Shown here: piece by piece, positions 1 through 64,000 of the stretch | How positions within the stretch are numbered: position 1 is the first letter of the stretch | Layout of the letters: the number at the start of each line of letters is the position of its first letter | Origin: Pneumocystis sp. 'macacae' | Lineage: Eukaryota; Ascomycota; Pneumocystomycetes; Pneumocystales; Pneumocystaceae | DNA: 64,000 nt | NCBI GenBank assembly: GCA_018127085.1 | Contig: CM030724.1 | Span: 434,001-498,000 of the forward strand | Direction of reading: 5' to 3' | Notes under the pieces: generated by a model | The model's input: only the letters and a program-made list of their open reading frames with translations | Databases searched by the model: none | What the model was told of the DNA's origin: nothing | Made by a program: the position numbers and the translations under genes

Positions 1-31
1 AATTAAATCTTTAAAATTCAAAAATAGTTAA

Positions 32-2784
32 ATGGGTAAATCAAGAGCAAAACAAAGAAAACAAGGAGATAAATGGTATTATCTTGCAAAAGAACAAGGA
101 TATAGATCACGTTCATCATTTAAACTTATTCAACTGAATAAAAAGTATCATTTTTTGGAAAAAACAAAGGTCTTAATTGATTTATGTGCAGCACCTGGAG
201 GGTGGCTTCAAGTAGCATCTAAATATTGTATTTCTGGATCCTTAATATGTGGTGTTGACTTGATTCCGATTAAACCAATCCCAAATGTTATAACTTTTGT
301 AGAAGATATTACTACAGATAAGTGTCGTGGAAAACTTCGACATTATTTGAAAACGTGGAAAGCGGATACGTATGTTTGTAAAACTTATATTGTATTATTA
401 TCGATTTTTTGATAGTATTCTCCATGACGGCGCACCGAATGTAGGAGTATCATGGCTTCATGATGCATACTCTCAAACAGAACTTGTTCTAATGTCTTTA
501 AAGATAGTTGTAGAATTTTTGATTCATAACGGTCTTTATAATAGTTTTTTTATTTAAAATTTAATATTTTAGGTACTTTTGTTACTAAATTATTTCGATC
601 AAAAGATTATAATAATTTATTATGGGTTTTAAATCAACTATTTAGGAAAGTAGAAGCTACTAAGCCACTTGCTTCAAGGTATTATTATTAGAAGGATCTA
701 TTGATATAAAAATAACATGAATAAGGGATGTCTCTGCAGAAATTTTTGTTATTTGCCAAGAATATAAAGCACCTGATAAAATTGATCCAAAATTTTTTGA
801 TCCAAAATTTGTTTTTGAAGATTTACCTGATTCATCGCAAGATCATAAATCAAGAGTATTTAATCCTTCGGTATATATCTGGGCTATAGTTTTATTTTCA
901 AATATTAATTTCTTAAGAAAAAAAGACGCCAAAGAGATGGATATGAAGATGGAAATTATATTCAACATAAAACCATAAGTGTAGAAGATTTTTTGATGTC
1001 GAATAATCCAATTGAGATTTTAAGCATTGCAAGTGCTATTAGTCTTGATGATAGAGATTTAAAAAATTATAAAGGAATAAAAGATTTAGATATTACTACT
1101 AAAGAAATTATTGCATGCTGTCAGGATCTTCGTGTTCTTGGAAAAAAAGATTTTCGTGGTTTACTTAAATGGAGAATACTTGCTAGGGAAAAGCTAGGTT
1201 TAATTGAAAAAAAAGAAAATAATTCATTAGAAAAAATTGAAATAGAACCATTAAATGAAGAGGAGGAAATTGAAGAAGAGGTTTTTATTTCTATGCTGCT
1301 TGGTGTTTTATTAATAAGAATTATAGATGAAAAGGTTGAATAATGAGGAAATCATGAGAAAAAAAAGAGAAAAACGACGGATATTAGAATTAAAACAAAA
1401 AAATATTCGGCGTATGCAATTGGGAATGATCGAAGCTATGGATATTGGGCTGGAACAAACTGATATGATTGAAGAGGAATCTTTCTTTAAAATACCTTCT
1501 AATGAATTAGATAAATTAGAAATTGAAGACGAAAAAATAGATTTGATTTCAGATGATATTAATGCAACAGAATTTATAACTACAGAATTTGAGGATACTG
1601 AAAATGAGTTAGACAATTTAGAAGACGAACTTCATCAAATGTATTTATATATTATTTTTAGTAATTTTAATATATTTTAGGTATGAATACTATCTATCTA
1701 GAAAAAAAAAGAAACTTAAATCAAAAGCTAATATTGATTTTGATGATGATGGTGATATTAAATTAAATAATAGAGAAGATGCTCTTTTAAAAGAAGAACC
1801 GAGTTTTGATTTTAAGGAAAATAATAAATTGGATCGATGTAGTCTAGAAGATATTTCAGAAAGTTCTGAATATTCAGACTTTAAAGAAAGGAAGAAATTG
1901 AGTCGGAAAGCACAGCAGTTTTTTGATAATGATGTTTTTAAGATTCATAATAATTTTCAAGATTTTGATATTAATAAAGAAAGCATGAAAAACAATTCAT
2001 CAAAAAATATTAGGAATCAAATTAAATCGCCTTTGAAAGTACAGAGAAATAATTTGCTTGATGATAATGTTAAAATACTATATGAAAAAAATATAGAAAA
2101 TAATCAAGTTGTTTTAGTACAAGAAAATAAAAATAAGAGAAAATCAGGTTTTTTTTTTTTTTTTAAAAAAAAAAATAACATTGTATATTAGAAATAGATA
2201 TTATAACAGCTGAGGCAATGGAATTGGCTCAAAATATAGCTTCTGGGAAAAAATCTAAAAGAGATATTATTGATGATGCTTATAATAAATGGTCTTTTCA
2301 AGATAATGATAATCTTCCGGAATGGTTTTTGGATGATGAGAAAAAGCATAATAAAAGAAATATCCCTGTTTCTAAAGAGGCTGTTATGGCTATTAGAGAA
2401 AAGATGAAAGCGATTAATGCACGTCCTATCAAAAAAGTATTGGAAGCAAAAATACGTAAAAAGATGAAAGCTATAAAAAAAATGAAGAAAATACAATTAA
2501 AAACAAATTCAATAATCGAAACCAGAGATATGACTGAAAAAGAAAAATCAGAAAGTGTTCGAAAACTTTTAAAAAAAGCTGCAAAATTTCAGTACAAAGA
2601 TAAAGTAAAAATAGTGTTTGCAAAGGGTGCAAATAAAGGGATTAAAGGAAGACCAAAAGGAGTTAAAGGAAGATATAAAATTGGTAGGACTTGTATTTTA
2701 TTATCTTTTTTAATTATCATAGTTGATTCTCGAATGAAAAAGGATCTTAGAGCAGCAAAACGTGTGGCCAAACGAAGAAAATAA
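32..2784 (+). CDS. SPB1: SPB1 27S pre-rRNA 2'-O-ribose methyltransferase
   Basis: A nucleolar AdoMet-dependent methyltransferase of the FtsJ/Spb1 family that acts on the large-subunit pre-rRNA. The start [20 protein letters not shown] is typical of the family. The SAM-binding motif [10 protein letters not shown] lies near residue 52, and the catalytic tetrad is visible: Asp in [10 protein letters not shown], Lys in [14 protein letters not shown] and Glu in KVEATKP. A long acidic/basic linker follows (DUF3381 region), and the Spb1 C-terminal domain ends with [18 protein letters not shown] and [12 protein letters not shown]. The gene has about seven GT-AG introns of 40-50 nt; the first is 370-415, another removes the T-run near 2148-2191, and the last lies near 2685-2725. 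The spliced protein is roughly 800 aa, the usual length. It converges on UNG1 with about 140 bp between stops. Confidence 0.93.
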
Positions 2785-2925
2785 ATACTAATTTAGTTTT
2801 TTATCTTGTAAAATATATAAAGTATTAGTTTTTGAAGAAAATACATTATATATAGTTTCATGATTTCAAAATAATTTATAAAATTTCTTTTAATATGTAA
2901 GATATAGGGTTATAAAAGATGAAAA

Positions 2926-4220
2926 TTACTCTTCATTTGAATCAGAATGGTCTATTGATAAGTCCTCATTTAGCTCTTCTAATGTAATACTAGATTCTAT
3001 TGCTGCTAATTCTTCTTGAGAGAGACTAACACTGGTTTTTTTTTCTTCCTGATTTATTTTTTTAGCTTGGAAATCAGAATGAGTTTTAGGTGTTGTAGTT
3101 GTTGATTTAGTATAATTTTCTAACAGAGGTATTGGTATTGTAGAAGAGTTTACTTGCTCAGTACTAAGACAGTTCCAATTAATTGTGCCATCATCACCAT
3201 ATCTTTTAGAAAGCCATTCATTTGTTTTTTTAAAGTGTCCGCAATTAAAGAATCCTTTACTTGCAGATAATGGACTAGGATGAACGCTTTTTAGAACAAG
3301 ATGAATATTTTTCTATAAAAATTTAAGATATATTTTAATATTAAAGGGAATTATACATCAACATTTTCAACTCTTTTAGCGGCAGGTGATCCCCATGCAA
3401 GAAATACTACTCCATTTACCCTATTCTTTTGTACAGCTTGAATTACTTTATCAGTAAATTCTTCCCATCCTTTTTGTGCATGACTTCCAGCTTGATGTGC
3501 ACGTACTGTTAGAGAAGAATTTAAAAGGAGAACTCCTCTTTTAGCCCATGGTGTGAGTAATCCATTTTTCGGAATATTAAATGATGCATAGTCATTTTGA
3601 AGAGCAATAAATATATTTTTAAGAGACGGAGGAGGTGGTGTAGGTGGACATACAGAGAAACAGAGTCCATGAGCTTGATTATAATTGTGGTATGGGTCTT
3701 GACCAAGGATTACGACTTTAACTGTGTCTAATGGTGTATAGTGTGACCACGAATAAATATCCTTATCTTAGTATCTTAAGTATATGATTTAGAATATTAA
3801 TTAAAATACCTGGAGGGAAAATTGTATGTATTTTTTTTTCTTGTTTTAAAAAGGCTTTAAGCTAGTTAAAAATAAGATTAATTCTATTTTCAATAATATA
3901 TCTTTCCTTTAAAAAATATGGTTTTGTAAGTTCATCTTTTAAAACGTTAAGCCAGCTTTCATGCAGGGACTCAATTTCAAGTCTATAATTATAAGATTTG
4001 ATGTCAAAGATATTTAAGTTTTTGAAAACTTGAGTAGTTCTTTTTGATCCTCTGTTAATCCTTGGATCCACTTTTGTTTATTAAATTTAGTCGTTATTGT
4101 TGCCTGATTGGCACTTTTCGAATGAAAAAAAGACATCATAGATGATTGTTTTTCTCTTTTTTCTGTATTTGTTTTTTTAAATAGAGGATCATGCTCTTTT
4201 TTTCTCTTTTTAAGATTCAT
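2926..4220 (-). CDS. UNG1: Uracil-DNA glycosylase
   Basis: Family 1 uracil-DNA glycosylase, which removes uracil from DNA in base excision repair. The N-terminus is basic and contains [11 protein letters not shown], resembling a PCNA-interacting (QxxLxxFF-like) segment. After the first intron come [18 protein letters not shown], then the catalytic water-activating motif [18 protein letters not shown], and later HPSPLSA with the conserved His. The C-terminal tail after the catalytic domain is an acidic, Ser/Glu-rich extension ending at TAA 2926-2928. There are about five introns. One of them (3862-3906) has no GT donor: the exon-intron junction reads AAAG|GAAAGA, and without removal the frame stops before the catalytic motif (see finding). 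The rest of the gene is conserved, so a functional enzyme is expected if that intron is spliced. Confidence 0.88.
3862..3906 (-). other. Non-canonical GA...AG intron in UNG1
   Basis: A 45-nt segment on the minus strand interrupts the uracil-DNA glycosylase frame between PYFLK and [10 protein letters not shown], which join directly in homologues. It begins GAAAGA and ends AACTAG. It has intron length, AT-richness and a 3' TAACTAG like its neighbours, but the donor dinucleotide is GA instead of GT; a single T-to-A change from GTAAGA would produce it. Reading through gives a stop after about 14 codons. Confidence 0.55.
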
Positions 4221-5601
4221 TTTTGTCCTGAATTATAACTTTTACGTTATTTGTTTCTAAGACAACGTTGAATGTTAGACATGATGGACATTTAAAAATC
4301 GAAATTAATGAAATTTATCTAATCTTTTGTAGAAAAGAATTATTAAATAGTGGTTTATTAAACAGTTTTATATAGTTTTATATATATTTATGGTAAATAA
4401 TATTAGAAATTAATCGAATGAGAAATTGTGAATAAAATTAAAGTTTTTTTCGATTAAAAATAAGTAATATTTATTAAGTTAGTTATTAAGTTATTTCATA
4501 ATCCTAGTATTAACTTTTAAATATTTTGAATGTTTTAATTCATTTGTTTAGTGAATTTAATTGAGGTGATAAGTAAATGAAAAAAGTCCTATATATTTAT
4601 TTTTAATATTTGTTGATAAGATTTTATTTAAAGAAAAATAATAAAAAATATGATTGATTTGATGAATCCATTTATTTTTTATATTGAGAGCACGAAAATT
4701 CATATGAATGCCCGTTTAAAAGGATATGAATATATTGTACCCATAAAATATTATAAAACAACTAGATTAACTAGAAAATATTATTGATATTATTTTTAGA
4801 TACAAGTTTTTATAGTTTGAATTTTATATGTACTTTTTATTTATGTATTCTAAGATTATTTAAAATTAATGTTGAAATTTAAATTTAAAATGAATAGTAT
4901 TAAAATTTATTTTTAGAAATTTTGATATTTTTTGATAAAAGTTTTTAAAATAATATTTATTTTACTATAAATTGGTTTAATGCAAAAAAATTAAGAGGCA
5001 ACGGGTTTATATATATTTAAAATATATTTATTGAATTATAAAGCTAATATTACATAACAAAATAATTATTAAAATATATCCTTTAATAAGATTAAGGACT
5101 TTTATACTTATTCAAATAAACAAAATAATTTATTATTCTTAGAATTAATTTGCAATATTGTAAATATTATTATAAATGTTATTTTTTTGATGGTATCTAT
5201 TTAAATCATTGAGTTTCTGGTTTTTAAGGATTTTTTGAATAATTATTCAAATACTATATAATCATAATTATTTTTTATTTGAGTTAATTAATGAGATACT
5301 TATTTAAAATAGAAAATATATATTTTGTAAATTTCTAAATTCGACATAAATAGTTAATTTTACTTGAGTTATTAGGAAAAAATAATGTTTTAGAAAAAAC
5401 CGATATATATATAATAAATTTTTATTTTAGAAAAAATATTTATAAAATGTTAAAAATTAATGCTATTAGTAAGATTCGTAGAGTATTAAACGTGAATTTT
5501 AAAAAATAAAACCTTTAAAATATTATAGATCTGCAATTGCATATATACTTAACTTAGAATAAATATTATTGATGTAGATTTCGAAAAGATAATATTTATT
5601 T
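4221..5601. other. AT-rich intergenic spacer, no gene seen
   Basis: About 1.4 kb of roughly 80% A+T sequence between the divergent start of UNG1 and the 3' end of the glutamyl-tRNA synthetase gene. No ORF with family resemblance, tRNA or repeat array was found. Homopolymer A/T runs and scattered ATATA tracts only. Confidence 0.7.
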
Positions 5602-7645
<2,044 letters not shown>

Positions 7646-7774
7646 TCAAAATATGTTATCACCGAATATGAAAAGATAGAATAATTAATAAATCTTGGTA
7701 TTAAATTATTTTTTTTATTAAGATTTTATTAAAATGTATAAAATTTTTCAATTTCATTATAATTTTTGAAAGCA

Positions 7775-9245
7775 AGTTAATTAGAATTAATTAAATTGAT
7801 TATTAATTTCAAAAAATAGTGGTTGTAGATACAAGTCTTTATGATATACTTGGAGTAGATCCAAGAGCAAGTCAAACAGATATTAAAAAAGCATTTCATA
7901 AGGTGTGCAGTTATATTTCGTATTAGATTTTATATCTTAATTCCAGGAAGCTTGCATTACATAATCATCCAGATAAAGTGTCAGAATCTGAACGAGAAGA
8001 TGCGTCTATTCGTTTTCGGGAAGTACAGGACGCATATGATGTCTTAAGAGACCCTGAAACAAGAGAAATTTATGATACATATGGTGTAGATGGTGTTCAA
8101 GATTGCAATAATATTATAATGGATGATCTTTATACTCAAATGTTTGAGAATATGGATATAAATGGGGAATTTGTAGAAGAATCTATGCATGAAAATTCAT
8201 TTAAAAATAAAAAAAAAGATGTTTATTATGAGTATGAAGTGACATTAGAAGATCTTTATCAAGGAAAAGATGTTAAAATGGCAGGTACACGTAATATTAT
8301 ATGTCCTGCTTGTAAAGGGTATATATATATCTATTTTAACACGTATTGATGTGTTTTTATTATCAGTTCTGGAAAAAAAGCATATTCGTTTTCTAAAAAA
8401 TGTGTGTTTTGTGATGGAAAGGGTGTGACAATTATATTGAAGCAAATAAAGCCTGGAATGATTATACAACAGGAAATAGAATGTCAAAAATGCACTGGAG
8501 TAGGTGATGTGGTTCAAGAGAAAGATAAATGTAAGAAGTGTAAAGGGATCAAAACTATTAAACAAAAAAATATTTATGAGATTAATATAAGTAAGGGTAT
8601 GGAAGATGGAGAGAAGATCATTTTCCATGGTGAAGCAGATGAAGAGGTATAACATCTTTCTATTAGTTTGTAAGGAGTTAATAAAATAGCCTGGTATAGA
8701 AACAGGTGATTTAGTATTTATTATTAAACAAAAAAAACATGATAGGTTTAAACGACTGGGATGCAATTTGAAATCGGATTTGAATATTACGCTTTCCGAA
8801 GCCCTTTGTGGATTTTCTAGAGTAGTTATTAAAACTTTAGATGGTAGGGGTCTTTACATAACTCATTTACCTGGAAAAGTGTTGTATCCGGGCCAAATAT
8901 TAGTTATACAAAGAGAAGGGATGCCTAAACGTTCGAAAAGTTACGAAAATGGTGATTTATATCTTGAAGTTGTTGTTAAATTTCCACCTGATGGTTTTCT
9001 TCACGAGACACAACTAAAAAATCTTTCAGCTTTATTACCTCCAAATCCAGCCGAAAGTAATGATTTAGGGACAGTGGATACCGTAGAATATGAAATCGGA
9101 TCTATTGAAAATGTAAACTTATTTATTACTTAAATTTTAATTTGATCGAAAATAGATTAAGATAGCTGAATCACAATATAACCAATCAAAAATAAGTGAT
9201 GTTAATGAAAAACAATCATATTCTTCGCAATGTAACAATCAGTAG
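7775..9245 (+). CDS. XDJ1: Type I DnaJ/Hsp40 co-chaperone (XDJ1-like)
   Basis: An Hsp40 that stimulates Hsp70 ATPase and passes on unfolded substrates. The J domain starts DTSLYDILGVDPRASQTDIK and contains the HPD motif (HNHPDKV). In place of a classical Gly/Phe region there is an acidic stretch after YDTYGVDG, as in XDJ1 rather than YDJ1. Four zinc-binding repeats follow: CPACKGSG, CVFCDGKG, CQKCTGVG and CKKCKGIK. The substrate-binding barrels and dimerisation end come next, and the protein ends CNNQ, a possible CaaX farnesylation site like that of YDJ1 (CASQ). No in-frame ATG precedes the J domain; an intron 7776-7819 (GT...TAG) would split the start codon as A|TG, giving MVVDTS. The intron ending at GGAAG before CTTGCATT restores the helix II frame. 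Assignment to XDJ1 versus another type I DnaJ is uncertain. Confidence 0.8.
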
Positions 9246-10180
9246 CGTGTAAATTCTTTTTTATACTTTTTTGCATATATTGCACTAATATACTTATTTC
9301 TAACTTTAATTTTGATTTTGATAATTATTCATTTATATTGATAATACGTTTTCCTTGACCTTGAATATTAAAAGGTTTTAAATGTACCTGTTAGTTTATA
9401 TTTTAATGAACTTATTTTTGGGACTTTCGATAAGTTTTATTGTCGATTACATAAAAAAGATAATATTTGACAGAAAAAATTAAAATAAATAAATCTGAGT
9501 ATTGGATTTTAAAACTCAAATATTTAATTATTTTATATTTTCTGAATGATTTACATTTTAGTAAATTTATTAATTTAAAAAGCTTCTACAATAGAAATCA
9601 AATATTATTCATTTTAATTAAATATATGTATTATTATATTTAAATGTTTTTTATTGTCAACTAGAAATAATAAATTCAACTATATGAAACCGTTTATGAA
9701 AAATAATTTATAAACTTTTAATTCACAATTATTATTTATAAAAAGAGTAAAAAAAATTATTGGTAATATAATATTTTAAAAAATATGTAATTTTCTCTAG
9801 ATCTTATTTTATAAAATAAAATAATTAGATTCAAAAGAACAATAAAAAGGACATGCAAAATTAACTGAAAAATAAATTTCAAGTAAATAAAACTTTTTAT
9901 AAACAAAATAATTAGGTCAATATTAAAAGTTGCATTAAATTCCTAATTAAAACAACAATCTTATTTTTATTATTAATTATTTTTAATAATTTTACATAAA
10001 ACGGAATTAACTTTAAACCAATTTAATGTATATTTCTAAAAATTATTAAAATTTAAAATTTCTTAAGAACAATATATTTACTTGAAAGTTTTTATTTTTG
10101 ATTTTTATTATTTAAAAAGTTAAAACATTCTAAACTCTTTTTTTGTAGAGATTATATCAAAATCTTTAAAAATAGATTTC
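9246..10180. other. AT-rich intergenic spacer, no gene seen
   Basis: About 0.9 kb of highly AT-rich DNA between the DnaJ and PUS4 genes, which are transcribed in the same direction. It presumably holds the DnaJ 3' UTR and the PUS4 promoter. No recognisable RNA gene, repeat array or coding segment was found. Confidence 0.65.
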
Positions 10181-11395
10181 ATGACTAAAGAAGGTATTAT
10201 AGCAATTAATAAACCATCCGGATGGATTTGTACACATATTTTGAAAGGTATTTTTAAATGAAAAATGAAATAATGCTTATTTTTGCAGAATTACAAAAAA
10301 TTTTAAGAAAATCTCGGTTTTATCATGAATTTGTTAATATTCCTGATTATAAACGCCAACGAAAATCAAAAAATTTAAAATATGGGAGAATTAAGGTTGT
10401 TCTTTCTCTAGAATTTTCTTATAATTATTAATAGAAATGCAATTTAGCTTGGTCATGGGGGAACTTTAGATCCTTTAGCTAGTGGTGTACTTGGTATATT
10501 TTTTTATTGAGTTTTATTTTATTTAATAATTCTTTTAGTAGTAGGTATTGGAAAAGGCACAAAAAATCTTGAACAATTCTTACAGTGTACTAAAGTAATT
10601 TACTTTTTTTTAAATTATAATTTAATAATTTAAAGGAATATCAAGTAACTGCACTTTTTGGATGTTCAACTGATACATACGATTCTAATGGAAAGGTGCT
10701 GAAACGAATGCCATGGTCTCATTTAAATAAAGTTATGGTTGAAAAAGCCCTTGATAATTTCAAAGGTAATATATTACAAAAACCGCCAATGTAAAAGTAC
10801 TTTAGTTTTTGAAAATTTTTAATATTTTTTAAGTTTTTCTGCGTTGCATATGAAGGGGAAGCGTTTATATGAATATGTAAGGGAAGGGCTTGAACTTCCA
10901 GAAGAAATAAAATCCCGACCTATTGTCGTTGAATCATTTGATATTATAAGATGGACACATGATCATGAATGGAAAGAACCAAAAGATAGTAATAATATAG
11001 AAAAAGATTTAGAAATTAGTTTGGAAAAAGAGGACAATACAAATTGTAAAAGTGATGGATCTGATTTGTCTAGAAATGATGAAATTGAGATTACAGATGT
11101 TTTATCTGATACTAATAAGCGAAAACTATCTGATAATTTAACTTCATCTGTAAAGAAAAAAGCACCAGCAGTAACATTTCGTGTAGTTGTATCATCTGGT
11201 ACATATATTCGGTCTCTTATTCATGATCTTGGCGTATTTTTAGGTTCTGCTGCACATATAGTAGAACTGATTCGATATCGCCAGGGAAAATATAAATTAA
11301 ATGAAAATACTATAGAATGGTCAAAATTTGAAAATGGAGAATGGGAAAATGACTTTATAAAAGCAATTTCATTGAAAAATAGTTTAGAGCCTTAA
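10181..11395 (+). CDS. PUS4: tRNA pseudouridine-55 synthase (TruB family)
   Basis: Makes the universal pseudouridine-55 in the T loop of tRNAs. The N-terminus MTKEGIIAINKPSGW is the TruB start motif. Spliced exons then give LGHGGTLDPLASGVL, which contains the catalytic Asp, followed by GIGKGTKNLEQFL, EYQVTALFGCSTDTYDSNG and KPPMFSALHMKGKRLYEYVR. A long charged insertion (about 60 residues, rich in Asp/Glu/Lys/Ser) is typical of fungal Pus4. The last conserved block is FRVVVSSGTYIRSLIHDLG. Five short introns break the first 600 bp; the final exon (about 10843-11395) is uninterrupted. The spliced protein is around 330 aa. It lies about 200 bp upstream of RRP5 on the same strand. Confidence 0.9.
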
Positions 11396-11594
11396 AGATT
11401 CTTAAAATAATACTTTAATTATATTGAATATATTTAAAGAAAATACTTTAAAAAAATAGAAGTTTATAGAAAGTTTTTAAAATTGTTTTTAATATATCTT
11501 TTAGTTCATCAAATATAAAAAGACTAACCTTATAAATACTTACCGATTTTCAATAATTCGAGTCAGTTTTGATTAAGCCTTTCGTCTACGGCAT

Positions 11595-14500
11595 ATGCAG
11601 AAATCTAAAAAAAAAAGACTAGAAAGTATCTTAAATAAAGGAAAGGGCGAAGAGAAATCTTTAGAAAGTAACTAATAATAAATTAATAATTTTTCCTTAC
11701 GTAAAGAAGATCACAATACGATTCATAAAAAAACTAATATATCTGAATACAAATTATTATTAAATGAAGAAATAGATTTTCCTAGAGGAGGAAATGATTT
11801 AGAAGAATTAGAGACAATCTATCCTTATGACAAGCTTAAACGGAATGTTGATTTTGATGTTAATTGTTCTTAGTAAAATTTGAAAAATTGATTTATATAG
11901 GAAAATATTTCAGCAAAAAGAATAAAATCAAATAAAGTAAAAAAGTTAAAAGTAAGTAAAAATGAGGGTTATTTTTTTCATGAGAATCTAAGAATTGAAA
12001 GCCTTACGTTTAAGGTAATTATGGTATTTCTTAACAAACATCTAAAAGATTTTTAGACGATTACTAAAGGCACAATTATATTAGGACAAATACAACAGAT
12101 AAATGAATTTGAAATAGTTGTAGCTTTGCCTAACAATTTACTTGGATATGTTTCTATAGAGAATATTTCAAAAGCTTTTTCGTCTCGTTTTAAAAAATCA
12201 ATTGAAGATAATCCAGATAATATCTTGTCTTTAGAAATAATGTTTCATAAAAGACAATGGGTTAGAGCTTATGTTATCTCTACATCTGCTACGCAGTCAT
12301 CAGAAGTTGGTTTATCAATGTCATCAAAAGATAAACAAAAAAAGAAAATAGAACTAAGCCTTGATCCCACATATACTAATGGAAACTTAAATTCGAGTTC
12401 AATTAATGAAAATTTAATTTTGCAGGCATCTGTTGTTAGTGTTGAAGACTATGGATATATAGTTGATATTGGTATTGAGGGAATTTCTGGATTTATTAAA
12501 AAGCAAAATACACAATACTCTGAACTACACGAAGGACAGGTTATTCTATCTACTGTTATAAAAGGCTATAAAAAAGAACGTATTGTTCAACTATCTACTA
12601 ATCTTTCTAAAACAAGAAAAAGACCACTAGTAAATATTTCTAATATTGAAATACTTTTACCCGGAAATCTTGTACAAATTATGATTACGAAAGTTTATTC
12701 AGGTGGTGTTTGTGGAAAAATTATGAATCTCTTGAATGCAACAGCCGATGTATTTCATTGTGGAGATAGTTTATCTAGTATATCTAATAGATTTCAAGTT
12801 GGGAAAACAGTATGATATATTTTTTTTTATAAATAATTGCATAGAACTTATTAAATTCATAGGAAAATGCAAGGATTATTTTTAATTTTGTTGACTATGA
12901 ACCTAAAAAAGTAGGCGTGTCGTTTCTCCGCCATATAATAAATTTTTCGACTATTATGGATGAAAAAGGACTACAAAATGATCCTTTAGAATCTATTCCT
13001 ATAGGCTTTAGAATAGAAGAAGCGATAATTAAAAGAACAGAGCCTGGAATAGGTGTATTTTGTGATATTGGACTTGAAAATATATTTGGATTTGTTCATG
13101 TATGTCTTTTCTTTTAAGAAAAATGACTAAGAATTTTGAGATATCTCATTTATCGGATAACAAAATAGAATCCATATCGCCAACAACAGGTCATTATAAG
13201 GTTAATTCTTCCCATCAAGCTAGGGTAATAGGATTTTCGAATATCGATGGTATTTATATTTTATCTATGTTGAATAGTGTTTATAATCAATCCCATTTGA
13301 GACTTGAAGATTTTACTATTGCTGAATTAATCACTGGAATTATTGAAAAAATTATACCTCAAGGGGTTTTGGTACATATTACTGAAGGAATTACTGGTAT
13401 TGTTCCTATTTTGCATATGTCTGACGTCTTTTTGATTCATCCGGAAAAAAAATTTAAAGAAGGTGATAAAGTCTCATGTAAAGTGAGTTTATTTTTGAAA
13501 AATCTAAATTATTTTTGTTTATTCATTACAGGTACTTAGAATAGATATAATAAAACGAAAACTTATATTGACATTAAAAAAATCATTAATTAATTCGAAG
13601 TACCCAGAAATAACTAGTTATAATAGCATAAAAATTAATATGAAATCATCAGGGGTCCTACAAAATATATTAGATAATGGAGCTGTTGTAGAGTTTTATA
13701 ATGGGGTTAAAGCATTTCTTCCTGTTTCAGAAATGAGTGAGGCATATATTACTAATCCAAAAGAATATTTTAGACTTGGGCAAACAGTTAATGTATATGT
13801 TGTTTCTGTAGATGTTGAATCGCAGAAAATAAGGGTAAGCTGTAAAGATCCTACATTATGGAATAAGGACAAATCTGAGGAATTTAACAAACTAGAACTT
13901 GGATCGTTTGTATCTGGTACAGTTATAAGCAATTCTAATGATGTTATTGTTGTCTCTTTGGATTCAAGTCTTTTGACTGGAATTATTGAACTTGGACATA
14001 TTTCAGATGATGATTTTGATAAATGCAAAGCTATAATATCAAAAATAAAACGTGGAAGTCATTTAAGTGATATGATTGTTTTGAATAAGAAAGAGAATCA
14101 GGGTGTTGTAGTTCTTACTATTAAACCAAGTTTTGTTAAATTATTAAAAGAAGGAAATCTTCCATCAATGTTGTCTCAAGTAAAAATAGGCTCTTGTCTT
14201 CCTGGCTATATAAAAAGTATCCAAAATTATGGAGTTTTTGTAGGATTTGTTGGAGATTTAGTGGGTCTTGTATTAAAACAAGTATTTATTAAATAATATC
14301 TATTGTAATAATATGACTTGTTCATAGAATATGGAAAATAAGTATTCGAATGATTTAGGTTCTGCGCTTTTTTTGAACCAAACTATATTATGTTCAGTTA
14401 TAGATATTGACTTAGAGAAAAAAAGGCTTCAACTTTCAATAAAACATATTAGTATTACCGAAAATATTCCTCAAATATTTACTATAGAAGATTTTAAATT

Positions 14501-17235
14501 AAATCCAAACACTGATATGGATGATATTATTGGAAAAATAGTTCAAGCAAGAATAATTTCTGTAAAGAAAACTCAACTTAATGTTGAAATATTAGGAAAG
14601 TATCATGGGAGAATTGACATGACTCAAATATATAATTCTATTGAAGAAATTGAGGATCTTGAAAATCCTCTTCAGGTTTTTAAAGTTAATCAAAAAGTCA
14701 ATGCAAAAGTGATTGGGTACCATGACTCGCGAGATCACCGTTTTTTAGCTATTACTCATCGCTCTTCCAACATTCATAAAATATTTGAGCTTACAGCAAG
14801 ATCAAAAGATCTAGAAGGGAAAACAATGCCTTTATTGTCGCTAAATGATATTGATATTAGCTCAATACAAATGGCATTTGTAAATAATGTATTTCAAGAT
14901 TGCATATGGGTCAATATATCACCCAATATTAGAGGAAAAGTTAACATATTAGATGTTAGTGATAATATTGATATTCTTCAAAATATTTCAAAGTATATAC
15001 ATATTGGTTCAGCTATTCAGTGTAAAATCATTAAAATTAATACAGAGATAAATCAATTAAATCTTTCAATTCGTGCTTTAAATTCAAATTATATATCTAA
15101 CTATAGTTCTGTAATAATCGGCTCTATACTTCCAGGCAGAGTTGTAAAAGTAGTGGAGACAGGATTTATAGTTCAAATTAGTGAAAATATTGTTGGGAAA
15201 ATTTACTTAACTGATATTGATGATGAATATAATATGAATTTAACTAAAAAATATCAGAAGAATCAAATAATTAAAGTATTTGTTCTAGATGTTGATGTTC
15301 ATAATAAGAATATTGCATTATCATCAAGAGATTCTCGTGTTCTATCATCTATGCTTAAACAACGTGATCCAGAGATTACTTCATTAGAACAGCTTAAAGT
15401 TGGTTTACTTTTTCGAGGTTTTATCAAAAATATTGCTGAAAAGGGGCTATTTATTAGTTTAAGTAGAAATATTGTTGCTAGAATTAGAATTGATGAAATA
15501 TCGGATCAATTTATTCAGGATTGGAAATCTAGTTTCAGGTTGTATGATCTTATTGAAGGAAAAATTATTTCGATAGATGAAAATAAGAAAATAGAAATGA
15601 CTTTGAAAAAAAGCAAATTAAAATCATTGAAACCTTTATTGGGATTTTTGGATATTTCGAAAGGAGAAATAGTTGATGGCATAGTTAGAAAAATTACGAA
15701 TTTTGGAATGTATATAAACCTTATAGGTTATAATGATGTTAGTGGATTATGTCATATATCTGAAGTAAGCTTTAAGAAATTATTAATTTTGCTTTATATA
15801 ACCTTTAAAGATTGCAGACTGTAAAATAAAGGATATTAATAAGATATATACAGAAGGTGATACATTGAGAACTTATATATTGGATATCGATTATGAAAAA
15901 CGTCAGATTTCATTGAGTCTTAAGCATTCATATTTTCAAATAGAAGATGTTTTAGATGAAATAGAAACAAGTCATTTATTTAACAATGGTTTTGACGGTC
16001 AAGTCATTCAAGATCATTCTATAAATAATGATGTTTGTATTCTTTTAAAAAAGTACATATTTCTAATGAAATATTAGGAATCTTTAAAAAATATTGATAT
16101 TTCTTCTAATTTAACAGATGGTAGTGAGATTAAAAATAAAGATAAAGATGCTTTTGTTCATACAGAGACAGATGATTTTGTTGATGGTTTGTCTTTAGGA
16201 AAATTTGATTGGACTGGAAATTCTGGCTTTGATGATGATAAATTAATTACTACTATAGAAATTACAGATAATCATGTTTCATTTAAGAAAAAGAAAAAAG
16301 ATATTGATCTTTCTGAAGATAAAACTGCTATTCTTAATGAATTGGAACCTAATACTCCTGTTGATTTTGAACGTCTTTTATTGAGTTCTCCCGATTCCTC
16401 ATACATTTGGATTAAATTTATGGCATTTCATGTGCAGCTTTCTGAATTTAATAAAGCAAGAGAAGTAGGTGAACGTGCTCTTAGATCTATAAATTATAGA
16501 AATGAAAAAGAAAAATTTAATATTTGGATTGCTCTTATGAATTTAGAAAATACTTTTGGCACAGAAGAATCTCTTAATAATATTTTTAAAAAAGCATGTG
16601 AGTTTAATGATCCAAAATTAGTAATGAAAAACCTCTGTAGTATATTTATACGATCAAAAAAGAATGAGGTAGTTTTTGTATATTTAATTGTATGAAAAAT
16701 AATTTAAAATTTTAGAAAGCAGATGAACTGTTCCAACTTATGATTAAAAAATATAATAAATCTTTAGATGTATGGGTAAATTATGAATCCTTTTTGATGG
16801 AAAATAATAACTGTGATCTTTCTCGAGAATTGTTTTTTCTTAGTCTTAAGAATTTATCAGGATCGGACCGTATGTATTTAAATTATTGATAATATTTTTA
16901 ATTTATTTGTAGTTCTTAAAGCTAAGAGTAAATTTGCACAATTGGAATTTAAGTATGGAGATCCGGAAAGAGGGAGAACTCTTTTTGAAAATCTTTTAAG
17001 TAATTATCCAAAATCTACTGATTTATGGTCAGTTTTTTTGGATTATGAAATCCAATATGGAGAACAAGATAATGTTAGAAAATTATTTGAGAGAATTATT
17101 TCTATAAAAATGTCAAGTAAGAAAGCAAATTTCTTTTTTAAAAAATGGATTGTATATGAGAAAAAATATGGTACAGATGAAACTATTGAAAATGTAAAAC
17201 AACGTGCTGTAGAATACGTTTCAAATTTTACATAA
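11595..17235 (+). CDS. RRP5: RRP5 rRNA-processing protein (S1 + HAT repeats)
   Basis: A large nucleolar RNA-binding protein needed for both 18S and 5.8S/25S pre-rRNA processing. The N-terminal region is basic (MQKSKKKRLESILNKGKG) and carries the family motif DFPRGG. A long series of S1 RNA-binding domains follows; recurring signatures such as GIVPILHMSD, GVKAFLPVSEMSE and GIIELGHISDDD are visible. The C-terminal HAT/TPR-like helical repeats contain DFERLLLSSPDSSYIWIKFM and DPERGRTLFENLLSNYPKS and end EYVSNFT. The spliced length is about 1,650-1,700 aa, in line with the family. More than ten short introns interrupt it; the longest uninterrupted exons are about 12126-12815 and 14331-15824. It converges on the 5S rRNA gene and the DUF5745 gene. 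Confidence 0.92.
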
Positions 17236-17378
17236 ATCTTACTATATATTAAATTTATGAAATTATAAGAAAATATAAATATTTATGTAATGTAAATATC
17301 TAGATACTATCTTCTAAATACCATATATTATATATACTGTTTGTTTTACAATATTATAATTTTAGATTATTTTTAAAA

Positions 17379-17497
17379 ACTACAGCACATCGTATTCCCA
17401 TATGGTCACCCACTATAGTACTGACGACGCCCTTCAGAGCTTGACTTCGCAGATCGGACGGGATACGGTATATTCTCTGAGGTATGGCCGTAGCTGT
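17379..17497 (-). rRNA. 5S ribosomal RNA
   Basis: The minus strand reads as a complete eukaryotic 5S rRNA of about 119 nt: the 5' ACGGCCATACC, the box A/IE/box C internal promoter region, and the GGGAATACGATGTGCTGTAG 3' arm that pairs with the 5' end. A T5 run (plus-strand A's 17375-17379) immediately after the 3' end is a pol III terminator. It is a single copy in the spacer between the 3' ends of RRP5 and the DUF5745 gene, not part of an rDNA repeat. Ends are good to a few nucleotides. Confidence 0.9.
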
Positions 17498-17596
17498 CTA
17501 AGAGGCATCAAAAATAATTTATATATTAATAGCGTCATATAATTAATTAAGATCAACAGACATGTAATTGAGAAAATAAAATAGAAATACATAAAT

Positions 17597-19356
17597 TTAA
17601 ATTTTATGAGTAGCCATCTTTGATACCAAATCTTCATGTGAATGTAATTCTTTAGAATAAAGTTTTTTGGCAGACATTAATCGTTCTTCAAGGTCCTTAG
17701 TAAAGTTTTCATTATATTGAGAAAAAAAAGCATGAGACTTTGGTTCTGGTAAAGAAGAGAATGAAATATCACTTAAATGTGCACTATATTGGTTTTTATA
17801 TGAAATGTTACCATTTTTCTCCATTTTTAAGTTATTTGATGTTTTTTTTTTTTTTTCCTTCAAAGATGGTTTTAAATTTTGTCTTAAATGAGAGCGTTGT
17901 GCATATAGTGCATTTAAAGCATTTCTTCTCCGTTTACGTAAATAAAGTGTATATGGAGAATCTATTTTGAATAGATCTCGATGATTTCTTTTTCTAAAAA
18001 AAGCTATATTAGTGGTATCATTATTAGGTGAAGAATCCTGAGAGGTATTTTCTTTAAAATAAAAAGGTTTATTTTTATGTGATGTATGTAAGACATGTGG
18101 ATATATTTTTTTATTGTTATCTAAAGTGTTTGATTTTATTCCAAAGTTTTCTTTTAGTATTATATTATGATAATCTTCATTTTTTTTTTTTAAAAAATTC
18201 TTGTCAAATTCAGAATAGAAATCCGTGTTAATTAATCGTTTATTAATAGATATTTTGCTTGAATTCTCTTCACTAGAGAAACTAGATTCTGATAATTCAT
18301 CTTCTGAGCTTTCTGAATCCCATGTATTTAATGAAACTTTTTGCATCATTTTCTTTATAGAGTATGGACCTATATCAAAAGAATTCTTATGTGAAGTATT
18401 TATCGATGAAGATAATGGTGATATCTGATAATCTGTTGGCATTTCAAAGAAATAAGGTGAAGATGTTTGTGTTCCAATAGACCGATATAAAAGTTTACAT
18501 CCTTTATTATTGTTTTTGTTTTTTTCATAACTATGTGTATTTTTGATCATTTTAGAATTTTTCTGATGCTTTATATTTTTGTTTTTTACCAAAAATGTCT
18601 TTTTGGAAGATTGATTATCATATGTAGAATGTGTTAAACCTGGATTTAAAGAATTGATTTTATTAAATACTTTGTTTGCACGATTATTAATATAAGACAT
18701 AATAGAAAGTGATTCTGATGATGTTAAAGAATTTGGTGTACAAATAGTATCATGTGGATCTTTTAAAGAACTGCAAATAGATGCTTCATTATTTTGTGAA
18801 TTATCCGTTTCTTCATCAAGACTATGTGTTTGATAAGAAATAGAAGAATTGTATTCTTTTTGACTTTTTTCATCATTTTCTTCCTGCTTCATAGCTATTC
18901 TTTCCTTTAATAGCTGTAAATTGCCTATAATTACAAGTACTTCAATAATATTGAGAATGGATTCCATGTCATGTTCAACTACTAAAACAGGGTCGATATG
19001 ACTAAGGTCTATTCTTAAAGATTCATGTGAAATTGTTCCAAGGAGTAATTTTAAATATTTGATTTGTGTTTTCTTAGAATTATTTTTACGGCTTGTAAAT
19101 GGAAATTGTGTATTATAAAGGCCCTCGTATAACCGAATTATATGATCAACAGAAATATCTTCAAGTTGAATTGGATCAGAAATAGAGTATTTGTAAAATA
19201 ATTTGTTTAATTCCTTTGTTAATTCTATTTTTTAATTAATATGTTTCTAATAATATAAAATTCCAGTTTTGCTATTATTAATATAAAAAAGAAAAAAGAA
19301 AACTTACTTTTGTATCTTTTCTTCTTTACATGCAATTTTTTATCATTTTTCTCCAT
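17597..19356 (-). CDS. DUF5745/CEP95-like uncharacterised protein
   Basis: Function is not known from the sequence. Exon 1 encodes a short Lys-rich start (MEKNDKKLHVKKKRYK), and the intron ends just before LTKELNKLFYKYS. The next about 100 residues form a conserved-looking helical domain, including QLEDISVDHIIRLYEGL and SHESLRIDLSHIDPVLVVEH, leading into [20 protein letters not shown]. This resembles the fungal DUF5745 domain related to the N-terminus of the centrosomal protein CEP95. The remaining 430 residues are low-complexity, rich in Ser/Asn/Lys with acidic patches (SESSEDELSESSFSSEENSS). The C-terminus has a short predicted coiled coil (KDLEERLMSAKKLYSKEL). The domain assignment is by recollection of the pattern and is moderate at best; the gene itself is secure because of its 456-codon open exon. 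Confidence 0.6.
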
Positions 19357-19632
19357 TCTTTTAAAAATTTTTATTTATTTTTTAGGCTTTTTAAAATAAA
19401 TTGATTAAATGAAGGTTAACACGTTAGTACACGACTATGATTATTTGAAATTTGAAAGTAGAAAATAGAAAAATAAAGAATTTTAAAAAATTTGAAATTG
19501 AAAAGAGAAAGAAGATTCGGTTTATAAACACTATTAAAATATGTATATTATAAAGTTTTTTTATGTCAAAAAAGCTATTAAAAAAACAAAATATTAAGAA
19601 AATAGTTTACAAAGAATATAAAAGTTAGAATT

Positions 19633-21237
19633 ATGGAGGAAAAGAAAGAGTCCTTTCTTATGGATTTTAAATCCACTGGTAACAATAAATCAAAGTGTCG
19701 TATGAAGTATTCAACTCTGTATAATTTTCCATTATCTGCTTTACAAAGAAATTTATCGGGAAATAATATTTATGATCTATCCATCTCAGGTGAGAAAATG
19801 AATAATATAATATTGTTTTTGATTTCTTCTTAGTAAGGAAAATGATTATGAAGTCTTTTTATAGTTGTCCGCAAGACCAGTTTTTAATTGAAAATGATGG
19901 TGTTTTGAATATTCCATTTGCTGTTTCATTTTCAAATAGTATATAAACTATTTAAATATAAAAGTAATAATCTATTCAGATCATCCTATTTTTTGTATAG
20001 CAGATGAATTGGGATTTGTTTATTTAATTGATAGTATAAAGAAAGATAAACCAATCAGTTATATTATCATTATTATTATTTTGTTTAATATTTATTAGGT
20101 AATTTTTTAAAGCTAAAGTGCCATGATAATGCCATATTTGATATTTCTTGGTCTTATGATGATAGACTTTTGGTAATATTTTTAAGAAATTTCATGTAAT
20201 TATAAACAACTTAGGCATCATCATCTGGTGATCAAACAGCTCGTGTGCTTGATATATCTACTCAGAAATTTATTGCGATTCTTTCAGGATCTGCTTCTAG
20301 CACTTTGAAGCAAGTATCTTTCCAAAAAGATGATTCTAGTAAAGTATTTTTTTGATTAAACGTTAAGTCTCATATTTTTCAAGATATCTTAGCAACTTGT
20401 TCTCGTAATGGGAAAATATTAATATGGGATCTTCGATCATGTAGCTTAGAGTCTTCTTCAGGTGATTGTTTTGAATTTTTTGAAATTGTATATTAATTTT
20501 TAGAATCAACACAAATGCCAGTAGTTTCTATTTCAAATGCTCATGGAAAAATAAAACATCATCCTAGAAGATCTAAGTTGTCTCCTATAAGTAATTCTGT
20601 TACATCTATACAATGGCTTCACAGAAAAAATCTTTTAGCTAGTGCATGTGATGCTAATAGGTTTCTAATTTGAAAATTATTATTAATATTGATATTATTT
20701 AGTTTGATTAATATTTGGGATATTCGATTTTGTTCTCAAAAATTTATAAAACTTTACGAATCAAAGCCTGCAGTTAGTATAAAAAATAAAAGAGATTATG
20801 GAATTACATCACTTTCTATGCCTTCATCCGGATCTATATTTTATGGACTTAGTAAGAATAATTATATATATGCATATTCTTCAATACACCCTGAAGAACC
20901 CATTGGTAGTTTTACACATCCACAACTTGTAGTGAAATCCTTTTTTGTTAAGATTTCATGTTCAAGAGATGGTGAATTTGTAGGATGTGGAAGTACCAAT
21001 AGTCAGGTTATAATAGCAGATACAGCTAGTATGGCACAGAATAGAAATGTTGGTGTTGCATTAATGGCGGGTTGTGAAAAAGAAATCACTGGTATATCAT
21101 GGAGTTATGATGACTGTCTTGCAAGTATTAGTGATGATGCAAGTTGTAGAATTTGGAGGCAAAGTCGAAATAATGAAGCAGAAACTATTAAAAGTTGGAA
21201 TGAAGGGAAACGCTGGAGATGGGGATGGTCTGAATAG
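19633..21237 (+). CDS. CDT2: CDT2 WD40 substrate receptor of CRL4 ubiquitin ligase
   Basis: A WD40 beta-propeller protein. The N-terminal part has SALQRNLSGNN. The repeats include FLKLKCHDNAIFDISWSYDD, LLASSSGDQTARVLDIST, ILATCSRNGKILIWDLRS and SVTSIQWLHRKNLLASACDA, with the last blades ITGISWSYDDCLASISDD and ASCRIWRQSR. The spacing and the long inter-blade insertion (KHHPRRSKLSPISNS) match the DTL/Cdt2 family, which targets PCNA-bound Cdt1 and the fission-yeast RNR inhibitor Spd1 for CRL4-mediated degradation in S phase and after damage. About seven short introns occur; the last exon begins near 20702. Other WD40 proteins cannot be fully excluded, so the symbol is moderately secure. Confidence 0.75.
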
Positions 21238-21792
21238 TATTTAGGATTGTTAATGGTTTAATTTTTTTATGTATGTTATAGTTTTCTATTTATGTATTTT
21301 TATATTGATAATATGTTAATTGTGATGATATAAAATATTTAAGGATTATGACTATTTATTATTTTAAAATTATAATTTATTTTGTACCATTTTATTATAA
21401 TTAAAATTAAATTATATAAATTACTTGGCTTTTGCAATGAGTTCTAATTTTGTAAAACCGTGTATACCATCTATAAAAAGTTTAAGATTTTAAATGCTGA
21501 TAAAAATAATTAGAACTTAAATATATCTTTTTAAATAAAAATAATTAAATATATTAGTATAAACATATAGACAAAAATATAAATGTCTGATTACTAATGT
21601 TGAAAAATTTAAGAAATGTAAATTATGAATTTAGTATAAAGTAATAAATATATGCTTAGACTATACTATAATTTCTTCAATATTAATACATTTCTAAATA
21701 TTAATATAGCCTTAATATTAATTGGTATGATTTATTTATAAAACAAAATGTTGTTTTAAAAAAATATTAATAATATAAATAAATTCGTATAA
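21238..21792. other. AT-rich spacer between converging genes
   Basis: About 555 bp between the stops of CDT2 and RPL32. It contains only AT-rich sequence with no ORF, tRNA or repeat array that I can recognise; it presumably holds both 3' UTRs and termination signals. Confidence 0.6.
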
Positions 21793-22354
21793 TTATTCCT
21801 GTGGTCTAACACGTGCTGTACCATTAGTTAACCTCACACCCAGCTTCATTGCTTTTTCTGCAATAAGTATTCTTTTTCTTGAAGAAACTGTTGATGCAAT
21901 TTCACCAATATAAGTCTTGTTATGCATTAATAAAACATCAACATCAGAGACATTCCGAATGAGAAATGTATAATACCCTCCAGGACTGAAGCATGAGAAA
22001 GCTATATTTTAATAAATTATTGTTGTTTACCGCATATGACGAGTTCTTTTATCAGATCCATATCCAATCCTAGGCATAGCTATTTGGCCCTTGAATCGAC
22101 GTCGAACTACATAGCTCATCAACAAATAGATGAAAACAGGCACTAAGACGGCCATCATTACCTCTATTATCAATACCCTTGGGTTTTCTCCATGATGGTG
22201 CAATACATTTATATCGATCTACAAATATAAAATTAATCGAATTTTCCTAAAAAAAAGGAACTATGTTCTATAACACAAGTGTACCTGATTGGTGACGTAC
22301 AAAGCGTTTTGTCCGCTTCTTTATAATCTTTGGATGCAAATTTGATCCTGACAT
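21793..22354 (-). CDS. RPL32: Ribosomal protein eL32
   Basis: Large-subunit ribosomal protein. The first exon encodes [20 protein letters not shown] followed by HQSD, the second [18 protein letters not shown] and the third [20 protein letters not shown]; the last begins [15 protein letters not shown] and contains [19 protein letters not shown]. The protein ends [14 protein letters not shown] at about 131 aa, the usual length. Three introns (about 45-60 nt) are needed, one splitting the Arg codon between HM and RPGG with a GT at CATATGCG|GT. Start at 22354. It shares its upstream region with no close gene; TIF3 ends 150 bp away in the same orientation. Confidence 0.93.
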
Positions 22355-22506
22355 TATTATAAAAAGTGAATTTGGTCGTGGAAAATTTTATTTTTGCTGA
22401 TAAATAGGGTTAACCCTATAAAAAAATAAATTACGAATTAAACTAAAAAAAATATATATAGCTATTTTCCATGATTTTTTTTAACATATAAAAATATTAA
22501 AATAGT

Positions 22507-24101
22507 TTATCGTTTCCTAGACAGCTTATTAACAGTGGACCAGCCATCTATATCAGTTTCTGCTTCAACTATGGATATAGAATCTGTAGATTTTGAAAAA
22601 TCTTCTAAATGTGTTTTAAAAGAATTTTGTTTCATATTGATTTGTTTTTTTTCCAACTTTTGATTTTTATAATCTAAAGATGCATTTCTCTTGTTTTTTT
22701 CTTTTTTGCTTAATTTATTAAATCTATATGTTTCTCTTTGTGCTTTTTCTCGTCCAAAAGTTTTTTGGTCTTCAGCTGCTTGCCTTTTCTCCTTTTTCTT
22801 TTGTTCTTTTTCTTCAATTTCTCGGATACGAGCATTAGAATCTACTGGACGTGCATCACCGAATGGGTTGGGTTTTGTTGATATTTTGGGAGTTTGAGAA
22901 GGCTCTTTTAGGCTTTCGTCTCTAGGCTTAAGAACCAGTTTTGGGCGTTCACCAATACTAGATGTTTTTAAAGTATTATAATTATTATCTAAAAGAAATA
23001 AAACGTGTTAATAGATCAATGAACAAAACTCACTATTTCCATAATTACGATCACCAAATCCGCTATTTCTATATCTTTCTCCATTTCTCCAATCAGTATT
23101 TCGATAATCGTGTTTTTCTATAGAAAAATCTGATTCTGGTAAACCTTGTAACGGTCCTTTACGTTCCCAATTTGAAAAATCTCTAGGGTTATCATTTGAA
23201 GCATATGTTCTATCGTTATTTCCAGAATAATTCCTTCGTTCATATGTAGATCGCCTTTCGTGTATGGTTTCGATAGGAGGAAGAGGACTTGAACGTCTCC
23301 ATTCACCTGCTGTTCTATCTTCAGCAGGATCCCGATCTATATGTCCTTTACGTGCTACTTTATGTAAGAAACTAATAAAAAATGAATATATAATATACGA
23401 GGCTCTGCAACACTTATTTTTATAGCTCTACCACTTAGAGTTTTTCCATTTAAAGATATGGCATTTATAAGTGCTTGCAAATCTGTGAACTCTACATATC
23501 CGAAACCTTTAGGTCTATCGTCTATTTGATCACGCATAAGTCTTATATTAGTAACAAATGGTTGACCAAAAAAATTTGTAATTTCAGATTCTGTGATATT
23601 AAAAGAAAGATTTCCTAGATGAGCAGTATAAGGAGGCTCTTTAGGTAGAGGTATCTGTTCGCGATTTACAGGACGATCTGATTGTATTAATATAAAGCAA
23701 AATCCTTAAAAAATACCAAGTTTATATGATTGATCACGATCTTTTCCATAACTTTTATCGTTATAATTTCGATCATAATAACTTGTTTTTGTTTCCTTCC
23801 TATCAAATAAAGCTATAATTATTTTAGATTTTTTTTATATATATAAATCCAAATTAAACATACGAGCAATAGGCATATCTTCCATTTCATCTGCCCAATT
23901 TGAGCCACTCAAAAAATCACTTAAACTCAATTTTTCGCCTTTATTCTGAAAAAAATGAGTATCATATAAATAAAATAGTTTAAAAGTCATGAAATATTTT
24001 TATACCCTTTTTGGACCTATATTTAATTTGTTAGAAATATATATATTAAAAAATAAATTATGTAATAAAGTTATTTTCATGCACAAAAAAGACTTACCCA
24101 T
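22507..24101 (-). CDS. TIF3: Translation initiation factor eIF4B
   Basis: An RNA-binding factor that stimulates the eIF4A helicase and mRNA recruitment. The N-terminus, KLSLSDFLSGSNWADEMEDM, is the conserved eIF4B/Sce3 start. An Arg/Tyr/Asp-rich linker leads to one RRM: PYTAHLGNLSFNITESEI (RNP2) and GFGYVEFTDLQALINAISL (RNP1). A DRYG-like stretch rich in Arg, Asn and Tyr follows, and a Lys/Glu-rich helix (EEKEQKKKEKRQAAEDQK) ends in GWSTVNKLSRKR. The 5' end is unusual: the coding part of exon 1 is only ATGG (24098-24101), followed by an 11-nt exon (GTCCAAAAAGG, near 24013-24023), giving MGPKRNKGEKLSLSDF in frame. About seven introns in all. Confidence 0.85.
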
Positions 24102-25246
24102 ATTTTCTCACAAACAGGAATCTCAATATCTGTTCTCTGTCTATTAATTATTATTATTTTGATGCTTTTTTTAAACTTTAAAAGTTTCGTATCTGTTTTT
24201 ATTAAATTAAAATTTTAAACAATCGTTAATGTTTTAAAAAAAATTAAAGATTTAACTGAAAATATAATTTTTATAGTTAAGATTTTATACAAGAACAATA
24301 TCTATTTTTTAAAATTGTAAATTCACTTTTTTTGATATGTTTTTTATCTATGATATGGTATTTTAAAAAAATTTGAACTTATATTTCTAAATTTATTATA
24401 TTTTTTAGATAATTTAATAATAATATAATAATAATATAATAATATGTTTTCTATATTTAAATAGAAGTTGTCTTAAATAAAAATAATCTTTATAATATTA
24501 TTTTTCGAAGTTGTTAGACTAATATTTCTATTTTTTTGGAATTCTACTAGAAAGTTTGAAACTATTTAATTACTATTTATTAATATAATAGAAAATATTG
24601 TGTTTATCTAATATATATACTAAAAAAATTGTAGTACAAAAGTTTTCATTGTAAAATATTTAAAATTGATAATCTTTACTTTAGTAAGTACAAAATATTT
24701 ATAACTTTATTGTTTTTGCCATATTAATAAATTGAACAATAATATAAGTATACTATAGTTATTTAATAGAAAAATGGTTGTGAATTGAATACACATCTTT
24801 CATATTTAATTTTTTTTAATTATTTTTAGATACTTCAAAAGATGGTTTTATGTAAAAAATTGAGTTAATATTTATATAAATTTTAGTTTTCTTAAAATAT
24901 TATTTATTTAAAATATGTTATATAATTAATATATATTTATAAATCTTAAAACTTGAGATTTTTTTCTACAACGTGAAATATTTTAATATAATTTATTTTC
25001 TAAATTTGGATAAAACTATGAGTTCTTCTATTTAATATTATTTGGATAATATATAAACGTATTTTTTTATAATTACATACTACTAATTTTACAATTTCCT
25101 AATATTTTCACAGATAATATAAAATTATATTTCAAAAAATTGATGAAAATTTTCATAAAAAAGTAGTTTTTAAAACATAAATACACACAAATACTTTAAA
25201 ATAATAATTCAAATGAATAAGACTTATTTTAAAATTAAAGAATCTA
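24102..25246. other. AT-rich divergent intergenic region
   Basis: About 1.1 kb of nearly pure A/T sequence between the 5' ends of TIF3 and FMP27, with a short TAATAATAA tract near 24416-24445. It presumably holds both promoters. No ORF or RNA gene was recognised. Confidence 0.65.
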
Positions 25247-28200
25247 ATGGAAATATTAATAGAAAATATAATTTCATGGATTACTATTATTATTATAAGT
25301 TATATTTTTTTGACGCATATAGCCTTGGGAATAGTCAAAAAAATAACAGGAATACATATACGCCGTCTTGGTTATCTCTCTATTCATGGTATTCAGTTTC
25401 ATCATAAAAAACAACTTGATATATATTTTGAATTATTGAAAATACAGTTCCATAAGCCAACTCTAAATAAGAAGGCATGGATTAGTTTTTCCATTAGTGG
25501 TGTTTCCATAAAAATCAATAAATTTAACAAAAAGGATTTAGAAAAAAGCAACAACAAAACATATATAACTTTTTTAAAAAAATTTAAACAAAAATGCATT
25601 CACTTATTTTTCAAGATATTAAATTCTTTTATTTTTTTTAAAATTAACAATTGTGTTGACATCATAATTACTGATGCTAAAATTAATATTGAAAATTTCG
25701 GTAAATTTTTTATAAGCGTGTTTACTACACATTTTAACAATACTTATAATTATGGGTCATATTTTGAGGTAAATAATAATGATAAATTAAATGTTTTATC
25801 AAAAAAAAAAGCATTTAAAATTATAAATACAGTAGATTCTATACTTTTTATATCAAAAAACAAAACGTCGTTTGAATTAATAAATAGAGTTTTTATTACT
25901 TTTCAAGGTTTATTAGATTATCCTATAGAAGATGTAAAATGTATTCTAGAATGTAGGAAAATTATATTACATCTCGATGAATTTGCATATATGCATAATT
26001 ATGAATTAGACTATTTTATTGATTATTTTGATTTTATATTTAGTGACCTCTTTAAAGTGGAAAAAAATACTTTAGGAAAATCATTAATAGGATTAAATAA
26101 GCAGCGTATAATTAAAAAAAAATATTGGTTTAATATAATTGATGAAATACAATTTCATATTGCTAATTTAGAAATAAAAAAATCGATTTTACCCTTTAAT
26201 TTTGAAAATTCTATTTTTTTTCTGTTAGAATTAAGGGATATTGGAATAAACATAAAATGCTCTGATCAGAACTCTGCACTTTATACATATTTTTTTGAAA
26301 AAAAACCAATTTCTTATGAACTACTTGCATCATGCATTTCATTAGCAATAAGCATCCATCAAAAAATAATACCAAAAGAAAGGAATCTCATCTTAATACC
26401 TATGATTACTTTTACATGCAAAACTGTTATTAATCATTTAGTTAACAATACTATGATTACTAAAATACCCTATAGTGTTGATATTATTGCAAATTCTGTT
26501 ATTACTTCACCCTCAATAGATTTTTGTCATGAAAGATTATTATTAATTATTTCATTATTTAGATCTATACATTCTAATCACACATTGAAGTTATCAAAAT
26601 TCCAATTATTACAAAATTCTATTCTTAAATTAAATCTTAATTTTTCCATTTATGATCCACTAGTCCGAATATTAATTTTTTCTAAAGATTCAGATTATAA
26701 AAAATCAAAATATCAAGAAAATGCAATGTTTATATTAATATTATCTAACATATTTTTAGATATTCAAACTAAAGTATCTACTAAAACATCTGATCTATCT
26801 TTTATTAATCTAGCTATTCTATTTATTTCTCAGAGATTATACTATCAATCATCTTTTATGCAAAAATACAATATTTCTACTACAAAAAATTTTACTTTTC
26901 GTCTTAAATTTAATTTATTCCCGTTCAACAATATTTCTATTGGAACTTTTAGCGAAAATATGTTTATTAATTTAAATAATATCGAAGCAATTCAATATTT
27001 AAATAATTTATTTTCAAATATTTTACTAAATGCAAAATGTGATAATTCAAATAAAAAAAATACGAAAATAAAAAATACATTTTTTTCATACAATTTTAAT
27101 AAATTAAAAAAAATAGAGTGTCGTGGATCAGAATTAAATATTATTATTTCAGGAAACGAGCCTAAAATATGTTCTGAACATAAAGGAATTTTGCTTAAAA
27201 TAAATTCATGGAAAGTGGATTATTATTTCTCGGATATGAGTTTTAAAGGATTGCTTTTTTCTGAATATCAAGGAAAAAACTTGTTAAATTATAAAGAATA
27301 TGTCTTGAAAAAGTCTATTTTTAATATAATCCAAAATTCAAATGGCATATTATTGTTTAATGATTTAAAAATATTAACAGTACATTCAGAGAATATTTTA
27401 GATACGGAAGAACCAATTATAGAAGTTATAAAACTTAAATTAACATTTAATGTTGGGACTAATAATAAAGATATTTTATTATTTGTTTCAACTGAAACAA
27501 ACCAAGTATATATGACTTATTCTTTACTTAAGCATTATGCTATTCTTCTTGCTATAAACATTTTAAAAAAAACATTTTTTCAAAATATTCATAAAACTCC
27601 ACAAAATCATAATATTGAAAATATGCAAACGGGCCATTTTTTATGCGAATTTATGTCAATGCAAATATATGTATCATCACTAAAAATTGAAATCGAATTA
27701 CCTGCTAAACAGTTTTTAATGCTTCATATATATAAAATAAAGTTTTCGAACGATAGAAGCAAAACATTATTATGTGAAATTGAAAATATAATTTTTTATG
27801 TCCGTAGTCCAGTTATTCAGAAGTTCTGGGATAAATTTGTCAATATCAGTCAATTTACAATTCACTTTGAATTAATCAAAACATCTTATGAAAATATACC
27901 TAAAATAACTTTATCTACTGAAGCGATACGAATTCGTATTCCTCATAAATTTACTTTGCATATGATGTTAGAAAGTATACAGAATAATATAAAAAGCGCA
28001 AGACAATTACACTATTGTTTTTTTACAAATCCATCTGGCTATATTTCGATAAATCACTATGTTAAAGAAAAAATATTATCTAAAATTCAGTTAAAATCTA
28101 ATATTGTATCTCTTGACGTAGAAGATGATCCATTTGAGGCGAGACTTGGACTTATTTGGAGAATAGGATTAATAGAACAAAAAGCTCGGATTATGCGTGA

Positions 28201-31200
28201 AAAAACTTTTAATATTAGAGCAGAAAAAATCAAGGATTATTCCAATTTATCGAATGATAATGACCAGAGCAAACTTGAAAGCGAGAATGAATATTTTTTT
28301 GAAAGTTCATTTGATAAACAAGAATTAAAGCAATCATGTCATAAAAGATATTCTATAAAAAATTTCGAAAATATTCATGGGTTTTCTGAAAATAAACTTT
28401 TAAACTTACCTTTTACAACAGAACAAGCATATGAAAGACTTCAAAAATATAATTCGCAATCGTGGATTAAAAAATTTAAGGAAATAAATGATTTACAATC
28501 TTCTAAATCATATTCAGTACGCCACAAACATTGGATATTAGATAATAAAGAATGTTTTATGACTTCTCAAGAGAACATTTTACCTCTTCCTACTAGACCT
28601 CCTCTCTTAAGTATATTGTTTTTAGAAATTAATCTTGTTTTTGATAAACCATCATTTCCTATGGAAAATCTTTATCAGTTTTTACAGAATACAGGTAAAG
28701 GTTTGCCTTTAGAAACAAAATTTCTTGTTTTAATACCTTTTAATTTAAACTGGAAAATGACAGAAGCAAAAGTATATATTCGGGATTATCCTCTACCATT
28801 GATTTATATTCCTAGTTCAGGTTCTTCTCAATCAATAAACATTCCTACATGGACACTTACGTCAGATCTAATAATTGCAGAACAATTTCCTGAAAAAGAA
28901 GCAATTCGTGATGTAGATATTTGTATTATTCCTAATAATATAGAGAGAAATGGTTCTTTATTTAATATAAAGGTTTTTAGAACAGTGACTCCTATCAAAA
29001 TTTATGGTGTAGTTGATGTTATTATAAATACTATACATCCTACTCAGATTACATGGGGTATGTCTTTGCAGCCTGCTATACAAGATATTATGCGTATATT
29101 TGGGACATTTTCAAGACGTCAGGAGGATCTTTGTAAATTAAGTTTTTGGGATAAAATTAGACTAAATATACATGTATCTTTTAAATTCAAATGGAAAGGT
29201 GATGGCAATGTTTATTTAACATTAAAAGGTTAGTTTAAAACTTATACTGTTATCTAGTTAATCATTGCTTTTATTTAGGTTCTAGAGATCCATATCATAT
29301 TACTGAGGATGGTGCTGGTTTTATAAAATGTTGGAAAGGAAATGTTCAATGGAATATTGGTTGTGATCCTGATTCTAAAAATTTTATGATAATCAATAGC
29401 GATGAATTTATATTAGCTATTCCAGATTTTACACAGCAAGCACGAGATCTTATGACCCGGTTTAATGCAGCGGTTTCTACATATGAAAATATATATAATA
29501 CATATCAAACTAATAATATAAATTTTCAAAAAATTGTAATGAAATTAAAAGGGGGAGTAAAATGGGCTCTAGGTTTAGTATTTGAACGACACTGTAGTGA
29601 TATATGTCAAAAATGTAATGGAAAATATCAATGCAGAACATTTGATTTTAAACCTCATTATGAAGTTGTGTTAAGAATTCCTGAATACTCGTTTTCAGAA
29701 ATCACAGAAGTATATAAATACTTTTATTTTTTAATCTTATTTTTTTAGAAATATGATGCTTTTGAAGGATTCCGAAGTCATTATCTTCATGGTTCTTTAT
29801 CTATCATTTGTCCTGTAGACATATCATCAGTAACCTCTAAATCTGTTGATAATTTTAAAAGCTATAATGCTATTCATTTGACACCAAAAGTATTTAAACA
29901 TTTTTTTAATTGGTGGTCTCTTTTTAATGGAATAATGTCTTTTCCTCTTAAAATTGGAAAATTATTTCCGCTCCTATATACATCAAAAAAAAAAATAGGT
30001 CATTGTTTAGTAACATTTAAATATAAATTAGAACTTTTACCGCTTTTTTTGAGTCATATATATAATTATAGAACTGATTTGGATTGGGTAGACAAAACAT
30101 TTACTTCTATAGGAATAAAAGGTAGAATTAAACATTTTAGTCTTGATGTTCACCAGAAAAAAGAAGAAAAATATACATATTTAAAAGAACTGGATAAAAT
30201 TAAAAAAAATACAAATATAGTTATAGATAAAGCTGCAATAGATTCAATTTCTACAGATTTAAGGGTAATATTATCGCGTTTTAATGAAATAAATATAGAG
30301 GATCTAAGTAGACATGGATTTAATTCTCAAAAAAATTATGATTTTAAAATAAATTTTCAAAAAGATAATACAAATCATTTTGTTATAGATGATGATTTAA
30401 AATGGGTGGATATAGATGATTTTATTGACTTAAATTTAGATCTTCCAATAAAAGGCGGGCCTATCTTTCAGATTTTACCTCTTGCATATATTCCACAGTT
30501 TAGTTATTTTCGTGAGACTAATAGTTGTTATAATGATTTGAATTCAAAAAGCATTTATTTTTCATCAAAATGTCAACTCAAAAATAAAAATATGCACTTT
30601 TATTTAAACAAAAAAAAAGGTTTGTTATTTAATTAAACATTATTTTATTAAATTTATAAGATCCATATGATATTCAAATTGAACTTATTCAGAAACGACA
30701 AACTGAAATTATAGAACAAATAGATAGAAATAAAAATAAACTAAATTATATAGAAGGTTTTATTGTAAAAAATTCTAAAGGTACAATTTTAAAATCACAG
30801 GTATTTATATTTGATGAATTATAATTAATTAATTAATCTAGTATGAAAAAATTATTAAAGAAAATATTTCCCTAATTAATAAGTGTAATTTTATTAATAG
30901 TATCTTATTACAGTTAAAAACTAATCAAGAGGGTAATTTAGAAGCAAATGAAGCAAATATACCTATTAATAATTCTTTTATTTCATATTATGATCATGAA
31001 AAATCCCAAATTATACCAGAAGAAATTGTTTCTGAGCAATTTTCTGATTTTAATAATCGTTTTTTTATTTATAATATTCAATTAAAATGGTATAATTCTG
31101 TAAGAAACATTCTACTTGCGTATATACATCAGGTTACTCAAAGAAAAGGCTTTGTTTACTATATGTCTCAAAGGGCTGTGAAATTCATTACTGATCTTAT

Positions 31201-33770
31201 TAAAGAACAAATAAAAATAGATTGCAATTTATCGGTTATACCGGGTGAAAAAATCATTAATCAAGAATTTGACGATCAAGAATTTGATGATCAAGAAACA
31301 AATCAATTAATTTATGACTTGATAAATAACACTAATAGTACTTTTACTATTAAAGATGAAAGAACTAATAAAAAATCACTAAGTTTAGACAATAATTCTA
31401 TTTTCCATGATGATTTTGATTGTATTTTATCAAAAAACTATGAATGTCAACATAGTTATGTTTTTAAATTATTTGCTCCTCAAATACAATTACAAAGTGA
31501 AAAAAATACTCAAGCCATAGCAATTATGACAGCACAAAATATGCAGTTAAAAGTATTTTCTATAATGGATAAAAGCATGACAGATGATATTATAAATGGT
31601 CTTGTACAACAAAAGTATATTGTTAAAATGGATAATGCTCAAGTTTTTGTTTCTAAAAAAGAAGATTTTGTTGATAATTCAATTAATTTATTTCATACTA
31701 ATACTTATGGCTCTGTTAAGTCGAATTGGTCCCCATGGATACCTCTTGAATCTATTTATGATTTTACTACTACGCCCATAGCATTTACACGTGTAATAGA
31801 TCAAACTTCTGCATCTTTTAAATTTATTAAGTATAATCGTCTTCGATTGAAAAAAAATGATAACTTGAATCATAATAAAGAGCATTTATCTAAAAATTTT
31901 AGGATAGAATCTCCTGAACAGTATTTTAATAGTATATTTGTCGATTTTCCGAAAATTATTTTTACAGCAAATTCTGATCAATATTATGTAATTTTTTTAA
32001 TAGTTACTGATCTTTTAATATATATTGAGCCAACACAAAAAGAAAAATCTGAAAGATTAGAAAGATTAATGTTAGCTGCTGACTTTAGCGATTTAACTGG
32101 AACAGCTGAAATGGTTATTAATTTACAAGAAACAATAAGAAATTTAGAAGAATTAAGGACACAACATAGACTTTATTATGAAAATTATAACATAGAACAT
32201 AAATTAGTTAAAGCTAAAATAGAAGCTGAACTACGTGATTGTGAAGATGAGTTATTTTATTTAATGAAATCAATTGTTGCTTCACAAAAACATGAAGATA
32301 AGATTAGCGAGGACATAGCATACATGTCATGGTTTTTATCTGCATCTGAAATTGTTTGGCATGGTTTATTAGAAAATAATAAGCCATTTGTTGACTTTGG
32401 TCTTTCTAATGCTACATATCGGCGTACAGATAACTTTGATGGCTCTAATTTTAATATTATAGAAATAGAAACTATTTTAGGCGCAAGTTTATCGCCAAAA
32501 ACAATTTTTCCAGATTTATTATCACCTTATTTTACTAGATTAAAAAGTGTTTTATATGGAAGGAAAAAAAAGATGATAAGAATATATTGGCGTATGCTAG
32601 GTTCTATTGGTGGAATACCTGTAATGGATCATTTTGAAGTTAATCTTTTTCCCCTCAGTATAAAATTAGAACATGATACAGGAAAAAAAATATTTGAATA
32701 TATTTTTCCTGATAGGAACATTATGAACCTTACAATCCAAGAAAAAACTAGTTCCTTTAAAATAGATACTAATACGGATCATTCAAGTGATGAAAACTCT
32801 CTAAAAACTCATACCTGGCATCCATTTTATAGTAACAGAAATAGTTCAGTTTCATTGTTTATGAGCTCAATTAAATCTCCTATAAAATCATTTTCATGTT
32901 TGTCAAAATTGTCTCCTGAATCAATTAAATCTAATTCTAGTTTTCAAGTATTTTATGATTCTGAGGATTCTCATAGAACAGATGCTTTGAAATCATCAAA
33001 AAGTGATTTTCAGATAACTGATTTAAATACTTTTGAAAAAGCTGATAAAGTTAATAATAAATCTTCTCCTAAAGCTGATGATGATTTAAATCAAATGGTT
33101 TTGAGGGCTAATAATAATATGACTCTTCTTTATGTAAAAGTTCCAAGCGTAGTGCTTTGTTTAAGTTATAAAGTAATTGTATGTTTATTTTTAAAAAATG
33201 CTAATAATGCTAGGGGCCAAAAAAGAAAAATATAGAGGATCTTAATAATTTTGTTTTCTCTATACCTACAATCGAATATAGAAATAAAACATGGTCATAT
33301 TTTGATCTAGCGTTACACCTTAAAAAAGGTTTTTTTTCTTTCTTTAATTTTTTATTAATATTAAATAGAAGTAATTAAAGCTATTATAGGTCATACTGGA
33401 TCTTTAGTAAAAGATAAATTTATACAACATCGTTCTAATCAAAAAAATCTTCAAACTAGATATCAACATATACTATTTAAGAATATACATTTAAACTATA
33501 AAAATAGAAATATCGAATTTAAAGAAAGATTATCAGATACTATAAAAAATGGTAATTCAATTAAAAGAAGCTATTTTCATTTTAATAATGTGAGTTTTAA
33601 AATGTTCATTAATAGATAATACTAATATATTAAAGAAAAATTCTTCTTGTTCTTTTGAACAATCAATTTCTTCAATAACATATTTACCTAAATATAAAAA
33701 CGAATCTGAAGAGTTAGAAGAAAGTAAACTTAGGAAAGCAAAGATGCTTTTGGGTAAATTCATTCGTTAA
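25247..33770 (+). CDS. FMP27: FMP27/BLTP2 bridge-like lipid-transfer protein
   Basis: A giant tube-shaped lipid-transfer protein of the Hobbit/BLTP2 class that acts at ER-plasma membrane contacts. The N-terminal anchor is a single hydrophobic helix at residues 9-30 (SWITIIIISYIFLTHIALGI), followed by VKKITGIHIRRLGYLSIHGI. The first exon is open for 1,328 codons. Family domains appear in order: DPFEARLGLIWRIGLIEQKA (SW domain, near residue 960), LSFWDKIRLNIHVSFKFKW (GFWDK domain, near 1,305), FERHCSDICQKCNGKYQCRT in the next exons, and a long C-terminal WPPW-type part from 31163 containing a coiled coil at GTAEMVINLQETIRNLEELR. The end, KMLLGKFIR, stops at 33768-33770. About eight short introns lie in the 3' half only. 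The spliced length is about 2,700 aa, consistent with the family. Confidence 0.85.
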
Positions 33771-34225
33771 TTTATATAATAATAATTTTAAAAAAACATG
33801 CATATATTTTTTAAATATCCTATTTTTCTAATATTATTTATAATATGGCATAAGAAGTATTAAAATATAATTAAAACTCTTTTTATATCTACTACATATA
33901 AATAACAAAATATTAAATATTTATCAATTTCAAATTAATTTTATCTGACAATTATACATAATTAAAAAAAATTATTATAACATAAATGTTTAATTCTAAC
34001 TGCTAAATTTAAAGTAAACTTCAATAGCTTAGACATTACTACTTTATATTTTAAATTAAAAATTAATAAAATAAAACTACATCTAAAATTAATAATATTA
34101 TTACTCTAAATAATTTCTTGGTTTATTTTAACTAAAATATCTCGTATTTTCGAAGTTGTATCCTTTATAAAATATTTAATATTTATTTATGTTAAATATA
34201 ATTTTATAATTTTTAAAGTATATTT
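33771..34225. other. AT-rich spacer between converging genes
   Basis: About 455 bp of very AT-rich DNA between the stops of FMP27 and the RNase H gene. Nothing recognisable beyond poly-A/T tracts. Confidence 0.6.
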
Positions 34226-34986
34226 TTAAAGAATTCGATCCTTTTTTAAAAGAAAAAAGCCCATATTTGCAAAATAATTTGCCAGCTCATTCCCATGAAT
34301 ACCTTTATGACCTACTACATATTTTAATTTTCTGTATCCACTACGCTCCTCGATTAACTTAAGGACTTTTTTTAATAAATCCACATTTTTTATCGACTTC
34401 CCATTTATTTTTTTCCAGTTGTTATTCTCTCATTTTTTATATCATACGGTTAATGCGTTCACTATGTATTCTGAATCTGTATTTATTAAAATATTTTCAT
34501 GATTAGAGACTGATTCTATAGCACGTATAACTGCCATAATTTCTGCACGTTGATTTGTTTGTTTAAGACCAATAACACATTCTGATATATTTCTAATTTA
34601 TTAATCAAAATAACTTATAGTTTTACACTTAATACTTTCCTTTTATCTTTTACTCCAAAGTAAACACCAATCCCTACTATCGTTTTTCCATCCTCAATAT
34701 AATGAACAGAACCATCTGTATATATTTTCGTATAGATGTTTCTATTCTTTCCCAAGAATTCTTCTGACTTATCATTGGAAGAGTTTGTTTCAATATTGGA
34801 ATTATGGTTCTTTTTACATTCTAGATTCAAATTTTCTATATCTTTATTCTTTTTAATAAAAACAAAATTATGGTTTTTGTGATTATTCAAGAAAAAGTTA
34901 TAATACAAACACCTTAAAAATAAAAAACTACTTAATTTATAGCAATTATTTCTTTTTTTGTTTATAAATATTTTACTTAATTGCAT
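34226..34986 (-). CDS. RNH1: Ribonuclease H1, possibly altered or decaying
   Basis: RNase HI family, which cleaves the RNA of RNA-DNA hybrids. After a Lys/Asn-rich N-terminus comes KIYTDGSVHYIEDGKTIVGI with the first catalytic Asp, then QTNQRAEIMAVIRAIESVS with the Glu, INTDSEYIVNALT with the second Asp, and VVGHKGIHGNELANYFANMG with the active-site His. The fourth metal-binding Asp, normally in the GNExAD motif, is Asn here (GNELAN). The stretch between NALT and SIKNVDLLKK, the basic handle of the enzyme, reads VWYKKWENNNWKK-like but with TGA where Trp is expected at two places. That 51-nt stretch starts GT and ends AG and has length divisible by three, so splicing it out keeps the frame. 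An N-terminal intron near 34570-34617 is also required. Whether the gene makes a shortened active enzyme or is a pseudogene is open. Confidence 0.6.
34397..34447 (-). other. In-frame 51-nt intron-like segment in RNase H1
   Basis: On the minus strand this segment begins GTATGATATAAAAAATGAGA, contains ATAACAAC (branch-point-like) and ends GGGAAG. In homologues the corresponding codons encode the Trp-rich basic handle. Two TGA codons stand where Trp codons are expected (TGA in GTATGA and in AAATGA), and a third Trp is intact. Because 51 is a multiple of three, removal joins NALT directly to SIKNVDLL. Confidence 0.5.
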
Positions 34987-35440
34987 TTAAAATTTATTAA
35001 ATAACTTTTATATTTTATAGTTTTTTATCTAAAATAAAAATTAATAAGAAAACCAAAATATTACCAAAATATGCCTATTTTTTATTTTTACAGAAAATAT
35101 ACTGTAATAATTTTTTTTTATTCTTAAGATGATTCTTAAATTTCAACATTTTAAAAAATATAAAATATCATGAAATTCTTAGAATTCAAGTATCAGATAT
35201 TTAATGTTTTATAATTTTTAAATAAAATATTATTAATAAAATTTAAATTATATTCCGAAAAATAATTGAGGTAAATTTATATTTATTTTCAAAAAACTCT
35301 CAAAGGAATTTATAAAGTTCTTATTTAGAATTTCGATCGCACCATCTTCAAAAGAATGAGCTCTTTTTCAAAAAAGAAATTTAAATGGTTAAAAATACTT
35401 AGATTTATTTTTTAAAAACAAAATTTTAATATATCTTATT
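34987..35440. other. AT-rich divergent intergenic region
   Basis: About 450 bp between the divergent starts of the RNase H gene and TFC3. AT-rich, presumably promoters; no other feature seen. Confidence 0.55.
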
Positions 35441-38400
35441 ATGGATGATTTATTAATTTATTCATTAGAACAAATAGCTTTTGAAGGAAATGAAGGTATA
35501 TTTCTTTTTTATTTTTAAAGAAAATTAAATTTTAATATTTTAAAAATATTTAATTATTTTATAAATATATTTGTTTTTATTATATAGAATTTAAGATTTT
35601 TAAAAAAAACTCTAACATTTTTAATACAGTATTTAATTTTAATAGGTTGCAACCTTTCTAGACTTTGGGAAATTGTAGAAGATTTTTATACTATTTATTT
35701 TAATTCTTCTACTTATTCTATTGATGATGACTTTAAATGTTATTTTTGGAAACTTTTTGTCTTTTCACCAGATTTAATACTTAACGAAGTCGATAGTAAA
35801 TCTACACTTTCAAATTTAGTAAAGAAATATCTTTTATAATTTTTTTAAATTATTATTATTTAGATATTAAGCCCTATAAAAACAAAGGAAATTGACTTAA
35901 AATTATTAAAAGAGCGTTATGATGATCGTATAAGATTAACTGTGGTTCAGGAAAAGCAGTTTTTAGCTATTACTGGTAAAGAACTTGATGAAGAGAATAA
36001 GGTTATTTTTTAAAAAAAAATTATATTTTTTTTTTTAAAATTCAACAGCATATTATGAGACATTTCGATATACTTTCTATGATATTCAAACATAAAGAAA
36101 AAGGAATTAATCAAGTTGATCTTGCTAAACAATTAAATATTGATCCTCGTAGCTTACCTTCTCGTATAAATCCATTGATTGAAAAAGGACTTATGTTTGT
36201 TTATTCTTTTTGCTAAAATATCTTTTTAATATTTTTAGTGTAAAATCACCCATTATTATTTCTAAAGCTCAAACATTTCTATTAATTCATACTCGTTTTG
36301 CTACTGATTCTTCAAAAAAATATCAAAATGATCTTCAAGATCAACAAAATACAGATAATATTGTAGATATAAATCATTTAAGAACATGCATTACTGATAT
36401 ACTTTCTAAAACTGAAAATAATGTTATGCGGTTTGTTGATCTTAAGCGTTTTTGTAAAATTAACAATAAACTCTTTCGTCGCGGGTTTTCTAGACAAATA
36501 AGATCTATGGAACAGTTGGGGTTTGTAGAGAGATGCAGAGTTGTAAATAATAAAGGATACTCTAAGTGCGTGAAATTAATTAAACCGTATAATATCGATT
36601 TTGCAAAACGAGAAAATCAAATAGATATGTTTAATAATCAGGATGATGACAATAGTTCAGATAAAGAAGATATTTATGATAAAAAGGAAAACGACACTTT
36701 TTCAGAATTAATAAAGTTTAGTCCTATTACAATTTCACGTGATTTAACATTGGAGTTTATTCTTTTTCAAGAAATAAAAAATAGTGGCAAAGAAGGAATT
36801 TCTGGACCTGTAATTACTTTTCTCATTATAAAAAATTTAATTTAATATATAGAATCTTAAAAAGCAGATCATAGGAGACCAATGGTCAAAACCACTTCAA
36901 TTGATTTTGGATAAATTATCAGTAATTCCAGAAAAATCATCGGATTACAGCAATGTACAACCGGAACATTTATCTTATTTTTCGATTTATAAAGAGCAAG
37001 AATTCGTTGGTCGAGTAAATCAATATCGCTATTTATCATCTTTAAATTATCAGGCCTTTTGTTTTGAAAATAAGATAGTTAATACAATGAAATTTCCTAA
37101 TTCAGGTGTAGTATTTCCTAAATATAATGAATCTGAATTTTATTTATATGATCAAAATCCTAACATTTTTAATAAAAATACTAAAACTAGATCTGTAAAA
37201 TTAGGGCGACCTAAAAAACAGTATAATGGTTAGTATATCTTTTAAAATTATTAAAAAAATTTATTTGAATACAATTGTAGCTAAAGATTCTGAAAAGATG
37301 AATTTGTTTTTTGAAAATTCTATTAAAGATAATATATCTTGGGATACTAAGAAGTTAGATCCTGTAGGAAAAGAAGCGGAGAAAAGATCAATTGATTCTA
37401 ATTTTATGGATCTAGAATCAGGTTGTAAAAGAATAAGTTCAGAAGAAATAAATAAAGAATTATCGCCGTGTAAAAAACTTAAGAAAATGTCTAAGTTTTC
37501 AACTGAAACGGTTCTTACAAAGTCCTTTGCTAATTTAAATACCTCTATTCCATTGAATAACTTTAATACTTCATGTCTTAGGTCAGAAGTAGATAATCTG
37601 TTATCGGATTCTTTAATTCCTGAAATATCAAAAAAACTTGCTTTTCAAGAACATATAGGTAAGATAATAATTTCCCTGGGTTTTTAATTATTTAATATAG
37701 ATAAAAATGTTTCTAAAGGAAATTCAGATGATGAAATTTGTGAAAAAAAAGATTCTGTTTCTAAAGGTATTATTTTTTATATTATTATTAATATGTTATT
37801 AATTTATAAAAGATGCAGATATAGAAGCATTAACGTTAAAACGTCAACCCCGAACAAGTCTTGCTTATGTCCGCAGACAAAATTTGATATTAGAAATACT
37901 TGATAAACATGGTGGGATTTTACAAGGAGGGAAATATTTGAATGAACAATATAATATTGCATTTAAAAATAAAGGATATTCATCTTCAGAACATGAAATT
38001 GATCGTAAAACAATGGAAAAAACTCTTGAATCTTTGAAGAGAATGGGAAAAATTCATCATATTTGTGTAGCTCATACAAATGCTAAAGGTACTAAAAATG
38101 TTTTTTGGATTGTTGCAGATATCAAATATAATATTGATGGTGTCGAAATTAATAATTTTAAAAATAAGATTTTAGAAGAACGTTCAATAAAACTTCAAAC
38201 ATATAAACCTTTGCCATTAAAAATCGAAAACATACATGTTAATCATCCTGTAAAATTGAAAAAGAAACAAATTTCATTAGCAGATAATGAACATTTTGCA
38301 CATTTGAAATTGAATAATATTGAACGTGAACGTATTTCAGCAAGACTTGCATTGCGAGAACAAGAATTAGGATTTCAAGGTACTTCTGCAATTACTAATC

Positions 38401-40273
38401 AAACAGCTCCATCTATTATTTCCGAAATAAAGACTCCTTTTATTCATACATTTATAAATAACGGCAAAATGGTTTTAGAGAGAAAAGTATCGGATATAAA
38501 AACAAAACCAAAACTTAAGCTTAACAATAAGCCACTATGTCATCATAGGAAATTGCTAAATCGCAATACTGCTGATGCTTTTCCACTTATTGGGAGGCAA
38601 CGTTTATTAAATAAAATCAATTCATCTGACAAAACTGATGAAATAGATAATTATGAAAAAGTTTATAGGAGCATTCCAATCCGTAGAAAAAATAATTTTA
38701 CATCTAATGACGATGATATTTTAATTAGAGCGATTTTTCTTAGTAAATGGGCTTATGGTGGAAATGCTGGACTTATTGACTGGGAACTTATTAAAAAAGC
38801 ATTACCTCATCATTCTGAAATAGAAATTAAATCACGTTTTAGTACACTTCGTTCAAAAAACTATATTAAGGAGATTGGGAACTTTTTTGCAACATCATGG
38901 TTATCACATTATCAAAATGCAGTAAAAAATAAAGTCTTGCCGCCTGTTTCTTCTATGTCAAATGATTTAAATATATTAAAATTTATAGAGTATTCTAGAA
39001 CTCTTGACATTTTAGAGTACGTATATGAATTATTTACGATTAAAGTTAAAGTTAAATTTAAAAGAAATTATGATGATATCAATCTTCCTAATAGTATTGA
39101 AGAAATAAATGCGAATTATATTGTTGAAACTGTAAATAAAAGAGAAGATTTAAGTAATAACTTTTTCGATGCATCTCTTTCTTTAAATGCTAGAGAAATT
39201 ATATTATATGGAACTGCATTTTCTTGTTGCAGTATCGATGAAGACTTTCAAGAAGAAAATGAAATTAAATCTTTAATAAAGGTATGTAATAGTATAATCT
39301 TGGAAAAGTTTACTAAATATATATCTATTTAGTCAATACTTATAACTCCAGAAGAAAATTATGATGCAGAAGTAGCTAAAAGGCTGTTAGAACCATATGA
39401 AGAGAGCCATGTAGAATTAGTATTACAGAAATTGATTCAAGATAAAATTATTGTTCGATCAAAATCCGAACCAAATAGAATTTTACCCGGAAGAAATTAC
39501 AGGTTTTCCGATAAGTAATATAATCTATCCTATGACCATAGTCTAAGATATTAAGGTTTTTATTCACTTTTAAATCATGTTTCCCCGAATCTCTATTTTC
39601 CCAAGCTTTTGAATTTTATACACTAATTACACAGGAATTTCAAAAAAACAATACATATACATTATCCGAATTTATCAACAGTGGATCCATGGCTTGCATA
39701 TTGGATCTTGTTGCTCATCATTACGTTAGTAGCGAAACAACCATTCTTCAAGGACTAATCATTTACCATAGATCCAACTTTCTATAGAAAATACAATGGA
39801 CGTTTTTTGTGATAATATTCATCAATATAATACTCAAAGCTGGGGTTTGTCTTTACTATATCTTATACTATTATTAATAATATAGAGGATTATTCCATAA
39901 ATTTTTCTGTTGCTGTGCAATTAAAAGATATTTCATATGCATCTCTTGACAAGTCCATAAAGTATGAAAACTCGTTAAAACGCTATGTTTGGATAGACAT
40001 TTCAGGAAACATACTGAAGAATGTTTATGATCAATATCTTCAAACTATATTAAGTTTGGTTATACAGCGGCCAGGGATAAACATAGTAGAAACATATTTG
40101 ACCACGTAGACTCAATACTTACTCAATAATAGGCAGAGATCATATCTATTCTTTATCCAGCCATCAGCATCGAAGAAATAAAATCTATCCTTTTCTCTTT
40201 AACCCCAAACATCTTAAATACTTGCCATGGCGCTTTGTATGCAAGGGAGCTGTACTATAAAAGTATAATGTAA
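35441..40273 (+). CDS. TFC3: TFIIIC B-block-binding subunit (TFC3/Sfc3)
   Basis: The large subunit of RNA polymerase III factor TFIIIC that binds the B block of tRNA genes. The start is MDDLLIYSLEQIAFEGNEG, and the next exon begins CNLSRLWEIVEDFY. The B-block winged-helix segment reads KHKEKGINQVDLAKQLNIDP followed by SRINPLIEKGLM. A central exon (37840-39332) carries RERISARLALREQELGFQGT and NNFTSNDDDILIRAIFLSKW, a SANT/HTH-like block. The C-terminal end comes from several small exons: SCFPESLFSQAFEFYTLITQ, EDYSINFSVAVQLKDISYAS, LKRYVWIDISGNI, LSLVIQRPGI and finally SILYPAISIEEIKSILF, stopping at 40271-40273. At least thirteen short introns are needed. The spliced protein is about 1,400 aa. 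The end of this gene is the last conserved coding sequence before the GC island. Confidence 0.82.
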
Positions 40274-40796
40274 ATAATAGTTTTCACTGAAAAATTATAT
40301 CATTCTTGCTAAATAAAATAGCTATTTTTAGCTATTTTGGCCTCACAACACCTTTACTCTTTCAGATTTAGACTCTGGCCCACGTAGAACTTGCTAGCAG
40401 TATTTATCGCTGATCTTGTTTCTGCTATATTCTATTATTTTGTTTATATTTATGAAATACATTGCTACAATACCTATTCTTTCGAAAAAATTGCTATTGT
40501 TCTTTAGTACGATAGCACTAAAATAACCCTAAAAATAACGCTAAAATAACGCCAAATTTCTGATTACGATAGTTAATACCTTAATTCAACAATTGGCTCT
40601 TTAATATTAACTCCATTGTAAAATACAATACTTCCCCCCCTGTAGATCCTATTCAGAAGCCGCCAGATGCCCAAATATAAATAGACCACCTCCATGTCTT
40701 CAAGACCAAATACAAATCATCTCATCTGAATATTTCAGATCATCTCTAAAGCATCTAAAGCATCAAACACTACATTCTGAGCAAACTCTTCTGAAA
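40274..40796. other. Spacer at left approach to the GC island
   Basis: About 520 bp after TFC3, still AT-rich but with increasing G+C toward 40.8 kb, including a C7 run near 40636. No gene recognised. Confidence 0.5.
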
Positions 40797-40928
40797 TGGA
40801 TCAATTACATGACTCAGACGCATTTTTCTTACCTGGTGCCGACAACGACGTTACAGCCTACCAGCTTCGTCCACCTACTGAGACTGAGCTCAGAGGCGCT
40901 CACTTCAACTGCGTCATTACATAATTAC
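40797..40928 (+). CDS. Possible small ORF or first exon, unidentified
   Basis: The ATG at 40797 opens a 43-codon frame starting MDQLHDSDAFFLPGADNDVT, whose balanced composition looks more coding-like than the surrounding microsatellite DNA. It ends at a TAA shortly before 40930 and could continue through an intron ending ACATAG near 40933. I recognise no family. The overlapping longer frame (40809-41423) is less likely because it runs into TACACC repeats and becomes Thr/Tyr/Cys/Pro-rich. Confidence 0.2.
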
Positions 40929-41139
40929 ATAGGCCGTTGCTGGGACAACGACAAGGCACCGCTCTGGCCTGCCGATCCATCATTGGGACCAATGTCCTGC
41001 TTGCATTATAGTTGGCTGCTGCCGACATGTATATTATCTGTGTTTGTACATTGTCTACTTGTATTTAGTCATCTTTGTATATTATGTATTATTTATTATC
41101 TGCGCGTGTCCGTTGTCCTCCACCTGCGCCCGCCCTGCT

Positions 41140-41315
41140 TTACGGTGAATATACTGTGTATACACGATATATACACGATATATACACTTTGTACACCCTG
41201 TATATTCTGTACACTCTATACACCCCATAGACTCTATACACCCCATACACCCCATACTATACATTATACACTTATATACACCTTATACACGCTACACCGC
41301 TGTACACACTACATT
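41140..41315. repeat. TACAC/TATACAC microsatellite-like tract
   Basis: Irregular tandem units such as TATACAC, TACACCCCATA and TGTACAC recur through this stretch just beyond the stop of the glomulin-like gene. It marks the left edge of the GC island. Related GTGTATGCG units (similar on the other strand) recur at 43130-43470. Confidence 0.6.
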
Positions 41316-42896
41316 ACTCCGCATCTACTCTGCCTCTGCTCCACACCGCCATACACTCCTCCGCCCTCTCCAGCGTGTACCTCAGCAGCTCCAGCCGCCC
41401 CACCACCTCCTCTGCCCCCCTAACCCCCCGCGCCCACCCGATCCACCGCTCCGTCGCGCCCCTCAGCGGCCCAATCCACCGCCGCCGCACCTCCCCCACC
41501 CTAACCCTAGCCCCCGTCTTCCGTTAGCCCTAACCCTGACCCTAACCCTGCCCAACCCACCTTGTCCTCCCCCGCCCTCTGCAGCAGAAAAATATACAGG
41601 TTCAGCGCCTGCATTGCAAACCCAACGTCCCCCATAAACACCTCGATCCTCTCCAACTCCTCTCCCCCCCGCCCGCCCACCCGGAAGACCTTTTCGTGCA
41701 GAAACCTCGCTGCCCACCCCACAAACCCCGTCTCCCAGTGCTCCTCCACCATGTCCTTGAGCACCCGCAGCCCCAGCACCCGCTGCTCCCCCGAGACCGC
41801 CCGCTCGATGTACGCTGCTGCCGCACTCTCCCGCCGCACCGCCCCACACACAACCCCATATGCCAGCCGCCGCACCCATCTGTCCCCTGCCGAAGTTGCC
41901 GTGGCAACGGCCTGTCCTCAGCACCCTTCTCCTGCCCTAACCCTACCTCGCTGTACCCCACAAGACACGTGTCGCCGACACCGCTGATGTCTGCTGTCTC
42001 GAGCATGCGGTGTCCCAGAAACACACACGCGTCTGCAACTGATGCTGCAAGCACGCCCTCCTGTTTTCCGCGCCCAAGCACTGTCTGCACCTCTGCCATG
42101 TGGTCGCCCGGCTGTCCGACCGCCTGTGCTGCCGCCTGCAGCAGCAGTGCGCCCGCCCGCGCTGTGCCGCTGTGCACTGCGCTCGCCAGCACCTCTGCAG
42201 TCTGCAGTGCTGCTGCTGCACGTGCACTGTCGTGTTCCCCGCATGTCCGCGCACACCACGTGCTTTGGTGTGCGCCGAAGAGAGCCTCTGCTGCGCGGCA
42301 CACAAACCCGTGCAGTGTCTGCGGTGCCTCTGTGTGTGCAGCAAGAAATGCAGCAAGCACGCCGCGCACTGTCTCTGCTGCACACGCAGTCTCTGCCGTC
42401 CACTGTCCGCTGTACAGCGTCTGCAGCAGCGCTGCTGCTGTGCGCCCCAGCACGCCCGCATACTCCGCAACAAGCACTGCACGCTGCCCTGTCCGCCCAA
42501 GCACTGTCTGTCAGCGCGGCCTCTGCTGCCAGCCCTACCGGTCTCGCTGCAGTCGCTCAGGACTGCAAGCCGTGCCGCGAGTGCGCGGACAGGCAGCAGC
42601 GCCTGCGTGTCTGCACGCAGCGCAGCGAGCGCCTCGAGCAGGCACAGCAGCACCTCTCTGGGCTGCCCGACGCGTGCACAGACACGCAGGACGCGTGCAG
42701 CACTGTCTGGCGCACTGTGCAGCAGCGCCTGCACGCGCGGGACGGCCTCCCACGCAGCGTCGCGGGCAGCGGGCGCGCGCTCAAGCAGCGCCGCAAGCGC
42801 ATCAAGTGCTGCACACTGGTGCTGCGGCGGCTGCGCAGCAAGCGCGTCGAGCCAGGGCACAAGCGCAGGCGGCGCAAGCAGTGCGTCGGAGAGCAT
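41314..42896 (-). CDS. Glomulin/YBP-like helical-repeat protein
   Basis: A GC-rich gene with Ala/Leu/Arg-rich alpha-helical sequence. Exon 1 (42539-42896) begins MLSDALLAPPALVPWLDALA and contains VGQPREVLLCLLEALAALRA, which resembles the NPKELLxxLLE segment of glomulin and the fungal Yap1-binding (DUF1760) proteins. A 35-nt intron (42504-42538) joins it to VLGRTGQRAVLVAEYAGVLG. Exon 2 runs to about 41960, with an uncertain donor there. Exon 3 contains GEQRVLGLRVLKDMVEEHWE and FMGDVGFAMQALNLYIFLLQ. A 70-nt intron (41491-41560) made mostly of TTAGGG-like repeats precedes the last exon, VRRRWIGPLRGATERW through RGRVDAE. The total is about 460 aa. Glomulin-type proteins regulate cullin-RING ligases; Ybp proteins act in stress response and at kinetochores. 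Family assignment is tentative; other HEAT/ARM proteins remain possible. Confidence 0.5.
41491..41560 (-). repeat. TTAGGG-like repeats forming an intron
   Basis: On the minus strand the segment opens GTGGGTTGGGCAGGGTTAGG, continues with further TTAGGG-like units, includes GGCTAAC (branch-point-like) and ends GGGGGAG. The reading frame of the glomulin-like gene continues exactly on both sides (GEDK then VRRRWIG). The G-runs could form a G-quadruplex in the transcript. Confidence 0.65.
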
Positions 42897-42922
42897 TGAG
42901 CAGCGTCCGGAGCAAAAGGTGG

Positions 42923-43010
42923 CGACAACGGCAGGATTCGAACCTGCGCACGGAAACCGTAAGAGATGGTCCGTTCTAATCTCTCCCCTTAACCACTCGG
43001 GCACGTTGCC
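42923..43010 (-). tRNA. tRNA-Ser (anticodon AGA) with a 6-nt intron
   Basis: On the minus strand: acceptor GGCAACG pairs with CGTTGTC (one G-U); the D arm is CCCGAGTGGTTAAGGGG; the anticodon stem AGAGA/TCTCT encloses TTAGAA plus extra bases, placing AGA at positions 34-36. A long variable arm (ACGGTTTCCGT hairpin) is characteristic of Ser/Leu tRNAs. The T arm is GCAGGTTCGAATCCTGC. The anticodon loop has 13 nt instead of 7, read as a 6-nt intron (CGGACC) after position 37. A TTTT terminator follows at 42914-42917. It lies only 26 bp upstream of the ATG of the glomulin-like gene, on the same strand. Confidence 0.9.
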
Positions 43011-43492
43011 TGTGAGGACGGCGCAGCAGAAGCGGTACTTGTGCTGTGCAGCAGCGGAGTTGCATATGCGGGTTGCGCGCTGTGCGCAATGCTGTGTGCA
43101 GCACTGTCTGGTGTGCGCTGTGCACGCTGTATACACCGCATACACTGTGTGCACTGTATGCGTGTGTATGCACTGTGCGGCGCTGCATGCGCACCATATC
43201 TGTAGTGTATGCGTAATGTATGCGTAATGTATGCGTAGTGTATGCGTAGTGTATGCACACTATGTGCACAGTGTATCTGTTGTATGCGTGTTGTATGCGC
43301 TGTATATGCGGGTGTATGCGCTGCGTGCGTCTCACGTGCATGCACGCCGCACGGGGCTGAGTGGTGCTGTATGCGTGTCTGCAGTGGCGGTGCACTGTAT
43401 CACCGCGCACACGTACTCTGCGTGTGCACTGGCATCCTCGCACACACGCATACACAGCGCATATAGCACGCATACAGTGCACACATCGAGCA
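43011..43492. promoter_or_regulatory. Divergent spacer with GTGTATGCG repeats
   Basis: Between the tRNA-Ser/glomulin unit (minus strand) and the CENP-W gene (plus strand). It contains an irregular array of TGTATGCGT(A/G) and GCACTGTG-like units, densest at 43196-43320. It presumably acts as the promoter for CENP-W and as upstream DNA for the tRNA. No conserved coding sequence. Confidence 0.5.
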
Positions 43493-43755
43493 ATGTCCAG
43501 GCTGTACCCGCGCCGGACCCTCAAGACAATCCTCAGGGCGCACCTCCCGCGGCGCCGCGTCGCAAGAAACACCGATGTGCTGGTGCGTCTCCTCTCTCTG
43601 CGTGCTGACCTCAGGTCTATCTCGACTACGTCCTCTTCCTTGCAGCGCTTGTCCGCGCAGCAGCACTCGACGCACGCAATGCCGGCGAAAGGACTCTGCG
43701 TGCACCGTCCATCCGCAGAGCCGCTCCGGTGGTCCTCGGCCGCTTCCGCGGATAG
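43493..43755 (+). CDS. CENP-W-like histone-fold kinetochore protein
   Basis: A 76-residue protein from two exons: 43493-43582 and 43615-43755, separated by a 32-nt GT-AG intron. Exon 1 encodes MSRLYPRRTLKTILRAHLPR followed by RRVARNTDVL; exon 2 starts VYLDYVLFLAALVRAAALDA and ends APSIRRAAPVVLGRFRG. The pattern of a basic P-R-x-T-L-K helix 1, the N-T-D-x-L-V-x-L start of helix 2, an Ala-rich helix 2 and a final Val-Leu-x-(K/R)-x-(K/R)-G tail is that of CENP-W, the histone-fold partner of CENP-T in the CCAN inner kinetochore. Human CENP-W has 88 residues. The gene is hard to see because of the intron and because no single ORF covers it. Codon usage is strongly GC-rich, like its neighbours. Confidence 0.75.
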
Positions 43756-43789
43756 CGTGTGCGCTGTAGCGTGTGCACGCGTGCGGCCG

Positions 43790-44506
43790 ATGGCAGGCGA
43801 GGCCGCAGAAAACGAGTATGTTGCAGCACTGTACCGGCGGCTGCGCGCATATCTCAAGAAAAAGGTCGGTCTGGCGCAGCATCTGCGCGCAGCTGACGGG
43901 GCAGGCGCGTCTAGACAGGACCGACGCGCAGCAGGCAGCGGGCGCCCGCCTGAACGCGGACCAGCTTGCGCTGCTGCGCAACAGAGACCAGATTCTTGCG
44001 CCGCTGAGAGAGCTCGAGGCACTTGCAGCACAGTTTGCGTCGCTTGGGGCGGCGCGCACAGCAGACTGCGGGACTGCGCTTGTCTGGATGCTTGTGCGGT
44101 TTCTGCGGCACGCAAGCATCACGCGGCACGTGCCAACCAGCGACGCAGTATACAACGCTGCGGTCGAGCGCGTCCTGGAGCAGGTCTACGAGGCAGACGC
44201 AGCAGCGGTCGAGACAGTCGAGAAGCTGTATGCGGGGGCACCAGACTGCATTGAGGGCTGCGAGGGGGTGACATGTGGGTTGGCAGTGTCTGGCGCAGCT
44301 GACAGGCAGACGGAGAGATGCGGGCGCAGATCGAGGCAGAGACGCAGCGGCTGGCCGGTCTGCACGGACAGGCGGGCAGTGCACAGGGCGCAGCGGACAG
44401 CAGCCGCCCTGTCGGCACTGGAGACGGGGGCGACAGTGCAGAGGGCGTGGTTTCCATGGGGCCGGGCAGCCGTGTGTCCGGCGGGACAGAGTGGGGCTGC
44501 AGGTAG
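43790..44506 (+). CDS. Caprin-like RNA-binding protein (fungal homologue)
   Basis: Three exons are read: 43790-43864 (MAGEAAENEYVAALYRRLRA, then YLKKK), 43893-44267 and 44306-44506, with introns of 28 and 38 nt. Exon 2 carries GARLNADQLALLRNRDQILA, which matches the GExLNxDQLxAxxKxxE pattern of the caprin HR1 helical region, and later TSDAVYNAAVERVLEQVYEA, matching the second conserved part of that region. Exon 3 starts ADGEMRAQIEAETQRLAGLH and becomes Gly/Ser-rich to the end. Caprin proteins bind mRNA and take part in stress granules and translation control; fungal members are poorly described. The spliced length is about 216 aa, shorter than animal caprins. Intron choices were made to keep the frame and could differ. 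Confidence 0.5.
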
Positions 44507-44544
44507 TGCGGAGGGTGTGCAGCGCGCGGGCGGTGTGCAGGGAG

Positions 44545-44775
44545 GGCTGTATAGGGTTAGGTCACAAGGGTTAGGTTGTACAGGGTTAGGGTTGGGAAGG
44601 AGCAGGTCGGAGGCAATGGTTAGGGTTAGGGCTGTGATGCATATCGAGGGTTAGGGCAGGTCTGTGTTTGGTAGGGCTAGGGCAGACTTTGCAGGGTAGG
44701 GCAGGGTGTGCAGGGGCAGGGCTAGGGCTAGGGTTGGCATATGCAGTGCGGGTTAGGGCTAGGGCTGGTGTGGCG
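44545..44775 (+). repeat. Degenerate TTAGGG/CTAGGG repeat tract
   Basis: Many scattered units of TTAGGG, CTAGGG, GTAGGG and GCAGGG over about 230 bp, between the stop of the caprin-like gene and the start of the complex I subunit gene. Units are separated by 3-20 nt of G-rich sequence, so this is not a clean telomere array. G-rich strand is the coding strand of both neighbours. Confidence 0.75.
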
Positions 44776-44805
44776 GATAGGCGGGAGGCCAGCGGACAGA
44801 CGGGC

Positions 44806-45119
44806 AATGGGGAGCGGAGCGCGGAGTGTGTTTGACGAGACCGACTATGAGGACAAAGAAGGTCTGCAGCAGCACAGAGAGGCGGCGGCTGACAGGAACA
44901 GCGCTGAGCGCAGCAAAGGACCATGCAATCCGGGAGACGTGGATCCGGGCAATGGAGATGCGGCTGGTAAAGGAGGATCTGGACAGATGCTACAGGACAG
45001 AGGGTGTTGACCACTACGAGAAGTGCCGGGAGCTGTCAGACCGGTACTGGAGGATGCTGCGGCAGGACTACAGAGTGAGGGGATATCTGGGGGACGAGCG
45101 GATGGCCAGGGATGTGTAG
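44806..45119 (+). CDS. Complex I 12-kDa subunit (NDUFB10-like)
   Basis: A small accessory subunit of mitochondrial NADH:ubiquinone oxidoreductase. Exon 1 encodes MGSGARSVFDETDYEDKE; a 34-nt intron (GTCTGCAGC...GGCTGACAG, near 44861-44894) joins it to GTALSAAKDHAIRETWIRAM. The diagnostic block is IRETWIRAMEMRLVKEDLDR followed by CYRTEGVDHYEKCRELSDRY, matching the CYR..GVNH.E.C pattern of the Neurospora NUO-12 family with its paired Cys residues. The end is VRGYLGDERMARDV. The spliced protein is about 93 aa. It implies that the organism keeps respiratory complex I. Confidence 0.78.
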
Positions 45120-45176
45120 GAAGGAGTCAGCAGTATATTTGGCGGCAGGATAAGAGGCTGCAGCGGGGCATCAGAG

Positions 45177-46836
45177 CTATGCCTGGACAGGGAGTGCAGG
45201 ATCGCCGCTGGCGGTGTTGTCTCTGTGGACGGGTCTGTTTCTGGGGGGCAGGTACTTGCCACGGGGAGCACCTCTTGTTTTCCCGCGCCCCTTGCCGTAT
45301 CTTCTTGATCCAGGGAGCTGGAACTGCCCGAATGTCTCGATGTTTTGGTTTCTTTCCTGGTCGCGCCGTGCTCTGCTGTTTTCTTTTTCTTTGTTTTCAA
45401 TACGTTCTTTATTTTCACAGGATATGTTGTCGAAGAAGGATCTCTTGCTGTCGTAGTAGCTTTCTTTGTGACAGACGGCAGGGTTGCTGGCATCGTTGGT
45501 TTCCTGGTTGCTTGATAGTTTTATTAGCTCTTCTTTGTTGAATTTAGCATTCCAATGTGTGAAATCAAACTCTTCCTTTGGTATACTAATTGCTTTTGAT
45601 GCTTTGCGGACATGTATATGTCCATTATCGCGTCGTTTTCCATAGCGCTGTGCTGAATGAGTGCCTGTATTTAGTAATTGATTGTTTTGTGGTTCTGGAT
45701 TCAAAGCATTAGAATAGAATGTGCCATCAAGCTTGTAACTGAGTTTACCTGTATCTAGTTTTGACATTTTGTCAGTCAGGTTCTGAATATCAGAAAATGC
45801 TTCGTTATTCATTGTAGAAACAGAAGTAGTGCGGGCTTTAGGCGAGCCGGCAGATGATACTGCATTTTTATGATTCACTGTTCCGTTTTTCTTAGAACCT
45901 ATATCGTGTATAGCCGAATTTTTCAGTCGTGTTGACAGAGGCATAACTGGCGCTATAGATTCTTTTTTAGACGATTTGGTTGGCAGATGGCTAGCATTGG
46001 CTCCTGCACTAGATTGTGTTACAGGGAGAGGACATAGTCGTGTGTTTGTTGTTGCAGAAGGAGAAGCTTGAGACATTGGCATCTGTAAGGACTGATTGGA
46101 AGGATGATTTGGATTGATCGGATGTTCATGGATATTGCTAACATTATCATAATAGGATGCCGCAGAAGTTCCTATCTGAAGAGCCGGAGGTGTATCATAT
46201 CCCTGATAAGAAGAATATCTTTGGGTATTTTGGTAATGCTCATGAGAGAAAGGATATCCTTGATGTGACTGAAATGATGGAGGAGCGGTTGTCTATATTT
46301 AGTAAGTTTATATCTACAAAAAACGGTTTAAAAATGTGTCTAGGAACTTCAGAGCCCATATGTTGGTTTTTCGTGTATAAACTTTTATTTTTTACACTGA
46401 AGAATATGGTTCCTATTTTTTGTCCATTTCATAAAAAAACTTTCTGTTTATATTTCAACTAACAAAAGCACATACCCTAAGTATAGCAGGATCATTCGGT
46501 ATCTGAGGAACAGCTTTAGGTGGGGCTGGCTCGTCAATTCGTAGATCTTTTACATCTGAGCCACGGAAAACAATATATTCAAAAATATTGTCTGATGGTG
46601 GAATTTCTTCCTTCGGATTCCCCTTACGCCCTTCTGTTCCATAAGAACGAACATTTTGAAGTGATATTGTAGAGTCTTTTGAATTAATATCATGAAGAAT
46701 CCCGGTATATCTATTAAAATAGTTTTTGTTAGAATTCCGTTCCAAACTAATTATTTTTCGCAGTTCAAACGACATTTTCTACTTACCGTATATCACTTCT
46801 ACTTATTAATGAGATTTTACTGTCTAGATATTCCAT
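45177..46836 (-). CDS. SCD6: SCD6/LSm14 mRNA decapping and translation repressor
   Basis: A P-body protein that represses translation and promotes decapping. Exon 1 (46787-46836) starts MEYLDSKISLISRSDIR; exon 2 continues YTGILHDINSKDSTISLQNV and IPPSDNIFEYIVFRGSDVKD, the complete LSm14 domain. A roughly 195-nt intron, long for this genome, leads to exon 3. There the DFDF box reads EEFDFTHWNAKFNKEELIKL, the FFD box ESYYDSKRSFFDNISCE and the TFG box RRDQERNQNIETFGQFQLPG, then an RG-rich tail (GKGRGKTRGAPRGKYLPP). The stop is at 45177-45179. The 5' half is AT-rich, the last about 300 bp GC-rich: the edge of the GC island falls inside this gene. An in-frame ATG within intron 1 (46775) gives a misleading longer ORF. 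Confidence 0.87.
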
Positions 46837-47103
46837 TCTTTTTTTAAAATATAATTTTTTTCAAATTTTTGATGTTAAAAAATGAGATTTTAAACGTTGA
46901 ACGACATGAAAAAAATTTACTAATGTTATACATAGTAGGTAAAAAAGTTTTCTTTCTTTTAAAGATAATATAATAATTTTTAAAATAGAATGGTGAGGAG
47001 TAGCTTTTTTCTATTGAGGAAAATAGTTTTTAGTGAAAAAACAGCTCACTGATGTCTATTTTTGGAAATAAACAAAAAATACTAAAAAAAAAGATTTCTA
47101 AAA

Positions 47104-47602
47104 ATGATTCTTGGAGCAGATGAAAAGCAAACAAATAACGAGTGTTTGAAGCCATTGTTACCTGGCTTTTCTTCTGAAAGCACTCTGGAGCATGAAGAGC
47201 CATGCTCTTTGCAGGTATATTTACTAACAAACCTCAATCTTTATGAATATACTTATATGAATTTGAGGGAAATTCTTTGAAAAAGTAGCCACTGATTTTT
47301 ATTTTTAGTATTATTTTGATAACTTTTTCATGTGCTATACATTAAAAAACCAATTTATTAATTATTACCGCTATGGTCAGCGCCCAGATTGTTTATCAAA
47401 GTGGAAAGATTTTGTCTGGTGTATACGCACGAAGAACAGGACTATTGATGAGCAGCAGAAGATGTTAAGAGACAAGAGACTTCAGAAACTTGCTGCTCTT
47501 AAACTGGGTAGAAATAGTGAAGAAATTTGGTCATTGCGTGTTCACCCTCTTGATTCTCTTTTTAATCGCACTAATTCCTCTTCTCACTCTTCCACATGTT
47601 GA
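47104..47602 (+). CDS. EMI1-like DUF3128 protein
   Basis: A small cysteine-containing protein. Exon 1 encodes MILGADEKQTNNECLKPLLP with an acidic/polar leader; a roughly 90-nt intron ends before YYFDNFFMCYTLKNQFINYY. The family signature RYGQRPDCLSKWKDFVWCIR (C...WxDFxxCxxxK) matches the DUF3128/early meiotic induction protein 1 family, a mitochondrial or CHCH-related group of poorly understood function. The C-terminus is Ser-rich (SSSHSSTC). The spliced length is about 135 aa. It sits in the divergent gap upstream of SCD6 and 110 bp upstream of the Rab escort protein gene. Confidence 0.65.
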
Positions 47603-47711
47603 AAGTTATTTTATTAATGTATTATATGTCTTCTTTTTGTATTTTTTATGTATAATTTTAATTTTGTATTTTTTTTTTTATTTTCTAGTCTTCGACGTGT
47701 AATCCTTAAAG

Positions 47712-49369
47712 ATGGAAAATAGCGAATATGATTTTTTGGTTTATGGAACAGGTTTATCTGAGTCTTTTCTTGCATGGTAAATGTTTTCTTTATTAGTATT
47801 CATGTTAATTACGTTTAAGTGCTTTTTCAACGGAAAATAGTGTGCTTCATGTAGACTCCAACATGTATTACGGAAAGGATTCTGCAAGTTTAAGTTGGGA
47901 TGAACTTAAGAAGTGGGTAGGGGATTTGTGCTCAAGTATGATGCATCTTCAATGTTTTTTGAGGTTTAATATAGTTAGTGCGAGGTAATTTACAAGCAAT
48001 TGCGGGAATAGTGTTTAATGATATAAGATTCTGTTTATAGAGATGCGGAATTAGTTATAAATGACGAAGAGTCTATGGATGCATCTAAATTGTATTCCTT
48101 TAGTCTTTCACCATTTCTTGTTTATTCTAAATCAAAAATAATTGATTTACTTATGTTCTATAAGCTTCAACCATATATCATATTTAGATCATATAATTCT
48201 ATGTTTCTTTATGATAAATCACTTGAAAATTTCTTTTTTGAGATCCCGTATAACAAGGAAATGATAGCTTTTCGTGAAGATATTGATTTTATATGGAAAC
48301 GCAGAATTATGCGTTTTATTGAATTTGTCTCAGATATAACATCGGTGAAAAGTCAAGAAATATTAAGTGGTAATGATTATTGCTGTTCTGTGATTTATTT
48401 TGATGATTTTCAGGTCATGAAGATGATTTGTTTGTCGATTTTCTTTCATCTGAACCCTTTGCTTTATCTACGTTATATATTAATATGTTTACGTATGGAA
48501 TTGCGTTTTCTAGTACACCTAATATTACAGTTAAAGAGGCTCTTCGAAAAATCACACAGTTTTTTTCGTCTTTAAGAATTTACGTGGACTTTGCAATACT
48601 AAATTGTTCATATGGTGCAGGATCTGAGATAGTCCAAGCACTTTCAAGAAAAGCATCACTAAATAATGCTACATATATTTTGGGAAAACAAATTACATCT
48701 TATACTATTAATGATAATGAAACATATCCATTAATTGTTACTTTAGATAATGATATAAAAATTAAGTGCAAAAAACTTATTACCTCTTGTCAAATAGGAA
48801 ATTATCAACCAAATTCTTTACTGAGTGATCAATTACGTGTTCGTTCTATTTGTCTTATTAAAGGTAATTTATCTCGAGTATTTCAGAATTTTTGCTCTGC
48901 ACTATTTTTTTTTCCTCCTCAATCTTTAAATTCAAACAAGTATCCATTACAAATGATAATACATGGAAATATTTGTGGCGATTGTCCTAGTGGTCAATGT
49001 GGGTTAATTATATTTTATATACTAGAAATAGGTTTAATTATGATAGATGTTATATATACACTGACATCAGGCCTCATTTCTGAAGAAAAGGATTCCATTT
49101 TGTCTGCTATTCAAGCAATAATTCATGCTGCTTCTATAAATACAGATGAAGGTTAAAAACTCTTTTTTTTTCCTTGTTTAACATTCTAAGTTCCTAAAAT
49201 TCTTTTTACACTCTTCTATTCTCAGTGTGCTGTTTCTCTTGTACCATCTGATTCTAAAAATATTATTCCTGTACAAAACATGTCTTTCGATATTGATTTT
49301 AATCAAGAAATTAACAATGCAGACCAAATTTGCAGGTTTTTGCTAAATAGGGATCTTCTTTCTTCATAA
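47712..49369 (+). CDS. MRS6: Rab escort protein (MRS6/REP)
   Basis: Presents newly made Rab GTPases to geranylgeranyltransferase II. The N-terminus MENSEYDFLVYGTGLSESFL is the GDI/REP dinucleotide-fold start, followed after an intron by SVLHVDSNMYYGKDSASLSW. Later conserved parts are DASKLYSFSLSPFLVYSKSK, IDLLMFYKLQPYIIFRS, FLSSEPFALSTLYINMFTYG and FFSSLRIYVDFAILNCSYGA, with LPxL-like turns. Sequence divergence and the KIIDLLMFYKLQPYIIFR block fit REP better than the much more conserved Rab GDI. Several short introns are needed, including one that removes the segment near 49000-49050. The last codons read QICRFLLNRDLLSS. The spliced length is about 490 aa. Confidence 0.7.
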
Positions 49370-49664
49370 ATAATTGAAGGTACGATATGTATTTATATAT
49401 ATATTTATCTATATATTTATATTTATTCATTTTTTTACTCGATTTATTTTTCAGTTATTCTTATATTTTACGGAAAAATAATATTTTTACTCAGATTCTT
49501 CTCAAAATAATAGATATTTTTCTTTTTTGGCTTTGTTTTTTCTTTTTTATATATTTTTTCTTCTCTAGGTTTTATAGAACTTGCTAGATGTGCAAACAAA
49601 AATTATCGATTTTCGAAAATTTAAAAGTAAAAAACTTGACAAATTATATCCAGAAGATTCAAAA

Positions 49665-51657
49665 ATGAATTTTCCTTTTTGCTCATTAAGTCTCAGAAGA
49701 GGCAAAAGGTTGTTTTATTTTATGAAACAAAGAATCAATCAGCAAAGACTTTATTCAACTAAAGAATTGAAGTTTGGACAAGATGTACGATCTTCACTTT
49801 TGAATGGTGTTGAGGTATTAGCAAAAGGTTTTTGCATGATTATGCATTGTTTCTTGTATTTACGGTGTAATATAGCTGTTTCTGTTACTTTAGGACCGAA
49901 AGGACGGAATGTTCTTATTGAACAAAGTTTTGGAAGTCCTAAAATTACAAAGGATGGTGTAACAGTAGCAAAGAGCATTACTTTGAAAGACAAATTTGAA
50001 AATTTGGGTGCTCGGTAGCTTTTTATTGTTTTGGAAATATTTTTGGTTGATAGTATTAGTCTTGTTCAGGATGTAGCAAATAAGACAAATGAAACTGCGG
50101 GAGATGGAACAACAACCGCAACAGTGCTGGCTCGTGCAATCTTTTCAGAATCTGTTAAAAATGTTGCAGCTGGATGTAATCCAATGGATCTTCGTCGTGG
50201 TGCACAGAAAGCAGTTGATGAGGTTGTAAAGTTTTTACAAAAAAATAAACGAGATATCACAACTTCTGAAGAAATCGCTCAAGTAGCAACTATTTCTGCG
50301 AATGGTGATAAGCATATTGGTCGTCTAATTGCTAATGCAATGGAAAAAGTATTTTTTTATTTTTTTATTTTATCTAATGATATAGGTTGGTAAAGAAGGT
50401 GTAATCACTGTAAAAGAAGGAAAAACAATTGATGATGAGCTTGAAATTACAGAAGGGATGCGTTTTGATAGGGGATACATTTCACCTTATTTTATTACAG
50501 ATATTAAGACTCAAAAATGTGAATTTGAAAAACCTTTGATTCTTCTTTCTGAGAAGAAAATATCCGCGTTGCAGGACATCCTTCCATCTCTTGAAATAGC
50601 AGTGAATCAGAGGCGGCCGTTGGTTATCATAGCTGAAGACGTTGATGGCGAAGCTTTAGCTGCATGTATTTTGAACAAGCTTCGTGGTCAACTCCAAATA
50701 GCGGCTGTTAAAGCTCCTGGTTTTGGTGATAATAGGAAATCTATTTTAGGAGATATTGGTATTCTTACAGGAGGCCAAGTGTTTACTGATGAATTGGATA
50801 TGAAATTAGAGCGAGTCACACCTGAATTATTAGGTTCTACTGGCAGTGTTACAATCACTAAGGAAGATATTATTTTACTTAATGGTGATGGTGAAAAAGA
50901 TTTGATTTCTCAAAGATGTGAGCAAATTAGACTTGCTATTAATGACCCTACTACTTCTGAATATGAAAAGGAAAAGCTTCAAGAACGCCTTGCTAAGCTT
51001 AGTGGAGGTGTTGCAGTTATTCGTGTTGGTGGTTCTAGTGAAATTGAAGTTGGGGAAAAAAAAGATCGTTTTGTTGATGCAGTATGTATTATTTTATAAT
51101 GTTTGAAAGTTATAATATTCTAGTTAAATGCAACTCGTGCTGCTGTTGAAGAAGGCATTTTGCCAGGAGGTGGTACTGCTATTCTTAAGGCCGTTTCTAT
51201 TTTAGATACTATTGCTGAAAAAATGGATACATTTGATGAGAAACTAGGTGTAAAAACGATTCAAAATGCTATTCAACAGCCAACACGCCTTATTGTGCAA
51301 AATACAGGAATTGCGGATGGCTCCGTTATTATTGATAAACTTACTAAAGAGTATGGTGATCAGTTTTTAATGGGTTATGATGCGGTCACTGGTAAAATTT
51401 GCAATATGGTTTCAGCAGGAGTGGTGAGTATATAATATTTTTTTTAAATATGTACAAATTTATCTCAGGTCGATCCTTTAAAAGTTGTAAAAACTGCTTT
51501 AGTTGATGCATTTAGTGTTGCTAGTCTTATGGCTACATCAGAATGTGCAATTGTAGATGCACCTGAACCACCCAGCACGCCTGGAGGACCAGGTGGCATG
51601 GGAGGTATGGGAGGTATGGGAGGCATGGGAGGTATGGGGGGCATGGGAGGTTTTTAG
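49665..51657 (+). CDS. HSP60: Mitochondrial chaperonin HSP60
   Basis: GroEL-type chaperonin of the mitochondrial matrix. The N-terminal 35 residues are a basic, Ser-rich presequence ([20 protein letters not shown]). Conserved blocks are [58 protein letters not shown] (nucleotide-binding Asp and TTT), [20 protein letters not shown] and [20 protein letters not shown]. The protein ends in the repetitive GGMGGMGG tail typical of mitochondrial Hsp60. Five introns of about 45 nt interrupt it; the first lies within the [13 protein letters not shown] junction near 49828-49875. The length is about 570 aa. Confidence 0.97.
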
Positions 51658-51757
51658 GTGTTATTGATAATAAATCCTGCTGCCTATACAACAACCATGG
51701 TCTCATTTTTGTATTTCTTAATTTATATATATATATTTTGTATTTTTAAATAAAAAT

Positions 51758-52508
51758 TTAAGTTTTAATATTGGCATATGCTTCTTTAAAAATATTATAT
51801 AATGTATGGCAAGTATTATTGTTTAATTTTGTTGATAGAAATATTTCCAAGTCTTTCCAAAAATCTGCACTTAGTTCTAATGACTACATATATGAATATA
51901 TGTCTGATATCATAAAAAATACTTACATGAATTGTTTTGTTCTGTGTTGTACTTGCTGCCTCAGTCATTTTACAGGAGGATTGTGTTTCCTCCGTATGCA
52001 TCTTTTTTTCCATAATTATAACTTGAAGCAACAGTCTCGTTTGACTTAATTCTAATATATCTGATATTGATTTTGTATCTGTAAGAACTTTTCCTTTGTT
52101 TAAAAGCCGAACTTGAGATAATTCAACATTAAATATGCCTGAGACACTCTTTTTGATAGAATAAATCGTATCTGAACGCTGAACTTTAATATCAACGGTT
52201 TTTTTAGGTCCTCTTAATGTTTTGATTGTAATGTCAACTGTTTCTTGAATTTTTAGTTTTTTCATGAAAAAAATAATAAATAAACCTGAATCTTCATTTT
52301 CGTCTTCCTCTATGCCTTTCCATAAAGGAAGATTTATTTCTGGTAGATTTAACTGTATTTTGTCAAATATTTTTTTTATATTTAAAATTACCTCCTGAGG
52401 CACCATTTCAAGACGAGAAAGAGGTGCAATAAATTCTTCTGAAAATCTTATTGGTTTCTGTTCTAATTGTTGCAAGAAACTTCGCGCAAAGCATTTTTCC
52501 GCTTCCAT
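51758..52508 (-). CDS. GET5: GET5/UBL4-type tail-anchored protein insertion factor
   Basis: A ubiquitin-like adaptor of the GET pathway that hands tail-anchored proteins to Get3. The N-terminal Get4-binding segment reads SFLQQLEQKPIRFSEEFIAP. The ubiquitin-like fold covers DITIKTLRGPKKTVDIKVQR through LNKGKVLTDTKSISDILELS. A Ser/Thr linker is followed, after an intron that appears to run from GTACAACAC to AAGTGCAG (about 90 nt), by FWKDLEIFLSTKL and ending KEAYANIKT, which fits the small helical Get5 dimerisation domain. The stop is at 51758-51760. The start at 52508 is only 44 bp from the start of the PGA1-like gene on the other strand. Confidence 0.65.
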
Positions 52509-52552
52509 TTTTTCCTGTTTTTTATTGTCGTACGATCTACTCGTCTACTTTG

Positions 52553-53316
52553 ATGTACCGTCAAATTATTTATTTTTTATTTTTTATATCTATACACGCA
52601 AATCTTGAAAAAATTATTTTTATTACTGTCCCTGAAACATATCAAAAACAATCTTTGTCAATTTCATCTATCTTATATACTTTATCAACACCGTCTATTT
52701 TACCTACTCCTCCAACTTCATTTTCAAAACTTTTTCTTAATAAAATTTTTTTATTAGAGACACAATTAGGGTTTAATGAAAATCAAACAGCTATAGAAAC
52801 ATCGCATTGGTTTCATACACAATTGCCTTTCAACACTTTATACGAGATTCGTGTTTGTTGGCCTGCAACTGTATGTTTTTTTCTGTTTTTGTTTCATTAT
52901 TTAATTTTTAAGTCTCCAGCAAATATTGATATTTCTATTTTCTACGATGTAAAAAATAAAAAACCATCTGTTGCAACATTTTACATACGAGTAATCTCGA
53001 AGGCTGCGTATTTTTCACTTGATCCTGCTGTTATGAATAAGCACTCCCTTCCTTTGCATATTAGTAAGTGTTTAAGACAAAAAGAATAAAATATGAATAT
53101 CAAAACATTTTTTCTTGTTTTTTATATTTTTTCTTTGTCTTCTTTTCTTTATCTTCTTTTCTTCTGCTTATATCTATAGCACTTGATAAAGTTGTTTATG
53201 GTATACCATGGACGTTGCGCTGGACGCTGCTATACTGTTTCATTATTGGAGTTATTGCTTGGTTCTATTTTGGACCTTTTGTTTATTACTTTATTTGCCG
53301 GCAAATCAGTATATAG
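52553..53316 (+). CDS. PGA1-like ER membrane protein (GPI-mannosyltransferase II)
   Basis: A secretory-pathway protein with an N-terminal signal peptide (MYRQIIYFLFFISIHA) and a C-terminal membrane helix (WTLLYCFIIGVIAWFYFGPF). The lumenal part has WFHTQLPFNTLYEIRVCWPA, resembling the YEVRICWPA segment of Pga1/PIG-X-like cofactors of the second GPI mannosyltransferase. A frame extends upstream to 52451 but would overlap the GET5 coding sequence, so the ATG at 52553 is preferred. Two introns are needed, after CWPAT (GTATGTTTTT...) and after LPLHI (GTAAGTGTTT...). The spliced length is about 205 aa, close to yeast Pga1. Family assignment is tentative. Confidence 0.5.
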
Positions 53317-53478
53317 TAATAATATAAAAATACTAACTTATTGTTTTCAGTAACGAAAGAATTCTATTATTAATGATACATACATTCTAAATGTAAATCT
53401 ACTAAAACGATAAATATACCCCCTAGTTCCTCTTAACTGCATTTTCTTCATTTCATTTTCCCATTACTTTTTCATGTT

Positions 53479-55465
53479 TTAATCAACTTCTTCAACTGAA
53501 GGTCCATGATCATCATTTGCACTAGGAAAACCGCCTGGCTGAGCACCCATGCCATCCATACCAGGAATGCCACCAGTCTGATACATTTTAGACATAATAG
53601 GCCCTGCAACTGCTTCAAGCTCCTTTTGTTTGGAATCATATTCTTCTCTTGTTGCAGTCTGGTTTAAGTCTATCCATGACGTTGCATCGGCAACGGCTGC
53701 CTGAAGTTTTTCGCGATCCTGAGAAGGAATCTTGTTTTTTGTTTTGTCATCTGACAATGTATTTTTCAAACTATATGCATACGACTCCAAAGAATTCTTA
53801 GCTGAAATACGGGCAGACTCCGCTTCATCTTCTGCCTTATATTTTTCCGCTTCTTGAATCATACGTTCAATCTCTTCCTTTGATAAACGACCTTTCTCAT
53901 TCTTAATAGTAATGTTGCTTGTTTTACCTGTACCCTTTTCAACAGCAGAGACGTTAAGAATCGAATTAGCATCTATGTCAAATGTGACCTCGATTTGAGG
54001 AACACCACGAGGCGCTGGTGGAATACCAGTCAAATCGAATTGTCCAAGCAAATGACAATCTTTAGTACGTGCACGCTCACCCTCATATACTTGAATAAGC
54101 ACACCAGGCTGGTTATCCGCATAAGTAGAAAATATTTCAGATTTTTTAGTTGGGACAGTTGTATTCCGCTTAATAAGGGTTGTCATTACACCACCCGCAG
54201 TTTCGATACCCATTGAAAGAGGCGCCACATCAAGCAAAAGTATGTCTTGAGTCTGTTCTGATGTATCACCTGAAAGAATAGCTGCTTGAACTGCAGCACC
54301 ATAAGCAACAGCCTCATCTGGATTAATTGTTCTGTTTGGCTCTTTTCCGTTAAAGAAATCAGAAACCAATTTCTGAATACGAGGAATACGTGTAGAACCA
54401 CCAACCAACACAATTTCATGAACACTTGATTTATCAAGTTTAGCATCACGAAGAACTTTTTCAACTGGCTCCATCGTTCCTCGAAAGAGGTCTTGGCAAA
54501 GCTCCTCGAATCGAGCACGAGTAATAGAAGTATACAAATCAATACCCTCAAATAAAGAGTCAATTTCTATACTTGTTTGTGTTGACGATGAAAGAGTCCG
54601 TTTGGCACGTTCGCATGCTGTTCGAAGTCGCCGAAGAGAACGTGCATTTCCTGAAATATCTTTCTTGTGTTTACGCTTAAACTCTGCAATAAAGTGATTC
54701 ACAAGACGATTGTCGAAATCTTCTCCTCCCAAATGAGTATCACCTGCTGTTGCTTTGACTTCAAAAATCCCCTCTTCAATTGTTAATAATGATACGTCAA
54801 AAGTCCCTCCTCCAAGATCAAAGATAAGTACATTCTTCTCATTTGATGTCTTTTTATCTAGGCCATATGCAATAGCTGCTGCTGTAGGCTCATTGATAAT
54901 ACGTAAAACATTCAATCCTGCAATCAATCCTGCATCTTTCGTGGCCTGTCGTTGTGAATCATTGAAATATGCTGGAACCGTGATAACCGCATTGGTTACT
55001 TTAATTCCAAGATATGCTTCAGCTACTTCCTTCATTTTTATAAGAACCATCGACGAAATCTCCTCCGGTGTAAATGTTTTCGTCTCCCCTTTATATTCAA
55101 CTTGAATATAAGGCTTTTGACCCTTATCTATAACTTTGAAAGGCCAATGCTTCATATCTGATTGTACTTCCGCATCTGCGAACTTCCGTCCAATTAGGCG
55201 TTTTGCATCAAATACTGTATTGCACGGATTCATTGCAACCTGGTTCTTTGCTGCATCTCCAATAAGTCTTTCTGAATCCGTAAATGCCACATATGATGGA
55301 GTGGTCCGGTTGCCTTGATCATTTGCTATAATCTCTACATGTCCATCTGACCATACTCCCACGCATGAAAACGTGGTTCCCAAATCAATACCAACTGCAA
55401 AAATATTAATTATCTTGATATTTTATAAATAATATTCTATACTCACTTGCTTTTTCTAGTACCAT
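53479..55465 (-). CDS. SSA1: Cytosolic HSP70 (SSA type)
   Basis: ATP-dependent chaperone of the cytosol and nucleus. A small first exon encodes MVLEKA, and the intron (GTGAGTATAG...TTTGCAG) splits the Ile codon, giving [20 protein letters not shown]. Signature motifs are [33 protein letters not shown] and the substrate-binding domain from about residue 395. The C-terminus GPSVEEVD carries the EEVD motif that binds TPR co-chaperones, marking it as cytosolic. The main exon is uninterrupted for 634 codons, unlike most genes here, and its codon usage is richer in G+C, as expected for a highly expressed gene. Confidence 0.97.
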
Positions 55466-56134
55466 CTTATCTTATTCAACACAGCAATTGCTTTTTTATT
55501 TTGTCTTTTTGACCTTTGGGGCAGTCGGTTGCCTTTATATCTTTATTTCATGGAATCTCGTGGAAGGTTTTTAAGGTTCGAGAAGGTTATATATAATAAA
55601 GAATAGAAAGGTATGGAAGGATAAAAGAAAGAAAAAAATATACACTATTAAGACAATAATAGGGACGAAATGAATTGAAATAAAATATATATTTATTAAT
55701 AAATACAGTATTAGGGACAAAATACTTGGATATGAATGAGGTATGTATAGTAGGCGGTATGGCATGTGTAAAGTATGGAGCAAAAATATATAAAATATGT
55801 GTAGTATGTATTTGAATACATTAGTATAGTAGAAAATAATGTGTATTTGAAGAAGCAAATTAGCTTATATTAATAATTGGAAGATAATTAAATGATGGCT
55901 TTTTATAGTAAAGCATTTCATTATTTTATGTATGGTAGTAAAGGCGTAAAGAGCTTCTATGTATTAAGTTTTACTGCATTGTAATTTAAGAAAAAATAAA
56001 TGCAGAAAATATGTGATTATGTGATTGAAATTAAGAATGGACGATAAAAGTTTAATTAACTATTTTTGAATCGGTAAAGAAGCATTCTTGTTTCCACGGA
56101 ACTGATAAGATAATGCTGTACAGTCGATACTTGT
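55466..56134. other. Spacer between HSP70 and EDE1
   Basis: About 670 bp. The first 130 bp hold the HSP70 promoter; the rest is AT-rich DNA that includes the EDE1 3' UTR side. A small open frame of 95 codons on the minus strand is low-complexity and not credible. No RNA gene recognised. Confidence 0.55.
55532..55584 (-). promoter_or_regulatory. Heat-shock element and TATA box of HSP70
   Basis: Upstream of the HSP70 start, the sequence TTCGAGAA at 55577-55584 is a perfect inverted nTTCnnGAAn heat-shock element, with further nearby GGAAG (55562) and GGAATC (55552) half-site-like units. Between it and the ATG the minus strand has GATATAAAG (55532-55540), a plausible TATA box about 70 bp from the ATG. 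Confidence 0.55.
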
Positions 56135-59100
56135 TTAATTGTTTTTTGCTTCTTTAGAAAAAGGTTCTGTAAAAAATGTATTTAGTTCGTAATTTTGGAT
56201 GCAAAAATCATTTTCAAAGCTATTGAGTTCTTCTGTTATAAGACCATAAGACCTATTTTCGTTTTTTTCTTCTGTGTTTTCTGAGTGTAATGTAATGTTT
56301 GAAGCTTGGACATTTTCTGAAAACTCGTTTATATCTAATAATAGTTTTTTAGATTGTTTTTTTTTAAAAATATTTCTTGATATATTATCTACATTGGAAT
56401 CTATAGTATCTTCTTCATTTATTGTGGTAATTTTTGTATTGCAAGAAGGATTATGATCAGAGTTGAGTACGGGTATATTAGAAATTAGATCTTTGTTTTT
56501 AAGATAAGCTAATTAGTTTTTAGAATTTTTAAAACAATATAGTAAAGTCAATTACCATTTGAATCATTATTAAAATCATCTATATCAGCAGATTCTGATG
56601 AGCTATAAAAACTGTTAATTGGTGGAAATTTTGATATAAAGCTATCATCATTAGAAGAATTTTCCGGCTCTGCAACAAGATTTGTAAATGCTTCATCAAA
56701 ATCTGCTTTATTTTTTTTAGACATATTATTATTATTATTATTATTATTATTGGATAAAAACGGGTCAAAAATAGCACTTTCTGCTTTGTTATTTATTCCC
56801 TAGTTTTATTTAGTAATAAAATAAAATAGAAATATATCTATACATTATTTTTTTCATCTTCTATTTTATTGAGAGTACGATAAGTATTTTTATTATTTAT
56901 TATTTGATTATCAAAATCTATTGGAAATGTTCCTGGAAGTGTTCCTGTTATGTTTTCCTCTTGTGCAGTTATATTTTGTACACCTAAGTACTCTATATCG
57001 TTTTTTTTATGTAAGGTATCATTTGATTTAAGATTTGTATTCAATAAATTATTCTTTTCTGTTTCTGATGAATCTAATAATGCTTTGTTTAAATTCTTCA
57101 TATTGAAGATTACTTTTTTAGATTCAGCATTATGCAACAATTCTTTTGAAATTTCTTTAGAATGAATGAGAACATCTGTAGTTTTTAAGTTATTGAATAT
57201 GTTCTCTTTATAAAACTCGAGTTTCTTCATTGCTGGATCTTTCAAAAAGATATGATCAGGCTCAAAGTCTAAGTAAGATTCATCTTCCGTTTTTGGTGAG
57301 TTATTTTTATTTATAACCCATGGTGTAGGTGTTCCGGGATAAGAACTTACTCTAGATAATTTACCAGGGGTTGATTCTGGAGGCTGAACAATAACAGATG
57401 AATCTAAAGATTCTGTTAAGCTATTTTTTCTTTTTAAAACTTGCATATCTATATTTGATGATAAATCCTTTTGGATAATATTTTCTGCAAAACTTACAGA
57501 AGTAATTAAAGATGGAATTCCAGAATTACATGATCCTGGTAATTGATGATTTTGTTTCTATTTATATATTAAAATATTAGGCAAAAATGTTTTATAGTTA
57601 CCATATCTATATGTTGATTATTTATTATATCTGAAGATTCTTTTAATTCTTTATTACAAACAGTCTCATTAAAATTTTTAATGGAATTGTTATGTATATC
57701 TGATTGATCTATAATATTTGAATTATCACAAATGGGAATAAACATCGGTGATACTGATTTCATTTCATTAAAATTTGATATCTGATGAAATGGATTTGAT
57801 AATTGATTATTAGGAGATAAAATAAAACTTGAATTAGTATCTTTCAAAACATTCTGCACTTTTGTATTTTCCTTAATACTAATTTTTAATTGTGCATAAT
57901 TGTCTTCAAATGCAGATAATTGCTTTTTATTTATTACTGTCATATTTTTTTGGTCCGATATACTTTTTCCTATTTTTTCCAAATCTTCTTCTAAAGCAAA
58001 TATTTGACTACTCATTGATTTTATTTTTTTTTCTAACTCTATGTTTTCATTTGTACTATATTTTAAATCCTGAAGTTGTTTTTGTTTTTGATCTTGCAAA
58101 GCATACAATTTTTTTTCAAGAACTAAACATTTTTGTTTTAATTTCTCTTTAGATATTTGAGATTCTGTAAAATGTTCTTGTATTTTTTGGATTATTTTTA
58201 GTTCTTTATTATATAAAATATGAATTTGTGACAATCTTTCTTCAATATCACGTTTTTGAGTATTAACAGTATTTAAATCTGATTTGATAGAAACATGTGT
58301 TTGTTTTAATTCTTTTATTTGTTTACTAAGAAGCAAAATTCTATTGTAAGCATTATCTGATTCATTAGCCATAGCTTCATTTTTTTCGGAATCTTCAGTA
58401 TTTGTATCGCTTAATAAATCTATCATCGTAGATGACTTGTGGTGTAAGATTTTTGGGTTTGAAGTAGTAGATGATACAATTGATTGTCCAAAATTAGATG
58501 TAGGAATAAAAGGTGTTTTATGAACTGAGCGAATAGAAGGTGCGCGTGAATGAGATGTTATTGAGAATGCATGACTAGGTGAAGATATAACTTTTGGTGT
58601 CTCTATATATGAATCTGTAGAATGTTTAATTGAAAAAACTGATGATGGAACAGATGGAGATGTGATATGTGCTTGTGAAGAAAATGAATTATTTAAATCA
58701 AACGATTCTGACGTTGTAGAACTAGAAGGATCTTGGTTACATGATGGAAAGAAAAACGCATTTTCTTGAGGGAAATCTTTTTGTAAAAGAGATAAGATAA
58801 GTTCCTGTGGAAGAGATGTTGGAAGATCTGTGCCTGCTAATTTTTGTCGTATCAAATGCATTGCAATAATAAATTCCTCTGTATTAAGTTTACCACTTTT
58901 ATCTATATCTGCTAGATCCCAAATATGTGCTAAAGTTTCTTCTGGTAATTTTGATGATAGGAAGAATGATACAGCTTCATCACCTGTTACGTAGTCATAA
59001 TTAGATTTACTAATTGATCTAAATAAATTAATATATTGAGATTTTTCATGTGGTTTTATATTCCAATCATTTGTTACATTTGAGTCAAATTGAGAAAAAA

Positions 59101-60135
59101 TATTAGACTGAGAGGTTATGTGTTGATGCTTATTATACTTTTGTGAGAAATCATTAAGATCTTCTAATTTTAAATTAATAGAGTTTTTTGGACTTAAATC
59201 ATTAAAAACAGTTCTTTGAGAAGGTTCGCGGCTATGTATTTTACCCGCTACCATGTTGAAAACTTCAGGAGATAAAATGGAAGGAAGAGTTTTTAACGAC
59301 CCATTTATAAGTGAGTGAATTAAATGCATAGCAACAGTAAATTCTGTAATATTTAAAGCACCTCGACGCTGGATATCAACCAAATTCCTACAGTATTATA
59401 TGGCTATTTTCCTCATAAGGCATATATACCATATTTGACCCAATATTTCATTTGGTAAATGTGTTCGTAAGAATATTGTTTTTGCGCGTGACCCTACAAC
59501 TTTATTTAAATATATTTTCCTATAGATACTTTTGTATACCTTTTACAAGACCATTAGTTAGTTTAAGATTTTTAAATATATTCTGATAACGATTCCTTTC
59601 TTCTATTGTTATTAAGGGGATTACATCTAATACTTGAGAAGGAGTGTTCCAATTTATTGCCTTTTCTATATTAAATTTTGGTAATGGACATTCTTTAAAA
59701 AGTTAGGCATATATTTATGATATAAAATGCAATGTACTTGAATTAATTAAATCTAGACTTGGATGACGTCCTTCTTGAGCGTGTGCAATTAAACGAAGTG
59801 CAATATTGAATTTTTTTTGTGTAAGAAATCCCATGTTTTCATCATCTGCTATTTTCCATATCTAATTAAAGTAAATTTTTATAAAATAGCTTTTGATTTT
59901 TTACTTCTCCAAGAATTTGAGATGAAAGTCCTGTCTTCTCAAAAAAACTGATTGAATGTTCTCCTAAAAGAACCCCAATATTTTCCTTATCTGCTTCATG
60001 AAAAAGCTTTTCATATACTTCTTTCTCTTCTCCTGAAAGATTGGCCTCAATTTCTATTTTATATCAATTTTAATTAAATTATTAATATTTCAAATAAAAA
60101 CCTTGTTTTAATGTTTCCTGTGTTTTTGAGCCCAT
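56135..60135 (-). CDS. EDE1: EDE1/Eps15-like EH-domain endocytic protein
   Basis: A scaffold of early clathrin-mediated endocytosis. Three EH domains are seen in order: ANLSGEEKEVYEKLFHEADK with IWKIADDENMGFLTQKKF; NILGQIWNLVDIQRRGALN-like (HLPNEILGQIWNLVDIQRRG) with FTVAMHLIHSLI; and YINLFRSISKSNYDYVTGDE with HIWDLADIDKSGKLNTEEFI. EH domains bind NPF motifs. A long coiled coil follows (KQIKELKQTHVSIKSDLNTV and onward), then a disordered Ser/Asn-rich tail with several acidic motifs and a poly-Asn run. No UBA domain was found at the C-terminus. The start MGSKTQETLKQ is in a short exon; there are about seven introns, mostly in the 5' quarter and near the 3' end. The spliced length is about 1,200 aa. 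A Pan1 identity is less likely because the coiled coil and EH number fit Ede1. Confidence 0.8.
56724..56755 (-). repeat. (AAT)n trinucleotide run coding poly-Asn in EDE1
   Basis: About ten AAT codons in a row on the minus strand, following FDPFLS. A likely length-polymorphic coding microsatellite. Confidence 0.75.
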
Positions 60136-60823
60136 TTTTTCACTTTAGCCTTTTTGTTCACTAGGAAAAGTACAAAAATAGTTTTTTTTTGTGCTAACAG
60201 GTTTAATATTTCTTTAATTAATTAATAATAAAGTTTTAATAAGGTTTTCTGAAGATTATTCGTTTAAACAGGGGTTTCATGTCTTGATAAATGTCAGAAG
60301 TATATAAAAAAGAAAAAAGTGTCAATAATATATAATAAATGTTTCTATCCGTTACGAATAATGATTCTTATTTCTTTATATGGGATTTATGAGATTTTAT
60401 ATTTTTTTGTATAAAATTAATATTTCTAATATATTCAAACAATTTTCTAGTAAAAAATGGTTAAACATATTAGAAATATATAGACATCTCAATGAAAATA
60501 GATTCCTGTACACTTAAACAAATAGATATATTTGTGTGAAGGATATTTTGCATTTGTTATACACTATTTTTGATTTTATATAAAATAGAAACTTTGAAAT
60601 ATTTTTTAAAATAACTCTTAAGAGTTTCAAATGTTTTTATTTATTTGATTGAAGTAATATTATTTGTTTTATGTTTTAAGGGATTAACTTTCGGAAGTGT
60701 TAATAAATTGTATTAAAGGAATTATAGTTTTTAAAGTTCTAGAAAGGCATGGTAAATGTGTGTTTTTAATGTTTTTATGTGTTTTAATAAGAGAAGTTTG
60801 GGGATGATCTGTTTTATAGTGGT
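60136..60823. other. AT-rich divergent intergenic region
   Basis: About 690 bp between the divergent starts of EDE1 and UFD1. AT-rich; presumably both promoters. No further feature recognised. Confidence 0.55.
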
Positions 60824-62016
60824 ATGAATAACGAATATGAATTTGATCAATGGTCGTTTTCTGGACTATTTGAAAATCAGGTCTTTAGAGGATATTATAG
60901 ATGCTATAGTGTTTCTATGATGGAGGGAAATGAAAGGAATTCTGTAAATTTTGGTGGGAAAGGTTTTTTTATTTTAAAAATGTGATATTTATTTATAGAA
61001 TAAAAGTTATACTTCCACCAAGTGTTTTGAATAAACTTAGTAAAAATAACCTGTATTTGATGTATGAGGATAGAGCTGACTCTATTAGGTCGTCTAAATA
61101 TTTCTTATCCAATGCTTTTTGAGTTAAAAAACACTGAAAAGGACAGAATTACACATGCAGGAGTTTTGGAGTTTATTGCAGAAGAAGGAAGGATTTATTT
61201 ACCCTTATGGGTATTTTCAAAAAAATCTGCTCTATTTTGTTAATAGGGTCTAGATGATGCAAACTCTTTTGCTTGAACAAGGAGATCTTCTATCTGTTGT
61301 TAGTACAAAACTTCCTCTTGGATCTTATGTGAAGATTCGGCCTCAACATCCAGATTTTCTTCAAATTACGGATCCTAAAGCTGTGTAAGTGTCTATTGGC
61401 TGTTTCGAAATGATATTAATAGATATTAGATTAGAAAATGCGTTAAGGAATTTTTCTGCGTTAACTAAAGAGGATATATTTCAAATTAACTATAATGAGC
61501 AAATATATGAAATAGAAGTATTAGATGTTAAGCCTAATGATGGTAGAGAGAGTATTTCAGTTGTTGAAACAGATTTAGAAGTAGGTTTTTTTAAAAGGAT
61601 GCGTTATTCCTAATCATAATTAGGTGGATTTTGCTCCACCTCTTGGTTATTCTGAACCTGAACCTGCAAAAAAGCTAAATAAATATAATTATAATAAAAT
61701 TTCTGGTAATATTGAGGAAAGTGTAATGCTTAAAGAAGCACAAGCGTCTAGTACTTTAAAATTAAAGCATGATAGTATTTTGTCCGTAGGATATAAATTA
61801 AATGGAGAATTTGTTGAAAATTTTCCAAAATCTACATCTGATTTTAAAACATCTGCAAAAGTAGATGATGATACACTTCCTACTCCTTTGAGAGTTCCCT
61901 TTGGTACTCTCTTTTTTGGTTATAAAATAAAACCTATAGGAAATAATGAAGACGATAAGTTTAATAAAGCTTTTCATGGTGAAGGACGAACGCTAAAAAA
62001 TAAAAAAAGAAAATAA
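60824..62016 (+). CDS. UFD1: UFD1 ubiquitin-fusion degradation protein
   Basis: The Cdc48/p97 cofactor that, with Npl4, extracts ubiquitinated proteins in ERAD and elsewhere. The start [20 protein letters not shown] leads to [15 protein letters not shown], and after introns to [20 protein letters not shown] and [20 protein letters not shown]. Further blocks are [40 protein letters not shown] and [20 protein letters not shown], ending the double-psi barrel; next [14 protein letters not shown] and a C-terminal SHP-like [11 protein letters not shown] that binds p97. About five short introns occur, one of which splits the Ser codon in KLSRLN. The spliced length is about 320 aa, as expected. Confidence 0.9.
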
Positions 62017-62973
62017 CAACTGCTTTGGTTAACAAAAAAAAATTTTATTAATTTTAGTAAAAGTTTAGATGGACGAATCTTTAAAAGTATTCTCATTTGT
62101 CATTAAAATTGATTAATTTTATATAATTGTTTTGTTAATAAGTCTATAAAGGTTATATTGAATATATATTTATCTTTATTCTGATTTAATTTTAAATAAC
62201 TTTTCTTCTATTTTATAAAAGTATATCTACTGTGATCTACTATCTAGTTAGCATATCAATTGTTACTATTGTATTTGAATATATGTATTTATGGAAAATT
62301 AATGATATGTTATAGTTATATATACATTTATGTATGTGCGATTATTAGTTTTTATTTCTAAGTATTTTATATTATATTGCGAATTCAATCTAATTTAGCG
62401 TTTTATATAAAAGATAAATATTAGTATCTTTTTCTGTACTTTCAATATAAATATTACAAGTGATAAAATGTTCTATATTTTTTAATGTTATTTATAATAA
62501 TTATATATAATATTAATGTATGATATAGCGTTTTACTAATAAATTTAAGTATTAACTAATTTAAAAAGTTATATTAAAAAAAACAAAATTTATCTTAATA
62601 CGAATATTCAATATATTTATGCTTTAGAAATTATTTATTAGTTCATGTCTCAATCACGATTAATCATTTCTACACAAGATATTGTACTTATTAGAAGAGA
62701 CTTATGAATACATAAATTTAATACTCTGACAAAAATATAATATATATTTTCACAAGTACATATTATATTTATATCTGGTTCATTAGGAACTAAATCATAT
62801 ATATACATATACTCAAATGACATATTCAGACGATATACTCAGACGTCAAGATTTAAACTCGAAATTACAATAGTAAAAACGATATATTCATATTTACGTA
62901 TAGCAATGAAAATTAAAAGTATACACAAAGTTTTATCCACTTTAACTCAAATTTAATCATGTTAAATACATTT
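62017..62973. other. AT-rich spacer between converging genes
   Basis: About 960 bp of AT-rich DNA between the stops of UFD1 and HTZ1. No coding sequence, RNA gene or repeat array recognised. Confidence 0.6.
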
Positions 62974-63552
62974 CTATTTCTGTGAAACTTTCTTGTTTTT
63001 AGGTGGTTGAAGTAATGTCTTATTAATGTGCTGATATAAATCAATACATAGTTATGCGATACTATCCACTTACCGGCAAAACACCACCACCTGCAATTGT
63101 TGCACGAATTAGTCTGTCTATTAGTAATATAGACAGAATTTTCTTCTACTCACGAATCCAACTCCTCATCTCCCCGTATTGCTACTTATATTATTTTTAC
63201 ATATCCTTAAAAAAGAACCTACCAAGCTGCAAGTGTCTCGGCGTAATACGCTTTACTTTAAGATCTTTCGACGCATTTCCCGCAAGTTCAAGAACCTCTG
63301 CCGTTAGATACTCGAGCACTGCTGCAATATACACGCTTGCTGTTGCTCCTACACGCACATTGTTTTGCATGCACGCTCTCATAAACCGACGAACACGTCC
63401 TACTGGAAACTAATCTTTTCAGTATCGTTTTTAACCCGGAAAAAAATTACTTGAAGCCCTGCACGTGCTGAATGTGATACCTGAGCTCTTCCTTCTCTGC
63501 TTTTTCCTCCACTTTTGCCTTTTCCGCCAAGTGATTTTCCTTTACCCGACAT
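62974..63552 (-). CDS. HTZ1: Histone H2A.Z variant
   Basis: H2A.Z replaces H2A at promoters and other sites. Five exons were resolved: 63451-63552 ([20 protein letters not shown] through ARAGLQ), 63223-63409 ([20 protein letters not shown] through RHLQL), 63154-63181 (AIRGDEELD), 63074-63113 ([13 protein letters not shown]) and 62974-63030 ([18 protein letters not shown]). The [20 protein letters not shown] segment is diagnostic of H2A.Z: the extended acidic patch and the GGGVLPHI docking domain. The N-terminal GK-rich tail provides acetylation sites. Four introns in a 140-residue gene is high. Confidence 0.96.
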
Positions 63553-64000
63553 TGTTGTTGCTCGATTGCTTGTCGATGCACACACGTCCTACACACATAC
63601 ACGAAATCCACGTAAAATTACAGAAATATAGGAAGAAATGTTTTAAACACAGGAATGTATTTTTCTTGCTAATTAGATTTAAGAAAAATAAAATGTACCT
63701 ATTTTGCTGTTTTTTCTGTATTTTTTTTACCTTTTTTTCTTCCCTAAATTTACCCATACCAACTGTCAATTGACAAATTCATATATACTCTTGTAACTCC
63801 ACTACTGCCATATATTTTTCTAGAAATTCCAATTCCTTAAGGAACGGACTAAAAAGCGCATATAGGACAATATTTTTCTTTATTTTTAAAACAATGCTCT
63901 TTTCTAACATAAAATATTAGTTTGGGTGCTACTAGTAAGTATTTTCTCCAGGCATTAGTGTCATTATTAAAAATACTAGAGTTAAATCATGTCCAAGTAT
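63553..64000. other. Upstream region of HTZ1
   Basis: About 450 bp of AT-rich sequence containing the HTZ1 promoter and running to the window end. The small open frames here are low-complexity. No other gene recognised. Confidence 0.5.

Follow-up and report, generated by a model that had tools for sequence, protein, structure and literature searches.

Mirror-image strand skew in a class of GC-rich islands of the Pneumocystis macacae genome, possible marks of recurrent double-strand breaks

Results

A GC-rich island in the 64-kb window

The window, meaning the whole 64-kb stretch of DNA that was analysed, comes from Pneumocystis macacae, a macaque lung fungus that is difficult to grow in culture. 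With island borders placed where G+C was at least 0.5 under 301-bp smoothing, a 4.1-kb zone was delimited (Table 1), with a peak G+C of 0.73, close to the GC-rich patch placed at 41,300-45,450 by a preliminary description made from the sequence. That description had named recomputation of G+C as one of the checks that could overturn it; the recomputed mean was 0.637 (about 64%), well above the 0.266 (27%) of the 58 1-kb windows lying outside 40-46 kb (s.d. 0.049, maximum 0.405). The successive 1-kb windows from 41 to 45 kb had G+C values of 0.574, 0.670, 0.610, and 0.641. The left edge was a slope across which G+C rose over about 0.7 kb; at the right edge it fell inside about 0.3 kb and then held a shoulder of about 0.4 until about 46.3 kb.

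When the island centre was defined as the minimum of cumulative G-C, the plus strand was C-rich in the left arm and G-rich in the right arm. Elsewhere in the window, the G/C skew was +0.091 to the left of the island and +0.054 to its right, with no change of sign. The degenerate short-unit array near the centre resembles arrays at other candidate islands.

Several of the genes named in the preliminary description were recovered. Joining its two exons gave CENP-W a Pfam match with an E-value of 7.9e-6 and 26.5 bits (cut-off 25). In SCD6, the exon carrying the FDF domain (45,177-46,082) reaches into the island, as had been described, and the LSM14 domain lies in an exon beyond the zone (46,455-46,775). 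The gene proposed as tRNA-Ser was confirmed as a tRNA gene by Rfam, the serine identity being that of the preliminary description; ARAGORN reported no tRNA. A glomulin-like gene had also been proposed, and GenBank annotates a protein at that locus (P0036), but the Pfam match stayed below threshold (E-values of 0.016 and 0.027). Among the 7,997 candidates with most words in common with this protein, which were the ones scored in an orthologue search, its own P. macacae entry was the only match. Neither the caprin-like nor the complex I subunit label obtained support from Pfam.

Table 1 Features of the GC-rich island in the window (window coordinates)
Feature	Position	Strand	Basis or remark
GC-rich island	41270..45369		G+C >= 0.5, 301-bp smoothing; mean 0.637
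Left arm, plus strand C-rich, skew -0.32	41270..42752		G/C skew
Right arm, plus strand G-rich, skew +0.18	42753..45369		G/C skew
Glomulin-like (YAP/Alf4/glomulin) gene, predicted 4 exons, TTAGGG motifs in introns	41317..42896	-	Sub-threshold Pfam; exon 4 by inspection
tRNA gene	42923..43010	-	Rfam RF00005, 46.5 bits
Degenerate short-unit array (~9-11 bp, TGTATGC/GTAGTG type), near centre	43127..43320	+	Sequence
CENP-W gene, 2 exons (43,493-43,582; 43,615-43,755)	43493..43755	+	Pfam after exon joining
Reading frame labelled caprin-like in the preliminary description, approximate limits	43790..44275	+	Without Pfam support
Reading frame labelled complex I subunit in the preliminary description	44826..45119	+	Without Pfam support
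SCD6 (FDF + LSM14 domains)	45177..46775	-	Pfam; 3' end in island, 5' end in AT-rich DNA

The window island is one member of a class

A search for further islands, which the preliminary description had proposed as a check, revealed many with the same shape and polarity, so that the patch is not the singular object it had been taken for. Pattern and BLAST searches gave about 69 candidate places, 2-6 per contig on 16 contigs, among the matches listed. This figure is a candidate count of clusters, of which 52 hold at least two entered matches, and 18 places were actually read. Matches near contig ends, most poly-G runs, and several TTAGGG matches in AT-rich sequence were left out of the count; the poly-G run at C11:465,736 was counted as a lone cluster, and clusters were entered without every member match. 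The genome probably contains several dozen similar islands.

All 17 islands read had zones of 3-6 kb (2.96-5.81 kb) at 59-66% G+C, with a C-rich left half and a G-rich right half, and this polarity was kept in 17 of 17 when they were split at the plain midpoint; for two of them, L051 and L053, the left end is perhaps incomplete in the sequence read. An eighteenth island, partly read, agreed in composition and polarity. On contigs C2, C3, C4, C5, and C10, more than one island was read. The 17 were chosen from GC-run and array matches once the polarity of TTAGGG motifs had been noticed, and the island at C4:234 kb was chosen partly for that polarity; because selection started from GC-rich matches, weak or skewless islands would escape notice.

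The mean G+C profile was symmetric, with a plateau of about 0.65 within about 1 kb of the centre, a value of 0.5 at about 2 kb, and a return to near baseline by 3-4 kb. All site classes showed the rise, with a central peak and a decay across 2-3 kb. An isochore extends over hundreds of kilobases, a span that the measured zones do not approach. The islands read carry ordinary fungal housekeeping domains.

Strand skew is positional and independent of gene direction

Third codon positions were compared between Pfam-matched stretches pointing towards the centre and away from it. All 14 inward stretches, from 12 genes, were C-rich, and 15 of the 18 outward stretches were G-rich, two of the others being negative and one zero. 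These 32 were counted out of 36 stretches entered; codons were excluded if they fell beyond the zone or no more than 200 bp from the centre, which dropped L039 UCH, L043 RING, the second L045 Es2, and the weak glomulin stretches. The comparison rests on these counts, as Fisher values would treat codons as independent. The GATA and UBC stretches among the counted outward ones score below the curated Pfam cut-off, and the divergent gene arrangement at L046 includes a GATA match below cut-off. At fourfold degenerate sites lying 400-1,200 bp away from the centre, C made up 0.74-0.75 and G 0.07 of the bases on one strand, and fourfold C was 0.668 in inward and 0.675 in outward genes. The skew tracks position relative to the centre, independently of gene direction.

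The skew was confined to about 2.5 kb and absent by about 3 kb from the centre. Within the islands the A/T skew was near zero, the strand that would be 3'-ended after a central break gaining C at the cost of both A and T. The central arrays did not follow the strand rule, with GCATA/TATGC counts of 119/59 on the left and 96/109 on the right.

One gene crosses an island slope

The preliminary description had noted a shift towards Ala, Arg, and Gly in the proteins of the patch; it was seen in the window translations and quantified in a gene of another island. A single open TTI1 reading frame runs across an island slope, and its GC3 drops from 0.84 to 0.17 along the way. The P. macacae protein aligned over its length with TTI1 of P. 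jirovecii, with an identity of 0.83 outside the GC-rich core and 0.39 within it. None of the 28 TTI1 matches was named as P. macacae. The drive in the islands acts at the codon level within conserved genes and overrides amino-acid constraint.

The GARP values of TTI1 in the core and outside were 0.264 and 0.114 in P. jirovecii, 0.194 and 0.119 in P. oryctolagi, 0.183 and 0.148 in P. wakefieldiae, and 0.138 and 0.143 in P. murina. At the protein level and in this one gene, P. jirovecii may therefore carry a weaker island in the corresponding position. Core identity was also low in pairs without a strong island (core versus outside: P. jirovecii-P. oryctolagi, 0.47 and 0.75; P. oryctolagi-P. murina, 0.45 and 0.67; P. 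jirovecii-P. murina, 0.34 and 0.71). Since the core is less conserved there too, faster TTI1 evolution driven by the island is not established.

Recombination and repair proteins

The genome contains a match to TP6A_N, the Spo11-type protein, above cut-off. Matches to the DMC1 model, for a RecA-type recombinase, were found at two loci, split over exons and each below cut-off because exons score separately. Glycosylase-family (PF03167) matches were also present at two loci.

Discussion

A break-hotspot interpretation

We consider it moderately probable that the islands are long-lived, fixed double-strand-break hotspots, most likely those of meiotic Spo11, at which repair has enriched C on the 3'-ended strand; the argument is built on base composition and gene models. 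Breaks would recur near the island centre over long evolutionary time, and resection would bare the 3'-ended strand for about 2 kb to either side, the plus strand to the left and the minus strand to the right. With a break at its centre, the left arm of the window island would correspond to the 3'-ended plus strand and the right arm to the 3'-ended minus strand. The 3'-ended strand would pair with the homologue to form heteroduplex, in which mismatch correction would favour C on that strand, and thereby G on the opposite one. Over many rounds this could raise G+C from about 0.27 to 0.65, leaving C-rich left and G-rich right arms across genes, introns, and spacers. Under a possible donor-strand rule, the donor's base would prevail more often at mismatches in which the donor strand carries G (G.T, G.A, G.G) than at those with donor C, of which C.C is refractory to correction; on the 3'-ended strand, C would then be the most favoured base and G the least.

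Plain GC-biased gene conversion is insufficient, because it predicts no strand bias, yet nearly all of the gain is of C on one strand and of G on the other. The strand-symmetric AT-to-GC bias expected of it does not appear at the fourfold sites, where one strand has 0.74-0.75 C and 0.07 G. A recombination hotspot with GC-biased conversion was among the explanations offered in the preliminary description; the hotspot half of it fits best of those options, given the many islands of the same shape, the symmetric decay, and the codon-level drive, but the usual form of biased conversion does not account for the strand flip.

Alternative explanations

The same hotspots might owe their composition not to biased conversion but to mutations arising while repair DNA is synthesised or while single strands lie exposed. 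In human hotspots, mutation is strand-asymmetric across 2 kb of flanking DNA, in the same geometry, according to the available part of PMC7615360; we nevertheless judge this version unlikely, since the human 3'-ended strand loses C and A there and the island 3'-ended strand gains C, and since amino-acid constraint would be overridden more readily by a fixation bias. If the centres were replication origins or fork-stalling sites, with a G-rich leading and a C-rich lagging strand, the sign of the skew would fit, G being enriched on both sides on the strand made outward from the centre. A skew that reaches only about 2.5 kb and is not replicon-wide, the identical sign on both window flanks, and a rise in G+C that this leaves unexplained make origins rather improbable. 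Divergent transcription from the centre, through a bidirectional promoter, R-loops, or a CpG-island-like element, is in our view similarly improbable. The centres of L040, L043, L046, and L049 fall between divergent genes or at their edge, and outward non-coding transcripts from every centre are possible; other centres, such as those of L042 and L044, lack such a gene layout, and the inward stretches are C-rich on the coding strand about as strongly as the outward ones are G-rich, which rejects transcription of the genes as the sole cause of the skew. The CpG observed/expected ratio was 0.91 on the C-rich strand of the islands and 0.79 in the flanks, not above expectation, and a CpG island was rejected on that ground.

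Kinetochore-associated chromatin deserves mention because Mis12 peaks occur 4-6 times per P. macacae chromosome in GC-rich regions (PMC10327204, available part), near the number of candidate islands per contig. We regard it as very unlikely: in the same part of that preprint the authors admit possible ChIP artefacts, take the centromere to be one H3K9me2-flanked peak per chromosome, and map P. murina and P. carinii centromeres that are lower in G+C. A mirror-image strand bias has no evident reason in kinetochore chromatin, and the candidate islands are not one per chromosome but 2-6 per contig on the 16 contigs, among the matches listed. Foreign DNA, contamination, or an assembly chimera would suit a base composition alien to the rest of the genome. 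Such an origin is extremely improbable and was rejected, as the open TTI1 frame spans the slope and aligns along its length with the P. jirovecii protein, and 17 of 17 islands share one profile and native fungal housekeeping domains; the view in the preliminary description that the patch is neither foreign nor selfish DNA therefore stands. Its suggestion of a former subtelomere is unlikely, because there are dozens of candidate places and those read hold housekeeping genes. The telomere-like TTAGGG motifs seemed at first to favour a subtelomeric relic, which was rejected because they are scattered and lie in GC-rich introns in the one gene whose splicing was worked out; no tandem TTAGGG with subtelomeric gene families was found in the islands read.

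Implications

Should the islands be break hotspots, recombination could be mapped from base composition alone, to within a few hundred bases and together with the length of the resected strand. Rather tentatively, the genome may hold a strand-resolved fossil record of meiotic break hotspots, with several dozen fixed centres, 3'-ended strands of about 75% C at free sites, and donor-strand-G alleles winning strongly enough to rewrite proteins; positions, centres, and resection lengths would then be readable from a single genome. The strand rule would also make a long-confounded question testable, whether the GC bias of conversion is due to base-excision repair, which is symmetric and predicts no skew, or to mismatch correction directed by strand. 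In practice, proteins such as TTI1 shift composition midway, orthologues may be harder to detect, and ChIP peaks over GC-rich DNA may be mistaken for additional kinetochore sites.

Comparison with known systems

The published accounts cited here and above were available in part, and the comparisons apply to those parts. Human meiotic break hotspots are resected over 1-2 kb per side and mutate asymmetrically in the 2 kb that flank them (PMC7615360). These PRDM9 hotspots resemble the islands in having arms of about 2 kb and a centre at which the strand asymmetry flips. They differ in that the human signal consists of mutations, whereas in P. macacae the whole composition is rewritten at fixed sites, and in the sign of the change in C on the 3'-ended strand; because that sign is opposite, a different repair outcome must be assumed for P. 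macacae. Strand-biased mismatch resolution is described in single-strand annealing, although in mouse cells and outside meiosis (PMC9001825).

Work on GC-biased gene conversion, with the runaway GC evolution of gerbils as one case (PMC7403616; PMC6573468), likewise describes locally raised G+C as a driver of amino-acid change in conserved genes, but the parts available use 'GC skew' for G+C content and describe no strand asymmetry about a centre. In the conversion-tract model (PMC3020949), G+C is similarly tied to tracts that decay away from break sites, whereas strand asymmetry is not mentioned in the text at hand. Evolutionarily stable positions are known in principle from promoter-like hotspots without PRDM9 control (PMC11703093); the available part of that work makes no mention of so large a composition change with a strand flip, and the putative P. 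macacae hotspots are, unlike those, deduced from sequence. Closest to the present case are the P. macacae Mis12 peaks, which 'tend to occur in GC rich regions', unexplained in the part of the preprint available (PMC10327204): the species is the same and the GC-rich places are probably the same regions as the islands, although the islands, their strand asymmetry, and their gene content are not described in that part.

Islands across the genome

The GC-rich island of the window is a real, strong and repeated feature of the Pneumocystis macacae genome, and is bigger than the finding that prompted its analysis. The window is C5:434,001-498,000 of this genome (8.27 Mb, 19 contigs) and encodes PMAC_002532 at 100% identity, the next-best match being P. 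jirovecii at 75%. Islands were delimited as zones with G+C of at least 0.5 in 301-bp smoothing; outside 41-46 kb of the window, G+C in 1-kb windows was 0.15-0.41. The preliminary description had set a GC-rich gene island at 41,300-45,450, and the measured zone showed its coordinates to be correct. The tRNA, CENP-W and the end of SCD6 that it named there were all found; its glomulin-like gene was weakly supported, with a GenBank protein at the same place, while the caprin-like and complex I reading frames had no Pfam support. Gene models within islands may be unreliable.

When the window island was compared with its own genome by BLAST, related arrays were matched on other contigs (29 matches including itself; 31, including itself, with a second array query), and a pattern search marked dozens of GC-rich places by their G/C runs. 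When the entered hits among the matches listed were clustered, 69 candidate places emerged across 16 contigs, with 2-6 per contig, and 52 of the 69 had at least two entered hits. Sixteen islands besides that of the window, and part of one more, were fetched.

A shared profile with a central skew flip

All 17 islands had a zone of 2.96-5.81 kb (the left end of two, L051 and L053, may be cut by the fetched stretch), with mean G+C of 0.59-0.66 and flanks of 0.24-0.32. Splitting each at its midpoint gave a C-rich left half (-0.16 to -0.46) and a G-rich right half (+0.11 to +0.46) in 17 of 17, for which the chance is 2^-17 given even odds per island. An 18th island at C5:318-324 kb, with its flank covered for the right part only, flipped in the same direction, from -0.66 to +0.45. 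As a control, none of 14 non-overlapping 4-kb stretches of the window had this pattern; among 198 overlapping ones, the signs were right in 34 and reached at least 0.11 on both sides in six.

Aligned on the centre, taken as the minimum of cumulative G-C, the mean profile was symmetric: G+C was about 0.65 for roughly 1 kb on either side, had fallen to 0.5 some 2 kb out, and was close to baseline at 3-4 kb. In the left arm, C rose from 0.14 to 0.43 and G reached only about 0.2 (0.26 adjoining the centre); on the right arm the roles of C and G were swapped, and A/T skew stayed within about 0.1 of zero.

Coordinates of features in and around the islands (L numbers, fetched islands; C numbers, contigs)
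Feature	Location	Remark
Window island zone	window 41,270-45,369	mean G+C 0.637
P0036 (PMAC_002539)	window 41,317-42,896	uses another frame for part of the island than the exon reading
CENP-W	window 43,493-43,755	chromosome-biology gene
CENP-S	L040:3964-4350	chromosome-biology gene
TRF	L041:5946-6356	chromosome-biology gene
Histone H3	L047:4458-4904	chromosome-biology gene
Tandem TATACACCC/TATACACTC array	window 41,159-41,257	left edge of island
Array pair	window 43,195-43,321 and C2:197,405-197,531	91% alike
Array pair	C1:561,864-562,364 and C3:291,997-292,262	87% alike
Mildly raised G+C	window 50,000-55,000	0.34-0.41 in 4 of 5 1-kb windows; 5-10 kb from island; possibly an island still young or in decay
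PF03167 (uracil-DNA-glycosylase-family) match	window 3,267-3,737	
Telomeric TTAGGG repeats, then tandem array	C10:4-536	contig start; 28-base unit containing TTAGGG
Near-identical GC-rich stretch (matched over 24 bases, with one-base variants)	C1:8032, C2:8100, C3:305, C13:6509, C16:10592	near contig ends, among the matches listed; probably subtelomeric and unrelated to islands

Independence from gene direction

Pfam matches in the islands included SWIRM, GMPPB, TRF, CDC14, UBR, Snf7, MCM, RING, CDC37, EF-hand, Es2, mitochondrial carrier, TTI1, CENP-S, GST, acyltransferase, histone H3, adenylosuccinate synthetase, amine oxidase, cyclophilin, PIN, Smr, UbiA and actin. Third-position skew on the coding strand was -0.59 in stretches read towards the centre (1,169 codons; negative in 14 of 14, from 12 genes) and +0.46 in those read away from it (1,838 codons; positive in 15 of 18, zero in one, negative in two), with fourfold G:C counts of 56:427 and 677:123, respectively. 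The skew is independent of gene direction: on the strand that a central break would leave 3'-ended (plus on the left arm, minus on the right), the fourfold share of C agreed between inward (0.668, 639 sites) and outward stretches (0.675, 1,097 sites). At 400-1,200 bp from the centre, fourfold sites on this strand held C at 0.74-0.75, G at 0.07, A at 0.05-0.07 and T at 0.11-0.12, so the rise is almost entirely one of C on this strand; below 400 bp, C was 0.53 and G 0.24, and by 2.4-2.8 kb the bias was absent.

TTI1 on an island slope

In the island L046, TTI1 occupies one open frame of 1,148 codons with three Pfam domains from residue 140, and this unbroken frame across the slope disfavours an assembly chimera. 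In 82-codon blocks, GC3 was 0.71-0.84 at about 0.1-1.4 kb from the centre, except for 0.60 in the first block, which could precede the true start; it dropped to 0.17-0.18 past 2.6 kb, and GARP residues fell from up to 0.50 to 0.04-0.13. Among the TTI1 matches, none bore the name P. macacae.

Its orthologues came from P. jirovecii, P. oryctolagi, P. murina and P. wakefieldiae, with a partial one from P. canis. The GARP fraction of the core (residues 240-540) was 0.399 in P. macacae, 0.264 in P. jirovecii, 0.194 in P. oryctolagi, 0.183 in P. wakefieldiae, 0.138 in P. murina and 0.117 in P. canis; outside it (740-1148), the values were 0.132, 0.114, 0.119, 0.148, 0.143 and 0.191 (94 residues only), respectively. 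Two other fungi had no such fall from core to outside (Capronia, 0.235/0.246; Aspergillus, 0.204/0.228). These sequences suggest a weaker island at the TTI1 site in P. jirovecii. Identity between P. macacae and P. jirovecii was 0.39 in the core and 0.83 outside; the core is the faster part in other species pairs too, so this difference does not prove that the island speeds up evolution.

Arrays and TTAGGG motifs

Arrays rich in GCATACA/TATGCG lay near several island centres, and some of these central arrays were 87-91% alike across different chromosomes, a likeness suggestive of exchange between ectopic sites or of a dispersed repeat that they have in common. Pairs of TTAGGG spaced by 0-25 bases occurred 53 times on the plus and 106 times on the minus strand of the genome, true telomeres included (reversed control, 6 and 6). 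Within the 17 islands the motif followed the arms, with 47 CCCTAA and one TTAGGG on the left and five CCCTAA and 17 TTAGGG on the right. By the exon reading, the glomulin-like gene carries the left-arm motifs of the window within GC-rich introns, so these motifs need not be telomeric.

Discussion

The terms 'GC content' and 'GC-rich' are absent from the main text of the P. macacae genome paper (PMC7940399), as are 'GC-rich', 'G+C' and 'isochore' from the 2016 genome paper (PMC4764891). Among the open-access papers listed for Pneumocystis with GC-rich sequence and centromeres, with biased gene conversion or with recombination hotspots, and for P. macacae, none described such islands in its title or the start of its abstract. 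In the available text of a centromere preprint (PMC10327204), P. macacae Mis12 peaks, 4-6 per chromosome, 'tend to occur in GC rich regions'; its authors considered these peaks possible artefacts and left the matter undecided.

The existence of the islands as a class, their symmetry and the independence of the skew from gene direction are established here; their cause is inferred. We lean, with modest confidence, towards the islands being break hotspots with strand-biased conversion. The centre would be the site of double-strand breaks and the 2-kb arms the resected strands, the asymmetry reversing at the centre. The genome has a Spo11-type domain match, and two of its loci match RecA-type recombinases below the DMC1 cut-off. 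On its own, symmetric GC-biased conversion does not suffice: G should have gained along with C, yet the gain is almost all C on the 3'-ended strand. Replication origins at the centres, or transcription diverging from them, would give a like polarity; either predicts the one observed, but each, tested in part, missed one test. For break-associated conversion, we favour a rule by which correction would be more frequent when the donor strand contributes G to the mismatch than when it contributes C. C.C mismatches tend to escape correction.

Break processing can set the winning strand of a mismatch, at 60-80% in a mouse single-strand-annealing assay, where, in the available text of PMC9001825, mismatch type mattered little; this small effect counts against the proposed donor-G rule. 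At human hotspots, the asymmetry about the break shows in mutations, and the 3'-ended strand loses C and A according to the available text of PMC7615360, whereas in the P. macacae islands it gains C; with the sign for C opposite, a different repair outcome would be needed.
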